A DNA stretch of 64,000 nucleotides from Microbacterium thalli. GTDB taxonomy: Bacteria; Actinomycetota; Actinomycetes; Actinomycetales; Microbacteriaceae. Shown in pieces: positions 1 through 64,000 of this stretch (the first letter of the stretch is position 1; each line of letters begins with the position of its first letter). The notes beneath the pieces were generated by a model. It made no database searches, was not told the origin of the DNA, and saw only the letters and a program-made list of their open reading frames with translations. The position numbers and the translations under genes are program-made. The stretch lies in the NCBI RefSeq assembly GCF_028737325.1, contig NZ_JAQZCH010000002.1, forward strand, positions 1-64,000, given 5' to 3'.

Positions 1-80
1 CGATCCCGCAGGAGTCGATCGACAAGCTCTACGACCGGTACCAGAACGTTTACGGACAGACCACCGACGACCGCCGGTAG
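1..80 (+). CDS. 3' end of an unidentified gene (partial)
   Basis: The open frame enters from the left edge and stops at TAG 78-80, giving 25 residues that end in a YDRYQNVYGQ-like tail. The tail is too short to identify the gene. It faintly recalls the C-termini of FGGY sugar kinases, which would suit a place just upstream of a sugar ABC importer, but this is a guess. A weak hairpin and the importer genes follow on the same strand. Confidence 0.5.
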   Translation, partial: IPQESIDKLYDRYQNVYGQTTDDRR

Positions 81-94
81 CCCCGCACCGGGGC
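80..94 (+). terminator. weak hairpin after the partial gene
   Basis: The sequence gccccgcaccggggc can form a 5-bp GC stem with a 5-nt loop directly at the stop codon. It has no T tract. It could be a weak terminator, or only a pause site before the importer operon. Confidence 0.3.
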
Positions 95-144
95 GCGGTC
101 ACCATTTCCCACCAAGACAGTGAAGTCACTGGAAAGGACACACA

Positions 145-1272
145 GTGAACAGCAAGAAGTTCCTGTTCGCCGCGGCGACGCTCGCCGTCGGCGCGATCAC
201 GCTCTCCGGCTGCGCCGGAAACTCCGGCGGAGGCTCCGGAGAGGGTGAGGGCGGCGGCGCCCTCATCGGCGTCGCGATGCCGACGAAGAGCTCGGAGCGC
301 TGGATCCAGGACGGCGACGCCGTCAAGAAGGCGCTCGAAGACCAGGGCTACACCGTCGACCTGCAGTACGCCGAGGACGACATCCCCACCCAGGTCAACC
401 AGATCGAGAACATGATCACCAAGGGCGCCGAGGCGCTCATCGTGGCCTCGATCGACGGCACGACCCTCACCGAGGCCCTCCAGAACGCCGCAGACGCCGA
501 CATCCCCGTCATCGCCTACGACCGTCTGATCGTCGGCACCGAGAACGTCGACTACTACGCGACCTTCGACAACTTCCTCGTCGGCCAGCAGCAGGCGTGG
601 ACGCTCCTCAACGGCCTCGGCCTCACCGACCTCGAGGGCAACCCCACCGACGGTGCGCCGGCCGGACCGTTCAACATCGAGCTGTTCGCCGGTTCGCTCG
701 ACGACAACAACGCGTTCTTCTTCTTCGACGGCGCGATGGACGTCCTGAAGCCCTTCGTCGACGACGGCACCCTCGTCGTGAAGTCGGGCCAGACCGACAT
801 CGAGCAGGCCGCCACGTTGCGCTGGGACGGCGAGACCGCCCAGAGCCGCATGGAGGACATCCTCACGGCGAACTACTCCGACGGCACCCAGGTCGACGCG
901 GTCCTGTCGCCCTACGACGGCATCTCGCGCGGCATCATCTCGGCGCTCGAGGGCGCCGGCTACGCCGTGGGCGAGGAATGGCCGATCATCTCGGGCCAGG
1001 ACGCCGAGGTCGACTCGGTCAAGGCGATCCTCGCGGACGAGCAGTACGCGACGATCTTCAAGGACACGCGTGAGCTCGCCAAGGTCGCAGCTGACATGGC
1101 CGTGGCCGCGCTCAACGACGAAGAGCCCGAGATCAACGACACCGAGACCTACGACAACGACGTGAAGGTCGTTCCCTCGTACCTGCTCTCGCCCGTGCCC
1201 GTCGTCAAGGACAACGTGCAGTCGGCCCTGGTCGACACCGGCTACTGGACGGCGGAGGAGCTCGGCCTGTGA
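145..1272 (+). CDS. chvE: ChvE-type monosaccharide ABC transporter, substrate-binding lipoprotein
   Basis: This is the extracytoplasmic sugar-binding lipoprotein of a monosaccharide importer. A signal peptide with lipobox LSGC (lipidated Cys23) is followed by a Gly/Ser-rich spacer and a type 1 periplasmic-binding fold with the ChvE-like stretches [10 protein letters not shown] and PVIAYDRLI. Its 375 residues are normal for the family. It starts at GTG 145, with GGAAAGGA 131-138 as ribosome-binding site. The ATPase and permease genes follow on the same strand, so the three form one importer. ChvE homologues bind several aldoses (galactose, arabinose, xylose, glucose); the actual ligand cannot be read from sequence. 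A strong hairpin separates it from the ATPase gene. Confidence 0.9.
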
Positions 1273-1298
1273 GCCGCGGCATCCGTCGACCCTGATCG

Positions 1299-1330
1299 GC
1301 GGCGGCGGGGGCAGCAGCCCCCGCCGCCGC
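1299..1330 (+). terminator. intercistronic hairpin between binding-protein and ATPase genes
   Basis: A perfect 14-bp GC stem (arms 1299-1312 and 1317-1330) closes an AGCA tetraloop in the 95-nt gap after the binding-protein gene. There is no T tract. In binding-protein operons such hairpins usually act as partial terminators or 3' stabilisers that leave more binding-protein mRNA than membrane-component mRNA. That role is inferred here. Confidence 0.6.
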
Positions 1331-1367
1331 ACCGACCCACCATCCACCCCACAAGGAAGTCGGAGAC

Positions 1368-2897
1368 GTGAGCGAAACCATCCTCGAGATGCGCGGAATC
1401 ACCAAGACATTCCCCGGCGTCAAAGCGCTCTCGAATGTGAACCTCGCCGTCGAGCGCGGCGAGATCCATGCGATCTGCGGCGAGAACGGCGCTGGGAAGT
1501 CGACCCTCATGAAGGTGCTGTCGGGTGTCTACCCGCACGGCAGCTACGACGGCGAGATCGTCTACGCGGGCGACACCGTCGAGTTCAAGAACCTGCGCGA
1601 CAGCGAGGCGCGCGGCATCGTCATCATCCACCAGGAGCTGGCGCTCAGCCCCTACCTGTCGATCGCCGAGAACATCTTCCTCAACAACGAGCGTCGGGGC
1701 GCCGGCGGTCTCATCGACTGGAACAAGACCAACTTCGCCGCGGCTGAGCTGCTGCGCCGCGTCGGGCTCAAAGAGAACCCGACCACCAAGGTCAACCAGA
1801 TCGGTGTCGGCAAGCAGCAGCTCGTCGAGATCGCCAAGGCACTGTCGAAGGAGGTCAAGCTCCTCATCCTCGACGAGCCGACCGCAGCCCTGAACGACGA
1901 GGACTCCGACCACCTGCTCGACCTGATCCTCAGCCTGCGCGAGCAGGGCATCACGTCGATCATCATCAGCCACAAGCTGAACGAGATCAAGAAGGTCGCC
2001 GACAGCGTCACGGTCATCCGCGACGGCAAGACGATCGAGACGATCTCGAAGAACGACGTCACCGAGGACCGCATCATCAAGGACATGGTGGGCCGCGACC
2101 TCGAGCACCGGTACCCGGACCACGAGCCCCAGATCGGCGAGGAGCTGCTGCGGGTCGAGAACTGGACCGCCCACCATCCGCAGGACCCGACTCGCGTCGT
2201 CGTCGACGACGTGTCGATCACGGTGCGCGCGGGCGAGATCGTCGGCATCGCCGGCCTCATGGGTGCCGGCCGCACCGAGTTCGCGATGAGCCTGTTCGGC
2301 CACAGCTACGGCACGCGCATCACCGGCAAGGTGTTCATGCGCGGCAAGGAGATCCGCACGCGCACGGTCTCCGAGGCCATCGCCAACGGCCTCGCCTACG
2401 CCACCGAGGACCGCAAGACCTACGGGCTCAACCTCATCGAGGACATCAAGCGCAACATCTCGATGGCATCGCTGAAGAAGCTCGAGAAGGCGGGTCTGGT
2501 CGACGACAACGAGGAGTTCTCGGTCGCGAACCAGTACCGCAAGAGCATGAACATCAAGGCGCCGACGGTGCTGGCCAAGACCGGGAAGCTCTCGGGCGGC
2601 AACCAGCAGAAGGTCGTGCTGTCGAAGTGGATCTACTCCGACCCGGAGGTGCTGATCCTCGACGAACCGACGCGCGGCATCGACGTCGGTGCGAAGTACG
2701 AGATCTACACGATCATCAACAAGCTCGCGGCCGCCGGGAAGGGGATCATCGTGATCTCGTCCGAGCTGCCCGAACTGCTCGGCATCTCGGACCGGGTGTA
2801 CGCCCTCTCGGAGGGACGCATCACGGGCGAGATGCCCATCGCCGACGCCTCGCCCGAGTCGGTCCTCAAACTCATGACCATGGAGAAGCCCCGCTGA
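1368..2897 (+). CDS. mmsA: monosaccharide ABC transporter, double ATP-binding subunit MmsA
   Basis: This cytoplasmic ATPase drives import together with the preceding lipoprotein and the following permease. It has two fused ABC domains (509 aa), as in RbsA, XylG and MmsA. The first has Walker [10 protein letters not shown] (38-46), a degenerate signature IGVGKQQ (145-151) and Walker [11 protein letters not shown] (165-174). The second has a degenerate P-loop GLMGAGRTE (296-304), a canonical LSGGNQQ (408-414) and [10 protein letters not shown] (431-440). This asymmetry is usual in sugar-type double ATPases. The start is GTG 1368, with purine-rich aaggaagtcggag upstream. The permease gene begins 22 nt after its stop. 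Confidence 0.93.
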
Positions 2898-2919
2898 CGG
2901 GGCCGCAGGAGATCCACGA

Positions 2920-4152
2920 ATGTCTCAGAACGCTACCGGCCCCGAAACCGCCGCCGGCGGGGCCATCAACCCCACCGAGAACCGCTTCACGCGCTGGCTC
3001 AGCCACATCCTGGCCGACCTCGGCAAGAACGGCATCTTCATCGCGCTGATCGCGGTGGTCGCCCTCTTCGCCATCCTCACCAACGGCATCCTGCTGCGCC
3101 CGCAGAACCTGTCGAACCTCGTGGTGCAGAACGGCTACATCCTCGTGCTGGCGATCGGCATGGTGATGATCATCATCGCCGGTCACATTGACCTGTCGGT
3201 GGGATCGGTCGCCGCCTTCATCGGCGCCATCTCGGGTGTCTTCGCCGTCAAGATGGGGATGCCGTGGTGGCTCGCCATCGTCCTGTCGCTCCTCATCGGC
3301 GCTCTGGTCGGAGCGTGGCAGGGCTTCTGGGTCGCCTTCGTCGGCATACCAGCGTTCATCGTGACGCTCGCGGGCATGCTGATCTTCCGCGGACTCGCGC
3401 TCGTCGTGCTCGGCAACGCCAACATCGGCTCGTTCCCGACGGAGTATCGAGCACTCGGTAACGGGTTCCTCGGGGGGCTGTTCGGGGAGTCCGAAACGGA
3501 TCTGTTCACGCTTCTCATCGGCGCGGTGGGCATCGTCGCGCTCGTCGTGCAGCAGTGGCGCACCCGCAGCGGCCGTCAGAAGTACGACCAGCAGGTCGAG
3601 CCCCTCGTGTGGTTCGTCGCGAAGCTCGTGCTGATCTCGATCGTCATCGGTTGGTTCGCTTGGGCGCTGGCGTCGTACAAGGGCATCCCGGTCACCCTGA
3701 TCGTCCTGGCCGTCCTCGTGCTCGTCTACGGCATCGTCATGAACCGCACGGTGTTCGGTCGCCACATCTACGCGATCGGTGGCAACCGCCACGCGGCGGA
3801 GCTGTCGGGCATCAAGACACGCCGGGTCGACTTCTGGCTGTTCGTCAACATGGGCGTGCTCGCGGCCCTCGCCGGCCTCATCTTCACCGCGCGGCTCAAC
3901 CTCGCCGGCCCCAAGGCCGGTGACGGCTTCGAGCTCGAGGCGATCTCGGCTGCCTTCATCGGCGGTGCGGCGGTGCAGGGCGGCGTCGGCACGATCGGCG
4001 GCGCGATCATTGGTGGTCTCATCATCGGTGTGCTTAACAACGGCATGTCGATCATGGGTATCGGCATCGAGTGGCAGCAGGCCGTGAAGGGCCTCGTGCT
4101 GCTGCTGGCCGTCGCCTTCGACGTCTACAACAAGCGGCGTTCGGGTAACTGA
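2920..4152 (+). CDS. mmsB: monosaccharide ABC transporter permease MmsB
   Basis: This is the inner-membrane channel of the ChvE-MmsA-MmsB importer. The 410 residues contain many hydrophobic helices and the BPD_transp_2 signatures AGHIDLSVGSVAAF near residue 90 and GGNRHAAELSGI near residue 290. A polar insert around residues 180-225 makes it longer than RbsC-type permeases (about 320 aa), which is typical of MmsB. The start is ATG 2920, with an aggagat ribosome-binding site. A bidirectional terminator follows the stop at 4152 and closes the operon. Confidence 0.92.
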   Translation: MSQNATGPETAAGGAINPTENRFTRWLSHILADLGKNGIFIALIAVVALFAILTNGILLRPQNLSNLVVQNGYILVLAIGMVMIIIAGHIDLSVGSVAAFIGAISGVFAVKMGMPWWLAIVLSLLIGALVGAWQGFWVAFVGIPAFIVTLAGMLIFRGLALVVLGNANIGSFPTEYRALGNGFLGGLFGESETDLFTLLIGAVGIVALVVQQWRTRSGRQKYDQQVEPLVWFVAKLVLISIVIGWFAWALASYKGIPVTLIVLAVLVLVYGIVMNRTVFGRHIYAIGGNRHAAELSGIKTRRVDFWLFVNMGVLAALAGLIFTARLNLAGPKAGDGFELEAISAAFIGGAAVQGGVGTIGGAIIGGLIIGVLNNGMSIMGIGIEWQQAVKGLVLLLAVAFDVYNKRRSGN

Positions 4153-4166
4153 CCCGGACCACCAGC

Positions 4167-4211
4167 GGCGCCCCGGCCGCGAGACCTGCGGGTCTCGCCG
4201 ACCGGGGCGCC
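4167..4211. terminator. bidirectional nested-hairpin terminator
   Basis: An outer perfect 10-bp stem (4167-4176 with 4202-4211) encloses an inner 7-bp stem (4180-4186 with 4191-4197) with loop TGCG. It lies in the 82-nt gap between the convergent mmsB and oxidoreductase genes, so it can stop transcription from both sides. No T tract is present. Confidence 0.75.
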
Positions 4212-4234
4212 GCGGCGTTCGTGAGCGGCCCGAC

Positions 4235-5176
4235 TCAGGGGATCAGCACGATCTTCCCCGGGGTGTGAGCGGCCACGAGGCGATGGGCCTCGGCGGCAGC
4301 GGCGAGCGGGAGCTCAGGCCCGAGCTCGACGCGGAAGGCGCCCGCCGCGAGCAGCGCCGTCACGACGGGGATGGCCTCGACGCGCCAGGCGAGCTGCTGC
4401 GCCGTGAGGGGGTCGGGGCTGCCGCCCGAGAAGGCGCGGATGCCGAGGCCTGCGGCGTCCGCGCCCCGCACGATCGTCGCGATGCGTGACCGATCGGCGA
4501 CGAGCTCGATCGAGGACGAGAGGGCCTCGTCGGTGCCGGCGCAGTCCAGGGCGACGGTGACACCCTGCGGGGCGACGGAGCGAACGCGCTCCGCGACGCC
4601 GTCGCCGTAGACGACCGGGGTGCCGCCGAGGTCGCGCACGCGGTCGGCGCGCCCCTCGCTCGCGGTGGCGACGACCGCGGCACCGCGCAGGCGCGCGAAC
4701 TGGATCGCCGCCTGCCCGACCGATCCCGATCCGCCGTGGACGAGCAGGGTGTCGGCCGGGCCGACACCGAGCGAGCGCAGCGCCTGGTACGCCGTCGCGA
4801 CCGGGATGCCCAGCGCCGCACCGACCGCGGGGGAGACACCAGCCGGGAGCGGCACGAGCATGTCGGGGGTCGCGATGATGTCGGTCGCGTACACGCCGCG
4901 CGCGCCGAAGATCACGACCTCGTCGCCGACGCGGAACCCCTCGACGTCGGCCCCGACCTGCGTCACGATGCCGGCTCCGTCGTTGCCCATGCGGCGCGGC
5001 TTCGTGATGGTCGCCGACGGACGAAGACCCGCGCGCAGCTTGTGGTCGATGGGATTCACCCCCACCGCGGTGACGCTCAGCCGTACCTCGCCGGGTGCCG
5101 GCTCGGGAACGTCGATGTCGTGGAGGGCGAGGACCTCGGGTCCGCCGAACTCGGAGTACGTCACTGCCTGTGCCAT
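4235..5176 (-). CDS. zinc-independent MDR-family NADPH:quinone oxidoreductase-like protein
   Basis: This is a cytoplasmic NAD(P)H-dependent medium-chain dehydrogenase/reductase of the quinone reductase type. It has the N-terminal GroES-like catalytic domain (roughly 1-120, including GVNPIDHKLRAG) and a Rossmann domain with the nucleotide-binding motif HGGSGSVGQAAIQFAR near residue 145. Structural zinc cysteines are absent, which supports the zinc-independent branch. Its 313 residues fit the family. ATG 5176 is 6 nt after a TAGCGT -10 element, so the mRNA is probably leaderless. It lies 20 nt downstream of hrpA on the same strand. The substrate is unknown. Confidence 0.82.
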   Translation of the reverse strand: MAQAVTYSEFGGPEVLALHDIDVPEPAPGEVRLSVTAVGVNPIDHKLRAGLRPSATITKPRRMGNDGAGIVTQVGADVEGFRVGDEVVIFGARGVYATDIIATPDMLVPLPAGVSPAVGAALGIPVATAYQALRSLGVGPADTLLVHGGSGSVGQAAIQFARLRGAAVVATASEGRADRVRDLGGTPVVYGDGVAERVRSVAPQGVTVALDCAGTDEALSSSIELVADRSRIATIVRGADAAGLGIRAFSGGSPDPLTAQQLAWRVEAIPVVTALLAAGAFRVELGPELPLAAAAEAHRLVAAHTPGKIVLIP

Positions 5177-5182
5177 GACGCC

Positions 5183-5188
5183 ACGCTA
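5183..5188 (-). promoter_or_regulatory. -10 element TAGCGT of the oxidoreductase gene (leaderless start)
   Basis: TAGCGT is followed by 6 nt and then the ATG at 5176. This is the same spacing seen at several other starts in the window. It lies in the 20-nt gap after hrpA, so the oxidoreductase could be transcribed independently of hrpA. Confidence 0.5.
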
Positions 5189-5196
5189 TCGAGTCC

Positions 5197-8100
5197 TCAG
5201 TCCTTCCCGGACAGGGCCTTCGTGATCCGCTGGATCGAGACCGGCTCGGCAGTGCCGAGGCGCTGAGCGAAGAGACTGATCCGGTACTCCTCGAGCAGCC
5301 ACCGCGCACGCACCAGATGCGCCGCCGCGTCGCTCGGGAGCGGGATGGTGCCGCCGGCGTCGGCGTAGAGCGCGGACGCCCGCTCGTACTCGGTGAGGCG
5401 CTGCCGGTCGCGGCCGGGGTTGTCGCTGAGACCGGTGACCCGCTCGAGCGCACCCTGGAGGTAGCGGGGGAGGTGCGCCAGGCGGGCGATACCGGTGCGC
5501 GAGAGGAACCCGGGGAACAGCAGCCCCGCGACCTGCTGCTTCACGTCGCCGAGGGCCGCCAGCAGCACCATCGAGTTCTGCGACCGCACGGCCCGCTCGA
5601 CATCGCGCTGCAGGACGAGAATGCGCGCGGTGAGCGAGACCGCCGCGAAGAGCTCGTCCACGACGGCGGCCGAGAACGCATCGCGCACCGCGCGGAACTG
5701 CGCCTCGGTGCGTACGACCGGCGCCGTGCGGGCGATGACGGCATCGGCGACTGCGACACGTGCGTCCTCGATCAGCGCCTTCGCGGACGGATACGGGGAT
5801 GCCGCGAGCGCGAGCTTCTCGGCGGCGGTGAGGTGATCGAGCACGTATGAGCTCGGCGACGGCACGGCCAGCAGCAGCAACCGTCGTGCACCAGCTGCGG
5901 TGAGGCGTTCGGCGCGTTCGGGTGTCGCCTCGATGCGCAGCGAGACGCTGGCGCCGTCGTCGACCAACGCGGGGTACCCGCGGACGACGCCGCCGGCGAC
6001 ACGCGTGTCGACGAGGTCGGGCAGGTCGCCGACCGTCCACTCGGTGAGCCCCGTGCGCTCGGTCACGGCGCCCGCGGCGGCGGGTTCGCCCGGGATGGCG
6101 ACGGCCGGCTGCGCGCCGGCGCGCGGCGCGGCCCGGGCGAGGGAACGCGCGACCGACGCACGTGAGCGGCCGGCGAGACGCTGCTGCAACTCACCGAGGT
6201 CGCGTGCGCTGCCGAGCGTGCGCCCGCGCTCGTCCACGGCGCGGAACGACATCGACAGGTGCGCGGGCACACGCTCCAGATCGAAGTCGGACGCCGAGAC
6301 CGGCTGATTCGCGACGCGCTGGATCCGTGCGGCGAGCGCGTCGCGCAGCGGTCGCGGGGGCAACCCGTCGTTGGACTCGGGTCCATCGGCACGCAGTTCC
6401 TCGGCGAAGGTGGCCGCCCAGTCGGCGGCCGGCACGACGTGGCGGCGGATGACCTTGGGCAGCGCGCGCAGGAGCCCGGCGATCAGCTCATCGCGCAGAC
6501 CCGGCACCTGCCAGTCGAAGCCGTCGGGGCGCAGCGAGGCGAGCAAGGCCACCGGGACGACGACGCTGACGCCGTCGTCGGGCGAGCCGGGCTCGAACCG
6601 GTAGGCCAGCGACAGGACCTGGTCGCTCTGCCGCCATCGCGCGGGGAACGCCCGCTCATCTCCGCCGGCGGTGTCGCCGGCGAGGTCGGACTCGCTCATG
6701 TCCAGCAACCGCGGCGTACGGGCGGCGGCATCGCGCCACCATGCTTCGAAGGACCGGACGTCGAACACGTCGCGAGGGATGCGCGCGTCGTAGAACGCGA
6801 ACACCGCCTCGTCGCCGACGAGGATGTCGCGGCGACGCTCGCGTTCCTCGATCTTCTCGAGACGCCGGCGCAGCTCGAGGTTGCGGCGCTCGAAAGCGGT
6901 GAGGCGCTTGTCGAGGTGGGCGGAGTTCCAGTCACCTTCGACGAGGGCGTGCCGCACGAACAGCTCGCGCGCGAGCTCTCGGTCGCGTCCGGCCAACTGC
7001 ACCCGCCGGCGGGGCACGATCTCGACGCCGAAGAGCGTCACCTTCTCTGCGGCGACGGCCGCGCCGGCATCCTTCGACCAGTGCGGGTCGCTCAGCGAGC
7101 GGTTCGCCAGGTCGCCCGCCAGGTCTTCGGCCCAGGCCGGATCGATCGCGGCGACGGTCCGCGCGTACAGACGCGACGTCTCGACGAGTTCGGCCGCCAT
7201 CACCGCGTCGGGGGAGGCCTTGCGCAGGCCCGAGCCGGGGAAGACAGCGAACTTCGCGCCCCGTGCACCCCGGTACTCGGCGCGCTGGCGCTGCGGTTTG
7301 GGTGCGCCGGCGCGGGCCGAGCCGCCGCGGGCGGGCGGGGCGGCGCTGCGGGTGTCGAGCACGCCGATCTGCGACAGAAGGCCCGCGAGGATCGCGCGGT
7401 GCACCCGGTCGGGGGCTGCGGCACCGGATGCCACGGACGCCGCGGCACCGGTACCGGCACCCTCACCTGCGGGGCGGACCCCGTCGTCGGGGCGCTGATC
7501 CCGCTCGCGTCCACCGCGGGCCAGCGCGGTGAGCTGGCGCTGGACGTCGGCCCACTCCCGCACCCGGACGTAGTTCAGGTGCTCGGCCCGGCAGAGCCGG
7601 CGGAAGGCGCTCGAGCCGAGCTCGCGCTGCTTCTCCTGCAGGTGGTTCCACACGTTGAGGAGGGACAGGAAGTCGCTCGTCGGATCGGTGAACCGCGCGT
7701 GCAGGCGGTCGGCTTCCTCGCGCCGTTCCTCGGGCCGTTCGCGGACATCCTGGATCGACAGGCCGGCGACGATCGGGAGCACGTCGCGGGTGACACCGAG
7801 GGCGCGCGCCTCAACGAGCATCCGGGCGAAGCGGGGGTCGATCGGCAGCCGCGAGATCTCGCGCCCGATGTCGGTGAGACGCCAGGTCCCCTTCTCGTCG
7901 CGCCGGACGGCCCGCAGCTCGACCAGCAGGTCGAACGCCGCCTTGACCCCGCGCGAGTCGGGCGGGGTCAGGAAGGGGAAGTCGGCGATGTCGCCGAACC
8001 CGAGCGCGAGCATCTGCAGTACGACCGACGCGAGGCTCGTACGCAGGATCTCGGGTTCGGTGAACTCCGGCCGGCCGGTGAAGTCTTCTTCGCCGTAGAG

Positions 8101-9156
8101 CCGGATCGCAATACCGGGCGAGGTGCGTCCGGCCCGTCCGGCACGCTGTTGCGCGGAGGCCTGCGAGACCGGTTCGATCGGCAGCCGCTGGATCTTCGAG
8201 CGGTTGCTGTACCGCGAGATGCGGGCGGTGCCGGTGTCCACGACGTAGCGGATGCCGGGGACCGTCAGGCTCGTCTCGGCGACGTTCGTCGCGAGGATGA
8301 CGCGGCGGCGCACGCCCGCCACCCCCGAGGGCTCGAAGACACGGTGCTGCTCAGCCGCGGACAGGCGGCCGAAGAGGGGGAGGACCTCGGTCGGGCGGGC
8401 ATCCCGCGCATAGGCGCCTCGCACCGCCTCCATCGCATCGCGAATTTCGGCCTCACCAGGCAGGAAGACCAGCACGTCGCCGTCGGACTCGCGGTCGAGC
8501 TCGCGCAGGGCGGCGACGAGCCCGTCGACGTCATCCTCGTCGCCCTCATCATGAGGGCGGTACCGCACCTCGACGGGATAGGTGCGTCCCGAGACCTCGA
8601 TGATCGGCGCGGGCACGCCGTTCGCATCGGCGAAGTGCGCCGCGAAGCTCTCGGGGTCGATCGTCGCGGAGGTGACGATGACCTTCAGGTCGGGGCGCTT
8701 CGGCAGGATGCGGCGCAGGTAGCCCAGCAGGAAGTCGATGTTGAGCGAGCGCTCGTGCGCCTCGTCGATGATGATGGTGTCGTACCGGCGCAGCAGGCGA
8801 TCGCGGTGGATCTCGTTGAGCAGGATGCCGTCGGTCACCAGAGACACGCGGGTGTCGGCCGAGACCTGGTCGGTGAAGCGCACCTTGTATCCGACGGCGC
8901 CGCCGAGCGGCACCTCCATCTCGGACGCGATGCGCTCGGCGACCGTGCGGGCGGCGATGCGCCGGGGCTGCGTGTGCGCGATGTTCGTGCGGCCGAGCTC
9001 GAGGCAGATCTTCGGCAGCTGCGTCGTCTTGCCCGAGCCGGTCGCGCCGGCGACGATGACCACCTGATGCTCACGGATGGCGCGCGCGATCTCGTCCCGG
9101 GCCCCACTGACGGGCAGCTCGGGCGGGAACGAGATCACAGGGGCGGGTGAGGACAC
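5197..9156 (-). CDS. hrpA: ATP-dependent RNA helicase HrpA (DEAH box)
   Basis: This is a large cytoplasmic DEAH-box helicase. HrpA of E. coli acts on mRNA and stalled ribosomes; the role here is inferred by homology. With the start chosen at GTG 9156 it has 1319 residues, close to the usual 1300. Walker A GATGSGKT is at 37-44 and the Walker B box DEAH at 131-134; these are followed by helicase C, HA2/OB and the DUF3418 C-terminal region typical of HrpA. The frame is open up to 9309, but the upstream part is not helicase-like and overlaps the next gene. GTG 9156 follows TACGAT by 8 nt. A polar, Ala/Gly-rich linker occurs around residues 610-690. Confidence 0.92.
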   Translation of the reverse strand: MSSPAPVISFPPELPVSGARDEIARAIREHQVVIVAGATGSGKTTQLPKICLELGRTNIAHTQPRRIAARTVAERIASEMEVPLGGAVGYKVRFTDQVSADTRVSLVTDGILLNEIHRDRLLRRYDTIIIDEAHERSLNIDFLLGYLRRILPKRPDLKVIVTSATIDPESFAAHFADANGVPAPIIEVSGRTYPVEVRYRPHDEGDEDDVDGLVAALRELDRESDGDVLVFLPGEAEIRDAMEAVRGAYARDARPTEVLPLFGRLSAAEQHRVFEPSGVAGVRRRVILATNVAETSLTVPGIRYVVDTGTARISRYSNRSKIQRLPIEPVSQASAQQRAGRAGRTSPGIAIRLYGEEDFTGRPEFTEPEILRTSLASVVLQMLALGFGDIADFPFLTPPDSRGVKAAFDLLVELRAVRRDEKGTWRLTDIGREISRLPIDPRFARMLVEARALGVTRDVLPIVAGLSIQDVRERPEERREEADRLHARFTDPTSDFLSLLNVWNHLQEKQRELGSSAFRRLCRAEHLNYVRVREWADVQRQLTALARGGRERDQRPDDGVRPAGEGAGTGAAASVASGAAAPDRVHRAILAGLLSQIGVLDTRSAAPPARGGSARAGAPKPQRQRAEYRGARGAKFAVFPGSGLRKASPDAVMAAELVETSRLYARTVAAIDPAWAEDLAGDLANRSLSDPHWSKDAGAAVAAEKVTLFGVEIVPRRRVQLAGRDRELARELFVRHALVEGDWNSAHLDKRLTAFERRNLELRRRLEKIEERERRRDILVGDEAVFAFYDARIPRDVFDVRSFEAWWRDAAARTPRLLDMSESDLAGDTAGGDERAFPARWRQSDQVLSLAYRFEPGSPDDGVSVVVPVALLASLRPDGFDWQVPGLRDELIAGLLRALPKVIRRHVVPAADWAATFAEELRADGPESNDGLPPRPLRDALAARIQRVANQPVSASDFDLERVPAHLSMSFRAVDERGRTLGSARDLGELQQRLAGRSRASVARSLARAAPRAGAQPAVAIPGEPAAAGAVTERTGLTEWTVGDLPDLVDTRVAGGVVRGYPALVDDGASVSLRIEATPERAERLTAAGARRLLLLAVPSPSSYVLDHLTAAEKLALAASPYPSAKALIEDARVAVADAVIARTAPVVRTEAQFRAVRDAFSAAVVDELFAAVSLTARILVLQRDVERAVRSQNSMVLLAALGDVKQQVAGLLFPGFLSRTGIARLAHLPRYLQGALERVTGLSDNPGRDRQRLTEYERASALYADAGGTIPLPSDAAAHLVRARWLLEEYRISLFAQRLGTAEPVSIQRITKALSGKD

Positions 9157-9164
9157 AGCCCTCC

Positions 9165-9170
9165 ATCGTA
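9165..9170 (-). promoter_or_regulatory. hrpA: possible -10 element TACGAT of hrpA
   Basis: TACGAT lies 8 nt before the chosen GTG at 9156. A GGAGGG also lies 2 nt from the GTG, too close for an ordinary ribosome-binding site, so a leaderless or near-leaderless transcript is plausible. It sits in the 31-nt gap after the ten-gene signalling unit. Confidence 0.4.
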
Positions 9171-9187
9171 CGACGCCATGCGCGGTC

Positions 9188-9961
9188 TCAGGTCCGGTCG
9201 GCGGGAACGGCGTCGAGCAGCGGCAGGTCCGCGGAGGTGACCAGACGCGACAGCACGGCGTGCTCGACCAGACGCGCACGTCGGTTGGTCGCGAGCTTGC
9301 CGACACCACCGCGCAGGCCGCGCACGCCCTCGCGGTCGAGCTTGTCGCAGACGTTATCGAGCTTGCGGTTGAAGGTGGTCAGCGGCCAGCCCAAGCGCTC
9401 TGCGGCCGCCGCCGAGGTCGGGACCTGGCTCGAACCGACCATCCCGCCGCGCAGGATCGGCTCGCACAGCGCGAGCAGCAGCAGGCGCTGGCTGGTGGTG
9501 AGCGCGACCGCGCCGACGGTCGTGGTGCCCACATGCTCATCGGCGGTGCGGGGGAAGCTGTCGCGGACGGTGAAGCGTGCGCCGTCGGTGTGCACCGTCA
9601 GCTCGTAGGTGTAGGCGCCCGCCGTGAACATCACCACGAGGGCGGGGAAGACCAGCGGCACGCGGGCGCCGGGACCGAGCACCGCTTGGTAGGCGCCGTC
9701 CGGGGTCGCGAGGCTGACGGAGATCGACTGCCCCGTGTTCGAGAGCCACCACAGCCCGTGCTCGGCATCGATCGCCAGGAGTCGGCGGTGCAGATAGGGG
9801 TTGGTGTCGATGACGAGGTCGGCGTCGCGGCCGATGGCGTACGTGTCGCCGGCCTGCGGCCGGAACCACTCGCCGCAGAACTCGATCGACACCGTCTCGG
9901 GCTGTGCGGCGTCGTCGCCGTCGCGCTCGTGCTCGCTCGTTGCGTCGTCTGTGGTGGTCAT
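9188..9961 (-). CDS. FHA-like domain protein with C-terminal helix-turn-helix-like region
   Basis: This is the last gene of the ten-gene signalling unit (257 aa). Residues about 25-120 form an FHA-like domain: it keeps YAIGRDADL and a histidine in PYLHRR, but the conserved Ser before that His is replaced and the usual STNG is SNTG, so phosphothreonine binding may be altered. Residues about 160-250 (LTTSQRLLLLALCEP, then AAAERLGWPLTTFNRKLDNV) look like a winged-helix or HTH domain. I infer a signal-dependent transcription factor or adaptor. ATG 9961 overlaps the pseudokinase stop by ATGA, so the two are translationally coupled. The frame runs to 10246, but that extension overlaps the previous gene. 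Confidence 0.75.
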   Translation of the reverse strand: MTTTDDATSEHERDGDDAAQPETVSIEFCGEWFRPQAGDTYAIGRDADLVIDTNPYLHRRLLAIDAEHGLWWLSNTGQSISVSLATPDGAYQAVLGPGARVPLVFPALVVMFTAGAYTYELTVHTDGARFTVRDSFPRTADEHVGTTTVGAVALTTSQRLLLLALCEPILRGGMVGSSQVPTSAAAAERLGWPLTTFNRKLDNVCDKLDREGVRGLRGGVGKLATNRRARLVEHAVLSRLVTSADLPLLDAVPADRT

Positions 9962-11469
9962 GGGGCCCCTCCGATGAGGATCGTTGCTGCGGTCGCCGCG
10001 GCGCCGAGGACGAGGACGCCCCCGCCGACGACGGCGATGATCGTCGCTGTGCCGCGACGGCGACGCCGCGCGGGAGCGCCGGATGCCTGGCGCACCGGCG
10101 CATCGACGCGGGTACGGACCACCGGCGTCGGCGCTACCGCCTCGCGGACGCGGTAGCGCTCGCCGCCGCCATCCGGAACCGACGCCTGCCGCGCCGTGTC
10201 GAGACGCCCCCGCACGATCCGGTCCTTCGCCTGCCGGCGGACCCACACCGTCTCGGGCTCGGCGCGACCGACCGAATCATCCGCCTCGACGGGGGCCGCG
10301 GACGGGACGGCTGCCGGTCCGGGCTCGTCGGCCTCGGTCGCGCGGCTCGACAGCCGGGTGTGCTCGTCGTCGGCGGGCTCGTGCCGGGCAGAGAGGACGG
10401 TGTGGTCGGCCTCTGGTGCTCCGTGACGGGTCGACAGGCGCGTGTGGTCGGCGTCGGAAGCGTCGTGCCGAGTCGACAAACGGGTGTGCTCGTCCTCCGT
10501 CGCGGTGTCGCGCCGGGTGGAGAGGACGGTGTGGTCGTCCGTCGCGGTGTCGCGCCGGGTGGACAGGACGGTGTGGTCGTCGGTCGCGGTGTCGCGCCGG
10601 GTGGAGAGGACGGTGTGGTCGTCCGTCGCGGTGTCGCGCCGGATGGACAGGACCGTGTGGTCGTCGCCGGCGTCGAGCGTGCCATCGGGATCGCGGATGT
10701 CGAGGTGGGTGAGCGGCAGGTGCAGCGCCACCTCGACGCCCTGCAGCGCCCGCGCGAACTCCGCGGCCGTCGGCCCGCCCCCGGCGCGGGTGCGCTCGAG
10801 GACGTCGAGCACGAGTGCCTCGAGGTCGGCCGGTACGGCGTCCTCGGACGGCAGGGCGCTCTCGGCCTCGGCGATGGGCCGACCCGTCAGCAGCTCGGAT
10901 GCCGCGACGGCGAGGCCATGCACGTCGACCGCGCGCGCGGCGGCATCCGGGTCCACTCGCCGCGGGGTGAGGGCATCGGCGTCGAAGCCGATAAGCGCGG
11001 GCCACCCGTAGTCGGTGGTCAGGACGTTCTCGATCGCGACGCGGCCGTGGACGAGGCCGCTGCGGTGCGCGCTCTCGACCGCGCCGCTGAGCTGGATCAC
11101 CAGGCGCAGGGTGTCGGCGACGGTCGGGACCTGCCGTTCGGTGGTCTCGGCCAGGTCCGCACGCGAGCAGTACTCCATGACCACGTAAGGGCGTCCGTCA
11201 GGTGCGACACCGCCGCCGTGCACCGTCGCGATCGCCGGGTGGACGGACAGGGTGACGAGGCGCTGGAGCGAGGCCTCGATCTCGGCGCGGTCGCCGTCAC
11301 CGACGGCGTCGCGCCGGGCCTTCACGACCACCGGATGCCGCCGCCCGGCGTCACGGTAGAGGTGGACGTCCGCGCGCGGGCTGGTCGAGAGCAACCGGTC
11401 CACCTCGCGGTCGTTCAGCTCGATCGGCGCGGCAGGGCTGTCGTGCGCCCGCCGACGGAGCTCAGCCAC
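9958..11469 (-). CDS. tail-anchored pseudokinase with eight threonine-containing repeats
   Basis: A protein-kinase fold at about residues 20-230 keeps the ATP-anchoring Lys (VVVK, K50) and DGRPYVVMEYC, but lacks the catalytic machinery. The Gly-rich loop is STSPRADV, the HRDxKxxN loop is HGRVAIEN (141-148, Asp and Lys lost) and DFG is GFD (161-163). Residues about 269-375 hold eight 14-residue repeats of the type DDHTVLSTRRDTAT. A basic stretch and a C-terminal transmembrane helix end the protein without an extracellular domain. It resembles the active kinase encoded at 24450-25595 and is probably a duplicate. GTG 11469 overlaps the phosphatase stop by 8 nt. I infer a scaffold or kinase-regulating role. 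Confidence 0.83.
   Translation of the reverse strand: MAELRRRAHDSPAAPIELNDREVDRLLSTSPRADVHLYRDAGRRHPVVVKARRDAVGDGDRAEIEASLQRLVTLSVHPAIATVHGGGVAPDGRPYVVMEYCSRADLAETTERQVPTVADTLRLVIQLSGAVESAHRSGLVHGRVAIENVLTTDYGWPALIGFDADALTPRRVDPDAAARAVDVHGLAVAASELLTGRPIAEAESALPSEDAVPADLEALVLDVLERTRAGGGPTAAEFARALQGVEVALHLPLTHLDIRDPDGTLDAGDDHTVLSIRRDTATDDHTVLSTRRDTATDDHTVLSTRRDTATDDHTVLSTRRDTATEDEHTRLSTRHDASDADHTRLSTRHGAPEADHTVLSARHEPADDEHTRLSSRATEADEPGPAAVPSAAPVEADDSVGRAEPETVWVRRQAKDRIVRGRLDTARQASVPDGGGERYRVREAVAPTPVVRTRVDAPVRQASGAPARRRRRGTATIIAVVGGGVLVLGAAATAATILIGGAP
10330..10668 (-). repeat. eight tandem repeats in the pseudokinase gene (42-bp unit)
   Basis: Four nearly identical 42-bp units begin at 10501, 10543, 10585 and 10627 and run to 10668. 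Four more diverged units continue to about 10330. Each encodes 14 residues centred on HTVLS or HTRLS. The unit is a multiple of three, so gain or loss of copies keeps the frame. Confidence 0.9.
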
Positions 11470-12316
11470 GGGTGCTCCGGCGCCGCTCGGAGCGGGCGGT
11501 CGCGACCTCGACGGTCGCGGTGACCGACTCGCTGTTCATGATCCCACCGGTGGTCTCTTCCAACCGCGGGCTGATGCCCCCGGCGATGACGTCCAACACG
11601 ATGGTGCTGATGTTGTCGCGACCACCGTGCGCGAGCGCCTGCGCCACGAGCGACTGCGCGGTCTGCGCGGGCGACCCGCCCATCATGAGCCCTGCGCGCA
11701 AGGCCTCGTCGGAGATCTCGCCGGTCAGGCCGTCCGAGCACACCACGATGCGCTCACCGGTGACGATCGGGATGAGCCAGAAATCCGCGCGGCTGCGCTC
11801 GCCGCCGATGGCACGCGTGATGACGTTGCGACCTTCGTAGGTCGACATCTGCTCGCGCGTGAGCTGACCCGCGTCGACGAGCTCCTGGGCGACGGAATGG
11901 TCGATCGTCAGTTGCTCGAGCCGCTCCGCGAGCAGCCGGTACACCCGAGAGTCGCCGACGTTGACGATGAGCCAGCGGCGCGTGCCGTCCTGCTGCACGG
12001 CGACGACGCCCGAGAGCGTCGACCCGGCCCCGCGCTGGGTGCCCGAGGCGATGCCGGCGACGGCGGAGTGTGCGCGTTCCACCGCGTCGGCGACCTCTTC
12101 GGGTCGCAGATCGTCACGGCCGACGAACGCATGGAAGGCCTCAATGACCGCGGCCGATGCGCGGTCGCCGGCCTCGTGCCCGCCCATGCCGTCCGCGACG
12201 ATGAACACCGGGTACTCCGCGAGCAGCGAGTCCTCGTTCACCGACCGGCGCCGGCCGGTGTCGGTGCGGGCGCCGCTGGTGACGTGGACGTCGATCGGAG
12301 GAGGCGCGCTCGTCAT
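11462..12316 (-). CDS. PP2C-type protein Ser/Thr phosphatase
   Basis: This is a soluble metal-dependent phosphatase (284 aa) that presumably reverses the action of the locus kinase. PPM motifs in order are RRSVNEDS near the N-terminus, FIVADGMGGHEAG (metal-binding Asp and Gly), VNVGDSRVYRL, ITRAIG, VCSDGLTGEISDE and GGRDNISTIVLD with the last metal-binding Asp. All key acidic residues are present, so it should be active. It lacks the transmembrane and extracellular part of mycobacterial PstP. Its start overlaps the previous stop by ATGA (12313-12316) and its stop overlaps the pseudokinase start. Confidence 0.93.
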   Translation of the reverse strand: MTSAPPPIDVHVTSGARTDTGRRRSVNEDSLLAEYPVFIVADGMGGHEAGDRASAAVIEAFHAFVGRDDLRPEEVADAVERAHSAVAGIASGTQRGAGSTLSGVVAVQQDGTRRWLIVNVGDSRVYRLLAERLEQLTIDHSVAQELVDAGQLTREQMSTYEGRNVITRAIGGERSRADFWLIPIVTGERIVVCSDGLTGEISDEALRAGLMMGGSPAQTAQSLVAQALAHGGRDNISTIVLDVIAGGISPRLEETTGGIMNSESVTATVEVATARSERRRSTRG

Positions 12317-13596
12317 TCGCCCTCGACGAGGTGCAGTTCGGCGTCGCCGAGATGGAACACGTCGGTGACGACGGCGGAGCCCGACACCTCGCTCTCGTCC
12401 GCGCCGACGAACACGCCGTTCGTCGAGGCGAGATCGGTGATGCGCCAGCCCTCGGGGGTGCGGCGCAGCAGAGCGTGGGTCTTCGAGATCGTCCGGGTGA
12501 CGTCGTCGATCGGCACCGGCTGCGCCTCGGGCGCCGCGGCGGGGGCGAGGGGGTTGCGTCCGAGGACGGCGACATCCGATGCCAACACGACGGTCGTGCC
12601 ATCCGGCAGCCGGAGGCTCGCCTGCGGACCGCGACGCGCCGCAAGGACGGTGCGCTCGTCGAGGTCGTCGGCCGGAACGGCGGCGGGCGTGGGCGCGGCG
12701 ACCGGGGCGGCGGCGACGGGGGCGGCCGCGGGAGCGGCGGCCGGTGCCGACACCCAGGGCTGCGGTGCGGCGGGGGCCGCCGCAGGCTCAGCGGGCGGCG
12801 GCGGCGGTGCCCACGGGCTGGCGCTCACCGGCTCGGCTGCGGCAGGCGGGGGCGGCGGTGCGTCGCTCGCGGCCGGGAAGGCGGGCGGGGGAGCGAACGG
12901 TCCGGACCCCGGGGCGGCTGCGGCCGGCGGCGGTGACGAGGTGGTGGAGGAGGATGCCGGCGGCGTCGGGACATCCGCGACGGCAGCGGTTCCGCGGCGG
13001 AACGGGCCCTCGGCTGCGGCGGTCTCCGTGCCGCGCCACTGCGCCGAGCCCCAGCCGACGATGCTCGCCCACACCGGGAAGAGCAGGACGCCGAGCACCG
13101 TGTAGGCCGTACCGAGGCCGAAGCCGCGGTTCACGGCACGGAGCATGCGCACCTCGAGGATGACGACGAACACCGCGAAGGCGAGCCAGATGAGCGCCGG
13201 GATGATGACGGCGGCGGCGAGAGCGCCGGCGGCACTGCCCGCGTCACCGCCGAAGCCGGCGTTCAGCGCGGCGGCCGTGAAGAGACCAGCGATGACCGTG
13301 CTGATGATGCCGACGAGGATGGCGCCGCCGGCGAGGACGGCCGCCCACCATCCGCGCATGCCGGCGAGGACGAACAGCTCCCAGATGTTCAGGACCGGCA
13401 CCCACGCCTTCCACGGGGTGACGCCGACCTTGCGGAACACGGCGGTGAGCGCGAGAGCGGTCCAGACGTAGACGCCGATGCCGAGCAGAGTCTGCACGAT
13501 CGACGCGACGGCCAGGGCGCCGGGGTCGACACCGCTCGAACCGCCGAGCGCGATGAGTGCGGCCGCGAGCTCCTGCGACCGGATGTGTGCCGTCAC
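12313..13596 (-). CDS. membrane protein with DUF5684-like N-terminus and C-terminal FHA domain
   Basis: The N-terminal half (about 1-200) has four or more hydrophobic helices with the pattern VTPWKAWVPVLNIWELF, as in DUF5684-type membrane proteins. A long Pro/Ala linker (about 205-310) follows. Just before the FHA domain is the sequence DERTVLAARRG (about 311-321). The FHA domain (about 330-425) keeps VLGRNP, ISKTHALL and TDLASTNGVFV, so phosphothreonine binding is likely. The motif-plus-FHA layout recalls GarA/OdhI, where a phosphorylated N-terminal Thr folds back on its own FHA domain. That parallel is inference. The stop overlaps the phosphatase start. Confidence 0.85.
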   Translation of the reverse strand: MTAHIRSQELAAALIALGGSSGVDPGALAVASIVQTLLGIGVYVWTALALTAVFRKVGVTPWKAWVPVLNIWELFVLAGMRGWWAAVLAGGAILVGIISTVIAGLFTAAALNAGFGGDAGSAAGALAAAVIIPALIWLAFAVFVVILEVRMLRAVNRGFGLGTAYTVLGVLLFPVWASIVGWGSAQWRGTETAAAEGPFRRGTAAVADVPTPPASSSTTSSPPPAAAAPGSGPFAPPPAFPAASDAPPPPPAAAEPVSASPWAPPPPPAEPAAAPAAPQPWVSAPAAAPAAAPVAAAPVAAPTPAAVPADDLDERTVLAARRGPQASLRLPDGTTVVLASDVAVLGRNPLAPAAAPEAQPVPIDDVTRTISKTHALLRRTPEGWRITDLASTNGVFVGADESEVSGSAVVTDVFHLGDAELHLVEGE

Positions 13597-13650
13597 CTGT
13601 TGTTCTCCTGCCCTCTCGGCTGTGCGCCGCTCCGGGCGCCGCGTGCCACC

Positions 13651-16155
13651 TTAGCGATCCCGCCGCGTGCGCGGCATCCGCTTGCGCGGACCGGCGCTGT
13701 GCTCGCGGTGCAGCAGCGAACGCAGCGACACCCGCGCGCGCACCCGCGCCCACCATCCCAGGCCCTCGTCGAACCGCGAGCGCTCGGCGTCGACGAGCTC
13801 CCAGAAGCGCTCGCTCTCCGAAGCGTCGGGCGCGGTCACGTCGAAGACGGAGCGGTCGGCCCACGTGGCGAGTTGCACCGCGTTCGGTGTCGCACCGTAG
13901 GCGGTCGCGAGCTCCTGGCGGGTGTGCGACCGGGGCGCGAGGCGACCGTGATCGATCGCCGCGTCGACGAACTCCTGCCATCCGCCCGTGAACCGCTCGA
14001 CGGGATCGTCCGCGCTGCGCCGTGCGCGCCGACGGAGCAGCTTGACCAGCACGATCAACGCGAACGGACCGAACAGCAGCAGCACGGCCAGCAGCGACAG
14101 TCCGCCGACGCGCAGTGCCGTCCACAGTGCGGTGAGGTCGCGCGTCGCGGTGGTGTCGTCGTCCGGGCGCTGCCCGCCGTCGCTGGGGTTCGCGTCGGCG
14201 GGGAGCACCGTCTCGGCCTGCTCCTGGCGGACATCCGTCGGGATCTTCGGGTCCTGCCGCTGCTGGACATCCGGCGAGGGGAACACCGCGTGCTGCGGGG
14301 TCACGTCGACGGGCACCCAGGTCGCGTCGCTTCCGCGTACCTCGATCCAGGCGGCCAGATCACCTGCGGTGCAGTCGCCGTCGACACAGGTCGACAGCGT
14401 CTCGTCACGGGAGTCGAGGCGGGCGCCGACCACGATGCGGGCGTCGAACCCGAGCCGATCCGCGATCATCATCGCCGCCACGGCGAACTGCTCATCGTCT
14501 CCGATGCCGGCGACCAGGAGCGCGTCGTCGTCACCGCCGACCTCGTTCTGGCGGGTCAGCAGGTCGGCGAAAAGCTGCTCGATGCGGTCGGTCGAATGCC
14601 CGGCGCGACTCGGCTGGAAGGCGTAGTCGCCGAGATCGCTCATCCACGAGGGAGGGTTGGCTTCGTCGACGGTCAGAGCATGGCTGAGGAACCCGCGGGC
14701 CCGCAGCCGCTCGATGAGCGTCTCCAGGGCCGGACCTCCCGTCGAGGCCTCCTGGGCGTCGACCCAGGCGATGAGGCTCGGCGGAACGAGCTCATCGGCC
14801 AGCGACGGGCCGGTGCGCGCGGGCTCGAGCGAACCGAGCGCGGCGGAGCTCGCGGCGACAGCGGCCTCGTGACGGTAGGCGGCACCGGCGCTCAGCCCCG
14901 GCTCGCCGAGCTGAACGGCGGCGCTCGTCTCGGCGTTGTAGTAGAAGCCGTCGGCAAGGGCGGCGGCGTCGCCGGCGACGAAATCCAGCGAGGTGACCGA
15001 CCCGATGGTCGGCATCCAGACGCCGTCGTACGCCTCGATCGAGATCTGCGCGGTCCCGACGGCCGTGCCGGACGGCGCGACCAGCGCGGACGGCACGCGC
15101 GAGAACGCGGTGCGCGGGTCGCCGGGTGCGGCATCCGGATCCACCACGCGGGCGAAACGTCCGTCGTAGAAGGGAAGCGTCGCCAGGCGCACCCGGTCGG
15201 CCGCTTCCGGCGCCTCGACCCGGAACAGCGTCTGGTCGAAGCGGTCATCCGCGAACGACGCGCGGTACTGGCCGAGCGGGCTGAGCGCTGCGGCGAGCTC
15301 GAGCCGGGGATCCACGTCGGAGCGCAACACCTCGCGGGGCTGTCCGGCCAACGCCCCCGGGGCGGCGACGCCCGCGATGACGACGGCCGCGGCGACCATG
15401 CCGGCAGCCGTCGCCACCCGTCCCGTGAGGCCGCGCAGCGGACGACCGTTCGAACGGATGCCGGTCGCGGCGGCCGCCGTCGCGATGGCGCGCCGACGGT
15501 CCGACAGGGTGCGCCACACGACGGCGACGAGGGCGGCGACGACGGCGGCCATACCGACGATCGCCTCGCGCGGGATGACGAGGGGACCGAGGACGAGGGG
15601 AGCCTGCAGCGCCGTCGCACCGAACGCGACGCCGAACACGGTGGGCAGCAGGGTCGCCGCAACCGCGAGCGGCCACAGCCGACCGCCGCGCCAGGCGAGC
15701 GACAGCGCCGCCACGGGGACGGCCAGGAACACCAGCAGGGCCGGCGCGAGCGTGGTCTGGTAGCTGCCGAGGGGAAGATCGAGGGTGAGAAGATCCTTCC
15801 ACCCCGTGACCGGGGCGGTCAGCACTCCCCGGAAGCCCTGCAGCGCCTGGGGCAGCGAGCCGAGCATCGACGGCGCAGCGATCGGAAGCCCCAGGACGAC
15901 GTACGCGCCGAGCGTGGCGGCGGCCAGCCACCAACCGTTCCAGCGCCATCGCAGACCGGCGGCGGCGATGGCGTGTCCGGCAGCTGCCGCGACGACGACG
16001 AGAACGATGAACGAGACGCTGCGGTAGATCGGCCACGCCGCGACGGCCCCGACCGCGATCGCGAGGTCGAGTACGGCGGCTTGCGCCGCGAGGAAGCGCA
16101 GCTGCACGCGCGAGGTGCGGCGCGCACGCAGGTCTCGTCGGGCGGGCGCGCTCAC
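13651..16155 (-). CDS. TgpA-like membrane protein with degenerate transglutaminase fold
   Basis: This is a membrane protein of the DUF3488/transglutaminase type (834 aa). Several N-terminal helices (about 20-230) and one near 665-690 flank an extracytoplasmic transglutaminase-like domain (about 510-625). The core has lost its catalytic residues: the Cys position is Asp554 (GDDEQFA), the His position is Ala601 (AAWIEV), and only the Asp of VPVDVTP (Asp617) remains. It is therefore probably a binding or structural domain. GTG 16155 was chosen because it overlaps the DUF58 stop by GTGA; the open frame to 16344 reads through the DUF58 gene. MoxR-DUF58-transglutaminase trios are common, but their function is poorly known. 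Confidence 0.85.
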   Translation of the reverse strand: MSAPARRDLRARRTSRVQLRFLAAQAAVLDLAIAVGAVAAWPIYRSVSFIVLVVVAAAAGHAIAAAGLRWRWNGWWLAAATLGAYVVLGLPIAAPSMLGSLPQALQGFRGVLTAPVTGWKDLLTLDLPLGSYQTTLAPALLVFLAVPVAALSLAWRGGRLWPLAVAATLLPTVFGVAFGATALQAPLVLGPLVIPREAIVGMAAVVAALVAVVWRTLSDRRRAIATAAAATGIRSNGRPLRGLTGRVATAAGMVAAAVVIAGVAAPGALAGQPREVLRSDVDPRLELAAALSPLGQYRASFADDRFDQTLFRVEAPEAADRVRLATLPFYDGRFARVVDPDAAPGDPRTAFSRVPSALVAPSGTAVGTAQISIEAYDGVWMPTIGSVTSLDFVAGDAAALADGFYYNAETSAAVQLGEPGLSAGAAYRHEAAVAASSAALGSLEPARTGPSLADELVPPSLIAWVDAQEASTGGPALETLIERLRARGFLSHALTVDEANPPSWMSDLGDYAFQPSRAGHSTDRIEQLFADLLTRQNEVGGDDDALLVAGIGDDEQFAVAAMMIADRLGFDARIVVGARLDSRDETLSTCVDGDCTAGDLAAWIEVRGSDATWVPVDVTPQHAVFPSPDVQQRQDPKIPTDVRQEQAETVLPADANPSDGGQRPDDDTTATRDLTALWTALRVGGLSLLAVLLLFGPFALIVLVKLLRRRARRSADDPVERFTGGWQEFVDAAIDHGRLAPRSHTRQELATAYGATPNAVQLATWADRSVFDVTAPDASESERFWELVDAERSRFDEGLGWWARVRARVSLRSLLHREHSAGPRKRMPRTRRDR

Positions 16156-17507
16156 GACTGCGCCGCCCGGGCGAGAAGCTGGCGCAGATCGTCGAGCAGA
16201 CCGATCGAGAGGACCGACATCGATCCGAGGCGGGTGAACCGGGGCTCGGCATCGAGCGCGCACGTCACGGCGATCACGCCGACGTCGGCGGGGAAGGCGA
16301 GGGCTGCCGACTGCAGCTGCGCGGGAGTCAGGGTCGAACCGCACACGAGGAAGGCGATCGAGACGTCGGGATGACTCTCGGCCGCGAGCGAAGCGGCATC
16401 CCGCAGCGGGCTGACATGCTCGGTGCGCTCGACACCCGCGAGGTCGTCGAGCAGGGTGCGCGAGGTGATCGTGGTGAGCTCGCGGATGGTCCGCACGCGG
16501 CGACGGGCGAACTCGGGGACGTCGCCGCCGACGACCACGTCGACGTCGCGTCCGTCGCGGATGCCGCGGACGCCGAGCGACGCCGCCGCGCTGACGGCGA
16601 GCTCGAACTCATCGTCGGAGGCGTATTCGTCGTCACCGAGCGCGAGCGCGATGACCATCCGGCTGCGGCGCGTCTCTTCGTACTGCCGGACCATGAGGGT
16701 TCCGGTCTTCGCTGTCGACTTCCAGTGGATCTGGCGCTGCGAATCCCCGGGCACGTAGGGCCGGATCGCGTGGAACGAGAAGTCGGCGTCGACGATCGTG
16801 CGCGAGGCGCTGCCTTCGAGATCGCGCACGAAGCCAGTGGTGGTGCTGCGCAACGCGGTCGTCACCGGATGAATGTAGAGAGTGTGGATGTCGTCCCACG
16901 TGCCCTCGCGCTTGAGGATGCCCAACGGATCGCCGCGGACGGTGCGGGCCGGGCCGACCGTGATGATGCCGCGGCGATGGGTGGGCACGATGACCTGTTC
17001 GGTGTGCTGGTGGCCGTGGCGCAGCAGCGGGATGTGCACGTCGACGATGCCGTCGCCCACCGGCACGTCGATGCGGCCGGGGAGAGCAGGAGCAGTGCCG
17101 ACGTTGGTGACGACGAGTGTGCCCTCGACCTGCGTGCCGGCGACGACGCGATCGTGCTCGAGCTGCAGGTCGACGTCGTACGCGCGGGCGCTGAAGAGGA
17201 ACGGCACCGACAGTGCCAGCAGCACGAGCGCCACGACACCCGCGGCGACGAACTCGATGAGTCCGAACGCGAGACCGATGCCGAGCCCGGCGACCGCGGC
17301 GACGACCATGAGCCATCCCGCGACCGTTACCGTCTCGGCGATCCACCGCCCCGTCGCGACGGCGGCTCGCCGCAGCCGGCGCCACGACTGCACGCCGCGC
17401 ACCGCGAGCACGGTGGTCCGGCCCGTCGTGCCGAACCGGGTGCGCGCGAAACCCGTGCCGTCGGCGACCGACGTCCGGGTCAGGCGAGACTCGGTGTTGA
17501 AGCTCAC
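16152..17507 (-). CDS. DUF58 domain protein (MoxR partner)
   Basis: Two adjacent hydrophobic helices (about 60-110) anchor a cytoplasmic or surface DUF58 domain. The family signature is seen in RPYVPGDSQRQIHWKSTA near residue 250, followed by a VWA-like fold (MVIALALGDDEY). It has 451 residues. DUF58 proteins are nearly always encoded next to MoxR ATPases and are thought to be their clients or effectors. GTG 17507 overlaps the moxR stop by GTGA, and its own stop overlaps the next start in the same way, which predicts matched expression of the three proteins. Confidence 0.9.
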   Translation of the reverse strand: MSFNTESRLTRTSVADGTGFARTRFGTTGRTTVLAVRGVQSWRRLRRAAVATGRWIAETVTVAGWLMVVAAVAGLGIGLAFGLIEFVAAGVVALVLLALSVPFLFSARAYDVDLQLEHDRVVAGTQVEGTLVVTNVGTAPALPGRIDVPVGDGIVDVHIPLLRHGHQHTEQVIVPTHRRGIITVGPARTVRGDPLGILKREGTWDDIHTLYIHPVTTALRSTTTGFVRDLEGSASRTIVDADFSFHAIRPYVPGDSQRQIHWKSTAKTGTLMVRQYEETRRSRMVIALALGDDEYASDDEFELAVSAAASLGVRGIRDGRDVDVVVGGDVPEFARRRVRTIRELTTITSRTLLDDLAGVERTEHVSPLRDAASLAAESHPDVSIAFLVCGSTLTPAQLQSAALAFPADVGVIAVTCALDAEPRFTRLGSMSVLSIGLLDDLRQLLARAAQS

Positions 17508-18469
17508 ACGGCCTCTCTCTGGCTCGGCGGCACGGTGTCGAGCAGCACCTGACCGATGACGGCCCCCGCGGTCACACCGTCGAATTCCGCCTCGGGATCG
17601 AGGATGAGCCGGTGTGCGAGCACGGGCTCGGCGAGCGCCTTGACATCGTCGGGCGTCACGTAGCTGCGGCCGTGCGCGACGGCCCAGGTCTTCGCGGCCT
17701 TGGTCAGGGCGAGGGCGCCGCGGACGCTGACGCCCAGACGGACCTCGGTCGCGAGACGCGTCGCTTCGACGATGCGCGCGATGTAGTCGAGCACAAGGGC
17801 GTCGAGGTACACGCCGCGGGCGATGTCGGCCATGCTGACGATGCCCTGGGGTGTGATGACGGGCGTCACCTCGCGTCGCGCTTCGGCGGCTCCCTCGAGG
17901 ATGCGCACGGTCGCGGCGTGGTCGGGGTAGCCGAGGGTCGTCTTCATGAGGAAGCGGTCCAGCTGCGCCTCGGGCAGGCGGTAGGTGCCGGCCTGCTCGA
18001 CGGGGTTCTGCGTCGCCACCACGAGAAACGGCACCCCGACCCGGCGCGTGACGCCGTCCACGGTCACCTGGCCCTCTTCCATGACCTCCAGCAGCGCGGA
18101 CTGCGTCTTGGGGGAGGCGCGGTTGATCTCGTCGGCGAGGACGATGTTGGCGAAGATCGGGCCCTGGTGGAACTCGAACTCGCCGCGGCTCTGGTCGTAG
18201 ACGGTGATGCCGGTGACATCGCCGGGCAGCAGGTCGGGCGTGAACTGGATGCGGCTGCTGGTGCCCTGCACCGTCTGCCCCATGGCCCGAGCGAGCGAGG
18301 TCTTGCCCGTGCCCGGGTAGTCCTCGAGCAGCAGGTGGCCCTCGGACACCATCGCGGTGAAGGCGAGCTCGATGACGTGGCGCTTGCCCAGCACGACCGT
18401 GTCGACGTTGTCGACGAGCGTCGCGAAGGTCTCCTGGAACCAGGCGGTCTGCTCCGGGGTGATGCTCAT
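17504..18469 (-). CDS. MoxR-family AAA+ ATPase
   Basis: This is a cytoplasmic AAA+ ATPase of the MoxR group (321 aa), a chaperone-like ATPase thought to activate or assemble partner proteins. Walker A is EDYPGTGKT (50-58) and Walker B LADEINRA (111-118), with sensor 1 in VVATQNPVEQ. The C-terminal lid domain carries a MoxR-typical tail. All ATPase residues are present. It starts at ATG 18469, 44 nt after the giant Ig-like gene, and is followed directly by its DUF58 partner. Confidence 0.94.
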   Translation of the reverse strand: MSITPEQTAWFQETFATLVDNVDTVVLGKRHVIELAFTAMVSEGHLLLEDYPGTGKTSLARAMGQTVQGTSSRIQFTPDLLPGDVTGITVYDQSRGEFEFHQGPIFANIVLADEINRASPKTQSALLEVMEEGQVTVDGVTRRVGVPFLVVATQNPVEQAGTYRLPEAQLDRFLMKTTLGYPDHAATVRILEGAAEARREVTPVITPQGIVSMADIARGVYLDALVLDYIARIVEATRLATEVRLGVSVRGALALTKAAKTWAVAHGRSYVTPDDVKALAEPVLAHRLILDPEAEFDGVTAGAVIGQVLLDTVPPSQREAV

Positions 18470-18513
18470 GGGGTCCTCTCGCGGATGCCGTACGGCGGGG
18501 TCAGGGGGCGGTG

Positions 18514-21500
18514 TCAGGGGGCGGGGGGTGCCGGCGGGTCGGTCGGTGTGGGCTGCGGCTCAGGGGTGATCGGCTCGCACGACTGCTCGAGCGTCAGCCT
18601 CTGCAGCCCGGCCAGCGGTCCGGTCCAGGTGACCGTGTAGCGGTTCTTCTGCACCGCGCCCTCGCCGCCGACCGCCTCGGAGGTCACCGAGTAGGTGCCG
18701 GACGGGAGGCCCGGCGGGCTCCAGGGGGGAACCGAGGGCTGGTCCGACCGGCACGAGGGCAGCGAGTTCGCGGAGACCTGCACCGGGAAGGACGCGTTCG
18801 ACGAGGCCGGTCCGATGGGTGACGGATCCGAACACGTGGCGTCGAAGCCGAGGAAGGTGTCGCACCACCGCCCCGACCATCCGGTGACCGGGCTGTTGTA
18901 GCCGGGCGTGAAGTCCGACACGGTGCCGCCGTTGTACAGCAGTCGGAACTGCGCGTCGGGGAACGGCGGATCGGTCGGGCGGTTCAGCTGCGCGCCGTAG
19001 GTGAAAGTCGTCCCGTCGCTGCTCGGCTGCGTGTTGACCGAGAAGGTGATGCCGTCGGGGGCTTCGACGTTGCCGACGGGGCGAGCCGTGATCTCGGCCC
19101 CGGTGACCCCGAAGCCGCGCTTGCCGTTGAACGTGTGCTCCGCGCATGCCCACACCGTCTTGCGGCGGAACGCCTCGGCGGGGAACTGCTGGCTCGTCGC
19201 CGTTCCGTTCGGAACGCACGCCGCCGCGGAGACGTCGCTGAAGCCGATGAGGGTCTGTGTGCCGTCGCCGTTGGGTGCCACCGTCGCGGTCACCCGTACC
19301 GAGTTCGAGGTGTTCGTCTCGGTCAGCGTCAGGCCGGGGGCGCCGACGCCGTGCGCCGTCACCGCGCGCGACTGCCCCTCGGTCGAGCCCGCCGCGATGG
19401 GTGGCAGGTCGAACGTCGTCAGCGGCGTCGCGGTGAGCGCGGTCGCGGTGTTCGAACCGACGTCGTAGTTCGTGAACGTCGCGGTTCCGCCCACGACGGG
19501 GCGCGTGTCGGAGCCCTGGCGGCCGCCCGTCAGCCGCACGCTGCCGGTGGTGGCATCCAGTCCCGTCACGGTGATCGTCGCGCGACCGCCGTCACGACCG
19601 TTGGGAGTCGGCTCGAAGGACGACCCGCCCGGCTGTGCCGGCGGGCGATAGGCCCAGGCCTCGGCGCGGACCGTCGAGCGGGACTCGCCGACGGAGCTGA
19701 ACGCGCGCGCCTCGTAGGTGATCTTCTCGCCGACGGGCGCGGAGATGGGCCCGCAGGCGCCCGAGGCAGGGCACGTGGCGACCTCGCGGCCGCCCGCCGT
19801 GATGCGGTAGCCCTGGACGGCGGGGTAGGAGCCCCCGTCCGACGAGACGCGGAGCGTCACCGACTCGCCCGCGTAGGCGGTCCACTCCAGTCGCGCGGGG
19901 TTCGCCGGCAGGCCCTGAAGATCGAGGATGACCTGGCCGTTGCGCTCGCCGCTCGACTGGCGACCCTGGGCATCCTCGACCGTGAACGAGCCGGTGCATT
20001 CGCCTGCGCCCGGTGCGTCGGCCTGCCAGGTGGCGCGCACCGCCGTGTCGCTCGCGCGCGAGAACGACACGCCGGTGCAGTTGCCCGGACCGCTCGCACC
20101 GACGACGCGCAGCGGCGTGCCCGGCAGCGGGTTGACCTCGCCGCCGGCGCCGATGACCTCGACCGTGCACGAGGTGGAGCCGCCCGCCTGCGAGCATGTC
20201 TGCACCGCCGAGCCGCCCTTGGGCAGGGTGGACGGGGCAGGGCCGACGGTCAGCAGGAGGTTGGCCGCCGGAGCGTCGGGATGGCTCGGCAGGGTGAGCG
20301 CGACGGGCTCCTGGCGGCCGGGACGCGCGGTGTCGGCTGCGGTGACGGTCGCGGTGTTGCCCGACACCTCGACGGCGAACTGGTCGCCGCCGTACGAGGC
20401 GGCGTACTGCACGGCGTCCCAGTCGGCGGCGCCCGCCCACTGCACCATCTGCGCGAGGTCGTACGTCTGCGTCGATCCGGGGCTCACCGTCAGCGAGGCG
20501 CTGCGGAGCGTCGGCTGCGGGATCTCCGCCTCGACGGACACGCGGACGGTCAGGTAGGTCGCGACCTCCTGCGTCTCGAGGCGCACGGGCACGACGCAGC
20601 TGTCGGTCCACGGGGCGCCGGCGCCAGCGGCGTAGCGCACGGTCGTGCCGGACACAGCGGTGCAGGTCGCCTCACCACGCGCACCGCCCGCGCGGACGCC
20701 CGCGCCCTCGAGCACGAGGGTCGCGCCGCGGGGGATGCGCACCGCCTCGGCGAGGTCGATGTCGACGCTCTCCTTCTCGCGCACCTCGACGGGTCCGAAG
20801 CCCTCGCGCAGCGCGAGGCGCACATCGGCGTCGCCGGGCACGCGCAGGAAGCCGTACGAGGTGACCTCGGTGCCGTCGAACGCGGTGCCGGTAACTTCGA
20901 ACGGGATCAGGCGCGACTTCTCGGGCAGCTCGCCCGAGATCTTCCAGCCGTCGACCGCGACGTCGTCGGGGTCGCCCCACAGGCTCAGCCGCAGGCCCGA
21001 GACGTCGCCGGTGTTCCACGAGACCTGGCCGTCGAGGACGTCGACCCCGGTGGGGAAGTCGTCGCGGGTTTCGACCGTCAGGACGGTGTCGCGGACGATG
21101 GGGTAGTCCGGCACCGGCTCGCGGACGACCTTCACGACGATGAGGCCGATGGCGGTGTCGCCGCGATCGTTGCGCACCGTGTATGTGTACGAGAACGTGC
21201 CCAGCACCTCGCCGGCGCGCAGGGTCACCGCGCCCGCATCGACCGAGCCGATCAGCGCCTGCAGGGTGTCGTACTCCGCCGAGCCCTCCTGGGCGTTCGG
21301 CCGCACCTCGACCAGTTCGAGCTCGCTGCCCGCCGGATCGATGTCGTTGTCGGTGGGACGTACGACGACGGCGCTCTCGGCGCCGACCTGCACCTGCACG
21401 TAGTCGCTGTAGGTCACGGGGCTCGGGTCGGCCTGCGTGTCGATCACGCCGACGCGCACGTCCGCGGTGCCGGTCGCGCCGCTGGGGTCGCGGACGGCGT

Positions 21501-24447
21501 AGCTGAAGCGGACCTGCCCGCTGAAGCCCTCGGGGCTCGTGTAGACGATCGCCGAACCGTCGGCGGAGATCGTCGCCGACCCCTGCTCGGGCTGCGACAC
21601 GATCCGATCGAGCGTGACCGGGTCGCCGTCGGGATCGACCGCGTACCCGTCGAGCGGGATGCTGATGGACTGGCCGCTCAGCACGCGGCCGACGAGGGTG
21701 CGCGGCAGCGGCGCCTGGTTCGACTCGTTGCCGACGACCGTCACCGTCACGCGGGCGGTGTCGGTCACCTCGGGGAAGCCCAGCCGGAAGATCGTGTAGG
21801 TCAGCGCGTACGTGCCCGCCTCGTCGGGCGCGAGGTAGCGCAGCACGCGGTTCGTCGCGAACGCGAGGCCGCCACCGGTTTCGTTGACGATCGACGAGGG
21901 GTCGATGGCGATCAGGGCGCCCGAGGGCGCGGTGTCGTTGTCGAGAACCGGGATGTCGATCTGCGTGCCCGCTCGCACCGTGACGGCGTCGTCGACGGCG
22001 ATCGGCGGCTCGGCGGTCGCGGCCGGCAGCAGGACGACCGTCAGCTCGCCCTGGGCCGTGGCGGCAGCGTTGCCCGTGCCGTCCGAGACGGTGTACCGGA
22101 CGACGCCGAGCCGTCCCGGAGCGCCGGTGTCGGTGGTGCCGCTCACCCGCAGCAGGCTCTGCCCGACGAGGTCGACGCCGAGCGAGGCGAACGGATCGCT
22201 CTCGGGCTGGATGTCGCTGAGGAGCAGCACGAGACCGGCGGGGTTGGAGACCGCGGCGGCGACGTCGATCGTGGCGTCCTCGTTGGGGCGGACGAACGCG
22301 GTGAGCGGGGGCGTCGTGATGACAGCCGATTCGGGCGCCTGCATCGTGACGCGGACCGTCGCCGTGGCCTCGGTGAGCGCGTCGCGCACGCTGTACTGGA
22401 CCAGATACGACCCCGGCGCCGATGCGGTGACCACCATGCTGAGCGCGGCGGGGTTCGCAGCGGCGGTCGAGCGGCCCTCGTCGAGCGCGACGGCTCCCGT
22501 GAGCGTGACAGGTCCGGCCGCGCCGGTCACGTACGGCGCGACGGAGATGTCGAGCGGCTCGCCCACGACGCCGGTCACGGCGAAGGACTCCGCCGTCAGC
22601 TCCGGGGTCGGGGTCACCGTGATCGACAGGGGCTGCGTGGTGGTGGCGCCGCGGGCGTCCGACACGGTGACGGTGATCGAGACCGCGAGGCCCTCGGTGG
22701 CGTTCGGATCGGGGTGCTGGTAGGTCAGCGTGCCCTGGGGCGAGGTGGTCACGGTGCCGACGCCGGTGTCGTTCGTCGCGCCGGCGAGGAAGACGGGGTC
22801 GCCCTCGGGGTCGACCCATCCCTCGAGGAGCTCGGCCGAGACGGTGCCGCCGGGCGCGACGGTGAGCGAGGGCCAGGTGGCGAGGCATTCCTCGACACCG
22901 CACCAGGCGGGCGCGGTGTTCTGCTCATCGGGCACGACGGTCAGCGTGACGGTCGCGTAGTCGGACAGCAGGCCGTCCGCGGTCGTGCCGTCGGTCACGC
23001 GGTAGCGCAGCGTCGCCGACCCCGTGGCCTCCGGCGACACCGCCACCGTCAGCTGCTGCTGCGCCCCCGTGACGGTCGCCGTCCCGAACGCGGGGTCGAG
23101 GTTCTCGAGCGAGGCGACGTCGATGCTGAGGACGTCCTCGTTGGGGTCGTGATCGTTCAGCAGTACCGGCAGCAGCGTGACCGAACCGGGCCGGACCCCG
23201 AAGGCGTCATCCACGGCGACGGGCGGCTTCGGCTCGACGACGCGCTCGGATGTCGCATCCTCCTGCTGTTCGACCTGGGTCTGCTGCTCGAGGTCCCACT
23301 GCTGAGACGAGGCGATGAGCTCGCCGGAGGGAACCGACCAGACCCATCCCGACCGGCGGTCGTTCAGCGCGAGGCGCGTTCCGTTGCCCACGAAGCTGGG
23401 GTCGACGTTCTCGCCGATGTCCGCCCCGCGGTAGTCGAGCGTCGTGACGGTGTCGGGTGCGGCGCTCGACCACAACGAGCCCGAGGACTCCCCGTCGGCG
23501 AGCCATGCCGCGTGCACGGTCGATCCCAGCACGGCGGGTCGGGCCGGCGTGCCGGACCCGGGCTGATCGACGACCCGCGTCGCCTGTCCGTCGCCCAGGT
23601 CGATGCGCACGAGTCCGTCTGCGTCGGCCACGTGGACCGCGTCGCCCTCGGCAGCGGCATCCTGCACGCGCGACCCCGCCCCGATACCGGCGGCGACGGG
23701 CTCGTCGCGTCCGCGGATCCAGACGTCGCCGGTCGCGTCGTCGACGAGCACCCAGGTGCCGCCGACGGCGGTCAGCTGCGCGGCCTCGGGTGCGTCCGGG
23801 GTCGCGTCCTCACCGAGGATGCGGCCGGTGCGCGCGTCCGCGCGGACGATGCGGCTCTCTTCCGCCGAGTAGGCGTAGACGGTCCCGCTCGGGTCGACGG
23901 TGACGGCCGCGGCGACGAAGCGCGGACGCTCCTCGCCCTCGGCGACCTCGACCTCGGCGTAGGGGTCGATCGGGACGGCATCGCCCCCGCCCGACAGGCT
24001 CGAGCCGAAGACGGCCCCCGCCTCGGTGCGGTAGGCGAGGTGGTCTCCGGCCGTGGCGATGTCGCTCGTTCCCGGCGGCGTGGGTGCGAAGGCGTCCTCG
24101 AGGTCATCGGTGAGGTCGGCCGGTCGCCCCATGTCGACGTCGGAGAACTGCGAGCCGCCGTCGCTGTAGACGAAGAGCCGGTCACCGGTCTGGGCGATCT
24201 GGCTGCCGTTGTCGACCTGCTTGACCGTGTCGATCTCGCCGAGCTCGAGATTCACCCGCGCGTAGCCGCTGCCGGCGCCGTTCTGCAGCGCCCAGACCGT
24301 GGGGTTGTCGGGCGGCGTCTGCTGCGCGTCGTACCCCGGCCACACGACCGCGAGGGTGGTGATCACGGCGACGGCGGCGGTCACCGCGGCGGCGCCGATC
24401 CAGGTGCTTCTGCGCACGCGGGGACGCGCGGCGTCGCGACGGGCCAT
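18514..24447 (-). CDS. giant N-terminally anchored Ig-like/cadherin-like surface protein
   Basis: The protein has 1977 residues. A short basic cytoplasmic tail (MARRDAARPRVRRS) and one helix (about 15-37) anchor a very large outside part. First comes a region resembling a beta-propeller (about 45-350, with repeats such as VHAAWLADG). A series of Ig-like or cadherin-like beta domains with DPEGDPV, NDHDPNED and VAVDDA motifs follows, then Cys-containing domains, a fibronectin III-like domain (about 1560-1640) and a Pro-rich C-terminus. There is no LPXTG signal. ATG 24447 is 2 nt after the kinase stop; the frame to 24717 reads through the kinase gene. It may be the sensor, adhesin or cargo of the system; I do not know which. 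Confidence 0.85.
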   Translation of the reverse strand: MARRDAARPRVRRSTWIGAAAVTAAVAVITTLAVVWPGYDAQQTPPDNPTVWALQNGAGSGYARVNLELGEIDTVKQVDNGSQIAQTGDRLFVYSDGGSQFSDVDMGRPADLTDDLEDAFAPTPPGTSDIATAGDHLAYRTEAGAVFGSSLSGGGDAVPIDPYAEVEVAEGEERPRFVAAAVTVDPSGTVYAYSAEESRIVRADARTGRILGEDATPDAPEAAQLTAVGGTWVLVDDATGDVWIRGRDEPVAAGIGAGSRVQDAAAEGDAVHVADADGLVRIDLGDGQATRVVDQPGSGTPARPAVLGSTVHAAWLADGESSGSLWSSAAPDTVTTLDYRGADIGENVDPSFVGNGTRLALNDRRSGWVWSVPSGELIASSQQWDLEQQTQVEQQEDATSERVVEPKPPVAVDDAFGVRPGSVTLLPVLLNDHDPNEDVLSIDVASLENLDPAFGTATVTGAQQQLTVAVSPEATGSATLRYRVTDGTTADGLLSDYATVTLTVVPDEQNTAPAWCGVEECLATWPSLTVAPGGTVSAELLEGWVDPEGDPVFLAGATNDTGVGTVTTSPQGTLTYQHPDPNATEGLAVSITVTVSDARGATTTQPLSITVTPTPELTAESFAVTGVVGEPLDISVAPYVTGAAGPVTLTGAVALDEGRSTAAANPAALSMVVTASAPGSYLVQYSVRDALTEATATVRVTMQAPESAVITTPPLTAFVRPNEDATIDVAAAVSNPAGLVLLLSDIQPESDPFASLGVDLVGQSLLRVSGTTDTGAPGRLGVVRYTVSDGTGNAAATAQGELTVVLLPAATAEPPIAVDDAVTVRAGTQIDIPVLDNDTAPSGALIAIDPSSIVNETGGGLAFATNRVLRYLAPDEAGTYALTYTIFRLGFPEVTDTARVTVTVVGNESNQAPLPRTLVGRVLSGQSISIPLDGYAVDPDGDPVTLDRIVSQPEQGSATISADGSAIVYTSPEGFSGQVRFSYAVRDPSGATGTADVRVGVIDTQADPSPVTYSDYVQVQVGAESAVVVRPTDNDIDPAGSELELVEVRPNAQEGSAEYDTLQALIGSVDAGAVTLRAGEVLGTFSYTYTVRNDRGDTAIGLIVVKVVREPVPDYPIVRDTVLTVETRDDFPTGVDVLDGQVSWNTGDVSGLRLSLWGDPDDVAVDGWKISGELPEKSRLIPFEVTGTAFDGTEVTSYGFLRVPGDADVRLALREGFGPVEVREKESVDIDLAEAVRIPRGATLVLEGAGVRAGGARGEATCTAVSGTTVRYAAGAGAPWTDSCVVPVRLETQEVATYLTVRVSVEAEIPQPTLRSASLTVSPGSTQTYDLAQMVQWAGAADWDAVQYAASYGGDQFAVEVSGNTATVTAADTARPGRQEPVALTLPSHPDAPAANLLLTVGPAPSTLPKGGSAVQTCSQAGGSTSCTVEVIGAGGEVNPLPGTPLRVVGASGPGNCTGVSFSRASDTAVRATWQADAPGAGECTGSFTVEDAQGRQSSGERNGQVILDLQGLPANPARLEWTAYAGESVTLRVSSDGGSYPAVQGYRITAGGREVATCPASGACGPISAPVGEKITYEARAFSSVGESRSTVRAEAWAYRPPAQPGGSSFEPTPNGRDGGRATITVTGLDATTGSVRLTGGRQGSDTRPVVGGTATFTNYDVGSNTATALTATPLTTFDLPPIAAGSTEGQSRAVTAHGVGAPGLTLTETNTSNSVRVTATVAPNGDGTQTLIGFSDVSAAACVPNGTATSQQFPAEAFRRKTVWACAEHTFNGKRGFGVTGAEITARPVGNVEAPDGITFSVNTQPSSDGTTFTYGAQLNRPTDPPFPDAQFRLLYNGGTVSDFTPGYNSPVTGWSGRWCDTFLGFDATCSDPSPIGPASSNASFPVQVSANSLPSCRSDQPSVPPWSPPGLPSGTYSVTSEAVGGEGAVQKNRYTVTWTGPLAGLQRLTLEQSCEPITPEPQPTPTDPPAPPAP

Positions 24448-24449
24448 CG

Positions 24450-25595
24450 TCAGAGCCCTCCGCCGGTGACGAGCAGGGTGGTCACGGCGCCCGCCGCGGC
24501 GAGCAGGACGCCGCCCCCGGCGAAGAGCGCGATGCGCGCGGCCGTGCCCAGGCGCGGAGCGGGCTCGGCACCCGCGAGGACGGTGCCCTCGTCGGGCCGC
24601 CGGTCCACGGCGCGCGGCGCACGCGCGGGACGCCGCGAGGCGTACTGCACGGACGGCCGCACGGGGCCTCGGGCGCGATCGTCGGCGAAGTCGACTGCTG
24701 CGCCGGCCGCAGCCCATTCGTCGACGGCGACCTCCATCGGCGTGTGCGGTACACCGAGGTCGTGCTGCACCAGCTGCAGCTCATGCGCCAGCTCGGCGGC
24801 GGAGCTGTGGCGAGCGGCCGGGTCGCGGTTCATGGCGCGCGCGAGCACCTGCTCGAGACGGGGCGGCACGTCCGCGCGGCCGATGGGGGTGTACGACGCT
24901 TTGCGGATGCGCGACTTGAGCTGCTCCCGGCTGTTCTGCCCGCTGCCGGGGCGTTCGAAGGGGCTGCGCCCCGCCAGCAGCGAGTACAGCGTCGCCCCGA
25001 GACCCCACACCTCGGCCGGCACCGACCCCGAGATGCGTTCCTCGACGATCTCCGGCGCGCTCCAGGGCACCGACATGGCGAAGACCTCGTCTTCGTCGGC
25101 GCGGCCCGTGATGGCGGCGGCGATGCCGAAGTCCGAGAGCACGGGAGCACCGAAGGTCGTGATCAGGATGTTGGAGGGCTTGATGTCACGGTGCAGCAGG
25201 CCCGAGCGGTGGGCGGTCTCGAGGGCCGACCCGATCTTCACGCCCAGCTGCAGGACCTCCGTGACGGGGATGACCTCGCGCCGGTAGCGATTCGTCAGCG
25301 ACGTGGGGCAGTACTCCATGACGATGTAGGGCCGGCCGTCGGCCGAGATCGACGCTTCGTAGATCGTCAGGATCGAGGGGTGGGCGCTCAGCCGTGCCAT
25401 GACGTCGGCCTCGGCGTTGAACATCCGCAGCAGGTTCTCGTCGACGATGTCCTCGAGCAGCACCTTGACGGCCACCGGGCGGCGGGGGAGGTTCTGCTCG
25501 AACAGGAAGACGTCGGCGAACCCGCCGGTGCCGAGAGGTCGGACGTAGGTGAAGCCGGCGATGCCGGGAGGCGCTGAGGGCAGTCTCGACGCCAC
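24450..25595 (-). CDS. tail-anchored Ser/Thr protein kinase (active)
   Basis: This is a Hanks-type kinase with 381 residues. All catalytic motifs are intact: Gly loop LGTGGFAD (21-28), VAVK with Lys44, HRDIKPSN (135-142), DFG (155-157) and SAPE (179-182). After the kinase domain a linker contains DEGTVLAG (about 333-340), the motif shared with other proteins of the unit. The C-terminus is one transmembrane helix with almost nothing outside, so it has no PASTA or other sensor. The sensor may be a partner such as the Ig-like protein encoded 2 nt downstream. The start is GTG 25595, 7 nt after a hairpin. Confidence 0.92.
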   Translation of the reverse strand: MASRLPSAPPGIAGFTYVRPLGTGGFADVFLFEQNLPRRPVAVKVLLEDIVDENLLRMFNAEADVMARLSAHPSILTIYEASISADGRPYIVMEYCPTSLTNRYRREVIPVTEVLQLGVKIGSALETAHRSGLLHRDIKPSNILITTFGAPVLSDFGIAAAITGRADEDEVFAMSVPWSAPEIVEERISGSVPAEVWGLGATLYSLLAGRSPFERPGSGQNSREQLKSRIRKASYTPIGRADVPPRLEQVLARAMNRDPAARHSSAAELAHELQLVQHDLGVPHTPMEVAVDEWAAAGAAVDFADDRARGPVRPSVQYASRRPARAPRAVDRRPDEGTVLAGAEPAPRLGTAARIALFAGGGVLLAAAGAVTTLLVTGGGL

Positions 25596-25602
25596 CTGTC
25601 AT

Positions 25603-25625
25603 GCACCCCCTGTCGACGGGGGTGC
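25603..25625 (-). promoter_or_regulatory. hairpin just upstream of the kinase start
   Basis: A perfect 8-bp stem (25603-25610 with 25618-25625) with a 7-nt loop ends 7 nt before the kinase GTG. In the transcript its second arm contains GGGGGTG, the only Shine-Dalgarno-like sequence here, so the stem could limit kinase translation. It may alternatively be an intercistronic stabiliser. Confidence 0.4.
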
Positions 25626-25661
25626 GGTCAACGTCGCCCCCGGAACCCGAATCCCGTGAGA

Positions 25662-25673
25662 GTGTTCTAACAC
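25662..25673. promoter_or_regulatory. small inverted repeat gtgttCTaacac
   Basis: A 5-2-5 inverted repeat lies in an unusually AT-rich spot of the 113-nt gap between the FHA and kinase genes. It could be an operator or part of an internal promoter. No matching regulator is known from the sequence. Confidence 0.25.
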
Positions 25674-25708
25674 AGCCTGCCCGTGGTGGGAAATCGCTCG
25701 CCCGGTGG

Positions 25709-26779
25709 TCACGGGGCCGAGGTGAGTTCAGCGGTCACGCCGTCGCCGAGATCCAGTCGGGTGCCGGGCTCGACACGCGCCGAGGCCCCGCCGCGCAGGA
25801 GCGAGGCGACTCCGGCGGGATCGCGCAGGACCGTCCCGTTCGTCGACCCGAGATCGCGGACGACCATGTGATCGTCCGCGATGCTGACCTCGAGGTGAGT
25901 GCCCGACACCTCTTTGCGAGGCGATGCCACCGCGACGATCCGCGCCCCCGGGTGCTGCCCCGCCCGCGGGGAGCGCCCCAGGACCACGGGCTGGTCGAGC
26001 GGATGCTCGACGTCGCCGACGCGCAGCACGTATCGCGGCGGACGGGGTGCTTCGGGCACCGTCACCGCCGGTGTCGCCGGGCGTCGCGCGCCCAGCACGG
26101 TGCTGTCGTCGATCTCGGCGGTCTCGGGCTGCGGTGAGGCAGCGCCGAGGGATGCCGCACCGGATGCCTCGGCACGAGGAGCCGCCGCCGGCGCGGTGTT
26201 GCCGCGGCGCCGCGGTCCGACCGCGTCGTCCAGCGAGCCGCGGTCGATGGTGACGGTCTCGAGCGGGTCGATGTCCGCGAGCGGCGCGGCTGCTCGCGGC
26301 GCGGCGTCGAGGGCCGCATCGGGCGTCGGGTCGGTCTCGCCCCACTGCAGGGCGTTCGCTCGGGCGACGCCGCGCCCCAGGGGCAGGACGCCGCCGCCGG
26401 CGGCGACATCGAGTCCGAGAGAGATGCCGCCGACCCGTTGCGCCGACCCTTCGACCCAGGTGCCGACGCCGCCGCCGCTGTAGCTGCTGCGCTGCGGCCC
26501 GTGCAGGTCGATCGTCGCGCCACCCCGAACGGCCACGGCGACGGAGCTCGACGGGACGTCGACGAGCTCGACGAGGGCGAAGTCGGGGAGACGGCCGATG
26601 CCGACCGCGGCGATGATCGAGAGCAGGTCTTCGAAGACGGCGTCGGGGACCGTCATCGCGCCCCACAGCGCAGAGGCGAGATCGTCGCCCGCCTCGGGGC
26701 CGAGGAGGAGGGCGAAGCGGTCCGCGACCATCGCGAAGCCGGCACCGGGCGCGTCGTCGGGCGTGGGGTAGCGGAACAC
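25709..26779 (-). CDS. FHA domain protein, first gene of the signalling unit
   Basis: This protein has 356 residues and no membrane segment. The N-terminal 150 residues (GRLPDFALVELVD and following) form a domain I do not recognise. A low-complexity linker contains IDDSTVLGARRP (about 220-231), the same threonine motif as in the other proteins of the locus. A full FHA domain (about 245-345) has VVLGRSPR, EVSGTHLEV and RDLGSTNGTVL. I infer that it reads phosphothreonine made by the kinase encoded next. GTG 26779 follows TAGGCT by 6 nt, so it opens its own leaderless transcript, 35 nt after pmt. Confidence 0.87.
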   Translation of the reverse strand: MFRYPTPDDAPGAGFAMVADRFALLLGPEAGDDLASALWGAMTVPDAVFEDLLSIIAAVGIGRLPDFALVELVDVPSSSVAVAVRGGATIDLHGPQRSSYSGGGVGTWVEGSAQRVGGISLGLDVAAGGGVLPLGRGVARANALQWGETDPTPDAALDAAPRAAAPLADIDPLETVTIDRGSLDDAVGPRRRGNTAPAAAPRAEASGAASLGAASPQPETAEIDDSTVLGARRPATPAVTVPEAPRPPRYVLRVGDVEHPLDQPVVLGRSPRAGQHPGARIVAVASPRKEVSGTHLEVSIADDHMVVRDLGSTNGTVLRDPAGVASLLRGGASARVEPGTRLDLGDGVTAELTSAP

Positions 26780-26785
26780 GCGCCT

Positions 26786-26791
26786 AGCCTA
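26786..26791 (-). promoter_or_regulatory. -10 element TAGGCT of the ten-gene signalling unit
   Basis: TAGGCT, 6 nt and GTG 26779 match the leaderless layout seen repeatedly here. It lies in the 35-nt gap after pmt, so the unit can be read separately from pmt, although read-through is also possible because I see no terminator between them. Confidence 0.5.
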
Positions 26792-26814
26792 TGGCCGGCG
26801 GCGCGCGCGGCGTG

Positions 26815-28404
26815 TCAGACCCAGCCGGGCAGCCAGTTGTGCAGGCGGTAGAACTCGTACGGCACGCGCATCGCCGACCACAGGGGGAACCAGAACGCCG
26901 CGATCACCACCACGAGGACGAGGAAGGCCCATACGACGCGCTGCGTGCTGCGGGCACGCCCGGAGCTGCGCGTGCCCCGCACCACCTCCTGCACGACGAA
27001 CACGAGTGCCAGCAGCAGGAAGGGCTGGATGAGTACCGTGTAGAACTGGAAGATTGTCCGATCGGGGTAGAGCAGCCACGGGACGTAGGTGGCCGCGACT
27101 GCTGTCAGGACGAGCGCGTACCGGCCGTCCCGCGTGCGGATGAACCGATAGACGAGGTAGAGGGTCGCCGCGACCGCCGCCCACCACACGATCGGGTTGG
27201 GCATGCTGTAGAGGATCTCCCAGCAGCCGTTGGCGTCGGTGCATCCGTCGGTGCCGTTCGGGGTGCTGTTGGCGTACATCGACGTCGGTCGCAGCAGCAG
27301 GGGCCACTGCACGGCGGGGCTGGCATACGCGTGCGGCGTCGACATGGCAGCCGTCGAGGCGTAGATCCCTTCGTGATAGCGCCAGAGGCTCTGCAGGGGG
27401 AGCGGAACCCACGACCACAGCCCGGTGGCGGGTGCGGCGTCCGCGCTGTGCCGGTCATACCCGCCGTCGGTGACCAACCACCCCGTCCAGGAGGCCAGGT
27501 ACACCATGAGCGCGACCGGAACGAGGAGGAGGAATGAGGCGACGCCCTGACGCGCGGCGGCATCCATCGGCCAGAAGAGCACGCCCGCTCGGCGACGCGC
27601 GAGAGCATCGCTGACGACGAGATAGAGGCCGATCGCGGCCAGGACGAACGCGCCCGACCACTTCACCGCCGACGCGGCACCGGCAGCCGCCCCCGCGGCG
27701 ATGATCCACGGGCGGTTCCACAGCACGGGACCCCACGACGGCGGGCCTGCGTCGTCCCAGCGGGCGGCCACCCGGGCGGCGAGGGTGACCCGATGCGACC
27801 GGCGGTCGAGCACCACGAACCAGAACGCCAGCAGGGTGAACAGCGTCAGGAAGATGTCGAGCAGCGCCGCACGGCTCATCACGATGCCGAGTCCATCGAT
27901 CGCCAGCAGGCCCGACGCGAGCGAGGCGAAGACGACCGAGCCCGACAGGCTGCGGGCGAGCAGGTAGAGCACGAGCACGCACGCGGTGCCGGCCAGGGCT
28001 GTCGCCAGACGCCATGCGAACGTCGAGTCCGCCCCGAACAGGGCCATCGGCAGGCCGATGAGGTACTTCCCGAGCGGCGGGTGCACCACGAAGCTACCGG
28101 TGGTCGTGAAGATGTCGGTCTCGCCGGCGAGGAACCGTTCGTCGGCTTCGTCCGGCCAGGTCGCGGCATATCCGAGCACCCACTGGCTCCACGCGTCCTT
28201 GACGTAGTACGTCTCGTCGAACACCACGGCGTGCGGGTGGGCGAGGTTCGACAGGCGCAGGACGGCCGCCAGCAGGGTGATGAGCAGCGGCGCGATCCAC
28301 CCGATGCGACGTGCGAGCACCGGGTCGCCCGACACCCGCCGGTGCCACCGATCGAGCAGCGTCGGCCGCTCCTCGGGCGCCAGCGGCTCAGCGGTCGTCG
28401 TCAC
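26815..28404 (-). CDS. pmt: polyprenyl-phosphate-mannose protein O-mannosyltransferase
   Basis: This is a multi-spanning membrane glycosyltransferase of the GT39/PMT family (529 aa). It transfers mannose from a polyprenyl-phosphate donor to Ser/Thr of exported proteins. The family's acidic pair is seen in VVFDETYYVKDA (Asp63-Glu64) in the first extracellular loop after helix 1, followed by HPPLGKYLIG and many helices to about residue 520. Length and topology agree with mycobacterial Pmt (Rv1002c). It is divergent from rsmI, as in other Actinobacteria. GTG 28404 lies 6 nt after a TAGGCT -10 element. The giant Ig-like and galactanase proteins encoded nearby are possible substrates; this is speculation. 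Confidence 0.9.
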   Translation of the reverse strand: MTTTAEPLAPEERPTLLDRWHRRVSGDPVLARRIGWIAPLLITLLAAVLRLSNLAHPHAVVFDETYYVKDAWSQWVLGYAATWPDEADERFLAGETDIFTTTGSFVVHPPLGKYLIGLPMALFGADSTFAWRLATALAGTACVLVLYLLARSLSGSVVFASLASGLLAIDGLGIVMSRAALLDIFLTLFTLLAFWFVVLDRRSHRVTLAARVAARWDDAGPPSWGPVLWNRPWIIAAGAAAGAASAVKWSGAFVLAAIGLYLVVSDALARRRAGVLFWPMDAAARQGVASFLLLVPVALMVYLASWTGWLVTDGGYDRHSADAAPATGLWSWVPLPLQSLWRYHEGIYASTAAMSTPHAYASPAVQWPLLLRPTSMYANSTPNGTDGCTDANGCWEILYSMPNPIVWWAAVAATLYLVYRFIRTRDGRYALVLTAVAATYVPWLLYPDRTIFQFYTVLIQPFLLLALVFVVQEVVRGTRSSGRARSTQRVVWAFLVLVVVIAAFWFPLWSAMRVPYEFYRLHNWLPGWV

Positions 28405-28410
28405 CGGGCC

Positions 28411-28416
28411 AGCCTA
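28411..28416 (-). promoter_or_regulatory. pmt: -10 element TAGGCT of pmt
   Basis: Reading on the minus strand, TAGGCT is followed by 6 nt and GTG 28404, so the transcript is probably leaderless. It shares two bases (28415-28416) with the -10 element of rsmI on the other strand. Confidence 0.6.
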
Positions 28417-28420
28417 TGCT
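28415..28420 (+). promoter_or_regulatory. rsmI: -10 element TATGCT of rsmI
   Basis: TATGCT is followed by 6 nt and GTG 28427, predicting a leaderless rsmI mRNA. It overlaps the pmt -10 element, so RNA polymerase probably cannot occupy both promoters at once. Confidence 0.6.
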
Positions 28421-28426
28421 GGGGCG

Positions 28427-29248
28427 GTGATCATCCTCGCCGCGACGCCCATCGGCAACCTCGGCGACGCGTCGGCCCGGCTCGTGTCGGCGCTCGAGAA
28501 CGCCACCACGATCGCCGCGGAAGACACCCGCACGACGCAGCGGCTGCTGCAGGCGCTCGGCATCGCCCACCGCCCTCGTCTGATCGCTCTGCACGACCAC
28601 AACGAGAGGCAGCGCGCCGCCGACCTGGTCGAGCGGGCCCGCGAAGAAGACATCCTCGTGCTCAGCGATGCGGGGATGCCGACCGTTAGCGACCCCGGCT
28701 ATGGCCTGGTGGCCGCGGCGGCGGCAGCCGGTGTCGATGTCACGGTCCTGCCCGGGCCGAGCGCCGTACTCACGGCGCTCGCCGTCTCGGGTCTGCCGAC
28801 CGACCGCTTCGCCTTCGAGGGGTTCCCGCCGCGCAAGCCCGGCGACCGCCGCCGCCTGTTCGACCAGCTCGCCGCCGAGACACGCACCCTCGTGTTCTTC
28901 GAGGCCCCCTCGCGCATCGCCGAGGTGCTGTCGGCGATGGCCGACGCTTTCGGCGCGGACCGCCGGGCGGCCGTCTGCCGCGAGCTGACCAAGCTGCACG
29001 AGCAGATCGTGCGGGGAACCCTGGCCGAGCTGGCGACCTGGGCCGCCGACGGCGTCCGAGGAGAGATCGTCGTCGTCGTCGAGGGAGCCGGCCCGCTGGC
29101 GAGCGACCCCGAGACCGCCCTCGCGCAGGTGCAGACGCTCGTGGCCGACGGGATGCGGCTGAAGGATGCCGCTGCCGAGGTCTCGGCCGCCACCGGTCTG
29201 TCGTCGCGCGATCTCTACCAGGCCGCGCTCGCCGCCCGCCGGGCCTGA
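28427..29248 (+). CDS. rsmI: 16S rRNA (cytidine1402-2'-O)-methyltransferase RsmI
   Basis: This is a SAM-dependent methyltransferase that 2'-O-methylates C1402 in the decoding centre of 16S rRNA. It has 273 residues, as is usual. Tetrapyrrole-methylase-type motifs are present: ILAATPIGNLGD at the N-terminus, EDTRTTQRLL, LSDAGMPTVSDPG and LPGPSAVLTALAVSGLP. GTG 28427 was chosen because the protein begins exactly at the conserved VIILAATPIGN; the frame open from 28277 overlaps the divergent pmt. A strong bidirectional terminator follows. Confidence 0.95.
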   Translation: MIILAATPIGNLGDASARLVSALENATTIAAEDTRTTQRLLQALGIAHRPRLIALHDHNERQRAADLVERAREEDILVLSDAGMPTVSDPGYGLVAAAAAAGVDVTVLPGPSAVLTALAVSGLPTDRFAFEGFPPRKPGDRRRLFDQLAAETRTLVFFEAPSRIAEVLSAMADAFGADRRAAVCRELTKLHEQIVRGTLAELATWAADGVRGEIVVVVEGAGPLASDPETALAQVQTLVADGMRLKDAAAEVSAATGLSSRDLYQAALAARRA

Positions 29249-29279
29249 CGCACCGCGGCATCCGTCGTGGCCGGGCACA

Positions 29280-29313
29280 CGGCCGCGACGCGCACACCGG
29301 TGCGTCGCGGCCG
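29280..29313. terminator. bidirectional terminator between rsmI and galactanase genes
   Basis: A perfect 12-bp stem (29280-29291 with 29302-29313) lies in the 81-nt gap between the convergent rsmI and GH53 genes. Flanking bases extend the pairing imperfectly. There is no T tract, as for most hairpins here. Confidence 0.75.
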
Positions 29314-29329
29314 CGTGCCGACCGGCCGA

Positions 29330-31786
<2,457 letters not shown>

Positions 31787-32680
31787 TCAGCCCTTGACGG
31801 ACCCGGCGGTCAGACCGCCGATGATGTAGCGCTGCAGACCGAGGAACAGCGCCAGGATCGGGATCGAGGCGAGGACGGCGCCCGCGGCGAACAGGCCCCA
31901 GTTGCTCGCCAGCTGGTTCGAGACCCACTGGAACATCCCCACGGCGAGCGTCCAGTTGTCCTCCGACACCAGGACGATCTTCGCGATGATGTAGTCGCCG
32001 AACGAGGCGATGAACGCCAGCAGCGCCACCACGGCGAGGATGGGCGTCACGAGGGGCATGATGATCCGCCAGAAGATCTGCGCGTGCGTCGCGCCGTCGA
32101 TCTTCGCCGACTCGTCGAGCTCCATCGGGATGGTGTTGAAGAACCCGTACATGAGGAACGTGTTCACACCGAGCGCGCCGCCGAGGTACACGCAGATGAG
32201 GGCGAGCTTCGAGTTCAGCCCGAGGACCGGGAAGACCTCGCCGAGTGCGAGGAGCATCAGGAAGATCGCGACGAAGGCCAGCGCCTGCGGGAACATCTGG
32301 ATGATGAGCAGGGCGGTGAGGCCGGGGCGCCGCCCGCGGAAGCGGAACCGCGAGAAGGCGTACGCGGCTGCGGCACCCATCAACACGGCGCCGAGCGCGG
32401 AGGCGCCACTGACGATCAGCGTGTTGCCGTACCAGGTCCAGTACGACGTCCCCCCGAGCGCCGCGAAGTTCGACAGGTCGAAAGCCGCGAAGAGCCGGTT
32501 GCTCGCGGCGAGGCTGCCGCGGGGGTTGAGCGCCGCCGAGACGACGTACAGCAGGGGGAACATCGCGTAGAAGAGGATGACGAGCGCGACGAGGTACTTC
32601 CAGCCCACGTCGAGCAGCCAGCGGCGGCGGCGGGCCGTGGTCGTGCGGCCGGCGCGGGGACGGACGGTGGCGGTGGACAT
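31787..32680 (-). CDS. ganQ: galactooligosaccharide ABC transporter permease, MalG/GanQ type
   Basis: This is the second membrane subunit of the importer (297 aa, six predicted helices). The EAA loop that contacts the ATPase reads ELDESAKIDGATHAQIFWRI near residue 200. The ending GGLTAGSVKG is typical of MalG homologues. ATG 32680 overlaps the last base of the upstream stop (TGATG), indicating coupled translation; the frame open to 33100 reads into the partner gene. The assignment to galactan products comes from the flanking GH53 and GH42 genes. No ATPase gene is present in the operon, so a shared MsmX-like ATPase elsewhere is expected. Confidence 0.88.
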   Translation of the reverse strand: MSTATVRPRAGRTTTARRRRWLLDVGWKYLVALVILFYAMFPLLYVVSAALNPRGSLAASNRLFAAFDLSNFAALGGTSYWTWYGNTLIVSGASALGAVLMGAAAAYAFSRFRFRGRRPGLTALLIIQMFPQALAFVAIFLMLLALGEVFPVLGLNSKLALICVYLGGALGVNTFLMYGFFNTIPMELDESAKIDGATHAQIFWRIIMPLVTPILAVVALLAFIASFGDYIIAKIVLVSEDNWTLAVGMFQWVSNQLASNWGLFAAGAVLASIPILALFLGLQRYIIGGLTAGSVKG

Positions 32681-34308
32681 CACTGGTACTCCTCCAGCTT
32701 GCGGGTCTGACGGAACGCCAGGGCGGAGATCACGCCGACGACGATGAACACGAGGATCGACAGGGCGCTGGCCAGGCCGTAGTCGGCGGCACCGCCCGAG
32801 ACGCCGGAGATGGCCCAGATCGCGGAGATCAGGATGTCGGTGGCGCCGAGGGCGTAGGGCGCGCCGGGGATCGCCGGCCCGCCGCTGTTGAACATGAAGA
32901 TGATCGTGAAGTTGTTGAAGCTGAACGCGAACGACGAGATGAGCAGCGGGGCGGTCGCGACGAGGACCAGTGGCAGCACGATCGCGCGGAACTGGCGGAA
33001 CCGGCCGGCGCCGTCGATCGATGCCGCCTCGAGTGCGTCGGACGGCAGCGCCTGCAGCGCACCGGTGCACACGAGGAAGTAGTACGGGTAGGTCAGCCAC
33101 ACGTTGACGAACAGGACGGCGATGCGAGCCAGCCAGGGATCACCGAGCCAGTCGATGTTCGCCCCGCCGAAGAAGAACTCGTTGATCACACCGAACTCGG
33201 CGTTGAACATGCCTCGGAACAACAGTGCCGACATGAACGCCGGGAACGCGTAGGGGAGGATGAACAAGGTCCGGAGGATCTTGCGGCCCTTGACCCTCGG
33301 GTCGTTGAAGATCAACGCCACGACGAGCCCCATGATGAAGGGGATGAGCACGGACAGCGTCGCCCAGACGAATGTCCACAGGGTGACGAGCGCCAGCGGC
33401 TCGAGCAGACCGGGATCGGTGGCCAGACGCAGGAAGTTGTCGAACCCGACGTTCACGACCCATCCGGTCGGCAGTGCGGTTCCGTCCTCCGAGACGAAGG
33501 AGCCGCTGTCGCTGGCGGTGTACACCGTGCCGGATGCCGTGTCGGTGATGGTCTGCGCCGCGGCATCCCACTCCAGCGTCGACAGGTAGACGGCGCCGGT
33601 CGAGCCGTCCCTCGTGCGGATGGAGCCCTCGTTCGGGTCGTCCGAGACCGGCACACGGAGCTCGACGACCACGGCCTGCAGGTCGGGATCGCCCAGGAAG
33701 GTGCCTCGGGGAACGACGTTCCACCCGGGAACGTCGGTGGGCGCGCCGGTGGCCGAGGTCTCGCCCACGACTTCCAGAGGCCGATCGACCGCGCCTGCCT
33801 TGATCTCACCGTCGTCGTTGATGGCGAAGCCGTACTCGCCGCCCTGCTCGACCACAGCGAGCGGGTAGGAGGGGGAGGTGTCGACGCGCCGTTCACCCTG
33901 CGCGAGGGCGGCGGCGACGGCCTGCTCCTGCGAGCCGACGTGCCCCGCGCCGTAGTTGGTGAAGGCGATGTACGCGGTGTAGCCGAAGATGAAGACCTGG
34001 AACACCAGCAGGAACGCCAGGCCGGGAAGCAAGTACTTCAGCGGGAGCGCCCGCTTGGTGAAGTACACGACATCGGCGGCGATCAGCAGCACGGCGGCCG
34101 CGGTCGCGATGATCCACGACTCGGCCTGCACGGCGGCGAAGACGCCCATGAGGCCGAACGCGTTGACGATGGCCATCAGCACGAGCTTCACGACGAAGCC
34201 CCAGCCGAGACCGTTCCATCGACGGCCGTGCGGCTCGGCGCCCGGTTTCGACAGCGGGGGCTGAGGCGGCGGTGCGCTCTCGCTCAAGGTTCCCTGGGGG
34301 ACCGACAT
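32680..34308 (-). CDS. ganP: galactooligosaccharide ABC transporter permease, MalF/GanP type
   Basis: This is the first membrane subunit of the importer (542 aa). Three N-terminal helices (about 25-110) are followed by a large extracytoplasmic domain (about 125-290), like the MalF P2 loop, and then the conserved transport domain with the EAA motif LEAASIDGAGRFRQF near residue 425. The start was moved to ATG 34308: AAGGAG (34315-34320) abuts the first ATG at 34314 but stands 6 nt before the second. A hairpin separates it from the binding-protein gene upstream. Confidence 0.9.
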   Translation of the reverse strand: MSVPQGTLSESAPPPQPPLSKPGAEPHGRRWNGLGWGFVVKLVLMAIVNAFGLMGVFAAVQAESWIIATAAAVLLIAADVVYFTKRALPLKYLLPGLAFLLVFQVFIFGYTAYIAFTNYGAGHVGSQEQAVAAALAQGERRVDTSPSYPLAVVEQGGEYGFAINDDGEIKAGAVDRPLEVVGETSATGAPTDVPGWNVVPRGTFLGDPDLQAVVVELRVPVSDDPNEGSIRTRDGSTGAVYLSTLEWDAAAQTITDTASGTVYTASDSGSFVSEDGTALPTGWVVNVGFDNFLRLATDPGLLEPLALVTLWTFVWATLSVLIPFIMGLVVALIFNDPRVKGRKILRTLFILPYAFPAFMSALLFRGMFNAEFGVINEFFFGGANIDWLGDPWLARIAVLFVNVWLTYPYYFLVCTGALQALPSDALEAASIDGAGRFRQFRAIVLPLVLVATAPLLISSFAFSFNNFTIIFMFNSGGPAIPGAPYALGATDILISAIWAISGVSGGAADYGLASALSILVFIVVGVISALAFRQTRKLEEYQ

Positions 34309-34314
34309 GTGCAT

Positions 34315-34320
34315 CTCCTT
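34315..34320 (-). promoter_or_regulatory. ganP: ribosome-binding site AAGGAG that decides the ganP start
   Basis: AAGGAG is followed by ATGCACATG. The first ATG has zero spacing and cannot use this site. The second ATG at 34308 has the ideal 6-nt spacing. Confidence 0.75.
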
Positions 34321-34340
34321 CGACTTTCCTGCGACGAGGG

Positions 34341-34370
34341 TCCGGGGGCGGAGTCTCCTCCGCCCCCGGA
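34341..34370 (-). terminator. intercistronic hairpin between ganS and ganP
   Basis: A perfect 12-bp stem (34341-34352 with 34359-34370) with loop GTCTCC begins 5 nt after the binding-protein stop. Its position matches the hairpin after the binding-protein gene at 1299-1330. It probably lowers read-through into the permease genes or protects the upstream mRNA. Confidence 0.65.
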
Positions 34371-34375
34371 GGGGA

Positions 34376-35608
34376 TCAGCCGATAGCGGCTTCGACGTCG
34401 GTCACCATGGTGTTCCACGCCGTGACGGCGTCGCCGCCCTTGATGATCTGAGCCTGAGCCGCGCCCCACAGCTCCCAGACGGAGCCCATCTCGGGGAGCG
34501 AGGGCTGGGGAACGCCGTTCGCCGCGGAGGCGAGGAAGCCGGCGACGACGGGGTCGGACGACACCTCTGCGGCAAGGGTCTTCCACGCGGGCAGACGCGG
34601 GTCGGCCTCGTACAGCGCGCGCTGGGCGTCGTCGGTGGCGAGGTAGGTGGTCAGGAACTCCTGCGCGAGCAGCTTGTTCGAGCTCTCCGAGCTGATGTAG
34701 AAGCCCTGCACCCCGACGAACGGCGCCGCCGTCTCGCCGCCGGCCGACGGGATGGGGTTGACCTTGACGTTGACCCCGTCCGCGGTCAGCGCCTCGATCG
34801 CCCACGGGCCCTGCACCGTATAGGCGGCCGTGCCCGAGGCGAACAGCTCGTTGTTGGTGTCGTAGTCGATCGTGGTCGAGATCTCACCCGAGCCCGCCTC
34901 GCCGTGAGCTCCGAGCCAGGAGGCGAAGGCCTCGCCGGCCGGGCCGCCCATGCCGATCTCGGTGGTGTACGACCCCGAGGCATCCTGCACGAACACCGGG
35001 GCGCCGAACGACGTCTGGAACCCGTACATCGTGTACGCGTCGCCCTTCTGACCGGCGGTGTTGATCACGAACGGACGCTCAGCGCCGGCCGCCTGCGCGC
35101 GGGCGATCATGTCGTCCCACGACGTCGGGGCCTCTTCGCCCACGAGGTCGGTGTTCTGAATGAGGGCCATCGTCTCGAGCGCGTAGGGGAAGCCGTAGAC
35201 CTGCCCGTCGTACGTGAACGCGTCGACGGCCACCTGCTCGATCTGCTCGGCCTTGTCGCCGAGGTCGATCGTGTCCACCACGCCGGCCGAGACGAACGAG
35301 CCGAGGAAGTCGTGCGCGCCGACGGTGATGTCGGGGCCCTCGCCCGTGGGGACCTGGTTGATGAAGTCGTTGCGGATGTCCTCGAAGTTCTTCTGGACCA
35401 GCTCGACCTTCGTGCCCGTCTCTTCTTCGAACGCCTTCGCGGCCGCCTCGATGGCGGGCGCGCGGTTCGCGTCGGTCCAGACGACGAGCGTGCCGCCCGA
35501 GCCGCCGTCGGCGTTGCCGCTCTCGCTGGGGGAGCTGCCGCCGGAGCAACCGGCGAGCAGAACGGTGGTCGCCGCGATGGCGACGATTCCGGTCCCGATC
35601 TTGCGCAT
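34376..35608 (-). CDS. ganS: galactooligosaccharide-binding lipoprotein, MalE/GanS type
   Basis: This is the solute-binding lipoprotein of the importer (410 aa). The signal peptide ends in LLAGC, with lipidated Cys21, followed by a Ser/Gly-rich linker and a cluster B binding fold (TLVVWTDANRAPAIE, then GPDITVGAHDFLG and YGFPYALETMALIQN). ATG 35608 with GGAAG upstream starts exactly at the signal peptide; the frame open to 35752 adds only non-signal sequence. Maltose-type binding proteins look similar, but the neighbours (endo-galactanase, beta-galactosidase) point to galactooligosaccharides. It lies 147 nt after the GH42 gene. Confidence 0.88.
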   Translation of the reverse strand: MRKIGTGIVAIAATTVLLAGCSGGSSPSESGNADGGSGGTLVVWTDANRAPAIEAAAKAFEEETGTKVELVQKNFEDIRNDFINQVPTGEGPDITVGAHDFLGSFVSAGVVDTIDLGDKAEQIEQVAVDAFTYDGQVYGFPYALETMALIQNTDLVGEEAPTSWDDMIARAQAAGAERPFVINTAGQKGDAYTMYGFQTSFGAPVFVQDASGSYTTEIGMGGPAGEAFASWLGAHGEAGSGEISTTIDYDTNNELFASGTAAYTVQGPWAIEALTADGVNVKVNPIPSAGGETAAPFVGVQGFYISSESSNKLLAQEFLTTYLATDDAQRALYEADPRLPAWKTLAAEVSSDPVVAGFLASAANGVPQPSLPEMGSVWELWGAAQAQIIKGGDAVTAWNTMVTDVEAAIG

Positions 35609-35717
35609 GGATCTTCCTTCCGAAGTGGTCGATCGGGGCGCCTCGCGAGAGGTCGCGCCGTCACGACCGGTGTGGATGCCGCTGCCGGGTGGCGTCGGCG
35701 GTTTCTCAGTGCGTGCC

Positions 35718-35738
35718 GGCCGACGTCGACTGTCGGCC
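35718..35738 (-). promoter_or_regulatory. small hairpin in the GH42-ganS gap
   Basis: A 7-bp stem (35718-35724 with 35732-35738) follows the GH42 stop by about 20 nt in the transcript. The 147-nt gap contains no second copy of the operator palindrome found upstream of the GH42 gene. It may be an intercistronic processing or pausing site. Confidence 0.3.
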
Positions 35739-35755
35739 AGCGGTGGGGTCATCGA

Positions 35756-37777
35756 TCAGCGATCACCTCCGGGTGCTGTGCGCGGTGCTCGGACGACGGC
35801 GACGTCGCCCGCACTCACCTCCAGCGTGCCCTCGACGGTGTCGCCTGTCAGCAGGTCGACGCCCTCCAGAGCGAGTCGTGCGGCCGTCGCACCGTGGTTG
35901 ATCGCGACGACGTAGTCGGTGTCGGCGCCCGCGCGGCGGACGACCTCAAGCCCTGCGGAAGCCGGCAGCGGTGCGATGCCGGCGTCGGCGTAGACCTCCG
36001 TCATGACGGCGGCCAGGCCGGCGGCATCCGGCCGCGTGCTGATGTACCAGCCGGCTCCGTTACCGTGCGACTTGCGCGTGATCGCGGGCATGCCCGCCGC
36101 GGGGCCGTCCGTGTAGGTGGCGCGCGTCTCGGCGCCCGTGACGACGAGGTGCTCGTGCCAGGCGTCGACGCGCAACGTGTCTTCGCCGAAGGCGACGGAC
36201 GTCGACACCCCTGCGCGCAGCGGCAGGTGCTCCTCGACCCAGACGCCGAGCGACGGCTCGAGGGGGACGCCGAACCCGCCCGCGTGGACGGCGTCGTTCT
36301 CGTCCACCACCGCCGAGAAGAACGACACCACGAGCGTGCCGCCGCTTTCGACGTAGCGGTTGAGGTTCTCGGCGTCGTCGCGACGCAGCAGGTACTGGGC
36401 GGGAGCGATGACCAGCTTGTAGGCCGAGAGGTCGTCGCCGGGAAGGGCGAAGTCGGCCGTGATGTTGTCGCGCCAGAGTCGCTCGTAGAACGCGCGGATC
36501 CGCTCGTCGTGCGAGACGTCCTCGGACGGACGCCATTCGAGGTCCTGCGCCCAGAACGACTCGAAGTCCCACAGGATCGCGACATCCGCCTGCACGCGCG
36601 AACCGCGGACCTCCGACAGTCGGTCGAGCTTGGCCCCCAGGTCGACGACCTCGCGGAAGACGCGGGACCCCGTGCCGGCGTGCGGCAGCATCGCCGAGTG
36701 GAACTTCTCGGCGCCCGAGCGTCCGGCGCGCCACTGGAAGAAGAGGATGCCGTCGGCGCCGCGGCCGAGGTGCGAGAGCGAGTTGCGCGCCATCTCACCC
36801 GGACGCTTCGCGACGTTGCGCGGCTGCCAGTTCACGGCCGAGGTGGAGTGCTCCATGAGGATCCACGGCTTGCCACGGCCCACGGATCGTGAGAGGTCGG
36901 CGGCGATGGCCAGGCCGATCTCGCCCTCGTCGTCGGCGGCCCACAGGTAGTGGTCGTCCGACACGATGTCGACCTCGCGCCCCCAGGCCCACAGATCGCA
37001 GCCGTTGTGCTGGTTGGCCATGAAGTTGGTGGTCACCGGCAGGGACGAGAAACGACGGATGGCGTCGCGCTCGGCGACGAAGCAGGCGCGCAGCTGCGCG
37101 TCGGTGAAGCGGGCGAAGTCCAGGCGCTGCGCGGGGTTGACCACCGAGGGTGCGGCAGCGGGTGCGCCGACGTGCTCCCAGTCGCCGTAGTGCTGCCCCC
37201 AGAAGGCCGTGCCCCACGCGGCGTTGAGCGCGTCGAGGCTGCCGTACTTCTCCTGCAGCCAGCTGCGCCAGGCGCGGACGGCGTGGGGGGAGTAGTCCTC
37301 GCCGACCGGGACGCCGTACTCGTTGTGCACGTGCCACATGACGACGGCCGGGTGGTCGGCGTAGCGCTCGGCCAGCGCGCCGGCGATGCCCACGGCTGCT
37401 TCGCGGTAGGCGGGGGCGGAGTGCGAGGCCATGCCGCGCGACCCGAACCCCATGACGACGCCGTCGCGGGTGATCACCCGGGCGTCGGGGTGGTTCGCGA
37501 AGAACCAGGCCGGGGGCGAGGCCGTGGGAGTGCCGAGGTCGACGGCGATGCCGTTCTCGTGCAGCAGCCCGATGATCTCGTCGAGCCAGTCGAAGTCGAA
37601 CACGCCCTCGCTCGTCTCGATGAGCGCCCACGAGAAGATGCCGATGCTGACGACGTTGACGCCGGCTTCGCGCATCAGGCGCACGTCCTCGCGCCATACC
37701 TCGCGCGGCCACTGCTCGGGGTTGTAGTCGCCGCCGTAGGCGATCCCGTCGATGGCCGGCCAAACGCTCGCAGGCAT
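35756..37777 (-). CDS. ganA: beta-galactosidase (GH42)
   Basis: This cytoplasmic beta-galactosidase hydrolyses imported galactooligosaccharides to galactose. The GH42 catalytic barrel has acid/base Glu153 in WHVHNEYG and nucleophile Glu309 in WILMEHSTS. A trimerisation domain (about 395-600) and a small C-terminal beta domain follow. It has 673 residues, as in the family, and no signal peptide. ATG 37777 has AAGGA 8 nt upstream and begins 9 residues before the conserved GIAYGGDYNPEQW. It is the first gene of the operon and is preceded by two LacI-type operators. The zinc-site cysteines of some GH42 enzymes are not evident. Confidence 0.92.
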   Translation of the reverse strand: MPASVWPAIDGIAYGGDYNPEQWPREVWREDVRLMREAGVNVVSIGIFSWALIETSEGVFDFDWLDEIIGLLHENGIAVDLGTPTASPPAWFFANHPDARVITRDGVVMGFGSRGMASHSAPAYREAAVGIAGALAERYADHPAVVMWHVHNEYGVPVGEDYSPHAVRAWRSWLQEKYGSLDALNAAWGTAFWGQHYGDWEHVGAPAAAPSVVNPAQRLDFARFTDAQLRACFVAERDAIRRFSSLPVTTNFMANQHNGCDLWAWGREVDIVSDDHYLWAADDEGEIGLAIAADLSRSVGRGKPWILMEHSTSAVNWQPRNVAKRPGEMARNSLSHLGRGADGILFFQWRAGRSGAEKFHSAMLPHAGTGSRVFREVVDLGAKLDRLSEVRGSRVQADVAILWDFESFWAQDLEWRPSEDVSHDERIRAFYERLWRDNITADFALPGDDLSAYKLVIAPAQYLLRRDDAENLNRYVESGGTLVVSFFSAVVDENDAVHAGGFGVPLEPSLGVWVEEHLPLRAGVSTSVAFGEDTLRVDAWHEHLVVTGAETRATYTDGPAAGMPAITRKSHGNGAGWYISTRPDAAGLAAVMTEVYADAGIAPLPASAGLEVVRRAGADTDYVVAINHGATAARLALEGVDLLTGDTVEGTLEVSAGDVAVVRAPRTAPGGDR

Positions 37778-37811
37778 GAAACGCGTCCTTGTGTCTCGCG
37801 GACCGATCGGG

Positions 37812-37827
37812 CTGTGACCGGTCACAG
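37812..37827. promoter_or_regulatory. operator 1 of the galactan operon (ctgtgaccggtcacag)
   Basis: This perfect 16-bp palindrome with a central CpG-type core (ACCGGT) is typical of LacI-family sites. It lies just downstream of the predicted -10 element of the GH42 promoter, where a bound repressor would block transcription, like lacO1. Confidence 0.8.
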
Positions 37828-37839
37828 GGTGTGATCACC

Positions 37840-37845
37840 AGCGTA
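37840..37845 (-). promoter_or_regulatory. predicted -10 element TACGCT of the galactan operon
   Basis: TACGCT on the minus strand lies between the two operators. It would start transcription near 37833 and give a 5' leader of about 55 nt that contains operator 1. Confidence 0.4.
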
Positions 37846-37882
37846 ATCGAGCGCGTCGGATTCCCGGGATGCCGTTATCGAA

Positions 37883-37898
37883 CTGTGACCGGTCACAG
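37883..37898. promoter_or_regulatory. operator 2 of the galactan operon (ctgtgaccggtcacag)
   Basis: It is identical in all 16 bases to operator 1, with centres 71 bp apart. It lies upstream of the GH42 promoter and about 65 bp upstream of the regulator start, so it could serve both divergent promoters or allow looping. Confidence 0.8.
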
Positions 37899-37948
37899 CC
37901 GGGCCGCTGCGGCCCCGACGCGTGGCGTGGTGCGGGCTCGCGCGGGAG

Positions 37949-37954
37949 TAGGCT
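37949..37954 (+). promoter_or_regulatory. -10 element TAGGCT of the LacI-type gene
   Basis: TAGGCT is followed by 7 nt and GTG 37962, predicting a leaderless regulator mRNA. Confidence 0.55.
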
Positions 37955-37961
37955 CACCGAC

Positions 37962-38978
37962 GTGAACGGCACCACCGGCGCGTCGCGCAAACCGACCATT
38001 CGCGACGTCGCGGCCGCCGCGGGCGTCTCGCACGGCACGGTCTCGCGCGTCATCAACGGCGGGCATTGGGTTTCGCCCGAGGCGCGCGAGGCGGTCGACC
38101 GGGCGATCCGCGAGACCGGGTACACCGCCAACCACGCGGCCCGCAGCCTCGCCACGGGGCGCGCGAACTCCCTGGCCTTCCTGCTGACGGAGCCGCAGCA
38201 CCTGCTGTTCGCCGACCCGACCTTCGCACTCCTGCTGCGGGGGGCCACCGAGGCGCTCGCGCAGCGGTCGATGACGCTCGTCCTGATGATCGCCGACACC
38301 GCCGCCGAACGGGCCAACGTCGAGCGGTACGTCCGCGCCGGGCACGTCGACGGTGTGCTGCTGATCTCGTCGCACGAGTCCAACCCGCTGCTGGCCTCGC
38401 TCATCGCGGCGGGCGTGCCGACGGTGTGCACGGGTGTGCCGCTGGGCGACCGCGCGCACGTGCCGACGGTCTCGGTCGACGAACAGGAGTCGGCTCGGGT
38501 GATGACGCGCCACCTGCTCGCTCAGGGGCACCGGCGCATCGCCGTCATCACCGGGCCCAACGACACCCCGGGCGGCCGCTATCGCCTCGAGGGCTTCCGG
38601 GCCGAGATGGGGGAGCTGTTCGATCCCGACCTCGTCGAGCAGGACGTCTACTCGAGCGACGCCGGAGCCGCGGCCATGGGCCGCCTGCTCGAGCGCGCGC
38701 CCGACATCGAGGCGGTGTTCGCGGCATCCGACGTCATGGCCGTGGGCGCGATCGCCGCCATCCGTCGCAGTGGCCGGACGGTGCCCGACGACATCGCGGT
38801 GGCGGGATTCGACGACTCCGGCCTCGCGGCCACGCACGACCCGCCCCTGACGACCATGCGGCAGCCGTGGGGTGAGATCAGCGCGGCCATGGTCGACATG
38901 GTGCTGCAGGTCATCGCCGGGGGGGACCCGCAGCCGCTCGTGCTGCCGACGACCCTCGTGCGCCGCGAAACCGCGTGA
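37962..38978 (+). CDS. LacI-family repressor of the galactan operon
   Basis: This is a DNA-binding regulator (338 aa) with an N-terminal LacI HTH (about 11-35, TIRDVAAAAGVSHGTVSRVIN), a hinge helix (NHAARSLATG) and a periplasmic-binding-type sensor domain. It is encoded divergently from the GH42 gene, with two identical palindromes between them, so it is very likely the repressor that releases the operon when galactose or a galactooligosaccharide binds. The inducer is inferred. GTG 37962 gives a normal N-terminus; the frame open from 37869 crosses operator 2. A LacI-type regulator in the same position is also typical of gan loci in other bacteria. Confidence 0.9.
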   Translation: MNGTTGASRKPTIRDVAAAAGVSHGTVSRVINGGHWVSPEAREAVDRAIRETGYTANHAARSLATGRANSLAFLLTEPQHLLFADPTFALLLRGATEALAQRSMTLVLMIADTAAERANVERYVRAGHVDGVLLISSHESNPLLASLIAAGVPTVCTGVPLGDRAHVPTVSVDEQESARVMTRHLLAQGHRRIAVITGPNDTPGGRYRLEGFRAEMGELFDPDLVEQDVYSSDAGAAAMGRLLERAPDIEAVFAASDVMAVGAIAAIRRSGRTVPDDIAVAGFDDSGLAATHDPPLTTMRQPWGEISAAMVDMVLQVIAGGDPQPLVLPTTLVRRETA

Positions 38979-39025
38979 CGGGCGCCGGCGCTGTCATCCG
39001 GCTCCGGAGCGCCGCCGCCGCGAAC

Positions 39026-39031
39026 TAGAAT
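39026..39031 (+). promoter_or_regulatory. metG: -10 element TAGAAT of metG
   Basis: TAGAAT is followed by 6 nt and GTG 39038. It is the closest match to the TATAAT consensus among the leaderless-type promoters of the window. Confidence 0.6.
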
Positions 39032-39037
39032 CTCGGG

Positions 39038-40606
39038 GTGAGCAACGGCCGCAGTTTCTACATCACCACGCCGATCTACTACCCCAGCGATCTGCCCCAC
39101 ATCGGGCATGGGTACACGAGCGTCGCCGTCGACACGCTCGCCCGGTGGCACCGTCAGGCCGGCGACGACACCTGGATGCTGACGGGCACCGACGAGCACG
39201 GGCAGAAGATGCTGCGCGCTGCCGCCGCCAACAACGTCACGCCCCAGGAATGGGTCGACAAGCTCGTCGAGGAGTCGTGGTTCCCGCTGTTGCGCACCCT
39301 CGACGTCGCCAACGACGACTTCATCCGCACGACGCAGGAGCGTCACGAGGAGCGGGTGAAGGTCTTCGTCCAGACGCTCTTCGACCGCGGCTACATCTAC
39401 GCCGGCGAGTACGCGGCGCTGTACTGCGTAGGCTGCGAGGAGTTCAAGCCCGAGGCCGAGATCGCCGACGGCACCGGCGCGTTCGAGGGCCTCAAGGTCT
39501 GCGCCATCCACTCCAAGCCGCTCGAACTGCTGCAGGAGAAGAACTACTTCTTCAAGCTCAGCGAGTTCCAGGACCGGTTGCTCGAGCTCTACAAGAGCGT
39601 CCCGGACTTCGTGCGACCCGAATCCGCACGCAACGAGGTCGTCTCGTTCGTCCGTTCGGGCCTGAAGGACCTGTCGATCTCGCGGTCGGCGTTCGACTGG
39701 GGCATCACCGTGCCCTGGGACCCGTCGCACGTCATCTACGTCTGGGTCGACGCGCTGCTGAACTACGCCACGGCGATCGGCTACGGCACCGACCCCGACG
39801 AGTTCGCGCGGCGGTGGCCGGCCTACCACGTCGTGGGCAAGGACATCCTCCGCTTCCACGCGGTCATCTGGCCGGCCATGCTCATGGCCGCGGGCCTCGA
39901 GGTGCCGCGTGGCGTCTTCGCCCACGGGTGGCTGCTCGTCGGCGGTGAGAAGATGTCGAAGTCGAAGCTCACCGGCATCGCGCCGACCGAGATCACCGAC
40001 GTGTTCGGCTCGGACGCGTACCGCTTCTACTTCCTCTCGGCCATCGCCTTCGGGCAGGACGGGTCGTTCTCGTGGGAGGACCTGTCGGCGCGCTACCAGG
40101 CCGAGCTGGCCAACGGCTTCGGCAACCTCGCCTCCCGCACGATCGCGATGGTCGAGCGGTACTTCGCGGGGGTCGTGCCGACGCCGGTCGAGTACACCGC
40201 CGGCGACCTCGAGATCCAGCGCGTCGTCGCGGATGCCGCCACGGCGGCCGACGCGGCGATGGAGCGGTTCCGCCCCGACGAGGCGATCGCGGCGATCTGG
40301 ACGATCGTCGACGCCCTGAACGGCTACATCACCGAGAACGAGCCGTGGGCTCTCGCCAAAGACGACGCGCAGCGGGCGCGCCTGGGCACGGTGCTGTACA
40401 CCGCCGCCGAGGGGCTCCGCGCCCTCGCGGTGCTGCTCTCGCCCGTGATGCCCGCCGCGACCGGAAAGCTCTGGGATGCGCTCGGCATCGACGCCCGGCT
40501 CGCGGACCAGCGGCTGCGCGAGGCCGGACGCTGGGGCATCCTGCCCGCCGGCACCACGGTCACGGGACTGACCCCGCTGTTCCCGCGCGTCGAGCAGACC
40601 GCGTGA
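39038..40606 (+). CDS. metG: methionyl-tRNA synthetase
   Basis: This enzyme charges tRNA-Met in the cytoplasm. The class I signatures are HIGH (21-24, within YYPSDLPHIGHGY) and KMSKS (about 305-309), with an intervening zinc-knuckle region around YCVGCEEF. At 522 residues it is the short form without the C-terminal tRNA-binding domain. GTG 39038 is preceded by TAGAAT, so the mRNA is probably leaderless. tatD follows after 3 nt in the order conserved among Actinobacteria. Confidence 0.97.
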   Translation: MSNGRSFYITTPIYYPSDLPHIGHGYTSVAVDTLARWHRQAGDDTWMLTGTDEHGQKMLRAAAANNVTPQEWVDKLVEESWFPLLRTLDVANDDFIRTTQERHEERVKVFVQTLFDRGYIYAGEYAALYCVGCEEFKPEAEIADGTGAFEGLKVCAIHSKPLELLQEKNYFFKLSEFQDRLLELYKSVPDFVRPESARNEVVSFVRSGLKDLSISRSAFDWGITVPWDPSHVIYVWVDALLNYATAIGYGTDPDEFARRWPAYHVVGKDILRFHAVIWPAMLMAAGLEVPRGVFAHGWLLVGGEKMSKSKLTGIAPTEITDVFGSDAYRFYFLSAIAFGQDGSFSWEDLSARYQAELANGFGNLASRTIAMVERYFAGVVPTPVEYTAGDLEIQRVVADAATAADAAMERFRPDEAIAAIWTIVDALNGYITENEPWALAKDDAQRARLGTVLYTAAEGLRALAVLLSPVMPAATGKLWDALGIDARLADQRLREAGRWGILPAGTTVTGLTPLFPRVEQTA

Positions 40607-40609
40607 CCC

Positions 40610-41548
40610 ATGGCCGACACGCCAGTTAACGCGGATCCGGCCGACCCGACACCGGCACCTGGGGGCGAGCCGACGGACGACGTGTCGCAGTATGTGCGGC
40701 AGCGGTCGCAGGCGGCGCGGGATGTCCGCTGGCCGGAGGCGCCCGAGCCGCTGACGGTCCCGGTCTACGACAACCACACGCACCTCGAGATCGAGGACGG
40801 CGACGAGCCGCGCACGCTCGCCGAGCAGCTCGAGCTGGCGGCATCCGTGGGTGTCGTGGGGGTCGTGCAGGCCGGCGGTGACATCGAGTCGTCCCGCTGG
40901 TCGGCGTGGGCCGCCGCCTCGCACCCGCGCGTGCTCGCGGCGGTCGCGATCCACCCGAACGAGGCGCCCGTCTACGCCGCTGCCGGACGGCTGCAGGAAG
41001 CGATCGACGTCATCGACGAACTCGCCGCCCAGCCGCGCGTGCGCGCCGTCGGCGAGACGGGGCTCGACTTCTTCCGGACGGAGAGGGACGGCCTGCCTGC
41101 GCAGTTCGAGAGCTTCGAGGCCCACATCGCGCTGGCCAAGAAGCACGACGTCGCGATGCAGATCCACGACCGCGACGCCCACGACGCCGTGCTCGAGACC
41201 CTGTTGCGGGTGGGTGCGCCGGAGCGGACGGTCTTCCACTGCTTCTCGGGAGACGCCGGCATGGCCCGCGTCGCCGCCGAGCGCGGGTACTGGCTGAGCT
41301 TCGCCGGCAACGTCACCTTCAAGAACGCGCAGAACCTGCGTGACGCGCTGGCGGTGACCCCCCGCGAGCGCATCCTCGTCGAGACCGACGCGCCGTTCCT
41401 GACGCCGACGCCGCACCGCGGACGCCCCAACGCGCCGTATCTCATCCCGGTCACCCTGCGCTTCATGGCGGCGGAACTCGGTGCGGATGTCGACGAGCTC
41501 GCCGCGCAGATCGCCACGAACACCCGCGCGGTCTACGGCGAGTTCTGA
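40610..41548 (+). CDS. tatD: TatD-family metal-dependent DNase/hydrolase
   Basis: This is a cytoplasmic amidohydrolase-fold nuclease (312 aa). Metal ligands are seen in DNHTHLE, VGETGLDFF, QIHDRDAHD and VFHCFSGD, with ILVETDAPFLTP near the C-terminus. The first 45 residues are an extra polar segment before the usual start of the fold. Its start lies 3 nt after the metG stop, so the two are co-transcribed. The stop is 18 nt from that of the convergent LacI-type gene, with no terminator visible. Confidence 0.92.
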   Translation: MADTPVNADPADPTPAPGGEPTDDVSQYVRQRSQAARDVRWPEAPEPLTVPVYDNHTHLEIEDGDEPRTLAEQLELAASVGVVGVVQAGGDIESSRWSAWAAASHPRVLAAVAIHPNEAPVYAAAGRLQEAIDVIDELAAQPRVRAVGETGLDFFRTERDGLPAQFESFEAHIALAKKHDVAMQIHDRDAHDAVLETLLRVGAPERTVFHCFSGDAGMARVAAERGYWLSFAGNVTFKNAQNLRDALAVTPRERILVETDAPFLTPTPHRGRPNAPYLIPVTLRFMAAELGADVDELAAQIATNTRAVYGEF

Positions 41549-41566
41549 CCGCGTTCGGCGAGACGG

Positions 41567-42544
41567 TCAGCGGGTCGAGGAGCCGCGGATGATCTCCCAC
41601 GGCAGGTCGACGACGTCGGGCTCGACCCCATCGCGAACGGTGCTGAGCGCCTCGAACATCGCCGCGGGGGCGAGTTCGGGATGCACGCAGACGTGCGTCA
41701 CCCCCAGGCGGCTGTTGACGGCGCAGTCGGTGGTGCACAGTGCGACGAACTGCATGTCGCGGGGGATCACGAAGTCCATCTCCTCGAGCTGCAGGTAGAT
41801 GGCCGGACCTTCCTCGGCGAACGAGAAGATCGCGTCGGCACCGGCGTCGCGCAGCTCGCCGACGCGGCGGGGGAGTGACCCGTGCTCGGCATCGACGTGC
41901 GCGACCAGCGGCGTGCGCCCCCGAACCGTGCTCCACGCGCGGTACGCGCTCTCGCCGATGCGATCACGCGGGGCGCCGGCGTCGTCGACGAGGAAGCCGA
42001 TCCGCTGCGCGCCCCCGGCCTCGAGCAGCCCGAGCGCCGCGCGCACGGCCTCGTCGTAGCCCGTGCGCACGGTGATCGAGCGTTCGGTATCGACGTACAG
42101 GTCGTTCGTCGCGACCGGGATGCCGCGGATGACCGCCTCGCGCAGCAGCAGGTCGTCGGCGGCGACCTCGGCGAAGTACACGACGTCGATCTGGGCGCCG
42201 CGCAGCAGGTCGGGGCGCGAGGCGGGGAGCATCGTGACGGTGAAGCCCTGCTGGGCCGCCGCACTGACCAGCGCGCCGATGTGACGGCTGCGGTGCAGCG
42301 CGCTGCGGCGCGACAGGTCGAGCTCGATGCCCTCGGGCAGCACGAAGCCCACCGACATCGTCCGGCCGCTGCGGAGGGCGGCGGCGTATTTGTTGGGTTG
42401 ATAGCCGAGCTCGGCCGCGATCGCCTTGATGCGCTCGCGCGTCTCGAGGCGCAGACTCCCGCGGTCGTTGAGCGCCTGGCTGATGGCGGCCGTGGAGACA
42501 CCCGCGCGCAGCGCGATGTCTTTCAGGGTCACCTGCCGGGTCAT
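41567..42544 (-). CDS. LacI-family regulator coupled to hemA
   Basis: This is a LacI-type DNA-binding protein (325 aa) with HTH at about residues 5-28 (TLKDIALRAGVSTAAISQALN), a hinge (NKYAAALRSGRT) and a sugar-binding-protein-like sensor domain. Its ATG overlaps the hemA stop by ATGA, so it must share the hemA transcript. Its target is unknown: the nearest galactan operators lie about 4 kb away and belong to another LacI-type gene. It could be a stray regulator captured by the hemA operon. I see no sugar gene beside it. Confidence 0.85.
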   Translation of the reverse strand: MTRQVTLKDIALRAGVSTAAISQALNDRGSLRLETRERIKAIAAELGYQPNKYAAALRSGRTMSVGFVLPEGIELDLSRRSALHRSRHIGALVSAAAQQGFTVTMLPASRPDLLRGAQIDVVYFAEVAADDLLLREAVIRGIPVATNDLYVDTERSITVRTGYDEAVRAALGLLEAGGAQRIGFLVDDAGAPRDRIGESAYRAWSTVRGRTPLVAHVDAEHGSLPRRVGELRDAGADAIFSFAEEGPAIYLQLEEMDFVIPRDMQFVALCTTDCAVNSRLGVTHVCVHPELAPAAMFEALSTVRDGVEPDVVDLPWEIIRGSSTR

Positions 42545-43848
42545 GACCGCGCAGCTCCCGTGCCCGGGTCGCCCGGGGCCACCTCGTCGGGCGAGGTGCG
42601 GGCGGAGTCGTCGGTGCCGGGGAAGACGGTGCGGACCGCGTCGGCCCAGGCCGAACCCGAGCCGGAGGACGCGAGCGTGTGGCCCTGCGCGATGAGGCGG
42701 TGCAGCAGGACGCCCGAGAAGTGCCGCAGCGCGGCCTCGACCTGGGGAGCCTCGCCGCGCAGCCGGGCGCGGTCGATCTCGTCGTCGAGGATGTCGGTGA
42801 TGTAGCTGCGCATCGCCACGACGGACGGCGCCACCTCGTGCACCCGACGGGCGGCGGCGTGGCGGGCGGCCGCCCCGGCGACGATCTCGCGGGCCTCGCC
42901 GAGGGTCGCGAACTCGTCGATCGGGGCGTGGACGCGAATGGTCTCGAGGTCGAGCAGCTCGATGTCGGGCACGTCGCGCAGCGCGGGGTCGACGTTGCGG
43001 GGGAGCCCGAGGTCGATGATGAGCTGGGTGCGGTCGGCGCCGATCCGGCGAGCGGCATGCTCGGTCGCCGTCAGAGCGTAGGTGTCGGTCGTGGTCGTGC
43101 AGGTCACGATGACGTCGGCCGCGGCGGCCTCGGCGGCATAGTGCTCGGCGTCGACGGCGACGAGGTGCTCGCGCTGCGCGAAACGGCTGCGGCCCGAGCG
43201 CGAGTGCACGCGGACGTCCACGGCGCCCTTGTCGCGGAGCGCGGCGAGGGACGCCGCGGCGTAGCGGCCCGTGCCCACGAGGAGCACGCGCGCCGCGGAC
43301 CAGTCGGCGACGCGCGAGGAAGCCAGCTCGAGCGCGAGGCGGACGAGCGACCGGCCCGACTCGCCGATGCGGGTGCTGTTCTTCACGGCGCGGGAGGTCT
43401 CGGTGGCGCGCTGGAACAGGTGCTCGAGAGGCGCCGTCGTCAACCCGCCGCGTCGGGCGTCGTCGAGGGCGCGGCGCACCTGTCCGGCGATCTCGTCCTC
43501 GCCGACCGCGACGGAGTCGAGCCCCGAGGCGACCGAGAAGAGGTGGTGGGCGACCTTATTGCCGTGCGCGAAGTCGACGGTCTCGCGGACCGTCCGGTAG
43601 GGGAGCTCGCTCAGCTTCGCGATCTCTTCCATCGCGGCATCCATCGCCGGGATGGTGGAGGGGAAGTCCGCGTCGTCGCGCAGGTCGAAGTACGCCTCGA
43701 AGCGGTTGCAGGTGGCCAGGACGACGGCCCCCTGGATGGCCTCGTGGGCCTCTGTCAACCGGGTGCCGACTTCGTCTCCGATGACGGAGAGTCGCTCGAG
43801 AGAATCGAGCGGTGTGGAGCGCTGATGCGCGGTGAGAGCGACGAGCAC
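42541..43848 (-). CDS. hemA: glutamyl-tRNA reductase
   Basis: This is the first committed enzyme of the C5 route to heme, reducing glutamyl-tRNA to glutamate-1-semialdehyde with NADPH. The catalytic Cys47 lies in LATCNRFEAY. The conserved SVASGLDSVAVGEDEIAGQV, a Rossmann domain (VLLVGTGRYAAASL) and a C-terminal dimerisation helix follow. It has 435 residues. GTG 43848 has AGGGGG 11 nt upstream. It is divergent from hemE and the rest of the pathway. The C-terminal 40 residues are Gly/Ser/Asp-rich and probably disordered. Confidence 0.95.
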   Translation of the reverse strand: MLVALTAHQRSTPLDSLERLSVIGDEVGTRLTEAHEAIQGAVVLATCNRFEAYFDLRDDADFPSTIPAMDAAMEEIAKLSELPYRTVRETVDFAHGNKVAHHLFSVASGLDSVAVGEDEIAGQVRRALDDARRGGLTTAPLEHLFQRATETSRAVKNSTRIGESGRSLVRLALELASSRVADWSAARVLLVGTGRYAAASLAALRDKGAVDVRVHSRSGRSRFAQREHLVAVDAEHYAAEAAAADVIVTCTTTTDTYALTATEHAARRIGADRTQLIIDLGLPRNVDPALRDVPDIELLDLETIRVHAPIDEFATLGEAREIVAGAAARHAAARRVHEVAPSVVAMRSYITDILDDEIDRARLRGEAPQVEAALRHFSGVLLHRLIAQGHTLASSGSGSAWADAVRTVFPGTDDSARTSPDEVAPGDPGTGAARS

Positions 43849-43871
43849 GTGCGGAAGAACCCCCTGAGATC

Positions 43872-45035
43872 GTGACTAGTATATCGATTAACTCACTCGA
43901 GGAGATCATCATTCCGGCATCCGCCCACCCTCTCGTCGCGCACGCGACCGGCTCGAGCCGGCTCGTGCGTACCCTGCTCGGCGAACGCGTCGACAAGACC
44001 CCCGTCTGGTTCATGCGCCAGGCCGGCCGATCGCTTCCCGAGTACCGCGCGCTGCGGTCGCAGGGCAGCATGCTCGATGCCTGCCTCACCCCGGGACTGG
44101 CGAGCGAGATCACGCTGCAGCCGGTGCGGCGCCACGGCGTCGACGCCGCCATCTTCTTCAGCGACATCATCGTGCCGCTCGCGATCCTCGGGATCGAGGT
44201 CGAGATCGCCGCCGGTCGCGGTCCGGTCTTCGCGCAGCCCCTCAGCACGGCAGCCGACATCGCCCGCGCGGTCGAGATCGATCCCGCGCTCGTCCGCGAA
44301 CGCGGCGAGGCCATTGCCCGCGCGGTGCAGCTGACCACCGAGATGCTCGCCGAGGAGTCCGAGTCGCGGGGGGAGCCGCTGCCCCTCATCGGCTTCGCGG
44401 GCGCCCCGTTCACACTCGCCGCCTACCTCGTCGAGGGCGGCCCCTCGAAGGACCACCTCGCCGCGCGTCGACTCATCCACGAGGACCCCGCGGCCTGGAC
44501 CGCCCTCACCGAGTGGCTCGCGCGGGTGACGGGGGAGTTCCTCGCGCTGCAGGTCGAATCCGGTGCGAGCGCCGCGCAGCTGTTCGACTCGTGGGCCGGC
44601 GGTCTGCCGCCCGAGGACTACCGCGCCGCGGCGCTGCCCGCCTCGGCCGCATCCCTCGACGCGGTGCGTGCCCTGCCGGTCCCGGCGGGAGCGGGCATCG
44701 ACCACATCCCGCTCGTGCACTTCGGCGTCGGCACCGGCGAGATCCTCGGCGACATGGCCTCGATCGGCATCGACGCGCTCGGCGTCGACTACCGGGTGCC
44801 GCTCGACGAGGCCGCTCGTCGCGTCGGATCGCACCTGACGCTGCAGGGCAACCTCGACCCCGCGCTGCTGTTCGCCCCCGCCGAGGTGCGGGATGCGGCG
44901 ATCGAGCGCATCCTCGAGGCGGGCCGCTCGGCACGCGCCCACGTGTTCAATCTCGGCCACGGGGTGCCGATGCAGGCCGACCCCGACGCGATCAGCTCGG
45001 TCGTCCGCACCGTCCACCGCTGGCGGTCGGCATGA
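43872..45035 (+). CDS. hemE: uroporphyrinogen decarboxylase
   Basis: This enzyme decarboxylates uroporphyrinogen III to coproporphyrinogen III. The hallmark VWFMRQAGRSLPEYR, FFSDIIVPLAILGI, GFAGAPFTLAAYL and a C-terminal NLGHGV are present. The longest frame starts at GTG 43872 (387 aa), but the 13 residues from there are encoded over the putative promoter. GAGGAG at 43899-43904 stands 6 nt before ATT 43911, and another GTG occurs at 43965 just before the conserved core. The true start is therefore uncertain. The stop overlaps the next start by ATGA. Confidence 0.93.
   Translation: MTSISINSLEEIIIPASAHPLVAHATGSSRLVRTLLGERVDKTPVWFMRQAGRSLPEYRALRSQGSMLDACLTPGLASEITLQPVRRHGVDAAIFFSDIIVPLAILGIEVEIAAGRGPVFAQPLSTAADIARAVEIDPALVRERGEAIARAVQLTTEMLAEESESRGEPLPLIGFAGAPFTLAAYLVEGGPSKDHLAARRLIHEDPAAWTALTEWLARVTGEFLALQVESGASAAQLFDSWAGGLPPEDYRAAALPASAASLDAVRALPVPAGAGIDHIPLVHFGVGTGEILGDMASIGIDALGVDYRVPLDEAARRVGSHLTLQGNLDPALLFAPAEVRDAAIERILEAGRSARAHVFNLGHGVPMQADPDAISSVVRTVHRWRSA
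43878..43883 (-). promoter_or_regulatory. hemA: -10 element TATACT of hemA in the divergent hemA-hemE region
   Basis: TATACT on the minus strand would start transcription near 43871, giving a 22-nt leader with AGGGGG. The surrounding AT-rich stretch also offers TAGTAT (43877-43882) on the plus strand for hemE, so the two promoters overlap. Confidence 0.5.
43899..43904 (+). promoter_or_regulatory. hemE: GAGGAG ribosome-binding-like site inside the longest hemE frame
   Basis: This strong Shine-Dalgarno match has no ATG, GTG or TTG at the proper distance, only ATT at 43911 in the hemE frame. It may mark a non-canonical start, or it may be chance. Confidence 0.35.
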
Positions 45036-46444
45036 GCTCCGACGCCGACCTCGTCGTCATCGGCGGGGGCATCGCCGGTCTCGTCGTCGCCCTCGAAGCG
45101 GCGACCGCGGGAGCGCGGGTCGTCCTGCTCGAGTCCGACGACCAGACCGGAGGGATGCTGCGCCGCGGGCGCATCGCCGGTGTCGAGGTCGATCTCGGTG
45201 CCGAGTCGTTCGCCAAGCGCACCGACGCCGTGCCGCGACTGATCGCCGACTTCGGCCTGCCGCTCGAGGTCGTCTCGCCCCGATCCGGGCCGGCGCACCT
45301 GGTGTCGCACCGCGGTCTCGGCGCGGCCGGTCGATGGACGCGCCTGCCGCTTCCCCGCCGCACCGTCATCGGCATCCCGGCGAACCCGCTCGCCGCCGAT
45401 GTCGTCGCGATCATCGGCGAGCGCGCCGCGCAGCGGGCCGCGGCCGAGGTGCTCGCGGCGCCCATCGACCCGACGGCGTCGTTGGCCGACGTCGTCGAGG
45501 AGCGCCTGGGGGCGGGGATCGTGGCCGACCTGGTCGACCCGCTCTGCCGCAGCATCTACTCGCAGCCGGCGGCCGCCGTGCCCCTTCCCCGACTGCACCC
45601 GAAGATGTGGGCGGCGTTCGAGCGCACCGGATCACTCCTGGCTGCGGCCGCGGAGGTCGCCCCGGACGCCCCCGGTGGCACCGCCGTCGGCGGGATCGCT
45701 GGTGGCATGTGGCGCCTCGCGGAGGCCGTCGCGAGCCTCGCGACCGAGCGCGGTGCCGACATCCGCACCGGTGTCGCCGTGCGTGCGCTCGAGCCGGAGG
45801 CGAGCGGTGTCCGCGTCGACCTCGCCTCGGGCGAAGCGCTCCGCGCGGCGAAGGTCGTCGTCGCGACCGGCCCGCGCGGCGCCGCCTCGCTGCTCGGCCG
45901 CGTGACCGGCACGATGGATGCCGCCGACGTCGACGCCGCCGCATCCGCGCCCATCCAGCCCGCCATCCGCCTGCTGACCGCGGCGGTCACGGCCCCCGAC
46001 CTCGGCGCCGAGCCCGTCGGCTCCGGGGTCATCGTCGCGCCCGAGGCCCCCACCGCGGCGAAGGCTCTGACGCACATCGACGCGAAGTGGGCGTGGGCCC
46101 GCGCGGCGCTGCCGGCCGGAACGCACCTCGTGCGGCTCTCGGTGCGCGCCGACGACACCGCCGGGCTCGACTCCGCCGCGGCGATCGCGCGCGAGATCTC
46201 GCACCTCACGGGTGCCCGCGTCGACCGTGACGAGATCGGCGAGATCATCACGACCCGCTGGCGCGATGCCGTCGTGCCGGCGGAGTCCGCGGCGTGGACC
46301 GACACGGTGGCCGAGGCTGCCGCGCGCGGCATCCAAGTCACCGGAGCCGTCGCCGCCGGCACCGGACTCGCGTCGGTGATCCCGCACGCACGTGCCCTCG
46401 CGCACGACCTCCTGACCGTTTCCTCCGACCGAAAGGAGCCCTGA
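45032..46444 (+). CDS. cgoX: coproporphyrinogen III oxidase, HemY/CgoX type
   Basis: This FAD enzyme (470 aa) oxidises coproporphyrinogen III to coproporphyrin III in the actinobacterial/firmicute heme route. The FAD-binding motif VVIGGGIAGL is at 8-17, followed by LLESDDQTGG, and the C-terminal FAD contact region is near GAVAAGTGLASVIPHA. It belongs to the HemY (protoporphyrinogen oxidase) family, but its neighbours ChdC and CpfC show that the coproporphyrin-dependent route operates. ATG 45032 overlaps the hemE stop by ATGA; the frame open from 44513 lies over hemE. Confidence 0.9.
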   Translation: MSSDADLVVIGGGIAGLVVALEAATAGARVVLLESDDQTGGMLRRGRIAGVEVDLGAESFAKRTDAVPRLIADFGLPLEVVSPRSGPAHLVSHRGLGAAGRWTRLPLPRRTVIGIPANPLAADVVAIIGERAAQRAAAEVLAAPIDPTASLADVVEERLGAGIVADLVDPLCRSIYSQPAAAVPLPRLHPKMWAAFERTGSLLAAAAEVAPDAPGGTAVGGIAGGMWRLAEAVASLATERGADIRTGVAVRALEPEASGVRVDLASGEALRAAKVVVATGPRGAASLLGRVTGTMDAADVDAAASAPIQPAIRLLTAAVTAPDLGAEPVGSGVIVAPEAPTAAKALTHIDAKWAWARAALPAGTHLVRLSVRADDTAGLDSAAAIAREISHLTGARVDRDEIGEIITTRWRDAVVPAESAAWTDTVAEAAARGIQVTGAVAAGTGLASVIPHARALAHDLLTVSSDRKEP

Positions 46445-47133
46445 TGACGGAGAACATTCCGCTCGGCTACACCCTCTTCGCGATCCTCGCCGGCCCTCGT
46501 CCGCGGCCGCAGGCGCCCACGGATGCCGACATCGCCGAGCTCGAGCGCCTCGTGGCCGAGCTGCCGGAGTCGGGCGTCACCGTGCGCGGACTCTACGACG
46601 TGACCGGCATGCGCGGCGCCGCCGACCTGATGATCTGGCTGCACACCGCCCCCGGCTCGGACGACGACCCCGCCGCGCTGCAGCGCGCCCTCCGGGCTCT
46701 GCGTCGCACGTCGGCGCTCGCAGCATTCGACCTCGAATGGAGCGCGATGGGCGTGCACCGCGAGGCCGAGTTCAACAAGCGTCACGTGCCGGGGTACCTG
46801 CGCGGCGAGCACGCCCGCGAGTGGCTGTGCCTGTACCCGTTCGTCCGCAGCTACGAGTGGTATCTGCTGCCGGAGGAGGAGCGCTCGGCGATGCTCGCCC
46901 AGCACGGCCGGCGCGGCGCGAAGTTCGCCGACGTCATCGCGAACACCGTCTCGACCTTCGCGCTGAGCGATTACGAGTGGCTGCTGCCCCTCGAGAGCGA
47001 CGAGCTGATCAGCCTCGTCGACCTGATGCGCGACCTGCGCGCCACCGATGCGCGCCGCCACGTGCGCGAAGAAGTCCCGTTCTACACCGGTCGCCGCGTC
47101 GCGGTGTCCGAACTCACGGAGGTGCTGTCCTGA
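46444..47133 (+). CDS. chdC: coproheme decarboxylase (HemQ)
   Basis: This is the last enzyme of the coproporphyrin-dependent route. It decarboxylates coproheme to heme b with peroxide. It has 229 residues of the chlorite-dismutase fold. Tyr131 in YPFVRSYEWY corresponds to the catalytic Tyr and His154 in AQHGRRGAKF to the proximal heme ligand of the family; EFNKRHVPGYL is also conserved. ATG 46444 shares one base with the cgoX stop, and its own stop shares one base with the cpfC start. Confidence 0.93.
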   Translation: MTENIPLGYTLFAILAGPRPRPQAPTDADIAELERLVAELPESGVTVRGLYDVTGMRGAADLMIWLHTAPGSDDDPAALQRALRALRRTSALAAFDLEWSAMGVHREAEFNKRHVPGYLRGEHAREWLCLYPFVRSYEWYLLPEEERSAMLAQHGRRGAKFADVIANTVSTFALSDYEWLLPLESDELISLVDLMRDLRATDARRHVREEVPFYTGRRVAVSELTEVLS

Positions 47134-48347
47134 TGGGTACGAGCGAGTTCCGTCCGAAGCCGCCGCGTGCGGCGAGCGCTCCCGCGTGCGCTCCCGGCTG
47201 CGCCGTGCCCGCGGCGAGCCCCGCCGCCTGCGCGGGCGCCCCGCACGTCAGCGAGCCGACGTCGTACGACGCCTTGCTGCTGCTGGGCTTCGGCGGTCCC
47301 GAGGGCCAGGACGACGTGCTGCCCTTCCTGCGGAACGTCACCGCCGGACGCGGCATCCCGGACGAGCGTCTCGAGGAGGTGGCGCACCACTACCGTCACT
47401 TCGGCGGGGTCTCGCCCATCAATCAGCACAACCGCGAGCTCAAGGCCGCCCTCGAGGCCGAAATCGCCGCTCGTGGCCTCGATCTGCCGGTCTACTGGGG
47501 CAATCGCAACTGGATGCCGTACGTCGACGACGCGCTGCGCGCCGTGCACGCCGACGGACACCGTCGCGTCATCGCGGTCGCCACGAGCGCCTACAGCTCG
47601 TACTCGTCGTGCCGCCAGTACCGCGAGGACCTGGCCGACGCGATGGAGGCCACGGGCCTCGCCGGCGAGGTCGAGATCGACAAGGTGCGCCAGTTCTTCG
47701 ACCACCCCGGCTTCGTCGCTCCCTTCGTCGAGGGCATCCGCGACGGACTCGCGCAGGTGCGCGAGCGCGGCATCGATGAGCGGGACGTCGAGATCCTCTT
47801 CTCGACGCACTCGATCCCGAACTCCGACGCCGACCGCTCCGGTCCGCCCGAGCGCGGCTTCGGGCCCGGAGGCGCGTACGTCGCCCAGCACACCGCGGTC
47901 GCCGAGGCGATCGTCGCGGAGCTGGGGACCACCGCGCCCTGGCAGCTGGTGTTCCAGAGCCGGTCGGGCCCGCCGTCCGTGCCGTGGCTCGAGCCCGACA
48001 TCAACGACGCGATCGCCGAGCTGCCCGCCGCCGGGCGCAAGGCCGTGCTCATCGTGCCGCTCGGCTTCGTCAGCGACCACATGGAGGTGCTCTGGGACCT
48101 CGACACCGAGGCGATGGAGACCGCCGAGGAGCACGGTCTGTTCGCCGTCCGCACGGCGTCGCCGAGCACGCACCCCGCCTACGTCTCGGGTCTGGTCGAC
48201 CTCGTCGAGGAGCGGCTGCACGCGACCCCCGTCGAGGAGCGGCCCGCGGTGACCTCGCTCGGCCCGTGGTACGACGTGTGCCGTCCCGGATGCTGCGAGA
48301 ACAAGCGCCTCGGCTTCCAGCCGGCGCTCGCGGGGGTGGCGCCGTGA
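47133..48347 (+). CDS. cpfC: coproporphyrin ferrochelatase (HemH) with cysteine-rich extension
   Basis: This enzyme inserts Fe2+ into coproporphyrin III. The ferrochelatase core begins at YDALLLLGFGGPEG (about 45) and has FSTHSIP with His226. Cys160 (YSSCRQY) plus Cys383, Cys387 and Cys388 (VCRPGCCENK) resemble the four cysteines that bind a [2Fe-2S] cluster in actinobacterial ferrochelatases. The first 40 residues are an unusual Ala/Pro extension with Cys19, Cys23 and Cys33. No later in-frame start was obvious. It has 404 residues. The stop overlaps hemC by GTGA. Confidence 0.92.
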   Translation: MGTSEFRPKPPRAASAPACAPGCAVPAASPAACAGAPHVSEPTSYDALLLLGFGGPEGQDDVLPFLRNVTAGRGIPDERLEEVAHHYRHFGGVSPINQHNRELKAALEAEIAARGLDLPVYWGNRNWMPYVDDALRAVHADGHRRVIAVATSAYSSYSSCRQYREDLADAMEATGLAGEVEIDKVRQFFDHPGFVAPFVEGIRDGLAQVRERGIDERDVEILFSTHSIPNSDADRSGPPERGFGPGGAYVAQHTAVAEAIVAELGTTAPWQLVFQSRSGPPSVPWLEPDINDAIAELPAAGRKAVLIVPLGFVSDHMEVLWDLDTEAMETAEEHGLFAVRTASPSTHPAYVSGLVDLVEERLHATPVEERPAVTSLGPWYDVCRPGCCENKRLGFQPALAGVAP

Positions 48348-49297
48348 CGCAAGCCCCGGTCCTGCGGCTGGGCACGCGTGCGAGCCTTCTCGCCACGACG
48401 CAGTCGCAGCACGTCGCCGACGCGATCACCACCGCCACCGGCATCCCGGTCGAGCTCGTGGAGATCACGACCGACGGTGACGTGCTGACCGGGTCGCTCG
48501 CGCAGATGGGGGGCACCGGTGTGTTCGCCACGGCGCTGCGCGAGGCGCTCGTCCGCGGCGACTGCGACCTCGTCGTGCACTCGATGAAGGACCTGCCGAC
48601 CGCGCCCTACCCGGGCCTGGAGATCGCCGCGGTCCCGCCGCGGGCACCGCAGCGCGACGTGCTGTGCGGCCCCGAGGCGGGCACGACCTTGGATGCCCTG
48701 CCCGCCGGCGCGGTCGTCGGCACGGGCTCGCCCCGTCGCGTCGCGCAGGTGCGGCGCCGGCGACCCGACCTGCAGGTGCGCGACATCCGCGGCAACGTCG
48801 ACACCCGGCTGCGGAAAGTGCGCGACGGAGAGTACGACGCCGTCGTCCTCGCGGAGGCGGGGCTGCGCCGCATCGGTCGCGACGCGGCCATCGGCGAGGT
48901 CTTCGCCCTCGACGCGTGGCCGACCTCGGCGGGGCAGGGCGCCCTGGCGGTCGAGGTCCGCACGGCGGATCTCGACGGGCCCATCGGTCGCGCCGTCCGG
49001 CTGATCGACGACGCCGCATCGGCCTCGCGCGCGCTCCTCGAGCGCGCCGTGCTGCGCCGTCTCGAAGCGGGATGCGCGGCGCCCGTCGGCATCACCGTGA
49101 CGGGACTCGGGACCGAGTCCGCCTTCGTGGCCGAGGTCTACGCACCGGACGGTGCGCGCACCGTCCGCGCGGTGCGCTCGCTGGAGGCCGATCTCGCATC
49201 GCCCGCCGAACGCGAGCGGATCGCGACCGACGTCGTCGCGGAGCTGCTGGACGGCGGTGCCGCGGACATCGCCGATCTGCCGGGGACGAGCCGGTGA
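48344..49297 (+). CDS. hemC: hydroxymethylbilane synthase (porphobilinogen deaminase)
   Basis: This enzyme polymerises four porphobilinogens to hydroxymethylbilane. Cys244 in LEAGCAAPVG carries the dipyrromethane cofactor. The N-terminal LRLGTRASLLATTQSQ, SMKDLPT and GSPRRVAQ are conserved. It has 317 residues. GTG 48344 overlaps the cpfC stop and the C-terminal stop overlaps hemD, both as GTGA; the frame open from 47984 lies over cpfC. Confidence 0.96.
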   Translation: MTQAPVLRLGTRASLLATTQSQHVADAITTATGIPVELVEITTDGDVLTGSLAQMGGTGVFATALREALVRGDCDLVVHSMKDLPTAPYPGLEIAAVPPRAPQRDVLCGPEAGTTLDALPAGAVVGTGSPRRVAQVRRRRPDLQVRDIRGNVDTRLRKVRDGEYDAVVLAEAGLRRIGRDAAIGEVFALDAWPTSAGQGALAVEVRTADLDGPIGRAVRLIDDAASASRALLERAVLRRLEAGCAAPVGITVTGLGTESAFVAEVYAPDGARTVRAVRSLEADLASPAERERIATDVVAELLDGGAADIADLPGTSR

Positions 49298-50064
49298 GCG
49301 GGGGACTGCGCGGCCGGCGCGTCCTCATCCCGCGCGGCGGCGCCTGGGGCGAGCGCGTGCGCGACGAGGTCGAGCGCCGCGGCGCGACGGGCGTCATCGC
49401 GCCGCTCATCCAGTCGCGCCCGCCGCGCGACACCGCCGCCCGCGACGGCGCCTTCGCGCGGCTGGCCGCCGGCGACTACGCCTGGGTCTTCATCACGAGC
49501 GCGGCGACGGTCGAGCAGCTGGTCGCGCAGCAGGTCTCGATCCCCGTCGGAACGCGCATCGCCGCCGTCGGACGCCCGACGGCGCGTGCGGTCGCCGACG
49601 CCGGTTTCGAGGTCGAGTTCGTCCCCGTCGGCACGTCGTCGGCGACGAACATGATCGCCCAGTGGTGCGCCGGCCGCTCGCCGCGGTCGACCGGCCGCTG
49701 CCTCGTACTGCGCTCGGATCTGGCGATGGCGGTCATCAGCGACGAGCTCGAGCTGCAGGGGTACGACGTCGACGTCTGCATCGCCTATCGCACGGTCGGC
49801 GTCGACCTCGACGCCACGGTCGCCGACGAGGTGCGCACCGGCGCGATCGACACGGTGCTGCTGACCTCGCTCAGCGTGGGACGCGAGCTGCGCCGTCAGG
49901 TCGGCATCCCCGGGCCCGACGTCTTCATCGCTTCGATCGGCCCGGGCACCACCCGCGATGCCGAGAAGCTCGGCTACACGGTTCATCACACGGCACACTC
50001 GCAGAGCGTCGATGCCCTTCTGGCCGAACTCGACGCCCGCCCTGGAACAGAGGAATCCTCATGA
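49294..50064 (+). CDS. hemD: uroporphyrinogen-III synthase
   Basis: This enzyme cyclises hydroxymethylbilane to uroporphyrinogen III. It is a poorly conserved two-lobed protein (256 aa). Recognisable parts are VLIPRGGAWGERVRDE, the Thr/Ser stretch VFITSAATVEQ and the C-terminal FIASIGPGTTRDAEKLGYTVHHTAHSQSVDALLAEL. The call is supported by its position between hemC and hemB. GTG 49294 and the stop overlap the neighbours by 4 nt. Confidence 0.9.
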   Translation: MSGGLRGRRVLIPRGGAWGERVRDEVERRGATGVIAPLIQSRPPRDTAARDGAFARLAAGDYAWVFITSAATVEQLVAQQVSIPVGTRIAAVGRPTARAVADAGFEVEFVPVGTSSATNMIAQWCAGRSPRSTGRCLVLRSDLAMAVISDELELQGYDVDVCIAYRTVGVDLDATVADEVRTGAIDTVLLTSLSVGRELRRQVGIPGPDVFIASIGPGTTRDAEKLGYTVHHTAHSQSVDALLAELDARPGTEESS

Positions 50065-51056
50065 GCAGCTTCCCCGAGCGACGCCTGCGTCGCACCCGCC
50101 GGACCCCGGCGATGCGTCGCCTGTCGACCGAGCACCACCTCGCGGCCGCGCAGCTGGTGCTGCCGGTGTTCGTGAAGGAGGGCATCGACGTGGCGCAGCC
50201 GATCGCCTCGATGCCCGGCGTGCTGCAGCATCCTCTCGAGGACATCGCGGCGGTCGTGACGGATGCTGCAGAGGCAGGAGTCGGGGGCATCATGCTCTTC
50301 GGTGTGCCCGCCGTCCGTGACGCCGAGGGCTCGGGCGCGGTCGCCGAGGACGGCATCCTCAACCGCGCCATCCGGGTCGCGGCCGACGCGGCCCGGGGAC
50401 GCATCACGGTGCAGGCCGACCTGTGCCTCGACGAGTTCACCAACCATGGCCACTGCGGTCTGCTGGCGGCCGACGGGTCCGTCGACAACGACGCCACGCT
50501 CGAGGTGTATGCGCGGATGGCGCTCGCGCAGGCACGCGCCGGCGCCGAGATCCTCGGGCTGTCGGGGATGATGGACGGCCAGGTCGCCGTCATCCGCCGC
50601 GCGCTCGACGAGGCCGGCCACGCCGAGGTGGCGTTGCTGGCCTACTCGGCGAAGTACGCCTCGGCGTACTACGGACCGTTCCGCGACGCGGTCGAGTCGA
50701 CGCTGCAGGGCGATCGCCGCACGTACCAGCTCGATCCCGCGAACGGCCGCGAGGGCGTCGCCGAGGCGATGCAGGACATCGCCGAGGGCGCCGACTACGT
50801 CATGGTCAAGCCCGCCGGCCCGTACCTCGACGTCCTGGCGCGCGTCTCCGACGTGTCGACCGTGCCCGTCTGGGCCTACCAGGTGTCGGGGGAGTACGCG
50901 ATGATCGAGCTCGCCGCGCGGGCGGGCGCGATCGACCGCGAGCGGACGATCGGCGAGTCGCTGCTCGGCATCCGTCGCGCCGGGGCGGACGTCATCCTCA
51001 CCTACTGGGCCCGCGAAGTGGCGGATTGGATTCGCGCCGGAAAGGATCTCGCATGA
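50061..51056 (+). CDS. hemB: delta-aminolevulinic acid dehydratase (porphobilinogen synthase)
   Basis: This enzyme condenses two ALA molecules to porphobilinogen. The two active-site lysines are Lys198 ([17 protein letters not shown]) and Lys250 ([13 protein letters not shown]). The metal site is [14 protein letters not shown] (120-133), in which one Cys of the zinc type is Asp124, so it is a mixed type. It has 331 residues. ATG 50061 overlaps the hemD stop and its stop overlaps hemL, both as ATGA. Confidence 0.96.
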
Positions 51057-52369
51057 GCCGCAACGACGACCTGTTCGAGCGCGCCCGCGCCGTCATCCCC
51101 GGGGGCGTGAACTCCCCGGTCCGTGCCTTCGGCTCGGTCGGGGGCACACCGCGGTTCTTCGTGTCGGCGTCGGGACCGCTGGTGACCGACGCGGACGGAC
51201 GCGACTACGTCGATCTCGTCGCCAGCTGGGGACCGGCCCTCGTCGGGCACGCGCACCCCGAGGTGATCGCCGCGGTCGTCGAGGCCGCCGGGCGCGGGCT
51301 GTCGTTCGGAGCGTCGACCCCGGCCGAGACAGAGCTGGCCGAGGAGATCCGCCGTCGCGTTCCGATCGCCGAGAAGATCCGCCTCGTCTCGACGGGCACC
51401 GAGGCGACGATGACCGCGATCCGCCTCGCCCGCGGTGCGACCGGCCGCGACCTGCTGGTGAAGTTCGCCGGGCACTACCACGGCCACTCCGACGGACTGC
51501 TCGCGCAGGCCGGCTCGGGGCTGGCCACCCTCGCCCTGCCCGGGTCGGCCGGCGTGCCCGCGGCCATCGCCGCGCAGACCCTGGTCGTGCGCTACAACGA
51601 CCGCGCCGCGCTCGAAGCTGTCTTCGCCGAGCACGGCGAGCGGATCGCGGCCGTCATCACCGAGGCCGCCGGCGCCAACATGGGCGTCGTGCCCCCGGCG
51701 CCGGGGTTCACCTCGTTCCTGCGCGAGCTCACCGGACGGCACGGAGCGCTGCTGATCAGCGACGAGGTGCTGACCGGGTTCCGGTCGGGGCCGTCGGGCT
51801 ATTGGGGTGTGCTCCGCGAGGCCGGTGAGGACGTCGCGCCCGACCTCCTCACCTTCGGCAAGGTGGTCGGGGGCGGGCTCCCCGTCGCCGCGATCGCGGG
51901 GCGCGCCGAGGTCATGGACCTGCTGGCTCCGCTCGGGCCGGTCTACCAAGCAGGCACGCTGTCGGGCAACCCGGTCGCCGTCGCGGCGGGGCTCGCGACG
52001 CTGCGCCTCGCCGACGACGCGGTGTACGCGCGGATCGCCGGGGCGGCCGACACGGTGTCGCGGGCGGCATCCGCTGCGCTGACCGAAGCCGGGATGCCGC
52101 ACGTCGTGCAGCGGGCGGGGACGCTGTTCAGCGTGTTCTTCGGCGCGGCCGTCATTGACGGCGTGCCCGACTACGAGACGGCGACGCTGCAGGATGCCGC
52201 CGCCTACGCGGCCTTCTTCCACGCGATGCTCGATGCGGGGGTGTCGCTGCCGCCGTCGGCCTTCGAGGCCTGGTTCCTCACCGCCGCGCACGACGACGCC
52301 GCGCTCGAGCGGATCATCTCGGCCCTGCCCGCGGCAGCGCGCGCCGCGGCGACCGCCGCCGCGTCCTGA
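51053..52369 (+). CDS. hemL: glutamate-1-semialdehyde 2,1-aminomutase
   Basis: This PLP enzyme converts glutamate-1-semialdehyde to ALA, directly after HemA in the C5 route. The PLP lysine is Lys270 in [11 protein letters not shown]. The N-terminal [28 protein letters not shown] and [11 protein letters not shown] are conserved. It has 438 residues. ATG 51053 overlaps the hemB stop. It is the last gene of the eight-gene cluster and is followed by a strong hairpin. Confidence 0.97.
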
Positions 52370-52378
52370 GCCGGCTCA

Positions 52379-52428
52379 CCCGGCGTTCTCCGCCCGCACC
52401 CGGACGCGGGCGTGCGGAGGACGCCGGG
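52379..52428 (+). terminator. terminator of the heme operon
   Basis: A 15-bp stem (52379-52393 with 52414-52428, one G-U pair) starts 10 nt after the hemL stop. The 20-nt loop can pair further. No T tract follows. It separates the heme genes from rsmA. Confidence 0.75.
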
Positions 52429-52462
52429 TCAGCGGCGCAGCACCTCGGGTCAGCGGCGCAGC
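52426..52462 (+). repeat. direct repeat gggtcagcggcgcagc
   Basis: Two exact 16-bp copies (52426-52441 and 52447-52462) are repeated at a 21-bp interval between the heme terminator and the rsmA promoter. The function is unknown; it may be a simple duplication. Confidence 0.6.
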
Positions 52463-52521
52463 GCCCCGCGACCGCGTCGCAGTGCCCGTGCATCGCGCCG
52501 TGCGCGCCTCGTCGCCGCAAC

Positions 52522-52527
52522 TAGGCT
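52522..52527 (+). promoter_or_regulatory. rsmA: -10 element TAGGCT of rsmA
   Basis: TAGGCT is followed by 7 nt and ATG 52535, again the leaderless layout. Confidence 0.55.
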
Positions 52528-52534
52528 GGTCCTC

Positions 52535-53380
52535 ATGCCTGTGACCCTCCTCGGCGCGTCCGAGATCCGCGCTCTCGCGGCCGAACTCGACGTCACACCG
52601 ACCAAGAAGCTCGGGCAGAACTTCGTCGTCGACGCCAACACCGTTCGCAAGATCGTGCACGCCGCCCGCGTCCAGCCCGGCGAGCGCGTCGTCGAGATCG
52701 GCCCGGGCCTCGGCTCACTGACCCTCGCCATCCTCGAGGCCGGCGCGAGCGTGACCGCGGTCGAGATCGACCACCGCCTCGCCGCGCACCTGCCGCGCAC
52801 CGCCGAGCGTCACAACGTGCCCGACGGCGCCCTCACCGTGGTCGACGCCGACGCCCTGCGCGTGACGGAGCTGCCGGGCGAGCCGACGGTCCTGGTCGCG
52901 AACCTGCCCTACAACGTCAGCGTGCCGGTGCTCCTGCACTTCCTCGAGACGTTCCCCTACCTCCAGCGCGGGGTCGTCATGGTGCAGGCCGAGGTCGCCG
53001 AGCGACTGGCGGCAGCACCGGGCTCGAAGATCTACGGCTCTCCGAGCGTCAAAGCCGCGTGGTACGGCGCGTGGCGCCTCGCCGGCACGGTGTCGCGTCA
53101 GGTCTTCTGGCCCGTGCCGAACGTCGACAGCCTGCTCGTGGCGTTCGAGCGCGACGCCGAGCCCCGCGGTGATGACGAGCTGCGTCGCCGGACGTTCCAG
53201 ATCGTCGACGCCGCGTTCGGCCAGCGCCGCAAGATGCTCCGGCAGGCCGTCGCGCCCGTGCTGGGCGGGAGCGCAGCGTCAGCGTCGGCCGTCCTCGAAG
53301 CGGCCGGGATCGACCCGACGCTGCGCGGCGAACAGCTGACCGTCGACGACTTCATGCGCATCGCGGCATCCGTTCACTGA
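52535..53380 (+). CDS. rsmA: 16S rRNA (adenine1518/1519-N6)-dimethyltransferase RsmA (KsgA)
   Basis: This SAM-dependent enzyme dimethylates A1518 and A1519 of 16S rRNA during late 30S assembly. The SAM motif [12 protein letters not shown] starts near residue 52, and the catalytic NLPY is at 123-126. KKLGQNF near the N-terminus is also conserved. It has 281 residues. The frame open from 52412 was shortened to ATG 52535 because TAGGCT and the normal N-terminus support it. In many Actinobacteria ispE follows directly; here three other genes intervene. Confidence 0.96.
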
Positions 53381-53480
53381 ATGCTCATCAGCGCGTCATC
53401 AGCTTCTCCGGAAACACGTCGGTAACATTTCGGAGGAGCCGCGAGCGTCGTGGCGAGCATCACCCGACACGGAAGAGACG

Positions 53481-54401
53481 ATGCGAACCGCCGAGTACCC
53501 GGCACCCGAAAGAGTGCTGCTGCACCTGAGCGACACCCACCTGCGAGCCGCCGGCTCCCAGCTCTTCGACCGCGTCGATGCGGCCGCGCACCTGCGCCGC
53601 GCGATGGCCGCGATCGAGGCGGCCGCCTTGCGCCCCGACGGCATCGTCTTCACGGGCGACCTCGTCGACCTCGGTGAGCGCGACGCCTACGTCGAGCTGC
53701 GCGAGCTCATCGAGCCGTTCGCGGAACGGCTGGGAACGCGCGTCTTCTGGGTCATGGGCAACCACGACGACCGTGCCGGCTTCCGCGAGACGCTCTGGCG
53801 CGAACCGGCATCGGATGCTGCGGCCGACCGCGTCGACGAGATCGACGGCCTGCGCCTCATCACGCTCGACACCAGCGTGCCCGGCGCCCATCACGGCGAG
53901 GTGCGGCCCGACCAGCTCGCGTGGCTGCGTGAGGTGCTGGCCACACCCGCGCCGCTCGGCACGATCCTGGCGATGCATCACCCGCCGGTTCCGAGCGTCC
54001 TGCCGCTCGCCGCGAGCGTCGAGCTGCGCGACCAGCGTTCGCTGGCGGCGGTGCTGCGCGGCTCGGACGTGCGTGCCATCATCGCCGGTCACCTGCACTA
54101 CTCGACGTTCGCGACCTTCGCCGGCATCCCGGTCTCGGTGGCCTCGTCGACCTGCTACGCGCAGGACCTCACGGTTCCCGTCGGCGGCACGCGCCCCCAG
54201 GACGGCGCGCAGTCGTTCAACTTCGTCCACGTCTACGACGAGACGGTCGTCCACTCCGTGGTGCCGGTCGAGGCGCCGGTGACGCTCGAGCACACCGATG
54301 CGCACGAGGCGCAGCGGCGGCTCGCCGAGGCGGGGATCGCCCCGGTCAGCGCTTCACGCCGGAGCGCACCGCCGACGCGTCCCGTGTCCGTGCTTCGCTG
54401 A
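53481..54401 (+). CDS. CpdA-like metallophosphoesterase
   Basis: This is a calcineurin-like phosphoesterase (306 aa), probably cytoplasmic. Dimetal-site motifs are in order: LSDTHL (Asp18, His20), [21 protein letters not shown] and GHLHY. The layout is that of CpdA-type phosphodiesterases and glycerophosphodiester hydrolases; the substrate is not known. ATG 53481 has GGAAGAG upstream. The last 18 codons overlap the 3' end of the convergent Stealth-family gene by 56 bp. The C-terminal tail is Ser/Arg/Pro-rich. Confidence 0.85.
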
Positions 54402-55980
54402 CCAGGGGGATCTCCCACGGCGCGCGGATCGGGAACATGCGCTCGAGCACGTCGCGCAGCGACGTCACGCGGATCTCCTCGGGAACCTCGGTCTCGCCGC
54501 CGTCGTTGAGGCAGAACATGTCGATGTCGCGCCGCTTCGCCAGGCGCTCCATACCGGCCAGCGAGCGGGCGAGCGTGGTCTGCACGTAACGGGTGCGCGG
54601 CACGGTGGTGGGGATCGCCCGACCGGTGAACATCGCATAGTAGTGGTAGAGCGAGTTGGTCACCGAGATGTCGGTCGAGGCGCGGAAACGGGATGCCGCC
54701 GTCCGGCGGAAGTCCTCGGGGAAGGCCTCTTCGAGTTCGCTCATCACGCTGCGGCGCAGCGGCGCGGCGCAGTGCTCGAGGTCGCGGAGGATGATGCGCC
54801 CGAAACGCTCCTCCAGCAGCGCGCGGTTCACGCGCAGACCGTTGTCGTGTCCGGACCGCTCGAGGCGCGGCTCCCCGGCGCCGATGCGGACGTCGCACTC
54901 CACGAACGACGAGACGCCGCCGGGCGAGAAGAACAGCTCCGGGTGCACGGGACGGCCGAAGAACATGTCGTCGTTGGAGTAGAGGAAGTGCTCGGCGAGC
55001 CCGTCGATGCGGTGCAGCTGAGCCTCGACGGCGTGTGAGTTGTGCGTCGGCAGCGTCGACGGATCCGCGAAGAACTCCTCGCTGCGCACGATCGTCACCT
55101 GCGGGTGGTCGGCGAGCCAGGACGGGGCGGGGGAGTCCGTCGCGATGAAGATGCGGCGCACCCACGGCGCGTACATGTGAACGCTGCGCAGCGCGTACCG
55201 CAGCTCGTCCACGTGACGGTAACGGGCGGGACCGTCATCGCCCTCGCCGACGACGTACTCCGACAGCTGAGCAGCGCGCTGGCGCTGGAACTCCGACGCC
55301 GACCCGTCGACCCACGAGAAGACCATGTCGATGTCGTGCGTCACCTCGCGCGGGTGCGGGTCGAGCATGCCGATGACGGTGTCCCACTCGCGCCCCCAGC
55401 GCGTGGCCGAGACGATCGTCACGTCCTTCGCGGGCGTGACGCGCCGCATGAGGGCGTTGGCCTGCGGAGCCTCGACGGTGCTCTCACGGAATCGCCAAAA
55501 CTCCAGGCGCACACCGTACTCGTGGTCGTAGCGACGGCCGCCATTGACGGTGATGCGGGGGCGGTACGCGCGCATGACGTGCGGCGCGACCGCGGGAATC
55601 GTCGCGTCCGCGGCGAAGACCGGCGCCGCGCCCTTGGCCTTGAGGTACAGCGGCTCTTCCCACCCGAGGGTGCGCAGGGCCGCCGCGGCCCGGTCGGCGT
55701 CGGCGAGATCGATCGCCAGTGCCGGGGTGTGAAGATCATGCCGGATGAGCAGGACCCGCACGTCGGCGGCGCGGAGCGCGTCGGCGATGAGCAGCAGGTC
55801 GGCGGTGCGGGCGGCATCCGGTGTGGTGTCGTCATGGACGAGACGGAGCAGCCCCTCATCGAGCACGACGTCGTCGCGCTGTGCGGGCAGATCGATCCAG
55901 GGGTTCTCGCGGCGGGGCAGAGCGGAAAGGGCCAGGGTTTCCTCCTCGGGGGGAAAGGCGTTCGTATGCAGACTAGACAT
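54346..55980 (-). CDS. Stealth-family (hexosyl-phosphate transferase type) protein
   Basis: This protein has 544 residues. The Stealth signature regions are visible: CR1 [11 protein letters not shown] (about 217-227), CR2 [25 protein letters not shown] (about 258-282, shown for position), CR3 [13 protein letters not shown] with the conserved Asp pair, and a C-terminal CR4 region. Family members transfer sugar-1-phosphate to glycans, as capsule polymerases do in other bacteria. An N-terminal 200-residue extension resembles the extra domain of some actinobacterial members. No membrane helix is seen. ATG 55980 is the only good start. It stands alone between oppositely oriented genes, so the glycan made is unknown. 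Confidence 0.85.
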
Positions 55981-56117
55981 TCTCCGTTACGAAGGTGTTT
56001 CTTCGCACGTCGCCCGAGCCTGAGGGGCGCTCCGCGTCGATGCGCCGCGCTCCCGTTCTCGGTGCAACGCGCGGCCGCCCGGTTCTCTTCCCGGCTGGTG
56101 CTCGGCCTCGCGGTCGA

Positions 56118-56123
56118 TAGGCT
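56118..56123 (+). promoter_or_regulatory. -10 element TAGGCT of the aldo-keto reductase operon
   Basis: TAGGCT, 6 nt and GTG 56130 give a predicted leaderless start. This promoter also serves ispE and the acetyltransferase gene, which overlap downstream. Confidence 0.6.
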
Positions 56124-56129
56124 CGGGAC

Positions 56130-57196
<1,067 letters not shown>

Positions 57197-57200
<4 letters not shown>

Positions 57201-58138
57201 GCCTGAGCGCCGTGCCCGGTAGCGTGCGCGTGCGGGCCCCCGGCAAGATCAACCTCTTCCTCGACGTGGGCGACGTCCAGGCCGACGGCTACCACGACGT
57301 CGCCTCGGTGTACCAGGCGGTCTCGCTCGTCGAACAGGTGACGGCGACGCCCGCCGCCGCGTTCTCGGTGCGGGTCGTCGATGAATCCGGAGCCGCGGTG
57401 CCGGGCGTCCCGACCGACGATCGCAATCTCGCACTCCGCGCTGCGCGACTCGTCGCGCGCGAGGTCGGGTACCTCGGCGGGGTGCACCTGGACATCCGCA
57501 AGTGCGTGCCGGTCGCCGGCGGGATGGGCGGGGGATCGGCCGACGCCGCTGCGGCGCTCGTCGCCTGCGACGCGTTGTGGGGCGCGGGGCTCACGTCGCC
57601 GGCGCTCCAGGAGCTCGCGGCACGCCTCGGTGCGGACGTCCCGTTCTCGCTGCTCGGCGGCAGCGCGGTGGGCACCGGTCGGGGCGATCGCCTCAGTCCC
57701 GCGCTCGCGCGCGCCCGGTTCGACTGGGTCATCGTGACCGACGAGGGCGGGCTGTCGACACCGGCCGTCTATGCCGAGCTCGACCGCCTGCGATCGGCCG
57801 CGCGGCCCGACATCGAGCCGGCGCAGCAAGCGCCCGCCGTCGACCCCGTGATCCTGCAGGCCCTGCGTTCCGGCTCGCCCGACGTGCTCGCGGGCGCACT
57901 GCGAAACGATCTGCAGGATGCCGCGTGCGCCTTGCGTCCCGACCTCGCCGACCTGCTCGATCAGGGTGCATCGGCCGGGGCCGTCGCAGGCCTCGTATCG
58001 GGCTCGGGCCCGACCGTCGCCTTCCTGGCCGCCGGAGACGAGAGCGCACGTCGCCTCCAACAGACCCTGTCCGCCGCGGGCCGTCGCGCCCGCCATGTCC
58101 ATGGCCCCGTGACGGGCGCGAAAGTGGTGACCCGATGA
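57197..58138 (+). CDS. ispE: 4-diphosphocytidyl-2-C-methyl-D-erythritol kinase
   Basis: This is the GHMP kinase of the MEP isoprenoid pathway that phosphorylates CDP-methylerythritol. The catalytic region has RAPGKINLFLDVG (Lys17) and the ATP-binding PVAGGMGGGSADA (105-117). The C-terminal VSGSGPTVAFL is conserved. It has 313 residues. ATG 57197 overlaps the upstream stop, and the stop overlaps the next gene by ATGA. Confidence 0.95.
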
Positions 58139-59445
58139 CCGGCACGCACGATTCCTGGCAGCAGACCGAGGTGGACGAGCAGTCGCGCACGCGGCTGGCG
58201 GCGCACGACCTGAGCTACCGCACTGTGGCCGCCGACTCCGATGCCTTCGCGGGCTGGATCCAGGCGGTCGCCCGCGGGTTCCAGGACGGCGAGCGGTCCG
58301 CCGAACAGGTGGCCGCCGCCGGCACGCGAAACGCCGGTCGCCGCCTCACCGGTGTCTTCGACGAGAGCGGTCCGTCGCCGGATCTCGCCGTCGGCACCAT
58401 CGCCTCGTGGGCATCGGAGCTAACCGTTCCCGGCGCCACGGTCGCTGCCGGCGCCATCAGCGCCGTGACGGTCGCGCAGACGCATCGCCGGCGCGGCATC
58501 GCGCGTGCGCTGCTGGAGGGCGAGTTGCGGAGCATCGCGGCAGCCGGGATGCCGCTGGCGATGCTCACCGTCACCGAGTCCACCCTCTACGGCCGGTACG
58601 GCTTCGCCTCGGCCGCGGACGCCGCGATCATCGATATCGACACGCGCCGGGTCCGCTGGAGCGGCCCGACCCCGAGTGGGCGCATCGACTTCGTCGGCCG
58701 GGAGACGGCGCGCGACGCGGTCGTCGACCTGCACGAGCGCACACGCGGCCGGACGCCCGGCGACGTCGCCCTGCCGCCGGGGCACGCCGACCGCTACACC
58801 GGCACCGACCCCGACGCCAAGGACGGCGGGAACATCCGATGCGTGCAGTACCGCGACGCCGAGGGCGTCGTCCGCGGCGTGCTGACCTACACGCTGACGC
58901 CGCACGAGCGCGACATCGTCCACGGGACGGCGAAGGTCACGATCCTCCTCGCCGAGACCGACGAGGCCTATGCGGCGCTCTGGCGGTTCCTGCTCGAGCT
59001 CGACCTCGTGGCGCACGTGCACGCGGAACTGTGCTCGACCGACGAGCCGGTGCTGTGGATGATCGGCGACCGCCGCGCCGCGGCCGTGTCGGTCTTCGAC
59101 CACCAGTACGTGCGGGTGCTCGACGTTCCCACCGCCCTCGCCGCCCGCCGGTACAGCGCCGCCGGCACGGTGATGCTGCGCGTGAGCGACCCCCTGGGTC
59201 TCGCGGCGGGGGAGTACCTCCTCACGGTCGACGACGCCGGAGTCGCGAGCGTGACCACCGGTTCCTCGGATGCTGCAGCGGCGACGACCCTCGAGCTCTC
59301 GGTCGTGGAACTCGCGGCCCTCTACCTCGGCGGCGTGTCACCGGTCGCGCTCGCGCGGGCCGGGCGCATCACCTGCGCGGACCCCGAAGCGATCGGACGG
59401 ATGTTCCGGTCGCCCGTGACGCCGCGACTCGGGCTCTGGTACTGA
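58135..59445 (+). CDS. Eis-like GNAT N-acetyltransferase
   Basis: This is an acetyl-CoA-dependent acetyltransferase of the Eis group (436 aa). The first GNAT domain carries the CoA motif AVTVAQTHRRRGIARALL near residue 110, followed by the YGRYGF signature. A second, degenerate GNAT domain and a C-terminal SCP2-like domain (about 330-430) follow. In characterised Eis proteins the C-terminal carboxylate is the catalytic base; here the chain ends in LWY. Mycobacterial Eis acetylates aminoglycosides and host proteins; no substrate can be stated here. ATG 58135 overlaps the ispE stop. Confidence 0.85.
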   Translation: MTGTHDSWQQTEVDEQSRTRLAAHDLSYRTVAADSDAFAGWIQAVARGFQDGERSAEQVAAAGTRNAGRRLTGVFDESGPSPDLAVGTIASWASELTVPGATVAAGAISAVTVAQTHRRRGIARALLEGELRSIAAAGMPLAMLTVTESTLYGRYGFASAADAAIIDIDTRRVRWSGPTPSGRIDFVGRETARDAVVDLHERTRGRTPGDVALPPGHADRYTGTDPDAKDGGNIRCVQYRDAEGVVRGVLTYTLTPHERDIVHGTAKVTILLAETDEAYAALWRFLLELDLVAHVHAELCSTDEPVLWMIGDRRAAAVSVFDHQYVRVLDVPTALAARRYSAAGTVMLRVSDPLGLAAGEYLLTVDDAGVASVTTGSSDAAAATTLELSVVELAALYLGGVSPVALARAGRITCADPEAIGRMFRSPVTPRLGLWY

Positions 59446-59528
59446 GGCGCGGCGCCGGTACGGGATCGGCGGCGATAGTCCATTTCGCGACATGACGCAA
59501 CACGACCCCGGGTGTCGTGACCGCCCAC

Positions 59529-59534
59529 TAGCGT
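59529..59534 (+). promoter_or_regulatory. predicted -10 element TAGCGT of the DUF427 gene
   Basis: TAGCGT would start transcription near 59541 and give a leader with CGGAGGG (59547-59553), 7 nt before ATG 59561. The same gap has a 6-bp inverted repeat (59501-59506 with 59514-59519) just upstream. Confidence 0.35.
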
Positions 59535-59560
59535 GAGAATCCACAACGGAGGGCGGCGCC

Positions 59561-59851
59561 ATGCGTGCACGACTGGGCGACACGATCATCGCTGAAGCGG
59601 ACGAGGCCGACCTCGTCCGGATCGAGGGGAACTGGTACTTCCCGCCCCGGAGCATCGCGCCGGGTGTGCTCGCGGAGAGCGACACCGCGTACACCTGCCC
59701 CTGGAAGGGCGACGCCCAGTACTTCGACGTCGCGGGGTCGGCCGACAAGGCCTGGTCGTATCCGACGCCGCACGCCACCGCCATCGAGCGCGTCGGCACC
59801 GACTTCTCCGGCTACGTCGCCTTCGACCGCGCGGTCGCCATCGAGAGCTGA
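59561..59851 (+). CDS. DUF427 domain protein
   Basis: This is a small soluble protein (96 aa) consisting of one DUF427 domain. The family hallmark CPWKGDAQYFDV lies near residue 45, and RIEGNWYFPP and AWSYPTPHATAIE are also conserved. The biochemical function of the family is not established. ATG 59561 has a good ribosome-binding site. The importer ATPase begins 6 nt after its stop, so it may be the first gene of the OpuC-like operon. Confidence 0.88.
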   Translation: MRARLGDTIIAEADEADLVRIEGNWYFPPRSIAPGVLAESDTAYTCPWKGDAQYFDVAGSADKAWSYPTPHATAIERVGTDFSGYVAFDRAVAIES

Positions 59852-59857
59852 CCGGGC

Positions 59858-60679
59858 GTGATCGAGTTCCGCGAGGTCGGCAAGCAGTTCCCCGACGGCA
59901 CCCGCGCGGTCCAGGAGTTCTCCCTCGTCATCCCGTCGCACAAGACCACCGTCTTCGTCGGCTCGTCCGGGTGCGGCAAGACCACCCTGCTGCGCATGAT
60001 CAATCGCATGGTCGAGCCCAGTGCGGGGTCGATCGAGATCGACGGCGAAGACGTATCCACCGGCTCGCCGGTGCAGCTGCGCCGCCGCATCGGCTACGTC
60101 ATGCAGAACTCCGGACTGCTGCCGCACTTCACCGTCGCCGAGAACATCGCGACGGTGCCGGTCCTGACGGGCACGAGCCGTCGCGACGGACGACGCCGCG
60201 CGCTCGAGCTCATGGCCACCGTCGGGCTCGACACCCGCATGGCCGATCGCTACCCGAGCCAGCTCTCGGGGGGACAGCAGCAGCGCGTAGGCGTGGCTCG
60301 CGGGCTCGCGGCAGACCCCAACATTCTTCTGATGGACGAGCCGTTCGGCGCCGTCGACCCCATCGTCCGTACCGAGCTGCAGCAGGAGCTGCTGCGGCTG
60401 CAGCGCGAGCTCGGCAAGACGGTGGTGTTCGTCACGCACGACATCGACGAGGCGTTCCTGCTGGGCGACCAGGTCGTCATCCTGGCCGCCGGTGCCCGCA
60501 AGCTGCAGGTCGGTTCGCCCAGCGAGATCATCCGCGACCCCGCCGACGACTTCGTCGCGAGCTTCATCGGAGCCGATCGCGGCAAGCGGGCGCTGCGCGT
60601 GGAGCGCACCGAACGCGGCGCCGTCCTCGTCGACACCGAGGGACGCACGCAGGGGACGCTGATCGAGGGTGGCTCCTGA
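59858..60679 (+). CDS. opuCA: osmoprotectant (glycine betaine type) ABC transporter ATPase
   Basis: This is the cytoplasmic ATPase of an OpuC/ProV-type importer (273 aa). Walker A GSSGCGKTT is at 35-43, and the signature LSGGQQQRVGVARGL and Walker B ILLMDEPFGAVDP follow. It ends shortly after the ATPase domain and lacks the tandem CBS domains that sense ionic strength in OpuCA/OpuA proteins. GTG 59858 has a weak GGGCG upstream, but 6-nt coupling to the DUF427 gene explains translation. Confidence 0.9.
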   Translation: MIEFREVGKQFPDGTRAVQEFSLVIPSHKTTVFVGSSGCGKTTLLRMINRMVEPSAGSIEIDGEDVSTGSPVQLRRRIGYVMQNSGLLPHFTVAENIATVPVLTGTSRRDGRRRALELMATVGLDTRMADRYPSQLSGGQQQRVGVARGLAADPNILLMDEPFGAVDPIVRTELQQELLRLQRELGKTVVFVTHDIDEAFLLGDQVVILAAGARKLQVGSPSEIIRDPADDFVASFIGADRGKRALRVERTERGAVLVDTEGRTQGTLIEGGS

Positions 60680-60680
60680 G

Positions 60681-61364
60681 GTGTCGTGGATCTGGTCGAA
60701 CCTCGACCTCATTCTCTCGCTCTCGCTCGACCACGTGCGCCAGAGCGTCATCGCGATCGTCCTCGGCCTCGTGCTGTCGGTGCCGCTCGGCTGGGTGGCG
60801 TGGCGGTACCGGTTGCTGCGCGGCTGGGTCATCACAGTGACCGGTCTGCTCTACACGATCCCCTCCCTCGCCCTGCTCGTCCTGCTGCCGAGCGTCCTCG
60901 GCTACGGCATCCGCACCGAGACCAACCTGATCGTGGGGCTGACGATCTATGCGATCGCCATTCAGACGCGATCCGTCGCCGACGGGTTCGACGCGGTCGA
61001 TCCGGGCGTTCGTCAGGCCGCGACGGCGATGGGGTACGGAGGCTTCCGCCGGTTCTGGGCGGTGGACCTGCCGCTATCGGGGCCGGTCATCCTCGCCGGC
61101 CTGCGGGTGATGTCGGTGTCGACCGTCTCGCTCGCGACCGTCGGCATCCTCGTGGGCGTGACCAACCTCGGCTACCTCTTCACCAACGGCATCCAGCGCC
61201 GCCTGCTCGAAGAGGTCTTCGCCGGGATCGTCGCCGTGGCGCTCATCGCGCTGATCATCGACGCACTCCTCGTGCTGCTCGGGCGCGTGCTCATGCCGTG
61301 GGCGCGCACACCCGCGCGGCAGGGGTCGCGCCGGGTGCGCCGGCGAGCGGAGGCGACGGCATGA
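60681..61364 (+). CDS. opuCB: osmoprotectant ABC transporter permease, first subunit
   Basis: This is a membrane subunit (227 aa, about five helices) of the OpuC-like importer. The conserved loop reads YGGFRRFWAVDLPLSGPVILAGLR, with GLLYTIPSLALLVLL in a helix. Start choice: GTG 60681, one base after the ATPase stop, gives the family-like N-terminus (V/M)SWIWSNLDLIL. GTG 60669 would add four residues and overlap the ATPase gene. Its stop overlaps the next gene by ATGA. Confidence 0.88.
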   Translation: MSWIWSNLDLILSLSLDHVRQSVIAIVLGLVLSVPLGWVAWRYRLLRGWVITVTGLLYTIPSLALLVLLPSVLGYGIRTETNLIVGLTIYAIAIQTRSVADGFDAVDPGVRQAATAMGYGGFRRFWAVDLPLSGPVILAGLRVMSVSTVSLATVGILVGVTNLGYLFTNGIQRRLLEEVFAGIVAVALIALIIDALLVLLGRVLMPWARTPARQGSRRVRRRAEATA

Positions 61365-62074
61365 ACGTCTTCGTCGACGCGATCGCGTGGCTGCTCGATC
61401 CCGCCCAGTACACCGGCACGAACTCGGTGCCGGTCCTCATCGGCCAGCAGTTGTACTACACGTTCATCTCGGTTCTGATCGCTGCCCTCATCGCGCTGCC
61501 GATCGGCTGGGCCATCGGTCACACCGGTCGCGGGCGCGAGTTCGCGGTGGCGATCTCGGGCGCCGCGCGAGCGATTCCCTCCTTCGGGCTGCTCATCCTG
61601 CTGATCCTGCTGCTGGGGGTCACCCGGAAGACCGAAGCGGCCTTCGTGACCTTCGTCGTCCTCGCGATCCCGCCGCTGCTGGCCGGCGCGTACAGCGGGC
61701 TGCAGGCGATCGACGGCCGTACCATCGACGCCGCCCGCGCCGTCGGTATGACCGAGTGGCAGATCCTCTGGCGCGTCGAGGTTCCCCTGGGGCTGCCGCT
61801 CCTCGTCGGAGGGCTGCGCTCCGCCGTCCTGCAGGTCGTCGCGACGGTCACGATCGCCGGATACACGGACCTCGGCGGGCTCGGCTTCCGCATCATCCAG
61901 GGCATCGACCTGCGCGCCATCGATCAAGTGCTCGGGGCTGCCCTCGTGCTGGCGCTACTCGCGCTCGTGCTCGACGCGCTCCTCGCGCTCCTGCAGCGGT
62001 GGACCGCTCCGCGCGGCATCCGCGTCGCCTCCGCCGCCCCCGAGCGCCGCCGTCCCGTTGCGGCGACCGCCTGA
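61361..62074 (+). CDS. opuCD: osmoprotectant ABC transporter permease, second subunit
   Basis: This is the second membrane subunit (237 aa). The transport loop is VGMTEWQILWRVEVPLGLPLLVGGLR and the helix AARAIPSFGLLILLILLLG matches OpuCD homologues. ATG 61361 overlaps the first permease stop; the frame open from 60686 is its shadow. The binding protein gene follows 70 nt later with its own ribosome-binding site. Confidence 0.9.
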   Translation: MNVFVDAIAWLLDPAQYTGTNSVPVLIGQQLYYTFISVLIAALIALPIGWAIGHTGRGREFAVAISGAARAIPSFGLLILLILLLGVTRKTEAAFVTFVVLAIPPLLAGAYSGLQAIDGRTIDAARAVGMTEWQILWRVEVPLGLPLLVGGLRSAVLQVVATVTIAGYTDLGGLGFRIIQGIDLRAIDQVLGAALVLALLALVLDALLALLQRWTAPRGIRVASAAPERRRPVAATA

Positions 62075-62143
62075 AGCAGCTTCCGCCCCTCCTCCGTCCC
62101 GTTCACAGCTCGAACCTTCCGCACCACCAGAAAGAGGAAACCC

Positions 62144-63061
62144 ATGTCTCGCTTCACCACGCGCCGTCTGCTGACGGCCGGCGTCGGCGTGCTCGCCGCC
62201 ACCACCCTGCTCGCCGGGTGCGCCGGCTCGGACCCGCTCGCCGAGAGCGGCGGGGAGTCCGCGGCTCCCGCGGACGGAACCATCGTCATCGGCTCGCAGG
62301 ACTACTACTCGAACGAGATCGTCGCCGAGATCTACGCCCAGGCGCTCGAGGGCGCGGGCAAGACCGTCGACCGCCAGTTCACGACCGGCCAGCGTGAGGC
62401 CTACCTGCCCGAGCTCGAGAGCGGTGCCCTCACGCTCTTCCCCGAGTACACCGGCAACTTGCTGCAGTACTTCGAGCCCGAGACCGAGGCGCGCACGTCC
62501 GACGACGTGTATGCAGCGCTCACCGACGCGCTGCCCGAGAACCTCACGGTGCTCGACCAGGCCACCGCGAGCGACCAGGACTCCTACACCGTGACCGCCG
62601 CGTTCGCGGAGCAGTGGGACCTGACGACGATCGCCGACCTCGCGAACGTCACCGAGCCGCTCACCCTCGGCGGCCCCGCCGAGCTCGAGCAGCGCCCGTA
62701 CGGCCCGTCGGGCTTGACCGAGACGTACGGCGTCGAGGTCGGTTTCCAGGCGACCGGTGAGACCACCGTCGACGACCTCGTCGCCGGCACGGTCAACGTC
62801 GCGAACGTCTTCACCGCCGACCCGCGCATCCAGACCGAGGACCTGGTCGTGCTCGAGGACCCCGAGGGCCTCTTCCTCGCGTCCAACGTGGTGCCCGTCG
62901 TGAACGTCGACGTCGCCGACGAGATCGCCGACACGATCAACGCGGTCAGCGCCAAGCTGACTCCCGAGGCGCTCGTGGCGCTGAACGTGCAGAGCACCGT
63001 CGACAAGCTCGAGCCCGCAGAGATCGCGACGCAGTGGCTCGAGGAGAACGGTCTCGTCTGA
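62144..63061 (+). CDS. opuCC: osmoprotectant-binding lipoprotein, OpuCC type
   Basis: This lipoprotein (305 aa) captures the substrate of the importer. The signal peptide has lipobox LLAGC with Cys26. The fold is of the OpuAC/ProX type, with GSQDYYSNEIVAEIY and FPEYTGNLLQYF near residue 105, which forms part of the cation-binding pocket of choline/betaine-binding relatives. The exact ligand is not known. ATG 62144 has AAAGAGGA 7 nt upstream. The operon ends in a strong terminator. Confidence 0.9.
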   Translation: MSRFTTRRLLTAGVGVLAATTLLAGCAGSDPLAESGGESAAPADGTIVIGSQDYYSNEIVAEIYAQALEGAGKTVDRQFTTGQREAYLPELESGALTLFPEYTGNLLQYFEPETEARTSDDVYAALTDALPENLTVLDQATASDQDSYTVTAAFAEQWDLTTIADLANVTEPLTLGGPAELEQRPYGPSGLTETYGVEVGFQATGETTVDDLVAGTVNVANVFTADPRIQTEDLVVLEDPEGLFLASNVVPVVNVDVADEIADTINAVSAKLTPEALVALNVQSTVDKLEPAEIATQWLEENGLV

Positions 63062-63076
63062 CCCTCTTCCCGACCG

Positions 63077-63113
63077 ACGAGACCCCCGGAGCGATGCGCT
63101 CCGGGGGTCTCGT
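63077..63113 (+). terminator. terminator of the osmoprotectant operon
   Basis: A perfect 16-bp stem (63077-63092 with 63098-63113) closes a 5-nt loop, 15 nt after the stop. It is the longest perfect hairpin seen in the window. It may also serve the convergent ABC-F gene. Confidence 0.85.
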
Positions 63114-63155
63114 GCGTCCGGGCTGCGATCCGAAGCACACCCGCCGCCGCCGGCA

Positions 63156-63188
63156 GCGTCAGGCGTCAGGCGTCAGGCGTCAGGCGTC
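63156..63188. repeat. heptanucleotide tandem repeat (gcgtcag x 4.7)
   Basis: Four full copies and a partial copy of GCGTCAG run across the stop codon (63180-63182) of the ABC-F gene. Seven is not a multiple of three, so each copy offers TGA in a different frame on the minus strand. Confidence 0.9.
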
Positions 63189-64000
63189 CAGAGCCTCGCC
63201 GAGCTCGAGCCAGCGCTCCTCGAGCGTCGTCGTCTCGCCGACGAGCTCGTCGCGGCGCCGCTGCAGCCCGAGCAGGCGCTCGAAGTCGTCGTGGGCATCG
63301 GCGAGCTGGGCGTCGACGTCGGCGATCTCGCGCTGCAGCTTCTCGAGACGGCGATCGATGGCGGAGACCTCCTTTTGGGCCGCCCGCCGATCCGACCCCG
63401 AGAGGGCGGCGGCGTCAGCCGCCGGTGTCGCCGTTGCGCCGGCGGCGCGCGTGAGCTCCGGCTGCTCGCGACGCAGCCGCAGGTACTCGTCGACACCGCC
63501 GGGAAGGTGCCGCAGGCGCCCGCCGAGGATCGCGTACTGCTGATCGGTGACGCGCTCGAGGAAGTACCGGTCGTGCGAGACGACGATGAGGGTGCCCGCC
63601 CACGAGTCCAGTAGGTCCTCCACCGCGGCGAGCATGTCGGTGTCGAGATCGTTCGTCGGTTCGTCGAGGATCAGCACGTTGGGCTGATCGAGCAGGATCA
63701 GCAGCAGCTGCAGGCGGCGCTTCTGACCGCCGGAGAGATCTTTCACGGCTGTCGACAGCTGCGCCGAACTGAATCCCATCCGCTCGAGCAACTGACCCGG
63801 CGTGAGATCCTGCACCTTCGACCCCGACCCGATCGTGTAGCTCGTGCGCAGCTGGGAGATCACGACCCGCACCGGATCGGCCAGGTGCTCGTCGAGCTCG
63901 GTCATCCGCTGTGACAACGTCGCGACCTTCACGGTCTTGCCCTGCTTGATCCGTCCCGAGGTCGGCTCGACGGTGCCCGAGATGAGGCCGAGCAGGGTCG
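63180..64000 (-). CDS. ABC-F family ATPase, Uup-like (partial)
   Basis: This is the C-terminal part of an ABC-F protein, a soluble ribosome-associated ATPase; the gene continues beyond 64000. The visible part is the second ATPase domain with signature LSGGQKRRLQLLL and Walker [13 protein letters not shown], then SHDRYFLERV, a linker and a C-terminal coiled coil (about 60 residues rich in Glu, Arg and Leu) as in Uup. There is no membrane domain. Residues upstream of MKVATLSQR (TLLGLISGT) continue the same frame, so the Met at 63932 is not the start. An ABC-F gene often follows ispE in Actinobacteria. Confidence 0.9.
   Translation of the reverse strand, partial: TLLGLISGTVEPTSGRIKQGKTVKVATLSQRMTELDEHLADPVRVVISQLRTSYTIGSGSKVQDLTPGQLLERMGFSSAQLSTAVKDLSGGQKRRLQLLLILLDQPNVLILDEPTNDLDTDMLAAVEDLLDSWAGTLIVVSHDRYFLERVTDQQYAILGGRLRHLPGGVDEYLRLRREQPELTRAAGATATPAADAAALSGSDRRAAQKEVSAIDRRLEKLQREIADVDAQLADAHDDFERLLGLQRRRDELVGETTTLEERWLELGEALDA

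Follow-up and report, generated by a model that had tools for sequence, protein, structure and literature searches.

The predicted promoter of a plant-galactan operon in the soil actinobacterium Microbacterium thalli is flanked by two identical palindromic operators, O1 and O2. Comparison with relatives shows that the operators, their pairing, their spacing and a sequence tail joined to O2 are conserved, and it points to the neighboring LacI-family regulator as their likely reader. All of these elements lie in the window, the 64,000-nucleotide stretch of DNA that was analyzed. With slightly better than even confidence, we read the arrangement as a LacI-family repressor acting from two promoter-flanking operators, of which O2 is joined to a promoter-upstream or activator site, so that the operon would be shut twice.

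The operator pair and its conservation

The genes on the reverse strand encode a GH42 beta-galactosidase (35756-37777, 673 aa, ATG start; Pfam PF02449 at 3.6e-142, PF08532 and PF08533), the extracellular sugar-binding protein of an ABC importer (34376-35608; SBP_bac_8, 2.2e-43), a MalF-type ABC permease (32680-34314; BPD_transp_1 and TM_PBP2_N), a MalG-type ABC permease (31787-32680; BPD_transp_1) and a GH53 endo-beta-1,4-galactanase (29330-31705, 791 aa; PF07745, 7e-121). The divergent regulator (37962-38978, forward strand, 338 aa, GTG start) matches the Pfam models LacI (3.5e-15) and Peripla_BP_3 (2.6e-34) and carries the recognition helix GVSHGTVSR. GH53, GH42, a sugar ABC importer and a LacI regulator thus meet in one locus, a gan-type gene set by Pfam, and the content of the operon bears out the galactan use proposed in the first-pass annotation. 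The binding protein scored 164 bits against the NCBIfam GanS model, short of the cut-off of 700. Note that the GH53 protein ends in LASTG followed by a hydrophobic stretch and basic residues; this resembles a sortase signal, and the galactanase may therefore be anchored to the cell wall. A second LacI-family gene (41567-42544, 325 aa), with a weak match to the sugar-binding domain, is separated from the lacI region by two genes, presumably for methionyl-tRNA synthetase and TatD, which they resemble.

O1 (GH42-proximal, 37812-37827) and O2 (lacI-proximal, 37883-37898) are both exact copies of the palindrome CTGTGACCGGTCACAG. Their centers are 71 bp apart within a single 184-bp intergenic gap. 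The first-pass annotation had described two identical 16-bp sites at this distance between divergent LacI-type and GH42 genes, with no other copy in the window, and each of these points held: neither site has a mismatch, and no third match with up to three mismatches occurs in the 64-kb window. Dinucleotide shuffles of the window gave a mean of 0.36 matches at the same tolerance and reached two in 6 of 100 cases. A genome-wide scan for the palindrome, which the annotation had suggested as a check, covered 22 contigs and 3,085,847 bases (3.09 Mb) and returned O1 and O2 as the sole perfect copies; allowing up to two mismatches gave five places, these two and three others with two mismatches. A chance origin of the pair is strongly disfavored by its conservation in relatives. 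The operator is an even palindrome with a central CG where the halves CTGTGACC and GGTCACAG meet, and this CG is kept in 51 of 51 loci (alignment anchored on a loose operator match).

We also considered whether TGTGA...TCACA could be a CRP/GlxR site. The motif of these regulators is TGTGA-N6-TCACA with fixed outer and free inner bases. Here the spacer is 4, the inner ACCGGT is nearly fixed and the third half-site base is T, G or A, and this reading was rejected. Separately, TGTGACCGTTCACA, one mismatch from the operator core, occurs at 189-202 of L007 (G000 contig C16) in front of a gene adjoining a second LacI-type gene, a possible case of cross-talk or a sister operator.

To follow the pair in the genus, we searched 149 genomes with the LacI protein. 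At E 1e-60 or better 121 genomes matched, many of them only through paralogues of at most 46% identity, and the top 53 LacI loci (52-100% identity) formed the same-genus set. An operator precedes lacI in 51 of these 53. The two rows without an operator (L066 and L067, LacI identity 52-54%) were left out of later counts; they lie below a gap in LacI identity that separates rows of at least 64% from rows of at most 54%. Where the GH42 gene is divergent (46 loci), there are always two (38 loci) or three (8 loci) operators, one of them on the GH42 side. In the 38 pairs the spacing was 67 bp (2 loci), 68 (5), 69 (14), 70 (9), 71 (6), 72 (1) or 75 (1), so that 34 pairs fall within 68-71 bp. Loci with three operators have a nearest spacing of 58/59 or 70 bp and the third site 34/35 bp further on. 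Across all 46 loci, taking the nearest operator, O1 and O2 are 58-75 bp apart (sd 3.9), while the distances from O2 to lacI (26-72 bp, sd 10.1) and from O1 to GH42 (34-107 bp, sd 20.3) were obtained with gene starts extrapolated to query residue 1.

In the remaining five of the 51 loci the divergent neighbor is a binding-protein frame; three of these have one operator and two have two operators at 24 bp. Six loci (L138, L129, L140, L146, L160 and L177), two of them on the same contigs as genus loci, have as neighbor a binding protein 45-46% identical to that of the window. These other-importer loci keep operator and tail, and the operon of L138 (an M. flavum contig), read to its end, includes a GH13 enzyme. 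The regulator may have changed its target sugar in such loci or taken over another operon. One locus from a metagenome-assembled genome (MAG; L179) has O2 and the tail close before GH42 and no O1.

A family-wide search of 398 genomes gave 58 matches at E 1e-95, from which 28 loci were newly fetched. Ten of these belong to other genera, with LacI identity of at least 67% and a GH42 gene alongside. In nine of the ten, two strict operators are separated by 68-69 bp; in L189, the remaining locus, O2 is diverged and lies at 69 bp. In the seventeen family loci at 52-56% (L194-L210) no operator pair was found, and two of them hold an unrelated ACCGGT-centered palindrome. Among five genomes in which lacI has no GH42 neighbor, three have a GH42 protein 44-49% identical, in no case near an operator match, and the other two had no GH42 match at E 1e-50. 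Note that L132 (labelled Stenotrophomonas maltophilia P13) and L137/L142 (labelled Planococcus sp. APC 4015) carry a Microbacterium-type locus; these labels look wrong, or the assemblies contaminated.

The likely reader of the operators

The closest solved relative of the regulator is 5ysz (E 1.2e-75), an entry titled LacI-family regulator that we take to be CelR. In 86 rows, the operator bases 4 and 5 from the center co-vary with residues 24-25 of the regulator, just before TVSR in the recognition helix. These residues are HG in 29 rows, RG in 32, YG in 11 and RS in 14. For the most part, HG helices go with the half-sites TGTGACC and TGGGACC (also TGTTACC), RG helices with TGTGACC and TGGGACC, YG helices with TGTGACC and TGTAACC, and RS helices with TGAGACC and TGGGACC. 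For the RS regulators, 83 of 84 half-sites read TGAGACC or TGGGACC; TGTAACC is confined to YG regulators. Residues 24-25 and the two varying bases are those of the published LacI code: in the portion available to us, it pairs bases NT-5 and NT-4 with residues 15 and 16 for the TVSR group of LacI (PMC2978694).

The mutual information between helix type and the two O2 half-sites was 0.51 and 0.62, with none of 2000 shuffles as high, a figure that overstates the covariation because the rows are related. The loosely conserved tail columns, +11 to +13, gave the same result (0 of 2000), indicating that relatedness alone can carry covariation far; for TAAC against helix type, 26 of 2000 shuffles were as high. 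The RS rows form one clade on the LacI tree, and for the YG helix an independent-pairs test had too few pairs. The first-pass annotation had called the sites operators of the neighboring repressor. To this assignment the comparison adds a phylogenetic footprint and helix covariation, together strong evidence, though from related rows. We conclude that the neighboring LacI-family protein most likely reads O1 and O2.

The O2 tail and the predicted promoter

Directly abutting O2 on the GH42 strand is a tail, TTCGATAACG (37873-37882, reverse strand; consensus TTNNRTAACG), which the first-pass annotation overlooked and which is absent from O1. We aligned the 51 genus loci, chosen by their LacI protein, on the operator alone. 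The columns following the lacI-proximal operator were T (51), T (48) or C (3), three looser positions (the third G in 31 and A in 20), T (50), A (49), A (51), C (51) and G (45). TAAC directly follows this operator in 49 of the 51 loci, and TAACG does so in 45. The two loci without TAAC at this place, L053 and L059, have the tail against the other operator. Outside the genus RTAACG was present in 9 of 10 loci, with the first two tail letters looser (AT in L184); L189 has both operators at 69 bp and no TAACG. The 64-kb window contains TAACG 11 times, both strands counted. Among downstream operators in 88 rows, 1 of 91 bears a TAACG tail; these rows are those unique by sequence among 116 anchored sites, with L053 and L059 counted twice and four loci lacking the anchor. 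Since the anchoring pattern includes part of the tail, the 86- and 88-row sets alone cannot prove the tail fixed, and the tail counts are given from the 51 protein-found loci.

A scan for operator plus tail in 84,980 species genomes (GTDB contigs) returned 57 stretches. Of these, 55 adjoin a LacI orthologue, one is unrelated and one precedes a solitary GH53 gene in L142. L142, the sole GH53 case outside a lacI locus among the 57, encodes a 1202-aa GH53 protein (4162-7770) with its own O2-tail-O1 promoter (4030-4160), in which the second operator lies at 69 bp. No lacI match was found in the fetched 8 kb; the contig carries its lacI locus at another place. Thus, the tail goes with the target promoter and not with lacI.

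In the M. thalli genome, operator edge plus tail with up to two mismatches gave 9 matches, of which one was perfect; a reversed control gave 10. For the tail on its own, at most one mismatch being allowed, there were 25 matches against 3 for the control; 20 of the 25 were put to an open-frame test, by which the true site itself also lies in an open frame. The three copies of TCGATAACGA outside the locus that were looked at are all inside genes and give no sign of a wider activator regulon. We know of no counterpart of the TTNNRTAACG tail.

The predicted -10 hexamer of the GH42 operon, TACGCT (37840-37845, reverse strand), came from a motif search between O2 and O1. The mean best score was 7.0, compared with 3.9-4.4 in five shuffled sets, and in 79 of 88 rows the best hexamer starts 46/47 or 57/58 bases from the O2 center, positions that differ by about one helical turn. 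Note that the evidence for +57/58 partly uses operator letters. On a simpler pattern test, 37 of the 39 rows with the hexamer at 46-48 fall in one clade of 38 rows on the LacI tree, the two methods classing some rows differently (e.g. L016, L023 and L127). Within the RS clade, nine rows combine +46/47 with a 58/59-bp spacing and three combine +58 with 70 bp. The prediction places the GH42 transcript start near 37833. Relative to it, O1 would span +7 to +22, O2 -65 to -50 and the tail -49 to -40. The first-pass annotation had likewise put one site past the predicted GH42 start point and the other upstream. A scan for sigma-70 consensus promoters found no GH42 promoter, and no conserved -35 box was seen at columns -35 to -30 (the information content does not exceed 0.42 when 50 class A/C rows are aligned by their -10); actinobacterial promoters often have no clear -35. 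On the other side of the gap, TAGGCT (37949-37954, forward strand) is the predicted -10 of the lacI gene as read from the sequence. It lies only 7 nt before the GTG, and the transcript is possibly leaderless; similar hexamers are visible before lacI in relatives (uncounted).

Proposed mechanism, alternatives and known systems

According to the mechanism we favor, the regulator (37962-38978) would repress the GH42-importer-GH53 operon from the two identical promoter-flanking operators until released by a sugar derived from galactan; the example of GanR in Bacillus makes galactobiose the probable one. O1 would cover the transcript start (in sister clades the -10 box) and thereby block RNA polymerase. 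The TTNNRTAACG element, joined without a gap to O2 at about -49 to -40, may seat a class II activator or serve RNA polymerase as an upstream contact. Repressor bound to O2 would keep this element from working (anti-activation), shutting the operon a second time. We infer repression, the inducer, the promoter position, the presence of another factor on the tail and its masking by O2 from the layout and from known systems. Repression at O1 combined with O2 control of a promoter-upstream or activator site would account for O2 and tail staying together, for the tail-bearing operator being the one retained, and for a tail-to-promoter distance that seemingly shifts by a whole turn. In the single-operator loci the retained operator is indeed the one with the tail, making a description of O1 as main and O2 as auxiliary operator too simple. 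A more specific version, which we hold only tentatively, sees in TTNNRTAACG the binding site of a novel actinobacterial activator, or an upstream promoter element not described so far, that has to lie on a fixed face of the helix and is tied edge to edge to the LacI-family operator; the repressor would act mainly by displacing the activator, and O1 would be a second lock that can be lost.

Looping appears unlikely. In this reading, two repressor dimers on O1 and O2 would contact each other, directly or via an architectural protein, so that the promoter is enclosed in a loop of ~70 bp, and the tail would be of minor importance. Looping would suit the narrow spacing (67-75 bp in 38 pairs, 68-69 bp in the ten other-genus loci), and GalR loops as dimers with the help of HU. 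The spacing classes of 24, 34.5, 59 and 69.5 bp are near multiples of 11.6-11.7, a fit equalled by 0.66% of random sets with a free period. However, this periodicity is post hoc, with class means chosen by eye and a poor fit at 10.5 and 11.1, and the range from 67 to 72 already covers half a turn. In the portion of the source at hand, 11.60 bp per turn is a fitted in vivo value from one lac data set, a second set giving 11.08 (PMC1762422). The tetrameric repressor that the first-pass annotation had invoked for looping is unsupported in its lac-type form, since the C-terminal tetramer helix is absent. The alignment ends at residue 328 of 360 in E. coli LacI (337 of 338 in the regulator, which stops one residue later); among 82 orthologue rows, 77 stop at the aligned end and five continue for 1-5 residues. 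Moreover, the tail-bearing operator stands alone in seven other-importer loci (two nearly identical) and in the MAG locus L179, and looping leaves the tail unexplained.

We consider it quite improbable that the regulator is an activator, or both activator and repressor, working from O2 with the tail as a cooperating promoter-upstream element. CcpA activates at some promoters, the O2 center is near -58 of the predicted start, and the lone retained operator bears the tail before another ABC importer (in L138 with a GH13 enzyme). Nevertheless, most LacI-type sugar regulators of this sort repress, and the position of O1 is most naturally read as repression. An uncoupled arrangement, with O1 serving GH42 and O2 autoregulating lacI, is hard to credit. 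Autoregulation is common in the LacI family, and single-operator loci keep the operator near lacI; B. subtilis GanR, as described in the sections available, represses both gan and its own gene (PMC5472308). In contrast, the O2-lacI distance is varied (26-72 bp) and the O2-O1 distance narrow, and the complete O2-tail-O1 set stands before the lone GH53 gene of L142 with no lacI match in the fetched 8 kb. We find it very doubtful that the regulator recognizes the tail as a third half-site, 11 bp from the O2 center, and so binds O2 more tightly: GRTAACG resembles the GGTAACA of some O1 half-sites, TGTTACC half-sites occur with HG regulators and columns +11 to +13 differ between helix types, but the tail has G where operators have A at base 7, its central-G place is not fixed, and TAAC is unchanged with RS regulators, whose half-sites change, and in 9 of 11 YG rows, a persistence that makes it probable that the regulator itself does not read the tail.

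Through the comparison, what began as a conjectured pair of operators becomes a regulatory module that is widely conserved and can be tested. The HG, RG, YG and RS helices with their matching operators form a natural specificity series, and a conserved promoter element, putatively factor-binding, is exposed. Should an activator prove to bind the tail, identifying that protein would open a way into carbon control in Microbacterium and its family.

Several known systems resemble parts of this arrangement. In E. coli lac, the main operator O1 at the transcript start and the upstream operator O3 have a loop-sized spacing like that of the window, which differs in its identical operators, the O2 tail and the absence of a tetramer tail. 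CytR of E. coli is a LacI-family repressor acting next to the activator site of CRP, whereas the tail of the window is unlike a CRP site and its second factor only putative. The module was not found in literature on Microbacterium with LacI, operator, regulon or galactan, as judged from titles and the beginnings of abstracts. GanR of Bacillus subtilis is a LacI-family repressor beside a five-gene galactan operon whose promoter has the operator motif twice, an arrangement like that of the window. In the excerpts available, GanR is induced by galactobiose and its motif, AGTAAA-(4-7 nt)-TTTACT, occurs twice just upstream of the -35 of ganSPQAB (PMC5472308). Two operators for a LacI-family repressor in front of a galactan operon have a precedent in GanR, which differs in operator and promoter geometry; these excerpts mention no tail (PMC5472308). 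GosR (GalR) of Bifidobacterium is likewise an actinobacterial regulator, assigned to galactan and galacto-oligosaccharides in the parts of the two reports at hand (PMC4746261, PMC3815386). CelR/CebR of Thermobifida and Streptomyces, in the available part of the source, likewise have a CG-centered palindrome, the 14-bp TGGGAGCGCTCCCA, but with the inner bases AGCGCT in place of the ACCGGT of the window, and serve a cellulose/cello-oligosaccharide regulon with boxes before many genes (PMC5332605).
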